A DNA stretch of 33,354 nt from a virus. The stretch is from IMG/VR virus record IMGVR_UViG_3300032164_000042, positions 1-33,354 of that record. The stretch is one strand, 5' to 3'. Position 1 is the stretch's first letter, and each line of letters begins with the position of its first letter. The notes under the pieces are model-generated. The model worked only from the letters and a program-made list of their open reading frames with translations. It did no database searches and was not told where the DNA came from. This document shows positions 1-33,354 of this stretch, piece by piece. A program made the position numbers and the translations under genes.

Positions 1-1
1 C

Positions 2-136
2 TACGGCCCGAACCCAACCGACGAGCAGTTCAACGCTGTCGCGGCGGAGATGTGTGATACGCTCCACTCGGACATCGCCAGGCTTGCGTGCGACATACGG
101 GACGAGGCCGACCGAATGTCACGTCGAGCCTTCTAA
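2..136 (+). CDS. C-terminal fragment of an unknown protein (5' end outside window)
   Basis: An open frame runs from the window edge to a TAA at 134-136 and encodes 44 residues ending in MSRRAF. Codons are GC-rich in third position, as in the neighbouring genes. The visible part is predicted helical and charged (EQFNAVAAEMCDTLHSDIAR). No family is recognisable from this fragment. It lies 16 bases upstream of the next gene on the same strand, so it is probably part of the same structural-region operon. Confidence 0.55.
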   Translation, partial: YGPNPTDEQFNAVAAEMCDTLHSDIARLACDIRDEADRMSRRAF

Positions 137-152
137 TGCCTCATCCAAAGCG

Positions 153-479
153 ATGGACCTTTTCGCCATATGCGCTCGCGTCGCCGCGGAAGAGCAAACG
201 GGCGTGGTCAGGAAGACCCCGGGAAAGGGCTATTGCGTCAAGTCCGAGAAAAACCCGGACTGGAGCGGCGGATGTTACCCGACGAAGGGTGAGGCCGACA
301 AGCGGCTGGAGCAGGTCGAGGCCGCGAAGCACGCGAAGGCGTCCTCCGGCCTTTCCGCGGCCGAGGCGGAGTTCGTCGCGTCCTACTGCGATATGATCCT
401 CTCCTCAGAGCCCCCGAGTGCGTTTCGGCTCGAAATCCTGCACGACCTTCTCTCCTCCTACAACTCCGGTTCGGAGTAA
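153..479 (+). CDS. small phage protein with leader motif and GYCV/GGCY motif
   Basis: This 108-residue protein starts at ATG 153; a longer reading from 54 would overlap the upstream coding end, so the internal ATG is chosen. The N-terminus MDLFAICARVAAEEQ matches the leaders of the genes at 1384 and 1647. Residues about 22-50 contain GKGYCVKSEKNPDWSGGCY followed by a K-x-E-A-x-x-R-L helix. I associate this pattern with short domains found in many phage proteins (from memory), but its function is unknown. The C-terminal half is helical. It lies just upstream of connector-type genes. The leader could target the protein to the procapsid, by analogy with T4 internal proteins, but that is inference. 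Confidence 0.75.
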   Translation: MDLFAICARVAAEEQTGVVRKTPGKGYCVKSEKNPDWSGGCYPTKGEADKRLEQVEAAKHAKASSGLSAAEAEFVASYCDMILSSEPPSAFRLEILHDLLSSYNSGSE

Positions 480-487
480 GGTCCCGC

Positions 488-1387
488 ATGTCGACGACGT
501 TCAAGCGCGGTCAGGAGCTCTCCCGCTCGAACGGGCTCAACATCTTCTTGAAGGCGCGCGACGGCTCCCCGAAGAACTCGGCCGAGATCTCCTACGATCT
601 TTTCGACTTCACGACGGGCTGCGAGGTCCTGCTTCCACCCCAGGGCCGCAAGCCGGTCAATCCGGCCATCGGAGAGTACTACGCGTCGTTCATCGTCCCG
701 CTCGACGCGAACATAGGCAGGTATCGGATACGCTGGTACTTCCGTGAGTACGTCGGGTCGCCGCAGGCGACGGTCCTCCAGGAGTTCGGCGTCGTCCAGG
801 ACGCGACCCAGGTCGTGTCGCTGCCCGGAATAACCCCCATCGAGCTCGATCTCGTCCGCGGCATCCGGGTGCTCCTCCGCGACAACAACCCGGCGAGGAA
901 CTACCACTTCATCCCGCCGTCCGGCGAGGAGTCGGTCAACCAGTTCACTCGCGTCTTCGGGTTCCTCTGGGAGGACGCGGAGCTGCTCGAGTTCCTTCGA
1001 GTCTCCAACGACTCCATCAACATGTACCCGCCGCAGACGTTCTACCAGGACCTCAACGCGCTCATCACGCAGCACCGGAGCTGGAGGACCCTCCTTTTGA
1101 CGGGCGCGATGGTCTACGCCATCCAGGCCCTCGCCCTGAACTGGGTCGCCGACGAGTTCACATACTCTATCGGCGGGGTTTCGCTTGACATTGAGAAGAG
1201 CTCAAAGTACCAGTCGATGGCCTCGGACGCCGATGCCCGGTTCAAAGAGTTCGTCGTGGCGGCGAAGGAGACCGTGAAGGTCATCCGGGGCCTCAAGCAG
1301 TCCAAGTTCGGGGTCGGCATCCGCAGCAGCTTCGGCCCGTCAGTCGGCCGCGGAGCGCTCACGCCCAGGAGGTTCCTCGGAATATGA
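488..1387 (+). CDS. virion structural protein, probable head-tail connector or neck protein
   Basis: This 299-residue protein has two parts. Residues about 1-115 look like a beta-sandwich (alternating strands with FTTGCEVLLPPQG and IGEYYASFIVPLDANIGRYRIRWYF), consistent with an Ig-like or adaptor fold. Residues about 120-299 are mixed and then helical (WRTLLLTGAMVYAIQALALNWVADEF) and end in a basic Gly/Arg/Ser-rich tail. I cannot assign a specific named family. Position at the head of a run of neck and tail genes, 8 bases after the previous stop, supports a structural role. Its TGA overlaps the next ATG in an ATGA junction, suggesting translational coupling. Confidence 0.7.
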   Translation: MSTTFKRGQELSRSNGLNIFLKARDGSPKNSAEISYDLFDFTTGCEVLLPPQGRKPVNPAIGEYYASFIVPLDANIGRYRIRWYFREYVGSPQATVLQEFGVVQDATQVVSLPGITPIELDLVRGIRVLLRDNNPARNYHFIPPSGEESVNQFTRVFGFLWEDAELLEFLRVSNDSINMYPPQTFYQDLNALITQHRSWRTLLLTGAMVYAIQALALNWVADEFTYSIGGVSLDIEKSSKYQSMASDADARFKEFVVAAKETVKVIRGLKQSKFGVGIRSSFGPSVGRGALTPRRFLGI

Positions 1388-1623
1388 GGCTTGACCTTTA
1401 CAGAATAGCCGCGCGCGTTGCCGCATACGACTTCAAGACGAAGATGAAGATCAACATGCTCGCGATCGAGGAAATCTCCCGTGCGGTCGGCACGGACGAC
1501 CACGACGCGGTCGCGGTCCACATCATGGAGTCCCCCGTCCACGGAGCGATCCAGGCCCTCGCGGACGCCATTCACGACGAGGCCGCCAAGATCGGCAAGG
1601 ACCTCGGCCTCAAGGCCGGTTAG
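1384..1623 (+). CDS. small leader-motif protein, function unknown
   Basis: This 79-residue helical protein is coupled to the preceding gene by an ATGA overlap. Its N-terminus MRLDLYRIAARVAAYD is the clearest example of a leader shared with the genes at 153 and 1647. The rest is acidic and helical (AIEEISRAVGTDDHDAVAV, then IQALADAIHDEAAKIGKDLG). No enzymatic motif is visible. Possible roles are a minor capsid or internal protein, or an assembly factor; neither is demonstrated. Confidence 0.75.
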   Translation: MRLDLYRIAARVAAYDFKTKMKINMLAIEEISRAVGTDDHDAVAVHIMESPVHGAIQALADAIHDEAAKIGKDLGLKAG

Positions 1624-1646
1624 GCTTTTCGTCCGGAGCCTGGAAC

Positions 1647-2027
1647 GTGGACTTTAGCCGCATAGCCTCCCAGGTCGCCTCCTTGAACGTCGAGGCCGCC
1701 CGCAAGAAGACCCGGAGCAAGAAGAAGGCTCCGAAGGCGAAGGCGAAGGCGAAGAGCAAGTCCGTTCTCGCCCCGCCCACAGAGTGGGCGTGTAGGATGG
1801 AGCTCTCCGTGGAGGTGGAGTTCGAGGGGGAGACCTCGAAGTCCGCCCTGGTCAAAAAGCTCAAGTCGGAAGTGTCGGCCATGCTGGAGTCCGCGGTGAA
1901 AATCACCGCCCGGGATCTCAAGCTGAAGCCGTCGGACGTGCGCGTCCGCCCCACGTCCTTCGACTGCGTCATCGCGTCCAGCGACTATGACTCCCGCGAC
2001 GGCGGCGACCACGACTACGACGACTGA
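1647..2027 (+). CDS. small leader-motif protein with lysine-rich linker
   Basis: The 126-residue protein starts with GTG at 1647. This start is chosen because it places the leader MDFSRIASQVASLNV at the N-terminus, matching neighbours at 153 and 1384. A strongly basic stretch (repeated K/A/R, residues about 20-40) follows. After it comes a compact alpha-beta domain, residues about 45-115 (MELSVEVEFEGETSKSALV then a helix and KITARDLKLKPSDVRVRPT). The C-terminus is very acidic (DYDSRDGGDHDYDD). The layout of leader, basic linker and folded domain would suit a DNA-associated or internal virion protein, but no function is recognised. Confidence 0.72.
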   Translation: MDFSRIASQVASLNVEAARKKTRSKKKAPKAKAKAKSKSVLAPPTEWACRMELSVEVEFEGETSKSALVKKLKSEVSAMLESAVKITARDLKLKPSDVRVRPTSFDCVIASSDYDSRDGGDHDYDD

Positions 2028-2048
2028 GGTGCTCGGTACCGTCCGGGC

Positions 2049-2387
2049 ATGCAAATAAAGCGCGCCCCCATCAAGCCTCAGGACTACGACAAGGTCGTCC
2101 ACATCGACCAGTCCGCCACGCACTGGGCCCTGGAGCATTCCAGGCACGCCGCAGCGTCACAAGATGCCCTGTCGACCTTCCGGGACCTCACCTCGGCCAA
2201 GAACAAGGTCGTGACCGAGCTGTGCAAGGCGGCCGGCTTCGGGATGGAAAGGGTCGTCCAGGCACGCCTGGTCAAGGACGGGGAGGACGTCTTCGTGGAG
2301 GTCGCCGTCCAGGACGAGCCCGTTGACGGAGTACCGGACGCCCCCGCCGAGGCCGCCCCCGCCGAGGCCGCGGCGCCAGCCTCTTGA
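2049..2387 (+). CDS. hypothetical protein with Ala/Pro/Glu-rich tail
   Basis: This 112-residue protein follows the previous gene by 21 bases. Residues about 15-90 appear helical then beta (THWALEHSRHAAASQDALST, then ERVVQARLVKDGEDVFVEV). The last 20 residues are a low-complexity run of APAEA units. No known family is recognised. Its place between leader proteins and the cysteine-knuckle structural gene suggests a virion or assembly role. Confidence 0.65.
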   Translation: MQIKRAPIKPQDYDKVVHIDQSATHWALEHSRHAAASQDALSTFRDLTSAKNKVVTELCKAAGFGMERVVQARLVKDGEDVFVEVAVQDEPVDGVPDAPAEAAPAEAAAPAS

Positions 2388-2412
2388 TTGGACCTCCAAG
2401 TGAGGTCCCGAA

Positions 2413-3738
2413 ATGCCGTTCCCGCCGGACAGGCCGCCCCACATACTCGAGCAACAGTATCCGGCCGCCCCACACCCTCCTCTCAACTTCTCCGTACAGT
2501 CCGGGCTTGAAAAGGGCGTCATCGACCTCCGGTGGACTTCCCCGGCGGCGATATCCTCGAACACGAAGTTCGACCTTGTTGGGGTGAACGTCTACAGGAG
2601 CTTCGACTCGGAGTTCGGCCCGTACTTCCGGATGAACTCTCTTCCCGTGGGGTCGACGTTCTGGAGAGACCGGACGACCGTGTCCGTCGCCCTTCGCGAG
2701 GACGTGTCCAAAAAATTCGTCTCGCGCGGGGACACGGACCCGTCCAGAACCTGGGTTTTCCGGACGGCCAACAGCCCCATAGTCCTCGACCCGGTCATCG
2801 GAGGGACAGAGTGCACGGACCTCAACGTTTATGTGACCGTGAACGGCGTCCGGGCCTGGATCCGCCGGATCGTGGCTTATCTCGGGGAGGTTGAGCTCGA
2901 GCCGTTTCCGACGTTCGACGTTGCATCCCAGCAGCAGTTCCCGGCCGTCCTCCCCTTGAACGAGTCGGACGTCGTCCTGGCGACGTACAGGTATGTCTCC
3001 AAGAAGGTCCGCACGGACCTTGGGCAGCGCATCTTCTACCGCATCACGACGGTCGCGCGCGACCGGGAAACCGGACAGCTCATGGAGACCGCCCTGGACC
3101 GGGCTGCCCAGGGCAACAACCAGCAGACGGAGACACTCGACTGGATTTGGCGTGAGGCCGTCCGCCGCAACCGCTTCCTTCTCCATCAGGGAGGCGAGCG
3201 CGTGAAGGTGTTCATACGGCGCGACGTCGGTCCGAGGTGCGGGTGCAGCTCCGACCTCCACAAACAGCCGTCCTCGGACTGCCTCGTCTGCTATGGGACT
3301 GGAGTTATCGGCGGGTACGACGGCCCATATGACCTCATCGTCGCGCCGGACGACGCGGAGCGCAAGAAGGCCCAGAACAACCGTGGCCGTACTCTCGAAC
3401 ACTCCTATGAGTCGTGGACCGGGCCGAGCCCCCTCCTCTCCCAGAGGGACTTTGTCGTAAAGCTCAACGGCGACAGGTACGGCGTCGGGCCCGTCCGCAT
3501 GCCGACCGCCCGCGGGATGCAGCTTCAACAGTTCTTCAACCTGTCCCACCTCGACGAGCAGGACATTCGCTCCAAGGTTCCGGTCCTCGACACGGCCGTC
3601 ATGGAGTCTCCGCGGACGAGGTACGCCCCTCCCGGCACGGGCGTCGCTCAGCCCATGGTCACCGAGCGCAAGGCAATCCCTGACGAGCGCGAGTTCCGGG
3701 GAAACACCGTCGCGTTTGAGAACGCTCATCGTCGCTGA
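2413..3738 (+). CDS. structural protein with FN3-like N-terminus and four-cysteine knuckle
   Basis: The 441-residue product has an N-terminal beta domain (residues about 20-75) with the strand pattern GVIDLRWTSP and VGVNVYRSFDSEFGPY, resembling a fibronectin type III fold. A central beta-rich region follows. Cysteines 276, 278, 290 and 293 (RCGC ... DCLVCYGTGVIGGYDG) form a probable zinc knuckle, and the CYGTG/GGYDG signature resembles neck or connector proteins of large myoviruses as I remember them. A start at 2413 is preceded by GTGAGG at 2400-2405. The next gene begins two bases after its stop. A head-tail joining role is likely but not proven; an adsorption-apparatus protein is the alternative. 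Confidence 0.7.
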   Translation: MPFPPDRPPHILEQQYPAAPHPPLNFSVQSGLEKGVIDLRWTSPAAISSNTKFDLVGVNVYRSFDSEFGPYFRMNSLPVGSTFWRDRTTVSVALREDVSKKFVSRGDTDPSRTWVFRTANSPIVLDPVIGGTECTDLNVYVTVNGVRAWIRRIVAYLGEVELEPFPTFDVASQQQFPAVLPLNESDVVLATYRYVSKKVRTDLGQRIFYRITTVARDRETGQLMETALDRAAQGNNQQTETLDWIWREAVRRNRFLLHQGGERVKVFIRRDVGPRCGCSSDLHKQPSSDCLVCYGTGVIGGYDGPYDLIVAPDDAERKKAQNNRGRTLEHSYESWTGPSPLLSQRDFVVKLNGDRYGVGPVRMPTARGMQLQQFFNLSHLDEQDIRSKVPVLDTAVMESPRTRYAPPGTGVAQPMVTERKAIPDEREFRGNTVAFENAHRR

Positions 3739-3740
3739 AC

Positions 3741-4427
3741 ATGGCGTACGACATTGCCACGACCCTGAACGCCTCGATGTTGAGGATCGTCGACGCCGTG
3801 ATCGACGCTATAGCTGTCGACGGCGTTACGGCGTTGAAGCACGTCCTTGACGACGCGGGATTTTCAAAGTCGGAGGCCCTCAAGGACTATGAGGTCTACG
3901 CCCATGTAAGCGGAAGGACGATCACCTTTGAAATTCTCGTCCCGAAGGACGCTTTCGACACCAATGACGCGGACACCAAGGACGCCCTTAGTAAAGCACG
4001 TGATGACTCTGAAGACGCCGACCACGACCCTGGCGTACGCACGTACGGGTTCCAGCCGACTTCGAAGCCGGGTCGCTTGACCGGCCGGCGCGACGCCCGG
4101 CGCGACGCCCGGAAGTCGGTGTGGGATGGACGGCGTGATGCCCGGAAACCGCCGAAGACCCTCAACAGCCGCGCGAAGACAGCCCAGACTCGCCTGATAG
4201 AGCACGAGGCCGCCCTCCACTCTCCGAGGTCCATGAAGGTCAGTAGGGAGGGCAAGGTCTCCCTGAAGATGACGAAGACAGTGGAGGACACTCCGGAGGG
4301 CGGCGTTCGCATGCCGAAGGGTAAGTTTCAGGGCGTTATTGGGAAGTTCATGGAGAGCCTCGAGAAGGTCATGGTCGAAAACTTCGTCCCTGAGCTTGAG
4401 GAACTCCTCGCGAGGCGTCTGAGTTGA
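3741..4427 (+). CDS. probable tail-completion or neck protein with RDAR repeats
   Basis: This 228-residue protein has an N-terminal alpha-beta part (residues about 1-75, with ASMLRIVDAVIDAIAVDG and DYEVYAHVSGRTITFEIL). A strongly basic linker carries repeated RRDAR units (residues 115-136). The C-terminal helix is amphipathic (GKFMESLEKVMVENFVPEL). This order of short beta domain, variable linker and long terminal helix resembles HK97-gp10-type tail-completion proteins, but sequence similarity is too weak for a firm call. It is tightly packed: the TGA stop overlaps the next ATG (TGATG). Confidence 0.6.
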   Translation: MAYDIATTLNASMLRIVDAVIDAIAVDGVTALKHVLDDAGFSKSEALKDYEVYAHVSGRTITFEILVPKDAFDTNDADTKDALSKARDDSEDADHDPGVRTYGFQPTSKPGRLTGRRDARRDARKSVWDGRRDARKPPKTLNSRAKTAQTRLIEHEAALHSPRSMKVSREGKVSLKMTKTVEDTPEGGVRMPKGKFQGVIGKFMESLEKVMVENFVPELEELLARRLS

Positions 4428-5050
4428 TGCTCTACAAGATAACCAACCTGCTCTCCACGAGCCTGACTGTGGAGGACCTCGGAATTCTCCTGCCTGCGAA
4501 GGGCTCTTGCACTGTCCGCGCTGACTCCTGGGCACAATCGAACGACGCCCGAAGCCTCGAGGCCAAGAGGTGGGTCCGGGCGGACAAGCAGTACGTTCAG
4601 GGCCAGCCTCCTTCCTCCGTCATGTCCGTTCGCCAACCCCCGTCGGCCCTGGTCCCTCAGGACCCGTCTCCCCCGGTCTCGCAGTCGAGAATCGACACGC
4701 CGGCCGTGTCCGGCGTTCCGGTGTCCCAGGAGTCCTTCGACAGGTTCCTCAAGAACCAGGAGGAGCTCATGAGGATGATGACGGGGCTCGCGGGGGCCGT
4801 CCCGGCGGGAATGGACCAGATCAACAAGTCGATCCAGGCCATGCCCGCTCCGGCCGTCGTTCCATACAGGCCAGGCTCCGTCCAGGCTCACGAGTACTCT
4901 CCCTCGGCCCGCGGGGCCGATCCGATGTTCATACCCACGAAGATCGTCCCGGACGACGCGCAGGCGAACATCAAGGTTCAGGAGGGGGAGGTGCAGACCG
5001 ACGTGGGCTCGAGCGTCGACGCCCTCCGGAAGATGCGCAAGAAGCCCTGA
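4427..5050 (+). CDS. structural-region protein with beta N-terminus and coiled-coil middle
   Basis: The ATG at 4427 overlaps the upstream TGA, so this 207-residue start is preferred over the TTG one codon earlier. Residues 1-30 (LYKITNLLSTSLTVEDLGI ... KGSCTVRADS) look like a small beta domain. A Pro/Ser/Val-rich linker follows, then a helical segment with Met and Glu (residues about 105-140, FDRFLKNQEELMRMM), and an extended C-terminus. The gene ends 46 bases before the actin-like gene, with a GTAA-loop hairpin between. No enzymatic motif is seen; a minor virion or assembly factor is likely. Confidence 0.6.
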   Translation: MLYKITNLLSTSLTVEDLGILLPAKGSCTVRADSWAQSNDARSLEAKRWVRADKQYVQGQPPSSVMSVRQPPSALVPQDPSPPVSQSRIDTPAVSGVPVSQESFDRFLKNQEELMRMMTGLAGAVPAGMDQINKSIQAMPAPAVVPYRPGSVQAHEYSPSARGADPMFIPTKIVPDDAQANIKVQEGEVQTDVGSSVDALRKMRKKP

Positions 5051-5065
5051 CGCCGGGTAGGGTAT

Positions 5066-5081
5066 TCTGTCGTAAGACAGA
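5066..5081 (+). promoter_or_regulatory. 6-bp hairpin with GTAA (GNRA-type) loop
   Basis: TCTGTC (5066-5071) and GACAGA (5076-5081) are perfect complements around a GTAA loop, which would be a stable GNRA tetraloop in RNA. It sits in the 46-base gap before the actin-like gene and just upstream of its GGAG ribosome-binding site (5085-5088). It could be an RNA processing or stability element, or a translation control site. No U-tract follows, so it is not a classical terminator. Confidence 0.45.
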
Positions 5082-5096
5082 TACGGAGACTTTCAA

Positions 5097-6098
5097 ATGA
5101 GCAAATTGCCGGAGGATTGCGGAGTGGGCCTGGACTGCGGGACGATGAACTTTGTCTCCGCTAGGCGATCTGGGAAGAAGGTCACCACGGCCCGCGTCCG
5201 GGATGCGTTCATCGATCTGCCCCCTGAGCACAAGCGCATGCTGAAGCTCTCGAACACGGCCTTCGCCGAGGTGGACGGAAAGCTCATCGTCGTCGGGGAC
5301 GACGCGCTGAACACCGCCAACCTTCTCAACCGGGAGGCCCGCCGTCCGCTCCAGGGCGGCCTCATCTCCGCCGGCGAGCTCGACGCCCAGACGATCATCT
5401 CTCTCATGATGAAGCAGATTCTCGGCGAGCCGAAGAAGCCCGGGGAAAAATGCTGCTATTCGGTTCCGTCCGCCGCGGTCGACGTCGGGGGTTCGGACGT
5501 GACATACCACGCCGCGATCCTCGGGAAGATCGTCAAGGAGCTCGGCTACGACGCTGAGCCCGCGAACGAGGCCCTCGCCATCATCTTCTCCGAGTGCACG
5601 GCCGAGAACTTCTGCGGTCTCGGCATCTCTTATGGTTCGGGCATGACGAACGTCTGCCTGGCGTTCAACGCCATGTCGGCCCTCGAGTTCTCTCTTGGCC
5701 GCGGGGGTGACTGGATCGACAATGGCGCTGCCAAGGCCGTCGGGTCCACGAAGGCCAAGATGTGCTCTCTCAAGGAGTCGGGCATCGACATTACGAAGCC
5801 GAAGGATCGGAGTGAGGAGGCCATAGCCCTCTTTGTGTCGACCCTCATCGACTACACGATCGACAACATCATAGCCCAGTTCGTGAAGGTCAAGAGTGAG
5901 CTTCTCGTCCCCAAGCCCATCCCGATCATCGTCTCCGGCGGCACCTCCCTAGCCGGCGGGTTCCTCGAAAAGTTCCAGGAACGTTTCGAAGAGAAGCGCG
6001 ACCGTTTTCCCATCCAGATCTCAGAGGTCAGGCCTGCCGGAGACCCTATGACGGCCGTCGCCACCGGGCTTCTCGTGCTGAGCCAAATGGAGGACTGA
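5097..6098 (+). CDS. actin/Hsp70-superfamily ATPase (ParM/MreB-like fold)
   Basis: This 333-residue protein has the full set of actin-fold nucleotide motifs. Phosphate-1 is GLDCGTMNF (residues 11-19, Asp13). The phosphate-2 loop is GISYGSGMTN (176-185). The adenosine motif is IIVSGGTSLAGGF (277-289). RGGDWIDNGAA follows phosphate-2, as in several uncharacterised prokaryotic actin-like families. Its length is usual for ParM/MreB-type proteins. The usual phosphate-2 aspartate appears replaced by Ser178. The predicted role is an ATP-dependent filament or chaperone-like ATPase in the host cytoplasm. No adaptor or centromere-like partner is evident next to it. Its position within neck and tail genes is unusual. 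Precedents for phage cytomotive proteins are PhuZ (tubulin type) and AlpC (actin type). Confidence 0.85.
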   Translation: MSKLPEDCGVGLDCGTMNFVSARRSGKKVTTARVRDAFIDLPPEHKRMLKLSNTAFAEVDGKLIVVGDDALNTANLLNREARRPLQGGLISAGELDAQTIISLMMKQILGEPKKPGEKCCYSVPSAAVDVGGSDVTYHAAILGKIVKELGYDAEPANEALAIIFSECTAENFCGLGISYGSGMTNVCLAFNAMSALEFSLGRGGDWIDNGAAKAVGSTKAKMCSLKESGIDITKPKDRSEEAIALFVSTLIDYTIDNIIAQFVKVKSELLVPKPIPIIVSGGTSLAGGFLEKFQERFEEKRDRFPIQISEVRPAGDPMTAVATGLLVLSQMED

Positions 6099-6131
6099 CG
6101 TTTACGAATATTGGTCTGGTAGAGTGTCCAT

Positions 6132-6908
6132 ATGGAACTCCGCTGGACAATATATCGCCACATACATACGGAGACTGGTCGCTGCTACATCGGGTTGACA
6201 AAGCTCACGATGATGAAGCGATGGAACCAGCACTTGAAGAACGCGAAGACAAGAATAGGGCGCGGATGTGCTCATTTCTGGAACGCGATCCGCAAGTACG
6301 GGAAAGACGCGTTCAACCACAAGGTCCTCGAGGTCTGTTCTTCACTTGAGGAGGCGAACGAGGCGGAGAAAGACTGGATCAGGTCTTTCTCTTCTTGGGT
6401 TCCGCAGTTTGGGTTTAATTTAATGAAGGGTGGCACTGCCACCTCATCGAACTCCTTGACTACTCGGGAGAAGCTTTCGGCGGCCACCAAAAAGAGTATG
6501 ACTTCAGACCGACGTGCTTACCTATCTTCTTTACGTAAGGGTAAACCTCTTAGTGAAGAAACCCGGGCGAAGATCAGCGCGTCTGCGAAGAAAAACGGTG
6601 AGAGCATTGCAGCCCGTAATCGTTCTCGCAGTCCTGAAATGATCTCCAAGTTTGTGATGGCTGGTTTACGTGCAAAGACTCCTGAAGTGGTGAAGAAAAT
6701 CGCGGACGCCAATCGCGGGAAGCGTCTTTCACCGGAAAGAAAAGAGAAGCTTCTTGAAGCTGCCAGAAACATGAGTGAAGAGGCTAGAGAACGGATGGGA
6801 AATTCCTTCAAAGGAAGAACTCATTCCGACGAAGTTCGTCAAAAGATCTCCGAAGCCACCCATCGTCAACTCAGGGGACCCGACGGGTGTTACTCGAAAG
6901 AGGACTAG
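6132..6908 (+). CDS. GIY-YIG homing endonuclease with NUMOD3-like repeats
   Basis: The 258-residue product begins with a GIY-YIG nuclease domain (residues about 4-97): TIY at 6-8, CYIG at 18-21, Arg30, Glu79 in EAEKDWI, and Asn96 in GFNLMKGG. The C-terminal two thirds contain several NUMOD3-like DNA-binding repeats (KGKPLSEETRAKISA, RGKRLSPERKEKL, KGRTHSDEVRQKISE). It would cut a specific DNA site and drive its own spread by recombination. Base use is clearly more AT-rich than in neighbours (for example the TTTGGGTTTAATTTAATG stretch), supporting recent transfer. It is free-standing; no intron boundaries are visible around it. Confidence 0.93.
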   Translation: MELRWTIYRHIHTETGRCYIGLTKLTMMKRWNQHLKNAKTRIGRGCAHFWNAIRKYGKDAFNHKVLEVCSSLEEANEAEKDWIRSFSSWVPQFGFNLMKGGTATSSNSLTTREKLSAATKKSMTSDRRAYLSSLRKGKPLSEETRAKISASAKKNGESIAARNRSRSPEMISKFVMAGLRAKTPEVVKKIADANRGKRLSPERKEKLLEAARNMSEEARERMGNSFKGRTHSDEVRQKISEATHRQLRGPDGCYSKED

Positions 6909-6930
6909 TCCTTCTATCGGGGCCCCCGGT

Positions 6931-6938
6931 AAAGGAGG
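6931..6938 (+). promoter_or_regulatory. strong ribosome-binding site
   Basis: AAAGGAGG lies 6 bases before the ATG at 6945, a near-perfect Shine-Dalgarno match and among the best in the window. It fixes the start of the small Pro/Ala-rich gene and suggests high expression of that gene even after insertion of the upstream endonuclease. Confidence 0.8.
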
Positions 6939-6944
6939 CAATCC

Positions 6945-7280
6945 ATGCCCTACTATAAGGGAGTTTACTTCGAGCAGGCTTTCCATCGTGAGGAAGACCT
7001 CCACGCCCACAATGCGGCCACTCCCTCTGGAGACCCCGCAGCCCCGGCCCCGGCCCCGGCCCCGGCCCCCTCCGAACCCGACTTTGCCGTCTCCGTGCCG
7101 GACCGTGAGCCGGTCGACATGGTCGTGACGGTGGAGTCGGATCCATTCCCTTCCTTCGTACCAGAGCCAGAGCCGGAGACGCAGCCCGCTCCCCTCCCCG
7201 AGGACGTAGAAGGCGCGGCGACTCCCGCCGAGACCCCGGATGGGAAGAAAAAGAAGACAAGCCGTAGCGTCAAAGGCTGA
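6945..7280 (+). CDS. small acidic protein with Pro-Ala repeat
   Basis: This 111-residue protein has a short N-terminal motif (MPYYKGVYFEQAFHREEDL), a PAPAPAPA linker encoded by a hexanucleotide repeat, an acidic Pro/Glu-rich middle and a Lys-rich end (KKKKTSRSVKG). It is preceded by a very strong ribosome-binding site. Its TGA overlaps the ATG of the next gene. It is probably mostly disordered; a minor virion or assembly protein is plausible, but no family is recognised. Confidence 0.65.
   Translation: MPYYKGVYFEQAFHREEDLHAHNAATPSGDPAAPAPAPAPAPSEPDFAVSVPDREPVDMVVTVESDPFPSFVPEPEPETQPAPLPEDVEGAATPAETPDGKKKKTSRSVKG
7042..7070 (+). repeat. CCCCGG hexanucleotide microsatellite
   Basis: Four perfect tandem CCCCGG units are followed by CCCCC. 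In frame they encode alternating Pro-Ala. The reverse strand has four GGGG runs and could form a G-quadruplex. Similar GC-only hexamer runs occur at 25277 and 29649. Confidence 0.85.
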
Positions 7281-8488
7281 TGAAGGTCTGGCTGATCAAT
7301 GCCACTAAGAAGAGGGTGATCAAGGAGCTTCGCAAGATCCTCTATGATCACCCAAGGTACAGATCTGACTCGGAGAACGTCACTAACAAGTACTCGTTCG
7401 AAGAGCGCCCGCAGCGTGGAATAATCGTCAACAGCGCTTCGGCGGACCGCGTGCGGCTGTCCGCCGACAACTACGTCGGGCGCCTGTCTTCCTTCTGCAT
7501 GCTCGCTCCCGTGGAGAACGCTCCTGGGACGACGATAGAATGGGTGCGGGAGAATTTCAACGTCCTCGAGCGGGTTTCCCCGAGGAGGGACGTGTTTCCC
7601 GCACCGTCCGGCGTCTATAACATCCTGGTGAATTCCGTTCCGGACGAGGCGCGGAAGGTTCCTGGAGAGTTCGTCGTTGAGCCTCTCCTCACGGAGATCA
7701 ACGAGCCTCTCATCACCTTCACGAGCTCCGGGGATAAGGAGGCGCAAATATCAAGGCGCAACCTTTACCCGGGGTCCGTTCGTCTTTGGCTGGACGGCCG
7801 CCGCGCGCTGGTCCCCGGAACTGACTTCATCACCGACTATGAGACCGGTGAGGTCACCTTCCTGAAGGAGACTCCGACAGGCGGTGTGATCTATGCTGAC
7901 TATCGCTATGTCATGCCGACCCAGGGTCCGTTCCACTACGAGCGAGAGCAGGTGAATCTGGACGCTGTACCGGGCGTCGTCATCGCCTTCGGCGACCGGC
8001 CGCAAGAGTGCGACAAGCAGTGTGTGGTCGTCACGGACGAGCGGACGGACGTGGCCGAGGTCTACGGCGGGAAGTATGAGGTCGCGTTTGAACTCATCGT
8101 GTTCGCCCGCGACGCTGAGGATCGCGAGAAGCTCGCGGACTATGTGATCGTGAAGGTCCTCGAAATTCAGAACTCCCTTGGGTTCGAGGGCTTGGAGCTC
8201 CTCGACATCGCCCCCGGCGGCGAGAATGAGGAGGTATATAACTCTGACACGGACGAGTATTACTACGAGACGACCGTCTCGCTCTCCCTTCGCGTCGACT
8301 GGGAGGTGTACGTGCCTCTGCCGATAACCGTCATCCGTGCGGAGAACACCTCTCGCGCTGCGGAGGTCGAGCATGGGTACCTTGACGGGAGCTATCCGCT
8401 TGACCTTCTCCGGTCGACGGGTCAGCTTGGGGCCGCCGGGGTCGGCGTATCTATCGGGCGGGACCTCACTTACGAGCGAGTCCGTTAG
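7280..8488 (+). CDS. probable tail terminator / tail completion protein
   Basis: The 402-residue protein has two recognisable parts. The middle (residues about 155-215) is a beta module (LYPGSVRLWLDGRRALVPGTD then EVTFLKETPTGGVIYADYRY). A similar module recurs in the sheath protein. The C-terminal region (about 225-355) shows the alternating pattern of tail-terminator folds: YEVAFELIVFARDAEDREKL, a helix, then YYYETTVSLSLRVDWEVYVPL. Placement shortly before the sheath gene fits a protein that caps the tail. The start overlaps the upstream stop (TGATG). The terminator assignment is inferred from pattern and position. Confidence 0.6.
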   Translation: MKVWLINATKKRVIKELRKILYDHPRYRSDSENVTNKYSFEERPQRGIIVNSASADRVRLSADNYVGRLSSFCMLAPVENAPGTTIEWVRENFNVLERVSPRRDVFPAPSGVYNILVNSVPDEARKVPGEFVVEPLLTEINEPLITFTSSGDKEAQISRRNLYPGSVRLWLDGRRALVPGTDFITDYETGEVTFLKETPTGGVIYADYRYVMPTQGPFHYEREQVNLDAVPGVVIAFGDRPQECDKQCVVVTDERTDVAEVYGGKYEVAFELIVFARDAEDREKLADYVIVKVLEIQNSLGFEGLELLDIAPGGENEEVYNSDTDEYYYETTVSLSLRVDWEVYVPLPITVIRAENTSRAAEVEHGYLDGSYPLDLLRSTGQLGAAGVGVSIGRDLTYERVR

Positions 8489-8508
8489 TAAGGTTCGGCA
8501 GGTGAACC

Positions 8509-8961
8509 TTGCCGACCTTTGAGTACTTTTGTGACGACTGTGATGCCGAGTTCGAAGAGCTTCTCCTGAAGAAGGAGGAGATCCAGGAGTACTTCGACCA
8601 TCACCCGTGCCCGAACTGCAAGAACAGGGCGGAGCGCATCCGCGTTTCCTCCTTCAGCTTCAAGTTTGCCGGAGGGGTCGACAAGGGGGCCGGCAGCGGC
8701 GTTCACGGGAACAGCGGGGTGCACGATCTTGACTATCCGGTTGTTGACAAGGCGGTCGGCCGGTCGGCTGAGGTCAAGTGGGGTGAATATAACGCCCGCA
8801 AGGAAGCTCGCGACAAGGTGCGCCGGGAGGCCGGGACGAACGCAGTGTCCCAGGCCGGGGACACAATAGCCCCTGCCGACGCCAGCACGATTCGCGACCG
8901 TGAGAAGGCTCTGAAGCTGCTCGACAAGGCGAAGAAGTCCGCCCCGAAGACATCCGAGTAG
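8509..8961 (+). CDS. FmdB-type zinc ribbon protein
   Basis: This 150-residue protein begins PTFEYFCDDCDAEFEELL and continues with CPNCKNRAERIRVSSFSFKF. That is the FmdB/CxxC zinc-ribbon pattern: paired CxxC motifs at residues 8-11 and 34-37, followed by a short strand. The start is TTG at 8509; no in-frame ATG precedes the conserved P-T-F-E-Y beginning. The C-terminal half is basic and helical and ends in a Lys-rich stretch. FmdB-like ribbons are common in phages with unknown roles. The gene lies between the terminator candidate and the sheath gene, so an assembly or late-regulatory function is possible. Confidence 0.8.
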   Translation: MPTFEYFCDDCDAEFEELLLKKEEIQEYFDHHPCPNCKNRAERIRVSSFSFKFAGGVDKGAGSGVHGNSGVHDLDYPVVDKAVGRSAEVKWGEYNARKEARDKVRREAGTNAVSQAGDTIAPADASTIRDREKALKLLDKAKKSAPKTSE

Positions 8962-9097
8962 GCCCCTCCAATAGGCTCTTCATGCGGCGTGCAGGGTTGA
9001 AGTGACCCTTCACGTAGACGCATACGCATACCCCACACTGCTCTAGAGAAGAGACGCATACCGGTATTTAGACTTCTGCTCACTGAAGGGAGCTAAC
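8962..9097 (+). promoter_or_regulatory. leader region of the sheath gene with iterated ACGCATAC
   Basis: This 136-base gap is the longest non-coding stretch in the window. ACGCATAC occurs three times (9018-9025, 9024-9031, 9054-9061), two of them within a ten-base direct repeat AGACGCATAC (9016-9025 and 9052-9061). A 5-bp stem AGGGT/ACCCT (8993-8997, 9005-9009) and the palindrome CTCTAGAG (9041-9048) are also present. A ribosome-binding site GAAGGGAG (9085-9092) precedes the ATG at 9098. It is a likely late promoter or 5' UTR control region for the highly expressed sheath gene; no consensus sigma-70 promoter is clear. Confidence 0.5.
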
Positions 9098-12000
9098 ATG
9101 GGCATCGGACCTTTTACGACCTACGCACCTCCGGGCGTCTACGCGCAGACCGTTGTCGAGCCGGCGGTTGGCCTGCTCCTTGGGGGCCTCCGGGTCCCGG
9201 TCCTGATCGGCGTGGGCAAAGAGTCTCTCTCCCAGACGAACTTCGAGATGATCCGCGGATCCTCGAGCGTCGCGGATACACCGATCTTCGGCGAGGACGC
9301 CCAAGGTCGTTGGATTTCCGGTGGAACCGTCCAAAGCCCGATCCTCGGGAACCAGGACGGAAACAAATCGAAGTTCAAGGTCCGCAATTATCCGATCGTC
9401 GACGGCCAAGGCCGTGGCTCGGCTACCTACGACGCGAGCAAGGTCTCGGTCTCCGTTAACGGAGCCCCCGTCGTCGTCGCGGCCATCGACGGTCCGAACG
9501 GACTCGTCTCGCTCCTCGTGCCTCCGGCTGAGGACGACAAGGTCACGATCAACTACTTCTTCCACCGCAAGGATACACGGATCACCGACGACGTGTCGGC
9601 CCAGATCACCGACGGTCCGGCCATCCTCGTCGCTCCGAAGACGGAGACTTACGCGGTCACCCTCGGCTCGAACGACAAGCTCGACATCACGCTCGACGAC
9701 ACGGTCCCCGTGACGATCGTCCTGACGTCGGGCGTCACGCGGACCGCCACGGACGTCGCCAACGACGTGAACGCCGCGAACGTCCCGGGTCTCACAGCCT
9801 CGGTGCACATCGACAACGAGGGGCTCGCCCACGTCCAGCTGATCGCCCTCGGAAACATCCTCGTCGGTAGCGGCGGCGCGAACGGAGTCCTCGGCTTCAA
9901 TGCGGGCGACTACACCGCTCGCACGCAGTCATTCCGCGTGTTCAACGGCCCCGTGGTCGATGGCTCTGATGGTGGCATCACGACGACAGACCCGTCCAAG
10001 GTGACGGTGACGGTGAACGGGACCCAAGTCCTCGCCAAGTCGGTCGACGGTTCCCAGCGCCTCGTCGGCCTTCCCTTCGCGCCGAAGAGTGGCTCGAAGG
10101 TCCTCATCACCTACTACTTCAACACGTCCCAGGATACGTTCGACTACCTCCCGAACAGCAACATCATCACGGTCGGGAACGTCGGCATTGCGCCCGGCCG
10201 CCGCGACTTCCTCAACGGTCCGGACTTCATCGTCGTCAACGACGGCGACCAGTCCAAGATCCAATGGGGGACGGCCTTTCAGGTCCAGGCCGGCGACAAG
10301 ACCGGGTCCGCGTCCTTTGACTCCACCCAGATCGTCGGCATGCTGGTCGACGACAGGATCTTCGGCGCTCCCTGCGCCAGGTTCGTCGACACGACCACGA
10401 GCACTGTCTCCACGACCAAGTTCCTCCTTCCGGAGGTCCCCACCAGCGGAAACGGTCGCGATACGCCCCTCGGCCAGGCGACTTACACCACCATCACGAA
10501 CGGTCGCCTTGACCTTCCGACGAACCGCCCGGACCTCGTCACGGTCTACGTCGGCAAGACCTGGCGGGACGCTTCATCCCGCCCTCCGGTCAAGGTCCTC
10601 GAGGTCGACAGCTCCACGAACATCGTGACGCTCGCCACCCCCGTGTCGGCCGAGTACAGGGCGTTCGCGACGTTCTGGTACAACCGGATCACGGACGACA
10701 CCTTCACCCTCTCGGTCCTCACGCCCGGTTCGTCCGGCACCGGAAGCTACTCGATCGCGTCCGCGCTCAGCGGGGCCCTGGTCTTCGGAGCCAAGTTTGG
10801 CGTTAAAGCCTCCCTTCCGCAAACCATCCAGTGGCCCTCCGGTACCGAGAGCCTTCCGGACGCCATTCACACCGGCGCCGGAAACCCCGTCGCTGAGACC
10901 GTCACCGTCACCTTCAACACGGCCCTCGACCCGGCGACCCACGCCTCCTTCTCCAACCAGAAGCAGGAGCCGTACGACATCTACCAGGCGACCCGCATCT
11001 TCGGCGGGATGATCATCGACGGGAACCCCGCGGTCTCCGTCGACCTTTCGCTGCAGTACAAGGCGGTCCTTCTCTCCAGCGGCGTGACTGAGCCCCTGTC
11101 GATGCTCTCGACGGACCGCCTCGTCCTCAACGTCGACGGCGTGAACCTCATACCCGTCAACATGACCGGCCTGACGACCCTTGCCGCCGTCGCTGCGGCC
11201 GTCAACGCGGTCATCGACGCTGACGTCCAGGTCCACGCGGATGGGTCGGTGACCTTCGCCGCGACGGCCCCCAACAACCTCGTGTCAGTCGTGACGTACG
11301 GGCTCCAGAAGATCCTCTCGATCAAGGCCCGGAGCCTCCCCTCGTTCACGAACGGCCTCGTCTCGAGCGTCCTCATCATGTCGCCCACGGCGGCCGGCGA
11401 GACGGACGCCTCCGGAAAGGTCGGCCTCGAGCCGAACCAGGCGGCCACGGGCTCGTACAACGCGATCAATCAGGTGGCGACCCTCGTCGGCACCCAGACC
11501 GGTCCGTTCAACATCTCCACGGGCGTCAACGACTCGTTCCAGCTCAACGTCGACGGCAAGGACGTTACGACCACCCTCCCGGGCGGCACGGCGGTCCTCC
11601 TCCAGGACGTCGTTACGTCGATCAACGACTCGTACATCGCCCTCGCCTCCACGGCCGACATCGCGACCTACACGGCCGACGTGATCGCCCTGGCGAACGA
11701 GATCCGTAGCGACTACAACCTCCACCGCGTCTCAACGGCCTACCACGTGGCGGCCGACGGGACCAACTCTGTCGTCCTTCCTGCCGCCGTCACCCTCGCC
11801 GACGCCCAGGCCCTTCTCAACGACATCAAGGCGAAGTATAACGCCCACCTCTCTCAGGGCGGCGTCCACCAGCTCAGCGACACGTCCAACGCCGTCGCCA
11901 CCGGGAACGCGACCAACCTCCAGTCGGCCGTTGTCCTCGCGAACGACCTCAAGGAGTTCTACAACTCCCACCTCGTCCAGATTGGTGTCCACGGCTTCGA

Positions 12001-14152
12001 CGACACGGTCGACACGCTGACCCCGGCCCTCCCTCCGGTCGTCAACACCGACTGCTACCCGATCCTCAACGACATCAAGGCGAAGCTCAACGCTCACTTC
12101 TTGCTGGCCGGCGTTCACATCATCAACGATGTGACGGACACGATCACGGCGCCCGCCGCCTTCTCCCAGCTCACGGGTGAGGCCCTCGCGAACGACATCA
12201 AGACGAAGCTCAACGTCCACCTTGCCTCCACGAACTACCACTTCGTGGCGGACACGACCAACGTCATCACGTCGGTCGCCGCCTCCAGCCCGGCGTCCCT
12301 CGTCGCCCTGACGGCGGAGCTCCAGGTCAAGTACCCAGTCCACCTGGCGCAGACCCAGGGCCCGTACCACGTCCACGGCACGAAGGACGCTGTGAACCAG
12401 GCGACCACGTCTATGACGGAGCTCGTGGCTCGTACTGGCGCCGGTATCAACGCTGGGAAGCTGGTACTCACCTCACGCCTCAACAACGCCTTGTCCTCCC
12501 TGAATGTCAAGTCGACTAGCACGGCGAACGACGTCCTCGGCTTCGTCTCCGGCGGTTCGGCCCAGCGCAAGCAGCCGACGGCCTCCGATATCGCCAACGC
12601 CCTCAATGCCAACGCGTCCTTCCAGGCCGTCGGCGTGTCGTACCGCGTCGCATCTCCCGGCCTCGGCGGGTTCCTCCGCATCGACTCCCTCACGACGGGC
12701 AACCTATCGACTGTGGCGTTCTCGAACGTCTCGAACACGGCCTTCGTCACGGACACGAAGCTCGGAATCGTTCCGGGTACCTCGGGTGATGTCGGCGAGA
12801 ACGCCCAGGCGGGCTTCTCCGTCTCCTCCTCCCAGGGCCTTCTGGGCTCTCACGGCACCGGGTTCCCGGGCCAGACGTACACGGATGTCACGACGGGACT
12901 CCGGTTCACCGTCCTCAAGGCGGTCGCAGGCGACTACGCCAGTGGTGGAAACTTCACCCTCGTAGTCGGTCAGTCGTTCATCACGGACGCCTCGATCCCG
13001 ATCAAGGCCATCTCAGGCGTCGAGATCACGGTGTTCAACACCAACAACATGAACCCGGGGACGACGGCGCTCGTCAGCACGTACGCCCGTTCGGGGACGG
13101 AGCCGGCCATCGGCGACGTTTACTACGTCTCCTACGACTACGCCAAGACGGACCTCTCCACGCAGCTCTTCCGGGAGATCAAGAAGATCCAGCAGAACTT
13201 CGGCTCCCCGACGCCGGATAACCCGCTCTCGCTGGCCGCCCGCATCTGCCTCCTCAACGGCGCCATCCTCATCGGCCTCAAGCAGGTCCTGAGGGCGGAG
13301 GGGTCCTCGCAAGCCGGCGGCGGGTCGTTCATCGCGGCCATCGACGAGCAGCGCAAGCCCATCCAGGGATCGGTCAAGCCGGACGTCATCGTCCCGCTCG
13401 CCACCGATCCGACGATCTTCTCCTCCCTGAACCAGCACTGCGTGTTCATGAGCACGCCGCGCCAGGAGGGTGAGCGGATCGGCGTTGTGGGCGTCGCCGC
13501 GGGGACCAATCCGCTCGGCGTCCAGGCCATCGCCAAGGGGCTCAACTCCGAGCTGATGCTCGTGTCTTACCCCGACACGTACGTCCTCTCGGTCTCGGAC
13601 GACCAGGGCAACCTGACCGACCAGCTCGTCGACAGCTCATACATGGCCGCGGCGCTCGCCGGAACCCTGACGAACTCCGCGTTCGACGTGGCCACTCCGC
13701 TCACCCGGCGCTCCATCGTTGGCTTCAAGCGGCTCGGGCGCCTGCTCGACCCGACGGAGGCCAACCAGGTCGCCGTCGCCGGAGTCTCGATCATCGAGCA
13801 GGTCGACACCGGAATGCGCGTCCGCCACGGCCTGACGACGAACGTCGACACGGTCATCACGCGCACGCCGTCCGTCACACTGACCATCCACTACGTCCAG
13901 CAGACGATGCGGAAGGTCCTCGACCCGTACATTGGCCAGAAGCTCACGGGCTCCCTGATCAAGTCGGTCGAGAACTCGATGGTCGGCGCCTTCTCGCAGC
14001 TCGTCGACCAGCAGATCGTGCAGAAGGCCACGGGCATCGAGGTCACGGTCGACGACAACGACCCGACCATCCTCCGGGCGTCGGCCATCTACGTCCCGGT
14101 CTTCCCGCTCGAGTATATAGTGGTCACTCTTTCCGTACGCATCCGCGCGTAA
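9098..14152 (+). CDS. giant tail sheath protein
   Basis: The 1684-residue product is a contractile tail sheath protein. The N-terminus has the sheath-type YAPPGVYAQT (residues about 8-17). The last ~320 residues carry the conserved polymerising domain: RRSIVGFKRLGRLLDP, RVRHGLTTNVDTVITR, VTLTIHYVQQTMRKVLDPYIG and YVPVFPLEYIVVTLSVRIRA. Typical sheaths are about 400-750 residues, so some 900 extra residues lie in the middle. These include two copies of a beta module (starting near residues 93 and 279), flagellin-like VDG/DVANDVNAA modules, and six tandem 41-42-residue repeats with paired histidines (residues about 864-1110). The insert probably projects from the outside of the tail. A GAAGGGAG ribosome-binding site and a separate leader suggest strong expression. 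Confidence 0.92.
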   Translation: MGIGPFTTYAPPGVYAQTVVEPAVGLLLGGLRVPVLIGVGKESLSQTNFEMIRGSSSVADTPIFGEDAQGRWISGGTVQSPILGNQDGNKSKFKVRNYPIVDGQGRGSATYDASKVSVSVNGAPVVVAAIDGPNGLVSLLVPPAEDDKVTINYFFHRKDTRITDDVSAQITDGPAILVAPKTETYAVTLGSNDKLDITLDDTVPVTIVLTSGVTRTATDVANDVNAANVPGLTASVHIDNEGLAHVQLIALGNILVGSGGANGVLGFNAGDYTARTQSFRVFNGPVVDGSDGGITTTDPSKVTVTVNGTQVLAKSVDGSQRLVGLPFAPKSGSKVLITYYFNTSQDTFDYLPNSNIITVGNVGIAPGRRDFLNGPDFIVVNDGDQSKIQWGTAFQVQAGDKTGSASFDSTQIVGMLVDDRIFGAPCARFVDTTTSTVSTTKFLLPEVPTSGNGRDTPLGQATYTTITNGRLDLPTNRPDLVTVYVGKTWRDASSRPPVKVLEVDSSTNIVTLATPVSAEYRAFATFWYNRITDDTFTLSVLTPGSSGTGSYSIASALSGALVFGAKFGVKASLPQTIQWPSGTESLPDAIHTGAGNPVAETVTVTFNTALDPATHASFSNQKQEPYDIYQATRIFGGMIIDGNPAVSVDLSLQYKAVLLSSGVTEPLSMLSTDRLVLNVDGVNLIPVNMTGLTTLAAVAAAVNAVIDADVQVHADGSVTFAATAPNNLVSVVTYGLQKILSIKARSLPSFTNGLVSSVLIMSPTAAGETDASGKVGLEPNQAATGSYNAINQVATLVGTQTGPFNISTGVNDSFQLNVDGKDVTTTLPGGTAVLLQDVVTSINDSYIALASTADIATYTADVIALANEIRSDYNLHRVSTAYHVAADGTNSVVLPAAVTLADAQALLNDIKAKYNAHLSQGGVHQLSDTSNAVATGNATNLQSAVVLANDLKEFYNSHLVQIGVHGFDDTVDTLTPALPPVVNTDCYPILNDIKAKLNAHFLLAGVHIINDVTDTITAPAAFSQLTGEALANDIKTKLNVHLASTNYHFVADTTNVITSVAASSPASLVALTAELQVKYPVHLAQTQGPYHVHGTKDAVNQATTSMTELVARTGAGINAGKLVLTSRLNNALSSLNVKSTSTANDVLGFVSGGSAQRKQPTASDIANALNANASFQAVGVSYRVASPGLGGFLRIDSLTTGNLSTVAFSNVSNTAFVTDTKLGIVPGTSGDVGENAQAGFSVSSSQGLLGSHGTGFPGQTYTDVTTGLRFTVLKAVAGDYASGGNFTLVVGQSFITDASIPIKAISGVEITVFNTNNMNPGTTALVSTYARSGTEPAIGDVYYVSYDYAKTDLSTQLFREIKKIQQNFGSPTPDNPLSLAARICLLNGAILIGLKQVLRAEGSSQAGGGSFIAAIDEQRKPIQGSVKPDVIVPLATDPTIFSSLNQHCVFMSTPRQEGERIGVVGVAAGTNPLGVQAIAKGLNSELMLVSYPDTYVLSVSDDQGNLTDQLVDSSYMAAALAGTLTNSAFDVATPLTRRSIVGFKRLGRLLDPTEANQVAVAGVSIIEQVDTGMRVRHGLTTNVDTVITRTPSVTLTIHYVQQTMRKVLDPYIGQKLTGSLIKSVENSMVGAFSQLVDQQIVQKATGIEVTVDDNDPTILRASAIYVPVFPLEYIVVTLSVRIRA
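11687..12425 (+). repeat. six tandem 41-42-codon repeats inside the sheath gene
   Basis: The encoded units follow the pattern L-x-N-[DE]-[IL]-K-x-[KED]-[YL]-N-x-H, then about 5 residues, [YV]-H-x-x-x-D, then T-x-x-[VI]. They start near residues 864, 905, 946, 988, 1029 and 1070. The spacing between equivalent Asn positions is 41, 41, 42, 41 and 41. Each unit has two His and usually one Asp in fixed positions. The sixth is more diverged. DNA identity between units is modest, so this is an old protein-level repeat and not a fresh DNA duplication. Confidence 0.9.
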
Positions 14153-14722
14153 TCAACTGGTGCCAGTTGGCGCCGTTCGAAACCGTCGGTCTTCAGGCTT
14201 CGGCTGCAGAGATCGACGGTTTCCGCGTATTTGGGATCCGACGTTGTGACCTATCCACTCTCCGAATAGGCCGAGGTCGTGGGCCTGTTTCACGTACGGG
14301 ACTAAGAACTGCCATGCCACGGTCGGCATGTCCCGTTTGAGACAGTTACAACGAATGCAACATGGGACGCAGTTCTCTAGGGAATGCCCCCTGGAGTTAT
14401 CGACGCGGTCCACTCCGACTTTGCCATCATTTTGTCCGCAGTAATGGCACGCCTGAACCATCAGGTGTCGAAGGTCTTCCCTAGTGATGACTGTGGCGAG
14501 GCCATTTTCCCTGTCTCCCCGGCGGCAGTTGTTAAGCATGTACCTATCCCGATTGTCTCGGTGGTACTTACGTGTCCTCCCGTCCTGACACCTCCGACAT
14601 TCCGTCCTTGTCAGGGTGAGGACCTTTCCGTTTCGTTGCTTCTGTTTGTAGCTGTAGAACTCGGACTTGGGCTTCGGGTCTCCGCCGCAAAGCCGGCAGA
14701 CGCGCGTCTCGTCGTCTCTCAT
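14153..14722 (-). CDS. HNH homing endonuclease
   Basis: The 189-residue product has an N-terminal CxxC pair (Cys9/Cys12) and a second (Cys42/Cys45) forming a probable zinc-binding DNA-recognition module. The HNH core spans residues about 91-129: ACHYCG, then GVDRVDNSRGHSLENCVPCC and IRCNCLKRD. It is the only minus-strand gene next to the sheath gene, and its stop codon starts one base after the sheath stop. Lower GC than its surroundings and convergent orientation suggest insertion as a mobile gene. It is predicted to cleave a phage DNA site, probably near its insertion point. No intron is apparent. Confidence 0.92.
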   Translation of the reverse strand: MRDDETRVCRLCGGDPKPKSEFYSYKQKQRNGKVLTLTRTECRRCQDGRTRKYHRDNRDRYMLNNCRRGDRENGLATVITREDLRHLMVQACHYCGQNDGKVGVDRVDNSRGHSLENCVPCCIRCNCLKRDMPTVAWQFLVPYVKQAHDLGLFGEWIGHNVGSQIRGNRRSLQPKPEDRRFRTAPTGTS

Positions 14723-14730
14723 CCGGGACC

Positions 14731-14758
14731 GTACATCCGAGTAAATCGGCGGATGTAC
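14731..14758 (+). promoter_or_regulatory. 9-bp perfect inverted repeat upstream of the HNH gene
   Basis: GTACATCCG (14731-14739) and CGGATGTAC (14750-14758) are perfect complements with a 10-base spacer. An alternative inner pairing CCGA/TCGG is also possible. It lies in the 74-base gap between the divergently read HNH and oxygenase-like genes. It could be an operator, a transcript hairpin for either gene, or a relic of the endonuclease insertion. Confidence 0.5.
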
Positions 14759-14796
14759 TCCAGTCTCAACGCTCTCCTGTACCGTCTTGGCGCTGA

Positions 14797-15282
14797 ATGG
14801 ACATCAGACGGTCGTACCTTCCCGGCTTTGAAAGGACCAATCGGGACATCCTGGACTCGATTGACCTCCTTCGCCGCACCGACCTCGGGAGGCCCGGGAA
14901 GAGCTCTGTTGGCGGATGGCACAGTCACGACCTCAGCACCGCGGTCCTTCCCGGGTTCGACGCACTGTCCGCCTTCCTTCGAAAGGAAGTCGGCGGTTTT
15001 GACGAGCTATGGGCTATCGTCAACGGGAAGGGGCATTTCAACCGCCAGCACAAGCACAACCCGGGCCGGGTCTCAGCCGCATACTATATCCAAGTCCCCC
15101 GCCCGGCCGCGGCCATCGTCTTTCCCGGCGTTCGAGGCCGACGCATAGAGCCGGAGCCAGGGCTCCTCCTCACCTTTGACGGGAGCCTTACCCACAGCGT
15201 CGAGGTGAACGAGTCGGACGGGCTTCGCGTCTCCATATCGTGCAATTTCCTTGTGAGCTCCCGGTCTTTTTTCAGGACCTAG
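14797..15282 (+). CDS. 2OG-Fe(II) oxygenase-superfamily protein
   Basis: The 161-residue protein matches the TIGR02466-type oxygenase pattern. It has GGWHSHDL near residue 39 and HFNRQHKHNPG at 80-90 (candidate metal ligands His85/His87). AAYYIQVP follows. GLLLTFDGSLTHSVEV at 122-137 contains the distal metal His133, and GLRVSISCNF contains Arg144, which would bind the 2-oxoglutarate carboxylate. Family members are non-heme iron hydroxylases; the substrate here is unknown. It is the first plus-strand gene of the accessory block, just beyond the HNH gene. The stop is followed within 35 bases by another gene on the same strand. Confidence 0.75.
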   Translation: MDIRRSYLPGFERTNRDILDSIDLLRRTDLGRPGKSSVGGWHSHDLSTAVLPGFDALSAFLRKEVGGFDELWAIVNGKGHFNRQHKHNPGRVSAAYYIQVPRPAAAIVFPGVRGRRIEPEPGLLLTFDGSLTHSVEVNESDGLRVSISCNFLVSSRSFFRT

Positions 15283-15312
15283 ATCCCGTTCGCCCTGGCT
15301 GTACTTTCGGTC

Positions 15313-15726
15313 ATGACCTCAAGACCGAAAGTCCCGGGTGACGGAAAGCTGCGCGAGGAGACGGCCGTGGCTGGAGATGCTGTGGAGGCCGACGCCCGTG
15401 CCCTCGTGTCCGCCCACGCGGAGGGCCCTCCGGAAGCGTTCCGAAGCGCCCTCGCCAAGTTCAAAAACTCTCTCCAGAAGTACGTCAACCTGATGGGCGA
15501 CAAGGCCCGCCGCGGCCAGAAGATAGTCACCTCCCAGGCCGAAATCGACCGGTGGGACCGCGTCTCCGCCGACGTCCACGGCCTGATGCCGAGCCCGTAC
15601 CCCGAGCTGATGGCCGAACTGGACCCCTTCGACGGCGCCATAGCCTTTCGGCTTCGCGGTTGTCGCCGTCACATGGTGGCCGCGAACAAGACCCAGAGAG
15701 GAAAGTCATGTCACGCGGAGAAATGA
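15313..15726 (+). CDS. hypothetical helical protein
   Basis: This 137-residue protein starts at ATG 15313. It is basic and helical, with EAFRSALAKFKNSLQKYVNLMGDKARRG and a later SQAEIDRWDRVSADVHGL segment. The last 25 residues (LRGCRRHMVAANKTQRGKS onward) look less ordered. It ends seven bases before the end of the convergent gene at 15733. No family is recognised. Confidence 0.6.
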   Translation: MTSRPKVPGDGKLREETAVAGDAVEADARALVSAHAEGPPEAFRSALAKFKNSLQKYVNLMGDKARRGQKIVTSQAEIDRWDRVSADVHGLMPSPYPELMAELDPFDGAIAFRLRGCRRHMVAANKTQRGKSCHAEK

Positions 15727-15732
15727 TCGATA

Positions 15733-16203
15733 TTACAGAATGGAGTCGGTGTAACGGCCCGGCTGGATTGAGGCCAGCTCTCCGACCGTGTGGTGCGGAT
15801 CGAACACGCGGGCGTCTCGCCATTTGAAGCTCTCCATAAGCTCATGCTCGAGGATCATCTTGGCGGCGGCAAAGGCCGTTTTCACAACCCCTGAGACGGT
15901 CACGTCCAGTGGGACCTCCCACCAGCGACCGAACCCTTTCTTGATCTCCCTCGTCTCCCTGTCCGGCCGCATGAACGTGGTCCGGAGGCGGTAGCTGCAG
16001 CCCACCATTTGCGGTCTCCCCGGCAGCGGGTTCTCGGCGTCCATCCTGTAGACGACTTCCACCTCCCACTCCCATCCCATGTCCACGCACGACGGCGCGA
16101 ACGAGAGTTGGGACAGGGTCTTCCGAACGTCCTCGGCCGAGCCCATGGCGGGCTCCTCGACGTTCACGATTCGGATATGATCATAATCCTTTTGGTCCGT
16201 CAT
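15733..16203 (-). CDS. conserved-looking phage protein of unknown function
   Basis: The 156-residue protein contains well-ordered alternating strands (WEWEVEVVYRMDAE, SYRLRTTFMRPDRETREIK) and a C-terminal helix with AAKMILEHELMESFKW followed by RVFDPHHT. The EHEL-E and DPHH combination resembles a small family I recall from phage genomes, with His/Glu residues that could bind metal, but no activity is established. It faces the gene at 15313 and probably follows the DUF932-like gene in a minus-strand unit with the helicase. Confidence 0.65.
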   Translation of the reverse strand: MTDQKDYDHIRIVNVEEPAMGSAEDVRKTLSQLSFAPSCVDMGWEWEVEVVYRMDAENPLPGRPQMVGCSYRLRTTFMRPDRETREIKKGFGRWWEVPLDVTVSGVVKTAFAAAKMILEHELMESFKWRDARVFDPHHTVGELASIQPGRYTDSIL

Positions 16204-16239
16204 GGACTGGATTACACCAGGCCATGACGGACCTCCAGG

Positions 16240-17367
16240 TCAGTTCGCGCCGCGTCGGCGCGGGCGCTGCGGGTGACGATCGCGGTCCTTGACGAAGACT
16301 CCCTCGAAGTCCTCCTTCTTGTCGGACGTCCCCTCGAGGTCGTATTCCTCGGAGATCGTCGTCCCGAGCCACGCCTGGAGCGCCATGGACTGAATCCCGG
16401 CCGAACGGTGGGTGGCGACCTCGCTGGCGAGGTTGATGAGGTCGTAGACCTTGCACTTTGCCGGCAGGAGCCGGAGCTTCTTCTCCGTGATGGCGTCGAA
16501 GTTCGCCACGCCGTACTGGCCATAGATGTCCCCGACGACCTTCTCGTACGCCTTCAGGATGAGGCTTCCCTTGTCGTCGATCCTCCGGACGGTCTGGAAC
16601 AGCTTTCGGCACTCCCAGAGCGACGCGGGGGAGGACTGTGCGGCCTGGAACCGCTGGCGGACGGCGCTGTAACCCTCGTCCGAGTCGAAGCTCTCCAGGG
16701 CACGGCCGATGGCGTACCCGGGGTCGTCGCCGAGGGTGATGTCGTTCCGGAAGGCCGGGGCGTACGCCACGTTGCCGTTGGAGCAGACCTGGCGGAGCAG
16801 CGACAGGTAGATCGACGGCTTGCCGTACCCGTCGAGCGGGGTCTCGACGACGAAGCGGTTCGCGAACATATCGGGGCCGATGCTCATGTTGCGCTCGCCG
16901 GACGGCGGGACGTAGGTGCTGAGGACCACGCCGCGGGCGTACTGCACGTCGGAGCCGCGGTACTTGCGCGCGATCTCCATGAAGGACTCGGGCCGGACGA
17001 CCGGGCTCTTCGGGTTCGAGACCGCGAAGGCGAGCTTGCTCTCCGGATCGAGGCAGAAGCGAAGCTCCGTGTCCGGCTTCCGCTCGCAGATGCGGTCGAG
17101 GACCTCCTGGTGGTTGAAGTACCGGAAGACGGACTCGGAGAGGCCGAACCGGGCCATGAACGAGTTCCAGAACCGCTGCGTCGTCTCGAAGGACTGGCCT
17201 CCGACCTTGAGCATGGCTCGGAGCGGCTGCTTTTCGCTGCCGATGGCCGTCATCTTGGCCTTCTCCAGGCGGGCGATCTTGTACTCCAGCGGGGCGATCT
17301 CCTTGGAGGTGCTGTGGCCGAGGCGGCTCTGATGTGACACGTGGACCTGAGGATTCTCTTCTGACAT
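16240..17367 (-). CDS. DUF932-family (phage/plasmid-like TIGR03299-type) protein
   Basis: This 375-residue protein is translated from ATG at 17367, chosen because AGGAG (17375-17379) sits 7 bases upstream; the 16-residue extension is Pro-rich and lacks a ribosome-binding site. The signature LLRQVCSNGN at residues about 190-199 and the general order (FVVETPLDGYGKPSIY before it, helices after it) fit DUF932, a family of unknown function common on phages and plasmids. The C-terminus is basic (PQRPRRRG). It lies directly downstream of the helicase on the same strand, so a role in DNA metabolism is plausible. Confidence 0.75.
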   Translation of the reverse strand: MSEENPQVHVSHQSRLGHSTSKEIAPLEYKIARLEKAKMTAIGSEKQPLRAMLKVGGQSFETTQRFWNSFMARFGLSESVFRYFNHQEVLDRICERKPDTELRFCLDPESKLAFAVSNPKSPVVRPESFMEIARKYRGSDVQYARGVVLSTYVPPSGERNMSIGPDMFANRFVVETPLDGYGKPSIYLSLLRQVCSNGNVAYAPAFRNDITLGDDPGYAIGRALESFDSDEGYSAVRQRFQAAQSSPASLWECRKLFQTVRRIDDKGSLILKAYEKVVGDIYGQYGVANFDAITEKKLRLLPAKCKVYDLINLASEVATHRSAGIQSMALQAWLGTTISEEYDLEGTSDKKEDFEGVFVKDRDRHPQRPRRRGAN

Positions 17368-17393
17368 CGTCTGTCTCCTGGTATCTGGGGGAG

Positions 17394-17403
17394 GGGGATC
17401 CCC
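17394..17403 (-). repeat. GGGGATCCCC palindrome between helicase and DUF932-like genes
   Basis: A perfect 10-base palindrome lies in the 40-base gap between the helicase stop and the DUF932-like start, within a G-rich stretch. It could form a short hairpin in the minus-strand transcript, but it has no loop of proper size and no U-tract, so a terminator is doubtful. Confidence 0.35.
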
Positions 17404-17407
17404 GGGA

Positions 17408-18526
17408 TTATACACTACGCGAGCGCCTCTTGGATTTACGCTTCAGCATGAACGCCGGCAGGGCAGAGTCCGCGTGGACCACCTGCCGGGCGTAATGGCG
17501 TGCGGTCGCTTCGATGTTCTCGTTCTTCGTAAGGGACCGGAACTCGTCCCCGACCTGCACCCACGCGCTCTTCGCCCGCGCCGTCTTGACGAACGGGTGT
17601 CGAGTGTCCTGGCACTGGACTATCTGCTTGAAGAGGTGGTCTTCATGCTTCCTGAGGACCCTCCCTCCCATCTGGACCGCCGGAAGCCGGGACGACGGAC
17701 GGATGAAGACGGTCTTCATGTCGTCCGCGTCGAACCCTTCGGATAGAATGCTCATGGACACCAACACCTGGACCTTCCCCTTCCGGAAGGCGTCAATCTG
17801 CGCCTCGCGGTCGGACCCGCCCCACACGACCTCGTTGCTTACCTTCGCAGCGGTGAGCAGCTCTGACGCCCTGTCGCAGTCGCTCTTTGTGAGGAAGAAC
17901 ACGACCGACTTCCCCCACTTGCCCCGGTCGGCCTTGAAGAGGTTGGCGATAGCCTCCGGAGAGTACTTCGGGATGGTGTAATGATCGTACTCGGACAGCC
18001 ATCCCTCCTGAATGAGGGTGTGGATTCCTACGTCCCGGACGACGCGCTCGAACGCGAGCTGAGCGTGGTCCGACCTGTACGGCGTGGCCGACAGACCGAT
18101 GACCTTCTTCGGACGGATCATCGCGTGGATGTGCGCCATGCTCGTCGTGCTGTCGTGCTGCGCCTCGTCCACGATCAGCCAGTCCACGTCCGTCGGGGGT
18201 TCGGCGTCGAACATGGAGATGAAGCGCATGTTCGGAATGCTGAACCCGAAGTGGTCCTTCATCGATGCCGCCTGCGTCAGCAGATTGCGGCGCATGGCGA
18301 CGAACCCGACGCGCTGCCCATGCGCCGCACCCCACTGCGCGATGGCGAGGGCCATGACCGTCTTTCCGGACCCTGTGGGGGCCTCGATCAGGACTGACTT
18401 TGCGGCGTCGGGGACCCGGCTATCCCTCGCCTGCCACGTCCCGTCCATCATCGAAAGGACCTTTCGGCAGATTCTCTCCTGATATTCCCTCGCCTGCGCG
18501 CTCGTCCCGGTGAAGAGGCTTTCCAT
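17408..18526 (-). CDS. SF2 DNA/RNA helicase (UvsW/SSL2-like)
   Basis: From the ATG at 18526 the protein has 372 residues. A GTG at 18547 would add 7 residues but would leave no gap to the divergent gene. Motifs in order are REYQERI (13-19), Walker A APTGSGKT (49-56), DEAQH box VDEAQHD (119-125), motif III GLSATP (144-149), and motif VI with MGGRVLRKH in the second RecA domain. The family uses ATP to unwind or remodel branched nucleic acid; T4 UvsW acts in recombination and replication restart. It is shorter than UvsW and lacks obvious extra domains. It forms a minus-strand unit with the DUF932-like gene. Confidence 0.9.
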   Translation of the reverse strand: MESLFTGTSAQAREYQERICRKVLSMMDGTWQARDSRVPDAAKSVLIEAPTGSGKTVMALAIAQWGAAHGQRVGFVAMRRNLLTQAASMKDHFGFSIPNMRFISMFDAEPPTDVDWLIVDEAQHDSTTSMAHIHAMIRPKKVIGLSATPYRSDHAQLAFERVVRDVGIHTLIQEGWLSEYDHYTIPKYSPEAIANLFKADRGKWGKSVVFFLTKSDCDRASELLTAAKVSNEVVWGGSDREAQIDAFRKGKVQVLVSMSILSEGFDADDMKTVFIRPSSRLPAVQMGGRVLRKHEDHLFKQIVQCQDTRHPFVKTARAKSAWVQVGDEFRSLTKNENIEATARHYARQVVHADSALPAFMLKRKSKRRSRSV

Positions 18527-18547
18527 GTCCGAGCGTACGATCCTCAC

Positions 18548-19423
18548 ATGATCGATTTACACTTCGACATGGAGACGGCCGACCCGGACGACGTCCTCGC
18601 CCTTTGCCTTCTTGCGAGCCACCCTCGGGTCAACCTTCGGCTGGTGACCGTCCATCCCGGAGGGTGGGACCAGATTGCCGTCGTCAAGCATGTTCTCAAG
18701 CTGGTGCAAGCCGACCATGTGGCGGTCGGCGGGTCCATGAATCCGAGTCCGAAGAGGCATGTATCGCAGTTTCATTACGACTGGCTCGGCCCACTCGAAG
18801 ACTCATCACCGCTGATGGACTCGGCCTCCATGATAGCCGATCAGTGTCGACGTTCGGGACTGTGCCTTGTGACCGGGGCCGCCTTGACGAACGTTTACAA
18901 CGGCTATCTCAAGAGCGGCGGCGCGACCATGTATAAGGAGTGGACTTGCCAGGGCGGTTTTGCCGGGGATAACGTCGTCCCTGAAGAGCATAGACTCGAG
19001 AAGTTCCGCGGCAAGATCACGTGCCCGACGTTCAACCTTAACGGGAACACTCCGGCGGCGAAGGAGCTCCTAGGTCACCTTCGAATGGGGAAGACGCGCA
19101 TGGTCTCCAAGAACGTTTGTCACGGCTTCCGCTATGATCAGGATATGCACGCGAGCGTCCCGTCCGGAGCTCACCGTGGCCTGGACCTCATGCGCGAGGG
19201 GATGGACTGCTACTTCGGCAAGCACCCGGACGGGAAGGCCCTCCATGACGTCCTCGCTGCCGTCCTCGCCATAGACCCTCGCGCTGGAACCTGGGCCTCT
19301 GTTATTCCCATCCGGGAGCGAGGAGAGTGGGGATCATGGCCGGTCCCGGAGTCTGCTCTCGGGGCCGTGAAGGTCCTCATATCCGCCGACCGAGAGAAGG
19401 TCCTCGAGACCATGGCCTCATAG
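18548..19423 (+). CDS. nucleoside hydrolase-like (inosine-uridine type) protein
   Basis: The 291-residue protein resembles inosine-uridine nucleoside hydrolases. The N-terminal acidic cluster DMETADPDDVLAL (residues 7-19) corresponds to the calcium-binding DxDxxxDD motif. TGAALTN corresponds to the GPLTN motif, and the C-terminal LHDVLAAVLAIDP (His233, Asp234) to the conserved HD pair. The first motif is spaced differently from the classical D-x-D-x-G-x-D-D, so substrate choice may differ. It would split an N-glycosidic bond of a nucleoside, or possibly a related ribosyl compound. It is divergent from the helicase and overlaps the 3' end of the minus-strand gene at 19418 by six bases. Confidence 0.8.
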   Translation: MIDLHFDMETADPDDVLALCLLASHPRVNLRLVTVHPGGWDQIAVVKHVLKLVQADHVAVGGSMNPSPKRHVSQFHYDWLGPLEDSSPLMDSASMIADQCRRSGLCLVTGAALTNVYNGYLKSGGATMYKEWTCQGGFAGDNVVPEEHRLEKFRGKITCPTFNLNGNTPAAKELLGHLRMGKTRMVSKNVCHGFRYDQDMHASVPSGAHRGLDLMREGMDCYFGKHPDGKALHDVLAAVLAIDPRAGTWASVIPIRERGEWGSWPVPESALGAVKVLISADREKVLETMAS

Positions 19424-19873
19424 GCCTTGAACCTTCTTCTTGATTATCTTCTTCATTCGTTCTTTCCAGTCGGCCGGACGCTGCTCTTCATGCCATTCTG
19501 CCGACCGAGGGGTCTCCGGGGCTGGCTCGGACTGGAGTGTCTTCAAGCGCACGTGACTTTCCGGCTCCGTACGTGACTTTCCCGGCATTGGTGATCCGTC
19601 TGTGACCAGGAAGCACGTCTGTGGGTGCCTGTAGACGCCTTTCGGTGGGACGCACTTTATCATGGACATGCCGACGTAGTGCTCTTCCCAGAGCGGCATT
19701 TCCACCGACGCTTCGGCCAGCTCCAATATTTCCTTTCTCGTGCCGGCCTCGGCTACGATGCTCGACGGCGCCTTTCGGAGCTTGACGAACACCCACTTTC
19801 CGTCCCGGCACTGGACGGCGTCGCGCTCAAACGGGAGCTCGCTCTGGTAGATAAGGCCATCAGGCGGATCCAT
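19418..19873 (-). CDS. hypothetical protein with basic C-terminus
   Basis: This 151-residue protein has a small alpha-beta N-terminal part (RDAVQCRDGKWVFVKLRKAP, then EAGTRKEILELAEAS), a middle strand region (SMIKCVPPKGVYRHPQTCF) and a disordered, Lys-rich tail (KKIIKKKVQGL). No family is recognised. It converges on and overlaps the nucleoside hydrolase gene by six bases and is divergent from the gene at 19905 with only 31 bases between. Confidence 0.6.
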   Translation of the reverse strand: MDPPDGLIYQSELPFERDAVQCRDGKWVFVKLRKAPSSIVAEAGTRKEILELAEASVEMPLWEEHYVGMSMIKCVPPKGVYRHPQTCFLVTDGSPMPGKSRTEPESHVRLKTLQSEPAPETPRSAEWHEEQRPADWKERMKKIIKKKVQGL

Positions 19874-19891
19874 ACCCGTAGCGCCTTATTA

Positions 19892-19905
19892 CAACTGTAC
19901 AATTG
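19892..19905 (+). promoter_or_regulatory. operator-like imperfect palindrome
   Basis: CAACTGTACAATTG is a 14-base palindrome with one mismatched pair. It lies in the AT-rich 31-base gap between divergent genes and overlaps the GTG start at 19905. A dimeric regulator could bind here and control both genes, but no such regulator is identified in the window. Confidence 0.3.
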
Positions 19906-20225
19906 TGAAGACACTGCCCCTACAGTTTCTAAAGGACAACGGGCTGCTGTTCGAAGTCAACAGGACCATCCTGCATCCGCTTGGGCTTACGCTCCAGGTC
20001 GGTTCTGACGGGACGGCCGAGCTTTTGCAGACAGACGACCCATCCGGTATGACCTTCACCTCCGATACCTTCCAGGACGGGGAGTCGAGGCTCATGGAGT
20101 ATATGATCCGCGAGGGTAGCTCGAAGCTGGCGTCACGGAAGGCTTTCCTCCAGTACGTCGAGCAGGTTGATCCGGATCAGAGCGACCCGGACGACCGTTC
20201 CCCTCCTGATGGTAGTGTCGGTTAG
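19905..20225 (+). CDS. small conserved phage protein (LLFEVNR/LHPLG type)
   Basis: The 106-residue protein starts at GTG 19905. This start is chosen because LPLQFLKDNGLLFEVNRTI follows it directly and related proteins I recall begin just before this motif. FEVNRTILHPLGLTLQV is the recognisable signature of a short uncharacterised protein family frequent in phages. A middle segment (GMTFTSDTFQDGESRLMEYM) and an acidic Asp/Pro-rich tail follow. Function is unknown. It lies 23 bases upstream of the AAA+ ATPase gene on the same strand. Confidence 0.65.
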   Translation: MKTLPLQFLKDNGLLFEVNRTILHPLGLTLQVGSDGTAELLQTDDPSGMTFTSDTFQDGESRLMEYMIREGSSKLASRKAFLQYVEQVDPDQSDPDDRSPPDGSVG

Positions 20226-20248
20226 GCTTTCACTAGCCCATATCTGAC

Positions 20249-21745
20249 ATGAAGGGCCTTCTGAAAAGGACTGCGTCGTACCTTGGAAAGCTCCAAGAAC
20301 AAGAGTATGGCGTCACGCCCGTCCTCTCAGGCGCCGTTAACTATCTGGTCGACAGTTATTTCGCCAAGATTGACGCCCGGATGGCCGCGATGGACCGTGG
20401 CCCGGAGATCCCGTACGACCCGGTCGGGTACCTTAAGGAGCTCTGGCTCGGCTGCGAGATTCACCAGGCGGTCACGCTGAACGAGAAGCGCCCGGCCTGG
20501 ATGAAGGGACAGATGGCGTACGCCTTCTGGTGCCTCTTCACCGGCGACTCTTCCACGTACGATGCTGTCCCTTTCATCGACTCTTACGCCTTCAAGGAGG
20601 CGGTCAAGGGCGTCTACGCGCTCCGCATCCAGTCCGCCATGCTCCCGATCGCGCTCGGGGAGTCGATGAAGCTTCCGGTCTTCGGGACGTTCTTCGTGAA
20701 GGACCGCGGAACTGGCCAGCAGGTCCTCGTCAACGTCGACTTCGTCCACGACGACCCCTTCAGCTGCAACCTGACGGTCATGTCGAGTCCCGGCAGCGCG
20801 GCAGCGGCGGAGAACTTCCTGGCAGCGCTCGCCCAGTCGCTCGTCGCGAACGATATATACCATCGTCAATGCCTCACGTTCACGAAGGGGTACCTCGACT
20901 TCACGGCCGTCACGAAGACGTCCTGGGGCGGGATCATCCTCAAACCCCAGATCAAGGACGTGATACGCCAGAACACGGTGTCCGTCCTCAACAACATGGA
21001 GGCGCTGGCGAGCATCAACCTGTGCCCGAACAGGAACACGCTCCTCATCTCGCCGCCCGGCATGGCGAAGACGAGCATCTTCCGCGCGATCTCCCACGAG
21101 CTCGAGCAGCAGATGACGCGCATTTGGTGCACCGGAAAGTCCATCGAGTACGCCGAGCACGTCACCGCCCTCTTCTCCGCGGCTCGCTCCCTCGCTCCCT
21201 GCATTCTCTTCATTGAGGACATGGACCTCTTCGGGGCGGACCGGAGCTCGGGGCTTTCGAGCCAGTCCGTGCTCAACGAGTTCTTGGCCTGCCTTGACGG
21301 CGCGCAGGAGAACTTCGGCGTCGTGGTCGTGGCCTCGACGAACGACTTCAGCTGCATGGACGAGGCTCTTGTCAACCGCCCCGGGCGCTTCGACGTGAAG
21401 GTGGAGATCCCGTTCCCCGACGAGGAGGAGCGCCACAAGATGCTCGTCACGTTCTTCGACTCCTACAAGTCCGGGCCCGACGCGTCCGTGACTCCGGAGA
21501 TCTGGAAGAACGTCATCGGGATGACGGACGGCTTTACGGGCGCCTACATGCGCGATGTGGCCAAGAGCTGCGTCATTCGCGCGGTCGACTCCGGCTGTTT
21601 TGACGGGGTTTGCGCCACGTTCTCGGCGGACCACCTCATCGCCGCGGCAGAACAGTCCATGCGCAACTACCAGCTGGGTAAGCGGGCCAAGAAGCACCAT
21701 GTCGACCTGGAGGCCTCCGTCGAGGGTCTCTTGAAGGCCGGCTGA
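20249..21745 (+). CDS. AAA+ ATPase (CDC48/FtsH-type module)
   Basis: The 498-residue protein has a long N-terminal region (1-250) of unknown fold and one AAA+ module. Walker A is SPPGMAKT (268-275, Lys274), Walker B is CILFIEDMD (318-326), sensor 1 lies in VVASTND (360-366), and the second region of homology is NRPGRFD (376-382). Walker A has Met-Ala where Thr-Gly is usual. No protease domain or second AAA module follows, so it is probably an unfoldase or remodelling ATPase. It leads a group of plus-strand genes that continues to the tail tube gene, suggesting a role in assembly or in host takeover. Confidence 0.88.
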   Translation: MKGLLKRTASYLGKLQEQEYGVTPVLSGAVNYLVDSYFAKIDARMAAMDRGPEIPYDPVGYLKELWLGCEIHQAVTLNEKRPAWMKGQMAYAFWCLFTGDSSTYDAVPFIDSYAFKEAVKGVYALRIQSAMLPIALGESMKLPVFGTFFVKDRGTGQQVLVNVDFVHDDPFSCNLTVMSSPGSAAAAENFLAALAQSLVANDIYHRQCLTFTKGYLDFTAVTKTSWGGIILKPQIKDVIRQNTVSVLNNMEALASINLCPNRNTLLISPPGMAKTSIFRAISHELEQQMTRIWCTGKSIEYAEHVTALFSAARSLAPCILFIEDMDLFGADRSSGLSSQSVLNEFLACLDGAQENFGVVVVASTNDFSCMDEALVNRPGRFDVKVEIPFPDEEERHKMLVTFFDSYKSGPDASVTPEIWKNVIGMTDGFTGAYMRDVAKSCVIRAVDSGCFDGVCATFSADHLIAAAEQSMRNYQLGKRAKKHHVDLEASVEGLLKAG

Positions 21746-21760
21746 TCGATAAGCTGTTGA

Positions 21761-21766
21761 TATACT
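21761..21766 (+). promoter_or_regulatory. possible -10 element
   Basis: TATACT lies in the AT-rich 40-base gap after the AAA+ gene, 20 bases before the ATG at 21786. It matches a sigma-70 -10 box closely, but no convincing -35 is found at the right distance. It may be an extended or phage-specific promoter. Confidence 0.25.
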
Positions 21767-21785
21767 TCGTGAGAAGAGGACCCCG

Positions 21786-22310
21786 ATGAACAACCACGCT
21801 CAGGTCAAGAAGGTCATTGCCGCCGTCAAAAGGCTCGCCGAGACTGATCCCCAGTCCGAGGCCGTGTCCCGGACGGTGGACGTTCTTCAGGCCGAAGCCC
21901 AGCTTCTCGGGGGCGGGGTCGAGAAGCCCAGCGGCTTCAAGGGGAGCTTCGGGGAGAACTCGAACAAGCAGGACACGGACTTCCTGAAGGAGCAGATCAA
22001 GAAGCTCCATTCGGCGGCCGTCGTCCCGGCGGCGCGCTATCAGCGCATCCTCGCCATCACGGCGGGCCTTCACCGGGCCCTCCAGGCGGCAGAGAAGCCG
22101 CAATTCGCCGGACTCCGTCCGCGCATCGCCAAGATCGCCGAGCACGTGGCCGGCGTCTTCGCCGAGGTGGACACCGTCGCGGACCTCGACAAAGATCTCG
22201 AGGCCATCGAGAAGGCGGTCCACGGCCTCTACGGCGACCAGAGCAAGAACGCAACGTTCTACTTCGACCGCCGCGGCAAGGGCCACCACACCAAGTCCGA
22301 AGGTGGCTGA
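21786..22310 (+). CDS. hypothetical helical protein
   Basis: This 174-residue protein is nearly all helical. It begins NHAQVKKVIAAVKRLAETDP, has a Gly-rich turn near residue 42, and continues with helices such as LKEQIKKLHSAAVVPAARYQ and LDKDLEAIEKAVHGLYGDQ. The ribosome-binding site AGAGGA is just upstream. It overlaps the next start by eight bases. No family is recognised; a helical-bundle assembly factor is possible. Confidence 0.65.
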   Translation: MNNHAQVKKVIAAVKRLAETDPQSEAVSRTVDVLQAEAQLLGGGVEKPSGFKGSFGENSNKQDTDFLKEQIKKLHSAAVVPAARYQRILAITAGLHRALQAAEKPQFAGLRPRIAKIAEHVAGVFAEVDTVADLDKDLEAIEKAVHGLYGDQSKNATFYFDRRGKGHHTKSEGG

Positions 22311-22529
22311 GGCCAGCCCCTCGCTGACGCCCGGGATCGCGTGGCACCTTGATCCCCAGGGCCAGTGGAAGACAGAGAAGCTGCCTCCGGACGTCCTCTC
22401 CGGCGCCAAGTTCTCCGGCTTCCTGACCGTCGAGGGGTACCGTGCTTCCGTCTTTGAGACGCCCGAAGGCGACCAGTGGGCTCAAAAGAGCACTGGGACG
22501 CCCTCGACGGCGTCTTCAGCTGTTTTTAA
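22303..22529 (+). CDS. small protein, apparent -1 frameshift near its end
   Basis: Translation from GTG 22303 gives a plausible protein for 61 residues, ending VEGYRASVFETPEGDQWAQ. After CAA (22483-22485) the zero frame becomes low in GC3, with no stop, and runs into the next gene. The -1 frame from 22485 reads KEHWDALDGVFSCF with codons mostly ending in C or G, and stops at TAA 22527-22529. That stop lies 13 bases before a strong ribosome-binding site of the next gene, a normal gene boundary. The switch is at CAAAAG, so one A may be missing from a homopolymer, or a ribosomal frameshift may occur. Function is unknown. Confidence 0.6.
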
Positions 22530-22542
22530 TCTACGATCATCC

Positions 22543-22548
22543 AGGAGG
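22543..22548 (+). promoter_or_regulatory. ribosome-binding site deciding the start at 22555
   Basis: AGGAGG lies six bases before ATG 22555. It shows that the Gln-rich protein starts here and is not the C-terminal part of a longer product read from 22303. Confidence 0.8.
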
Positions 22549-22554
22549 ACTCAA

Positions 22555-22890
22555 ATGGGACCCAAGCAGACCGCCGAACATCTTCGCCAGATCGCCTCGA
22601 AGCTCGACAAGTCGTCGACGCCGAACAAGGCCCTCGTCATCCGCGACCTCAAGTTCGTCCTCGCGAACATGGCAAACGTGGGCGAGCAGGAGCAGCAGGA
22701 GCAGCAGTCCCAGCAACAGGGCTACGGACAGCAGGAGCAGCAGGGACAGCAGGAGCAGCAGGCACTCCCGCAGTCGGGCACCGGCAAGACCATGCTTACC
22801 AAGATGCTCGCCGACGCTCAGAAGGCGCTCGACTCCGGCGATGAGGCCAAGTTCAAGGGTCTTCTCGAAAAGCTCACGCAGCACGCCTGA
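22555..22890 (+). CDS. small protein with Gln-rich low-complexity centre
   Basis: The 111-residue protein starts at ATG 22555 after a strong AGGAGG. Residues 1-40 are helical (AEHLRQIASKLDKSSTP, ALVIRDLKFVLANM). The LRQIASKLD-S pattern recurs in small phage proteins I remember, and loosely resembles the leaders at 153-1647. Residues 43-69 are almost only Gln, Glu and Gly. The C-terminal helix (LADAQKALDSGDEAKFKGL) is charged. It is probably a virion-associated or assembly protein; no specific function is recognised. Confidence 0.7.
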   Translation: MGPKQTAEHLRQIASKLDKSSTPNKALVIRDLKFVLANMANVGEQEQQEQQSQQQGYGQQEQQGQQEQQALPQSGTGKTMLTKMLADAQKALDSGDEAKFKGLLEKLTQHA

Positions 22891-22895
22891 GCCGC

Positions 22896-23801
22896 ATGGG
22901 CCTCTCATCCGTCAGGCTTCTTCGTATCTCGATGATCGTGGCCGGACTCATTCGCATTGCGAAGGGTCAGGCGCGCGTAGAGATACCATATGCCCGCGGG
23001 ACGGATATGTGGAAGCTCGAGAAGTCGGGCAAGTTTCCTGGCGCGTCGAAGGAAGCTGTCGTCGACATCGTCAAAAAGCACGGCGGGAAGCACCCGAAGT
23101 ACGAGGAGGATGGGCTCGTCTTCGACGTCCCGGCCGATAAGGCCGAGTCCGCGCTCGAAGACATCAAGAACCTGTCCGGAATTGACAAGGCGTTCGGCAA
23201 GCTCTTCGACTCCAAGAAGGGTATGCACTGGGAGCGCGACAAGGGCGCGAAGGATAAGCCCGTCACTGTCGACAAGAAAGTCGACCCGAAGCTCGAGAAG
23301 AAGTCGGAGAAGTGGGAGCGCGACCAGGAGAAGAAGCTCGAGAAGAAAGAGAAGGCCAAGAAGCCGGAGAATGACAAACCGGACGAGAAGCCGGAAAGGC
23401 TTTTGCCGGACGATCCCGCTGACGACTGGAACGAGCTTGGAGACGCGTTCGGTGTCCCTCCGCGCGGTCGGCTTAGGAAAACTCCCGAGGACGACCGTCC
23501 GGCGAGACCGTCCAAGAAGCTGATCAAGGACGAAAAGCCTGCGGGAAAGGCTGAACCGAAGCCCGAGAAGCAGGAAGCGCCTAAGGCCGGGGCGCCGAAG
23601 GGGAGCCCTTCCGGAGATTCGCAGAAGCCGGAGTCGTCGGGCCGCCGCCGCCCAGGACCTCCTCCGAAACCAAAGTTCATGAAGTCCCTCGACAGGATGT
23701 CCCAGGTCGTCCAGAACTCTGAAGACCAGTCGGAGATCGTCGAGGCCGTCGAGGACTTTCTGGACGGAATCCGCTACGACAGCTGGCCCGAGACGGGGTG
23801 A
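22896..23801 (+). CDS. Lys/Glu/Pro-rich protein, possible scaffold or internal protein
   Basis: This 301-residue protein has a hydrophobic-basic N-terminus (VRLLRISMIVAGLIRIAKG) that weakly recalls the leader motif. A small alpha-beta domain follows (residues about 40-100, KEAVVDIVKKHGGKHPKYEE and DKAESALEDIKNL). Next comes a long, highly charged disordered region dominated by KxEKKxEK and Pro (about 110-260), and then a C-terminal helix (EIVEAVEDFLDGIRY). An internal ATG at 22932 is an alternative start. Position just upstream of the tube gene suggests an assembly role; the composition would suit a scaffold or DNA-binding protein, by inference only. Confidence 0.6.
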   Translation: MGLSSVRLLRISMIVAGLIRIAKGQARVEIPYARGTDMWKLEKSGKFPGASKEAVVDIVKKHGGKHPKYEEDGLVFDVPADKAESALEDIKNLSGIDKAFGKLFDSKKGMHWERDKGAKDKPVTVDKKVDPKLEKKSEKWERDQEKKLEKKEKAKKPENDKPDEKPERLLPDDPADDWNELGDAFGVPPRGRLRKTPEDDRPARPSKKLIKDEKPAGKAEPKPEKQEAPKAGAPKGSPSGDSQKPESSGRRRPGPPPKPKFMKSLDRMSQVVQNSEDQSEIVEAVEDFLDGIRYDSWPETG

Positions 23802-23815
23802 CCGCACCCACGCCG

Positions 23816-23834
23816 TTGAGTCATTTATTGAGTC
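23816..23834 (+). promoter_or_regulatory. direct repeat TTGAGTC upstream of the tube gene
   Basis: TTGAGTC occurs at 23816-23822 and 23828-23834 within an AT-rich 53-base gap, unusual for this GC-rich region. It may be part of a late promoter or activator site for the highly expressed tube protein. A GTGAGGG ribosome-binding site follows before ATG 23855. Confidence 0.35.
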
Positions 23835-23854
23835 TTTGATGTGAGGGACTAGAT

Positions 23855-24529
23855 ATGGCACGAGACGCAGATGTTGGCCAGATCTACCGCAAGGGCTCAT
23901 CGCCCAACACGAGAATCGCGATCTCCCAGAAGAACCGCGTCTTCTCGAAGCCCTTCGGCACCGGTGCCCCCACCGAGAAGCAGATCGGCGTCCTGTCGAC
24001 TTTCGACCAGTCCGAGAGCCGCGCGGTCGACCCCGTGCGTGCGGTCGGGTTTGGCGACCGCGTCGTCGAGCTCGTCCCCGGCGTCACGGAGCCCATGGCC
24101 CTGACGCTCAACCGGACGCTCATGTACACGGCCGGCATCATCCAGGAGCTCGGCTATAAGGGCGGCATCGACGGCCTCGTCCGTTCGCTCCGCCAGCACA
24201 AGTGGCCGTTCGACATCCGCTCCGAGCTGGTCTTCTCCGAGCTGGTCACGGCCCGCGACGCCGCCGCTATCTCCATCAAGCGCACGGGCACCGACGACCC
24301 GAACTTCGCCATGGTGACGTTCTTCGAGGCCTGCTGGATCAACTCCTACAGCGTCTCGTTCCCGTCCGACTCGGCCATCGTCATGGAGGACTGCGCCGCT
24401 ACGGCCACCGACGTGACCGACGGCTTCAGCCTCTACGGCAACTCCGAGGACACGTACGGCGACCTTCTGAACTCGGGCAACAACCCGATCCTCAAGCCCG
24501 GCTCCGGCTCGCGCATCTTCGCCGTCTGA
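23855..24529 (+). CDS. tail tube protein
   Basis: The 224-residue protein has the size and pattern of myovirus tail tube subunits. There is a disordered start, then strands in the region GDRVVELVPGVTEPMALTLNRTL, a helix (DGLVRSLRQHKWPFDIRSEL), and paired strands (AAISIKRTG, ACWINSYSVSFPSDSAIVMED) with a closing segment. It sits directly before the chaperone and tape measure genes, the normal place for a tube gene. A strong stem-loop follows its stop. It is unusual that the sheath gene is about 9.7 kb upstream and not adjacent. The assignment rests on pattern and order. Confidence 0.75.
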   Translation: MARDADVGQIYRKGSSPNTRIAISQKNRVFSKPFGTGAPTEKQIGVLSTFDQSESRAVDPVRAVGFGDRVVELVPGVTEPMALTLNRTLMYTAGIIQELGYKGGIDGLVRSLRQHKWPFDIRSELVFSELVTARDAAAISIKRTGTDDPNFAMVTFFEACWINSYSVSFPSDSAIVMEDCAATATDVTDGFSLYGNSEDTYGDLLNSGNNPILKPGSGSRIFAV

Positions 24530-24578
24530 CCAGGTCCCTGACACCCTCACGGCCGGGTTCCCTTAGGGACCTGGCCGT
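24530..24578 (+). terminator. 10-bp stem-loop with competing stem after the tube gene
   Basis: CCAGGTCCCT (24530-24539) pairs perfectly with AGGGACCTGG (24565-24574) around a 25-base loop, starting at the base after the tube stop codon. Within the loop ACGGCC (24549-24554) pairs with GGCCGT (24573-24578), which shares two bases with the first stem, so the two cannot both be complete. No U-tract follows. It could act as an attenuator or as a 3' stabiliser that raises tube over chaperone expression. Confidence 0.6.
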
Positions 24579-24595
24579 ATTGGTATCGTGTCCCC

Positions 24596-25510
24596 ATGGA
24601 CGCCGACTTCATATCCGAGCTCGACAGCGCTATAACATCGCTCGGCACCGACAAGGTGTGGGAGCGGACCGTCGGTGGGATAAAGTTCCTGCTGTCCCCG
24701 GTCTCCTATGAGGCCCAGGGAAAGATAAACGAGGCTATGGTGAGTCAGGAGGCCGGCTCCAACTCCCTCAACGAGGCCAAGCGCATCACCTTGGCATACG
24801 CTATCGTCGGCGTCGGCAAGCACGACCTTCGCGAATACCGCAACTCCGGTCCGAGCTTCCCCGCGACAAACCGTGATGGGAAGAAGGTGTCGGTCACTCT
24901 CGACAAGTACATATACGAGAAGAGCCAAAAGTGGGGCGGCCAGCTCGTGGATGACCTTTTCAGTGTCTACGCTGACCTCATGGAGTCGTTCCAGAAGGAA
25001 AACCTTCAGGAGATCCGCTTCGAGAATTCGAAAAGCCCTGTGGAGGAGATGGTCGAGCTCATGGCGCGAGTCGCCGAGATTCGAGATCAGCTTCACTTGC
25101 CGCAGCTCGTGGACCCCGAAGAGGATGACTCGAAGCCGAAGGCGAGAGTTCCGGATCCGAACGAAGGAGAGGAGCAGTCGGCGGTCGGTCCTGACTTCGA
25201 TCCCTTCAAGGCTGTCGCCCATGGGGAGCCGGCGAGGAGAGTCGTGCGCTCTGTTTCCGTCCCCGTCCCGGACTCTCCCCCGCCCCCGCCCCCGCCCCCG
25301 CCCCCGCAATCAGATCCCTCTCCGGTCGATCTCGACATCGTTCCGACCGCCCCGACCGCCAGCTCTCCGCAGACACCTCACGTCCCGCGCTTTGTCTCCG
25401 GGGAGGTGATAGAAGAGCGCGGGGAAACCCGGCCTCCGGTTCAGCCGCCCGCCATTGACCGGCCGCCCGCCACGAGCATCAACCCAAGGTTCGCCCGGCC
25501 CTCCAGGTGA
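24596..25510 (+). CDS. probable tail assembly chaperone
   Basis: This 304-residue protein lies between tube and tape measure, where tail assembly chaperones are found. Residues 1-170 are mainly helical (DADFISELDSAITSLGTD, FLLSPVSYEAQGKINEAM, NEAKRITLAYAIVGVGKHD) and resemble chaperone domains in layout. Residues about 170-304 are acidic and then Pro-rich, with ten consecutive prolines encoded by five CCCCCG units. Its stop overlaps the start region of the next gene. Many phages join two such genes by frameshifting; no obvious slippery site is seen here. Confidence 0.6.
   Translation: MDADFISELDSAITSLGTDKVWERTVGGIKFLLSPVSYEAQGKINEAMVSQEAGSNSLNEAKRITLAYAIVGVGKHDLREYRNSGPSFPATNRDGKKVSVTLDKYIYEKSQKWGGQLVDDLFSVYADLMESFQKENLQEIRFENSKSPVEEMVELMARVAEIRDQLHLPQLVDPEEDDSKPKARVPDPNEGEEQSAVGPDFDPFKAVAHGEPARRVVRSVSVPVPDSPPPPPPPPPPQSDPSPVDLDIVPTAPTASSPQTPHVPRFVSGEVIEERGETRPPVQPPAIDRPPATSINPRFARPSR
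25277..25306 (+). repeat. CCCCCG hexanucleotide microsatellite
   Basis: Five perfect CCCCCG units encode ten prolines. The opposite strand has five GGGGG runs and is a strong G-quadruplex candidate. Copy number may vary by slippage while keeping the frame. A polyproline run like this would slow ribosomes without EF-P. Confidence 0.9.
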
Positions 25511-25512
25511 CC

Positions 25513-26685
25513 ATGTCGACGGAGAAGCCGCAGCCGAGCGCCCGGCGTCGCGTCGAGATCCGTGTCCCGGAGACATACAAGAAGATCGACGAGACCGTCT
25601 GGGAGGAGCTTGAAAAGTACCTCTTTTGCGGTTTCCTGACGAGCGTTTCGACGGTCGTCGGTCAGCCTTTCGTGTTCAAGTCCATGAACCATAACGAGCT
25701 CCGCCTCGTCGAGTTCATGAAGCCTGGTCGGGCTTCTGTCCCGGAAGCCCGCTCGTTCTTTCGGACGGCCTTCATCGCCCATTCCATCTTCTTCGTGAAC
25801 GGTCAGAACGCGCTCTTCGACAGACCCCGCCACATCGGAAGGCTTGTCAAGACTGTGTCGAAGATCCCCGCCCCTGTCCAGGAGAAGATCCTATCCAGCC
25901 TCTCGTCCCTGAACGAGCGGGCTTCCAACCTATATCCTCTCGTCGAGATATACGTCTACGAGAACCGTTCTCGCTTCAAGTGGCTGCACACCAAAGGCTC
26001 CCCCATCCACTCTGGTCTTCACACCGGTATCCCGGGAACAGACGAGCTTGGCATGAACCTGTGCCAGCAGACCTGGACTTCCTTGTCCCGCATGATCGAG
26101 AACCGTGAGGAGATGGAGAGGGACTGGTCGAACGCCAAGTTCATAGGTGGGTGCTTCGCCGGAAAGGGCGTGAAGGCCATCGAAGAACGCGACCGTGGAC
26201 GTCTCGAGACGGAGCGTGTCGAGAGGGAGGAGCTTAAGCTCAAAGTCCTCTTCCGTTATCTGAATCGCGGAACGGACAACAAAGAACCGGAGGAGACCAT
26301 CACCCTTCCGGACGGACGGAAGGCGTCCGTCGCTAAGAAGTTCAAAGCGGAGAGCGCTGAGGAGCTGGCTGAGGAGCTGTCCGCGGCCCTTTCAGGCGAG
26401 AAGGACTATCACGACCTCGTGATCGAGCGAAAGCGCGCGGAGTACCAGGAGAGGGCCAAGACGATAGAGCTTCAGAAGAACTCCTACCTTCGGCGCCCTG
26501 AGATGGAAGCGAGAGGGCCGTCGATCGGAGGGGGTGGTTCGAGGATACTCGGGGGACGCGCTGCTGCGGACGCCTACATGAAGCGCATGGATGCCCTTCG
26601 CCTTGACCAGGCAGAGTCCGCCCAGCGTCAGATGGTCGAGGGCGCTAAACAGAGTTCCGATGAGGGGGAGGATGGTGGGGCTTAG
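25513..26685 (+). CDS. probable second tail assembly protein
   Basis: From ATG 25513 (a GTG at 25507 is an alternative) this 390-residue protein is mixed at first: WEELEKYLFCGFLTSVSTVV, FVFKSMNHNELRLVEFM, and a hydrophobic helix around AFIAHSIFFVNGQNALF. The last third is a long charged helix region (RGRLETERVEREELKLKVLF) ending in a Gly-rich tail. It lies between the chaperone candidate and the tape measure gene and overlaps neither. A chaperone that binds tape measure protein, or a minor tail protein, is likely by position. No enzyme motif is visible. Confidence 0.55.
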   Translation: MSTEKPQPSARRRVEIRVPETYKKIDETVWEELEKYLFCGFLTSVSTVVGQPFVFKSMNHNELRLVEFMKPGRASVPEARSFFRTAFIAHSIFFVNGQNALFDRPRHIGRLVKTVSKIPAPVQEKILSSLSSLNERASNLYPLVEIYVYENRSRFKWLHTKGSPIHSGLHTGIPGTDELGMNLCQQTWTSLSRMIENREEMERDWSNAKFIGGCFAGKGVKAIEERDRGRLETERVEREELKLKVLFRYLNRGTDNKEPEETITLPDGRKASVAKKFKAESAEELAEELSAALSGEKDYHDLVIERKRAEYQERAKTIELQKNSYLRRPEMEARGPSIGGGGSRILGGRAAADAYMKRMDALRLDQAESAQRQMVEGAKQSSDEGEDGGA

Positions 26686-26697
26686 CCCTGAGGTGTC

Positions 26698-29600
26698 ATG
26701 GCCAAAGAGAACATAAGCATCAAGACCATGATCACGCCGGTCCTCGACCAGCGTGCGACGACCAACGTTATACGGGACCTGGAGAAGATCGCCAAGAAGG
26801 GCAGCGCGGTCAACTTCACGAAGACGATCAAGCAGGCCAACCTCAACGTCAAGGCCATAAACGAGATCTCGAAGGCCGCGGAGGCCTTCTCGAAGAACCT
26901 TAGCTCGGCCGCCAACGCGTCCCTCGGCAAGCTGAAGGAGCTCGGCAAGAAGCTCTCTGAGGCGAAGCAGGAGGCCAAGGCCCTCGAGAGCGCTTACGCG
27001 GCGGAGTCTGACGACACCAAGAAGGGGGACATTCAGAAGAAGCTCTCGGACCTCTCGTCCGTCATGGGCGACCTGAACAAGCAGATCAACGCCCAGAAGG
27101 GGACGCTGAAAAGCTACACGTCCGAGATAAAGCGCGCGTCGGTCGCACAGAAGAAGGGCATCGACAAGCTCAACGAGATGGCGTCCTTCAGCGGGAAGGA
27201 CATGTTCAAGGGCGTCGGAGATGGGCTCATCAGGGCCGTCTCCGGGGACATTAAGGGCGGTCTGGCCGGGATGCTCTCCTCCATCTCCAAGGGCGCGGCC
27301 GGGAAGACGGCCCGCGGGGTTCAGGAGAAGGGTGACGCTGCAGGCGGTGCCAAGGGCGCCGAGAAGATGGCAGGCGCCGGGGAGATGATGGGGAAGGCCG
27401 CCACGGGCCTATCGATGGCCGTCGCCGGCCTCGCCGCCCTTGCGAAGTTCATCAACAAGGCCTCCGGGGCGATGGCCGACCTCAACAAGAAGATGCTTGA
27501 GGGGACGGGGTTTGCCAAGGATATTGGCGTTTCCGGCGCCGACTACGCCAAGTCCCTGAAGAACATGCGCGAGGCGGCGATGGACGCCCACGGCGCCCTT
27601 ATCAAGTTCGGCGGAAGCTCCGAGACCGCTATGGCCGCCGCCGGGGCGTTCGCCCGGGAGTCCACCGGCTCAATCGTCCAGGCCGAGGCGATGATCAAGG
27701 ACATGGGCGGCAAGGACCTCCAGCAGGGGATGTTCGAGCTCGCCAAGAACGCCCAGGTCTACGGGAAGGCCCTCGGAATGGAGGCCACCGAGGTGGCCGG
27801 CTTCATGGGCCAGATGGTGAGCGAGATAGGCATCTCGCACCAGAACGTGTCGAAGGTGATGGCGGACGTGGTGAAGCAGGCCTCCCAGGCCGGCATTCCG
27901 GTGAACAAGTTCATGGCGATCTTCAAGGACGCCATTCCAGAGCTCGACATGTTCACCAATCGCATTGAGGAGGTGACGGGCGTCGTCAAGATGATGAGCA
28001 AGACGATGGACCCCCGGCAGCTCAAGGACTTCATGAAGGCCTTCGGGAAGGGCTTCGACCAGATGGACTTCAAGCAGCGCTTGAAGATGGTCCTGGTCGT
28101 CGGCCCCGGCAAGATGGGCAAGATCATGGAGAAGGACTTTGCTCGCTCTACGGAGTCCATGGCGGGCCAGCTTGGCGACCTTGGTGACGAGTTCAAGCAG
28201 GCCATGTCCGGCAAGGGGCCCACGAAGGATATAACGAAGGACATAGCCGCGATCTCCGCTAAGGCGGCGGCTGCCGGAATCGATCCGACGAAGATCTCTG
28301 CGATGCAGGACCTTGCGCGAAGTAAAAAACTCGGGGCGTCCGGAGACCCTCTCAAGATGGCCACGGGCATGAAGGGCATGGGTATGCTCGGCCGCATGGA
28401 GGCCTTGGAAGCCCACGCTGGTGCTTTTACCGGTGGGGATCTTACAGGCCTCGGCGAGCATGTCGCGAAGCAGCTCGGAATATCGGAGCAGGAGCTGAAG
28501 GCCATCCAAAAGCTCAAGGACAACATGGCGGTGAACACCGCCTCCGTCAGGAAGACGGGCCGCACGTCGAGCGTGTCCATAAACACCAACCTGAAGAAGA
28601 TCTTGAAGCAGGAGGGCAAGCTCAAGGACGACTCGGACGAGACGTTCGAGAGCACCATGAAGGGCCTGACCGACGGCGACATTCAGGAGAAGATCAAGCT
28701 CGCATCCACAATGCAGATGGCGGAGGACAAGGAGAACGCCCAGAGTGCGGACGAGATCGCTCAACAGCAGGTCATTGCGACGACTTCGCTTGGTGACAAG
28801 ATGGAGAACGTTCTCGCCTTCCTGCTCGAGAAGATCTATTACGCGATGGACTCGGTCCTGTCGGAGCTCAACGGGATCTTCTCGTGGATGAGTGGTGGTG
28901 AGGCGGAGAAGAAGTCTGTCGCCGCCATCAACGCGATGCGCGACGACGCCAAGAAGTCCTTCGCCGGGAACGACGCCGCGTACGCCAAGTTTTCAGGCGA
29001 TATGGACGCTGTCCAGCGTGCAGTCGCGTCGGGTAAGGACTCCAAGGACCTTGCTAATCAGTTTGGTGACAAGCTCATGGGCCTCGGGTTCGGGAAGGTC
29101 ACCGACGCGAAGACCGGTGAAAGGCACTGGGACTGGGAAAAGGAGACTAAGGTGCGCGGTCAGATGGCGACGGCCGGTCTTAGCCGTGAGGACATCGACA
29201 AGTTCGTCAATTCATATAAGGAAGGCAAAATTGTAGAGACGGACAAGCTGCTCAAAGGTATGGACACCGACAAAATGGTGAAGCTACTTGGTGAGCTTAG
29301 CAAGGATCAGGCTACTGACGCGAAGGGCCTCGGTCGCGGGACGGCCGCAAATGAGGCCGGCGTTCTGCATGCGAAGCAGCGGACGGGAGGGACTGATCTC
29401 GACAAGAGGACGGCCGACCTCTACGGCAAGGGAGTCGGCGACGCCGCCGCCGCGAAGATTGCGCAGGAGACAGGTCAGCCCGCCCCTCCGAAGTCTGGAG
29501 CCGCCGTGCCGAAGCCCGGAGATCCAGGGTTTATCGGACCTCCTGCGCCTCCGAAAGCCGGACTCACTCCCGAGCAGGTCGCTGCGATAAAGAAGGTCGC

Positions 29601-30261
29601 TGCCGACGCGGCTGCCGGGCCGGCAGCTACCATCGGCGCTCCCGCCGCGGGCCCGGGCCCGGGCCCGGGCCCAAAGCCTGCCGACCTGAAGCGCGCCCAC
29701 GTTGCTGCCCAGGCTTCTACGAAGATTCAAGAAGAGCATGCGAAGACTGCCGACGCGGCTCTTTCCCAGGATGAGGACATCTACAGGGGCATAAACGACA
29801 CGCTTTCGCTCTTCAAGAAGGGCATTAAGTATGAACAAAGCTGGCTGACCACGAAATACTCGAACGTCCTGAAGGATGCCACCTTGGAATCGTTCCGTAC
29901 GGCCCTCTTCGAATTCGCCATGCTCACTGAATGGGACAAAGTCAGTCAATGGGGTAAGGACCTTGGGGAAAAGAACATGAAGCCTTCGTCCGGATCTGAT
30001 TTTTTGAAACAGACCGGGAAATGGGCCCAGGAAGTCTCTCCAGCCAAGTACGGGTTTGCGACTGGTGGATCGGTCGACTATGACCAGATGGCTAGGGTCC
30101 ACAAGGGCGAGATGGTCGTCCCGAAGGGCGGCATGCTCGTCAAGGGGGGCGAGGGCAGCGGTGGGAAGATCGTGAACGTGAACGCCACTATCAACGTCCA
30201 GACCGACGCGGATCCGAAGCAGATTGCGGCGGCCGTCCACGAGCTCTACAGGGCGCACTGA
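26698..30261 (+). CDS. tape measure protein
   Basis: This 1187-residue protein is the tape measure. It is long, mostly helical and rich in Ala, Lys and Gly, with coiled-coil-like N-terminal segments (KLKELGKKLSEAKQEAKALE) and a hydrophobic stretch near residue 237 (LSMAVAGLAALAKFI). A Pro/Gly linker (about 930-1010) precedes the end. The C-terminal block FATGGSVDYDQMARVHKGE then MVVPKGGMLVKGG is typical of tape measure tails. At about 0.15 nm per helical residue it would specify a tail of roughly 180 nm, an estimate only. No lysozyme or peptidase motif is seen in it. GAGGTG precedes the ATG; the stop overlaps the next start. Confidence 0.9.
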   Translation: MAKENISIKTMITPVLDQRATTNVIRDLEKIAKKGSAVNFTKTIKQANLNVKAINEISKAAEAFSKNLSSAANASLGKLKELGKKLSEAKQEAKALESAYAAESDDTKKGDIQKKLSDLSSVMGDLNKQINAQKGTLKSYTSEIKRASVAQKKGIDKLNEMASFSGKDMFKGVGDGLIRAVSGDIKGGLAGMLSSISKGAAGKTARGVQEKGDAAGGAKGAEKMAGAGEMMGKAATGLSMAVAGLAALAKFINKASGAMADLNKKMLEGTGFAKDIGVSGADYAKSLKNMREAAMDAHGALIKFGGSSETAMAAAGAFARESTGSIVQAEAMIKDMGGKDLQQGMFELAKNAQVYGKALGMEATEVAGFMGQMVSEIGISHQNVSKVMADVVKQASQAGIPVNKFMAIFKDAIPELDMFTNRIEEVTGVVKMMSKTMDPRQLKDFMKAFGKGFDQMDFKQRLKMVLVVGPGKMGKIMEKDFARSTESMAGQLGDLGDEFKQAMSGKGPTKDITKDIAAISAKAAAAGIDPTKISAMQDLARSKKLGASGDPLKMATGMKGMGMLGRMEALEAHAGAFTGGDLTGLGEHVAKQLGISEQELKAIQKLKDNMAVNTASVRKTGRTSSVSINTNLKKILKQEGKLKDDSDETFESTMKGLTDGDIQEKIKLASTMQMAEDKENAQSADEIAQQQVIATTSLGDKMENVLAFLLEKIYYAMDSVLSELNGIFSWMSGGEAEKKSVAAINAMRDDAKKSFAGNDAAYAKFSGDMDAVQRAVASGKDSKDLANQFGDKLMGLGFGKVTDAKTGERHWDWEKETKVRGQMATAGLSREDIDKFVNSYKEGKIVETDKLLKGMDTDKMVKLLGELSKDQATDAKGLGRGTAANEAGVLHAKQRTGGTDLDKRTADLYGKGVGDAAAAKIAQETGQPAPPKSGAAVPKPGDPGFIGPPAPPKAGLTPEQVAAIKKVAADAAAGPAATIGAPAAGPGPGPGPKPADLKRAHVAAQASTKIQEEHAKTADAALSQDEDIYRGINDTLSLFKKGIKYEQSWLTTKYSNVLKDATLESFRTALFEFAMLTEWDKVSQWGKDLGEKNMKPSSGSDFLKQTGKWAQEVSPAKYGFATGGSVDYDQMARVHKGEMVVPKGGMLVKGGEGSGGKIVNVNATINVQTDADPKQIAAAVHELYRAH
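29649..29672 (+). repeat. GGGCCC hexanucleotide microsatellite
   Basis: Four perfect GGGCCC units, each self-complementary, encode a Gly-Pro linker in the tape measure protein. It may vary by slippage and can form hairpins on either strand. Confidence 0.85.
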
Positions 30262-30929
30262 TGGCTCAGATACGGGCGATTCCGAATCCGAGGGTCGAGA
30301 ACGGGTATAACTACGAGGCCCGCCGCGGCCGGCCCATGCTTTTCCAGGTCATGCGGCCGGACTCCATGCAGCCTCTATATACGACGTTCCTCGCCCTACA
30401 CGTGAACCCCCGCTCTATCGACGAAAAGATGGCGAAGTCCAAGAACGTCGTCATGACCTACGGGGGCTGGGTGGAGTTCGTCTGGCCGGACGAGCTCGGA
30501 AGCCTCTCCTGTGAGTCCTCCACGGGTGCCTTCTTCTCTGCCGAGTCCGGTCTGACCGCCGGGAACGAGCGCAAGGCCCGCGGCTCAAGCGGGACCCAGA
30601 CTGGAGGTAAGAACCCCGGCAGGCGCGGAACCATGGCGTGGGAGCGGAAAGAGGACTTTCTGGAACTCTTTCGCATGAACGGCTGCGTTTTCAACTCGGT
30701 CGGTCAGCCCGTCATCCGCGGCCGTATCATGTGCATATATGACCGCGGCATCTTCCTGGGCCATTTCACGACCTTTGAAGAGAACGAGGACGACTCCCAC
30801 CCCTTCTCGTTCGAGCTGTCATGGGAGTTCAAAATAGAGAGCGTCATCTATCGGATTCCGGACACAGCTAGCGATTCCGGCCCGGAAGGTTTCTTCACCA
30901 AGCCGAACAAACCGTCGGAGGGTCGTTGA
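30261..30929 (+). CDS. baseplate-associated protein
   Basis: The 222-residue protein follows the tape measure gene with a TGATG overlap. Residues about 38-100 (TFLALHVNPRSIDEKM, VMTYGGWVEFVWPDELGSL, STGAFF) and about 126-199 (KEDFLELFRMNGCVF, IMCIYDRGIFLGHFTTFEE, FSFELSWEFKIESVIYRIP) form a domain also present at the C-terminus of the next protein. This pattern is common in proteins that link the tape measure and baseplate hub in large phages. The precise role is unknown. Confidence 0.65.
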   Translation: MAQIRAIPNPRVENGYNYEARRGRPMLFQVMRPDSMQPLYTTFLALHVNPRSIDEKMAKSKNVVMTYGGWVEFVWPDELGSLSCESSTGAFFSAESGLTAGNERKARGSSGTQTGGKNPGRRGTMAWERKEDFLELFRMNGCVFNSVGQPVIRGRIMCIYDRGIFLGHFTTFEENEDDSHPFSFELSWEFKIESVIYRIPDTASDSGPEGFFTKPNKPSEGR

Positions 30930-30930
30930 A

Positions 30931-32589
30931 ATGTCCGTCCGCGACCGGATCTTCGTCAACGCACCGAACACCATCGGGGGACCCACGGCGCAGGCGCCGT
31001 CCTCGGACATCAACCCGTGGCTGGACGACCTTGTCTCCACAATCTCCACCGATGTGGATAAGCTCGCCCCGGAGGTCTACGCGAGCCTCGTCGGGGCGAA
31101 GACCCCCTACAAGCCTTTCGTCATCGGGATCATCCCTCCTGATGTGACCGTCAACTTTGTGGCGATCGAGCAGACAAAGACGAACCTGGGTTCGGCCACC
31201 GGGAATTCGACTGCCAAAGGTCAGTCGGCGAGCGGCGGGGCTTCGGGTCCGAACGAGCTCGTGAAGACTAAGACGGTGTTCACCCAGAAGGCATTGGGGA
31301 ACGCCATATACAACAACCTGAAGAAGCGGGGTTTCAGCGAACCGGACGCCAAACGCCTTACGCCGCTGCTCGTAGGCCACGCCGGAGCTGAGTTGGACAG
31401 GGAGCCGAAAGGGAGCACGAACTTCAAGACGGACTGTTTCAATATCGGGAACGTCCACTCGGGTGGCCCTAAGCAGGGTGGGCAGTACTACAAAGGTCAG
31501 GACTTCCACGGCTCCGGTGAGAAGGGTCTCCCTCCTGGGAAGGTTGGAAAGCCGTACGACACATACTTTGTCGGCGCCACGAACCTGGACGACGGAGTAA
31601 ACCGTTGGGTCGGCGCTACCCTCGGTTGGAAGCAAGTTCGCAACGCCAAAGACGGTCAGGACTTTGCGAAAGCGCTTCGCCCCGACATTTTCCCCGAGAG
31701 CAAGGGCGGGAACAACGGTCCGTACTTCACGGCCGGCGACTCGCCTACCGACCCTTTTGTCATAGGCTATGGACGGAACGTTCAGTCGGGCGCGAATATG
31801 TACAGTTCGAGTAACAAAGATCCGTCCCAGCCTGATCCGGACGGTATCCTCACCGGCAATGAACCTGCCGTCTCCCCATCCGCTGGTGACCTGAACAAGA
31901 TCGATACGGACGCACCGCGGATTAGGGCAGACGTCATGTCGGGCGGGAACATCACGGACCTGGAGAAGGACGATCCTATCGGGGGACGGACGGGTCGGAA
32001 CATCCGTCCGGTCGATGGGGTCAGGCAAGAGACCGTCCAGAAACAGGTGAAGTACCTTCAGAACCAGGTAGCTGCCGCGAAGTCGATTCCGGCTCTCTAC
32101 ATGCTCATCTCGCCTCAAACGTTCTCTCGGAGTTACGAGCATTCGATTGATACCCCGAAGGGCCGCAGGAATCATATTGTGCACATGTGGCTGGAGAAGC
32201 CCATGACGATCTCCTGCAAGGGGGTGACGGCCGCCCAGTACATCATGAACTCCGCCGGCACCGGAGGCCTTACCCACCAGAAGCGAGTCCACAGCCTAAG
32301 CTATCGCAACCTCATGTCCCTCGTCCGGACGTACAAGAACAACGGGTACCTCTTTTCAGGAAAAGAGAACTTCGGCGACAGGAACGACCACGTCCGCCTC
32401 ATCGGAATGAGCGTCTACATTTACTTCGACGGCCACTTCTACATCGGCTCGTTCGACGACTTCAGCGTTACTGACAGTGCGGATAAGCCCTACAACCTGG
32501 AGTACAGCTTCAAGTTTACGGTCCGGTATGACATGGAGGTTGAGTCCGTGACCGACGCTCAAGTAGGCGGAAGCATAGGCGGAAGATGA
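30931..32589 (+). CDS. baseplate protein with lysozyme-like insert
   Basis: The 552-residue protein has an N-terminal region of unknown fold (1-110). A central domain (about 115-290) resembles glucosaminidase/lysozyme-fold peptidoglycan hydrolases: LLVGHAGAELDRE with candidate Glu154, CFNIGNV, and YDTYFVGATNLDDGVNRWVG. A linker follows, then a C-terminal domain (about 386-535) paralogous to the preceding protein. A tail-tip hydrolase would help the tube cross the cell wall, as gp5 does in T4. GGAGGG (30917-30922) precedes the ATG. The hydrolase call rests on motif pattern only and needs structural confirmation; an inactive structural domain is possible. Confidence 0.6.
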   Translation: MSVRDRIFVNAPNTIGGPTAQAPSSDINPWLDDLVSTISTDVDKLAPEVYASLVGAKTPYKPFVIGIIPPDVTVNFVAIEQTKTNLGSATGNSTAKGQSASGGASGPNELVKTKTVFTQKALGNAIYNNLKKRGFSEPDAKRLTPLLVGHAGAELDREPKGSTNFKTDCFNIGNVHSGGPKQGGQYYKGQDFHGSGEKGLPPGKVGKPYDTYFVGATNLDDGVNRWVGATLGWKQVRNAKDGQDFAKALRPDIFPESKGGNNGPYFTAGDSPTDPFVIGYGRNVQSGANMYSSSNKDPSQPDPDGILTGNEPAVSPSAGDLNKIDTDAPRIRADVMSGGNITDLEKDDPIGGRTGRNIRPVDGVRQETVQKQVKYLQNQVAAAKSIPALYMLISPQTFSRSYEHSIDTPKGRRNHIVHMWLEKPMTISCKGVTAAQYIMNSAGTGGLTHQKRVHSLSYRNLMSLVRTYKNNGYLFSGKENFGDRNDHVRLIGMSVYIYFDGHFYIGSFDDFSVTDSADKPYNLEYSFKFTVRYDMEVESVTDAQVGGSIGGR

Positions 32590-33354
32590 GGAAGTCCGCC
32601 TGGCGTGGCACATGGGAGCCCAATAAGCGACCGTTCATCACGGTCGCACCGGACGCGTATGTATCCCTTCAGGGGGAGACGACGGTCATTGGATGTGGCG
32701 AGTGCCTTCGCAAAGTTAACTACAACGACTATATCACTCAGATATCAACGGAGGCCTCTGTGGACTCCCCTCCCGGGAGTGCAACGATCAACCTCTCCAT
32801 TCCGGACAACGACGTCAACGAATTCTTTTCTGACGGGCAGTTCCTCATCCAGCCGATGATGGAGGTGGAGATCTTTGCGAAAGGTTACTATCTGATCGGA
32901 GGCTTTCCCCAGTACTACCGGATTTTCTGGGGGATCGTCTCGTCGGTGTCGAAGTCGTGGTCCAACGGGACGAGCTCTATGACCGTCAGCTGTAAGGACA
33001 TTCTGCGCTGGTGGGAGCTGACGAACGCGACGACGAACCCCGCTTTCCTTGAGGCCGGGGGGTCCAGCGCTGGTGGGTATCAGCTCTTCCAGAACCAGTT
33101 CTCGGGACAGAATCCTTACGCAACCATAGCCCAGCTCGCCAAAGACGCTATGGGCGACTTCTTCTATACGACCGGATCCTTTACGTCCTACACTCCTGAA
33201 AAGGGTCCCGAGGTCCCGACTATCGGCGGCTTCATGAAGGACGTCATGTCATATTGGCAGCTGAAGTTTGCGAACATTCAGACCGCCCTGGTCATGTTCG
33301 GAACATCAGGCCAGGCATACTCGTTCTCCGCCGTCGACGGGACCGTGTCCCCCA
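32586..33354 (+). CDS. baseplate hub-like protein (3' end outside window)
   Basis: ATG 32586 overlaps the upstream TGA (ATGA), and the frame stays open to the window edge for 256 codons. The start is basic (RKSAWRGTWEPNKRPF). The segment SPPGSATINLSIPDNDVNEFF, then MMEVEIFAKGYYLIG and YRIFWGIVSSVSKSWS ending in SMTVSCKDILRWWEL, is the beta-barrel pattern of hub proteins (gp27/gpD-like). Together with its position after the tape measure and baseplate genes this supports a hub role. The C-terminal part is missing, so later domains cannot be judged. Confidence 0.7.
   Translation, partial: MRKSAWRGTWEPNKRPFITVAPDAYVSLQGETTVIGCGECLRKVNYNDYITQISTEASVDSPPGSATINLSIPDNDVNEFFSDGQFLIQPMMEVEIFAKGYYLIGGFPQYYRIFWGIVSSVSKSWSNGTSSMTVSCKDILRWWELTNATTNPAFLEAGGSSAGGYQLFQNQFSGQNPYATIAQLAKDAMGDFFYTTGSFTSYTPEKGPEVPTIGGFMKDVMSYWQLKFANIQTALVMFGTSGQAYSFSAVDGTVSP

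Follow-up and report, generated by a model that had tools for sequence, protein, structure and literature searches.

The window analysed here, the complete 33,354-base IMG/VR record IMGVR_UViG_3300032164_000042 and apparently a piece of a larger virus, encodes a giant tail sheath protein with six histidine-bearing repeat units in its middle. Judged by its sequence matches, the protein is a true contractile tail sheath, found in a clade of huge phages. The explanation proposed here, which has an even chance of being correct, is that this sheath has been enlarged by beta domains and carries an inserted, mobile and probably metal-stabilised three-unit domain on the outside of the tail. The repeat cassette is an uncatalogued domain, with no Pfam family and no fold match in the PDB.

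Identity and Parts of the Sheath Protein

The following parts of the protein can be distinguished, all on the plus strand:

9098–14152, +, giant tail sheath protein of 1684 aa (ORF, PHROG, tblastn and alignment of relatives; weak Foldseek matches)
9098–9277, +, N-terminal part of the sheath core, residues 1–60, kept in all relatives (occupancy 0.97–0.99 in a 23-protein alignment)
9644–9928, +, beta domain copy S1, residues ~183–277 (hhalign, S1 versus S3)
11111–11377, +, beta domain copy S2, residues ~672–760 (hhalign, S2 versus S3 and S1 versus S2)
11489–11641, +, first part of beta domain copy S3, residues ~798–848, strands and a helix, followed by the cassettes (hhalign, AlphaFold)
11690–12061, +, units 1–3, residues 865–988, first three-unit group (unit profile)
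12062–12433, +, units 4–6, residues 989–1112, second three-unit group (unit profile)
12455–12607, +, second part of beta domain copy S3, residues ~1120–1170 (hhalign)
12956–14149, +, C-terminal part of the sheath core, residues ~1287–1684 (PHROG 2839; tblastn)

The preliminary description had called this a tail sheath of 1684 residues, which is borne out by the uninterrupted reading frame and by a profile search in which residues 1333–1682 matched PHROG 2839, "tail sheath", with an E-value of 1.5e-22. The match to the Pfam family Phage_sheath_1C was below threshold. Using tblastn, 221 phage records were matched, mostly annotated as tail sheath, and the C-terminal matches include the sheaths of phage G, a mycobacteriophage and an Eggerthella phage; both searches place the C-terminal sequence among the sheaths. 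The same description had estimated about 900 added residues. An added stretch was indeed found, but its length is nearer 1100 when compared with the 587-aa phage G ORF, and it consists mostly of beta domains, the repeats taking up only ~250 residues.

The neighbourhood is likewise that of a tail gene. The stretch upstream of the sheath (7280–8488) matches the "tail terminator" of Tunturi_5, 2413–3738 matches its "minor tail protein", and 23855–24529 matches the virion structural protein gp180 of phage G. The tail genes adjoining the sheath are also common to the loci of its relatives.

Several other genes of the window were noted. A volactin-family actin-like protein (5097–6098, +; PF25216, E 7.5e-72) lies within the tail-gene region; a homologue with 49–86% identity occurs in the same region in nine relatives, including LR745208, and the loci of Tunturi_5 and phage G gave no match to it. 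A GIY-YIG endonuclease with NUMOD3 motifs, apparently a homing endonuclease (6132–6908, +), is unmatched at that place in most relatives. Between the sheath and the later structural genes lies a 2OG-Fe(II) oxygenase (14797–15282, +; phrog_81, E 8.7e-19), and an AAA+ ATPase (20249–21745, +; PF00004, E 5.4e-22) is kept among the relatives.

A scan of viral contigs yielded 48 loci, of which ~40 are sheath relatives with about 42–100% identity, many of them full length and up to ~1940 aa long. Many of the contigs reach sizes, 436 kb at the longest, that identify their owners as huge phages. An assembly or gene-fusion artefact, the joining of two genes that the preliminary description had itself raised, has a negligible probability, because ~40 relatives on independent contigs encode the uninterrupted protein in a common reading frame. 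The claim that a sheath carries its own repeated insert in one intact, conserved protein therefore stands.

The Repeat Array and Its Predicted Fold

The six units of 41–42 aa span residues 865–905, 906–946, 947–988, 989–1029, 1030–1070 and 1071–1112. The preliminary description had placed two His and one Asp at fixed positions in each unit, and this was confirmed over residues 865–1112. Of the 23 His residues in the protein, 13 fall within residues 861–1116, and the His periodicity of this stretch was reached by none of 20,000 shuffles. An H-x3-D follows from the second His in all six units (D887, D928, D969, D1011, D1052 and D1097). Five units have their two His spaced by 7, and the sixth has a wider spacing (H1082 with H1091/H1093). 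The consensus is approximately L-A-N-D-[IL]-K-x-K-Y-N-x-H-x6-H-x3-D-x2-N-x-[VI]-T. Units 1 to 5 are alike and show no clear triplet phase; a recent triplet duplication inside the window array was not seen, the DNA identity between units being 47–63%, again with no phase. Across the relatives, the aligned triplets are too diverse to serve as a scan pattern.

An AlphaFold model of residues 795–1180, made from 22 sequences, reached a pLDDT of 89 and a pTM of 0.70. Each unit is predicted to form one helix of ~19–26 residues followed by the His/Asp loop, which in most units has bridge-type residues around the second His. Searches of the cassette against Pfam gave no family, only scattered chance matches with one member each, and searches against PDB sequences gave no relative (best E 0.025). 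Foldseek comparison of the cassette fold found nothing convincing, either in the PDB (best E 0.46, probability 0.02) or in a set of viral models, where the best E was 0.074 over 61 columns. In the PHROG collection, 10 of 21 cassettes matched phrog_37030 (76 aa) and 4 of 21 matched the 67-aa "head fiber protein" family phrog_6994, with a best E of ~5e-6; both are weak matches, about one unit long or less. A head-fibre function drawn from phrog_6994 was set aside, as the match covers only 26–30 residues.

A larger model of residues 485–1684 is of low confidence (pLDDT 68, pTM 0.44) and models the sheath core poorly. Made without the N-terminus, it gave weak matches to the pyocin, Listeria, Desulfitobacterium and T4 sheaths (3j9q, 3lml, 3hxl and 3j2m) with E-values of 0.01 or worse. 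Its weak PDB matches include the flagellar cap protein FliD, in line with the view that the domain receiving the cassette is a flagellar-cap-like beta domain.

Sites of Insertion and the Count of Units

Profile comparison by hhalign of the stretches S1 (180–280), S2 (668–775) and S3 (798–848 plus 1120–1170) revealed that the three are paralogous: S1 versus S3 gave a probability of 98.8 and an E of 1.2e-16, S2 versus S3 a probability of 89 and an E of 2e-6, and S1 versus S2 an E of 1.9e-6. The main cassette breaks S3 after its helix, and S3 is unbroken in L036 and L037, two sheaths that have no repeats. A second cassette, at residue ~724 in a subclade, follows the corresponding helix of S2, so that both cassette sites lie within paralogous domains. 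In the 23-sheath alignment, these two sites alone show differences of more than 20 residues between close relatives.

The number of units at the main site, counted with the unit profile across the sheath relatives, is 0, 3, 6 or 9. It is zero in L036, L037, L038 and L050–L052 and nine in L010, and an extra three-unit cassette sits at residue ~724 in L027, L029, L033, L039 and L041. L026 and L031 have six units as well, counted by eye across inserted stretches. L077, L095 and L103 have an added stretch precisely at the border of units 3 and 4; that of L077 was judged by eye to be an FCCH-like beta domain. On a quick tree of the C-terminal part with long outgroup branches, a minimum of only three count changes (0 to 3 to 6/9) is needed, with one gain of the second cassette.

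A Pfam E1_FCCH domain was recognised in L026 (E 6.7e-9). The repeat regions of L026, L031 and L023 hold E1_FCCH-like beta domains inserted within individual His units, a nesting of domains at three levels.

The Unit in Other Phage Proteins

The preliminary description had proposed searching the repeat alone against phage proteins. Further viral scans found the unit in ~15 non-sheath phage protein types, mostly uncharacterised, so that it is not specific to sheaths. These types carry 3, 6 or 9 units, as counted by profile and partly by manual reading in families that are not all independent, arrays cut by contig ends being left out. Three-unit arrays occur in L042, L044, L048/L066/L069/L076, L049/L068/L093/L114, L065, L089, L090 and L112, and twice in L071. 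In L066 (1236–2576), a gp6-like head-tail connector (PF05135) is broken by a three-unit cassette. L097 has six plus three units, one lacking the loop and another the motif. Exceptions to the threes are the small one-unit proteins of 72–77 aa in L060, L063/L064 and L113.

Circularly permuted arrays, with the loop His at the start and the helix His at the end, were found in L055 (6 and 9 units) and in L074, L075, L091 and L111 (3 each). Taken with the count rule, this permutation suggests that three units close into one domain, in the manner of other circular repeat folds. From its sequence distribution, the His unit appears to be spread between virion proteins, almost always in threes.

Some of these loci have further features. 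L066 has a second unit-bearing ORF just upstream (113–952). On the 182-kb contig of L097, two adjoining large ORFs of 931 and at least 1771 aa (2138–10224) carry 6+3 and 3+3+6 His units, plus one at the contig edge. The adjacent 308- and 449-aa proteins of L055 (3750–6032) consist almost wholly of permuted units.

Among isolated phages (INPHARED), tblastn with the six-unit array, the L042 cassette and a one-unit protein gave no match, and the L055 protein gave one weak match, MW202476, with three permuted units. No relative was found in a scan of 84,980 prokaryote genomes, and a literature search found no account of this particular repeat within a sheath.

Ligand Pattern and Competing Explanations

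The ligand pattern was examined in 193 distinct units, collected with a search profile that itself favours units with both His. The first His (H1) is kept in 190 of the 193 and the second (H2) in all of them. An acid stands at H2+3 to +5 in 158 of the 190 units with both His. Where this loop acid is absent, an acid is found within three residues after H1 in 25 of 32 units, versus 30 of 158 where it is present (Fisher p 2e-10, from rows that are not independent and with relatedness ignored). Counting either place, an acid accompanies the two His in 183 of 190 units, a conserved His2-carboxylate ligand set. Two near-invariant His and an acid that moves between two places fit metal coordination, and each unit probably contains a small His2-carboxylate site. 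The metal coordination proposed earlier is thus plausible, although a hydrogen-bond motif could also account for the pattern. In such a motif, the His and Asp would serve as structural hydrogen-bond and helix-cap residues with no metal. Asp-His and Asn caps are frequent in turns, and the Asn of the unit is conserved too (84%). However, both His are practically never replaced across very divergent proteins, and a carboxylate that is kept while the acid moves is more typical of metal ligands; the metal-free motif is doubtful, if still of some weight.

Alternatively, the unit could be a trimerisation or docking element, with one-unit proteins assembling as threes about a common axis and three-unit chains mimicking the trimer or offering docking sites to other unit-bearing virion proteins. 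The small one-unit proteins do exist alongside three-unit forms, the cassettes match the short phrog_37030 and, weakly, phrog_6994, and the phage that carries L039 also encodes L111, a protein with three permuted units. However, the phrog_6994 match is confined to the short span given above, and the contigs with these sheaths showed none of the one-unit proteins; this explanation is unlikely. The earlier picture of a plain, rigid rod-like array that projects from the tail and binds the host surface agrees with the long arrays of L010 and L055 and with the hair-like tail appendages of jumbo phages, whose responsible genes are unidentified (PMC5259590). It fits poorly with a count that steps by three rather than one and with a cassette set within a beta domain; no host-range link was found. 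An insert tied into a loop at both ends cannot form a fibre with a free end, and the tail hairs are probably a different structure. The rod-like array is accordingly given up, with little probability left to it.

The preferred explanation is that the outer part of the sheath was enlarged by flagellar-cap-like beta domains and that a compact domain of ~130 aa, made of three helix-loop copies, was inserted into a loop of one of them. The helix-loop form of the copies is that predicted by the model. Each unit would have a site formed by the helix-end His, the His of the tight turn that follows and the acid, at H2+4 or no more than three residues from H1; most likely this site binds a divalent metal that would pin the loop. 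With the metal in place, so short a three-unit domain would need no large hydrophobic core in order to fold. As units come in threes, two such domains in a row are the better interpretation of the six units in the window protein. The domain would be mobile between virion proteins, and cassettes would stud the tail exterior with one copy set per sheath subunit. This position is likely, because along the sequence the insert separates the N-terminal from the C-terminal core part and the extra domains of published sheath models lie away from the tube (PMC9230969); the placement leans on those models, as our own larger model has low confidence in the core. There, the cassettes would most likely stiffen the virion by bracing neighbouring subunits, or offer a weakly adhesive surface. 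A bolder version is possible, though not probable: a closed pseudo-threefold His2-Asp/Glu metal module, tolerant of permutation and mobile among virion proteins, that provides a built-in, metal-dependent sheath armour or adhesive.

Comparison with Known Systems

Paired His in a threefold setting are known from other phage tail proteins, namely the spike tips of T4 gp37 and P2/phi92, where HxH motifs in trimers form iron sites. Those tips are homotrimers, whereas here the His are at least 7 apart, are followed by an acid and belong to helix-loop units of a single chain.

The homologous sheaths of three known phages lack the His repeats. Those of Bacillus phage G (gp178, 579 aa) and Tunturiibacter phage Tunturi_5 (1204 aa) have a homologous C-terminal core, with 28.6% and 31% identity, and neighbouring tail genes in common with the window, but a shorter insert. 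The sheath of LR745208, an uncultured huge phage of 485 kb, is closer still (~1650 aa, with 40% identity across 69% of the query).

Sheaths with extra outer domains are already known, and the window sheath is among the largest. In the survey of Evseev et al. 2022 (PMC9230969), 112 sheaths were modelled; by the account given there, the N- and C-terminal parts build the core, the extra domains are most often Ig-like, and a role in stabilising the virion or aiding adsorption was proposed for them. The "type 3" multi-domain sheaths of that survey resemble the window protein in having an N- plus C-terminal core, extra domains in between and large phages as their source. Entries in its table reach at least 1086 aa (Atu_ph07), against 1684 aa here, and the extras described are mainly Ig-like, in contrast to the FliD-like beta domains and three-unit His repeats of the window protein.

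The variable part of this sheath is formed by a domain that has neither a Pfam family nor a solved relative and that obeys a strict count rule. Given the rule of three and the movable acid, a construct of ~130 residues would allow a direct test of the fold and of its dependence on metal. The module is found again and again in uncharacterised virion proteins from uncultured phages; a name for it would at once give many of these an annotation and would help to show how huge phages decorate their tails.
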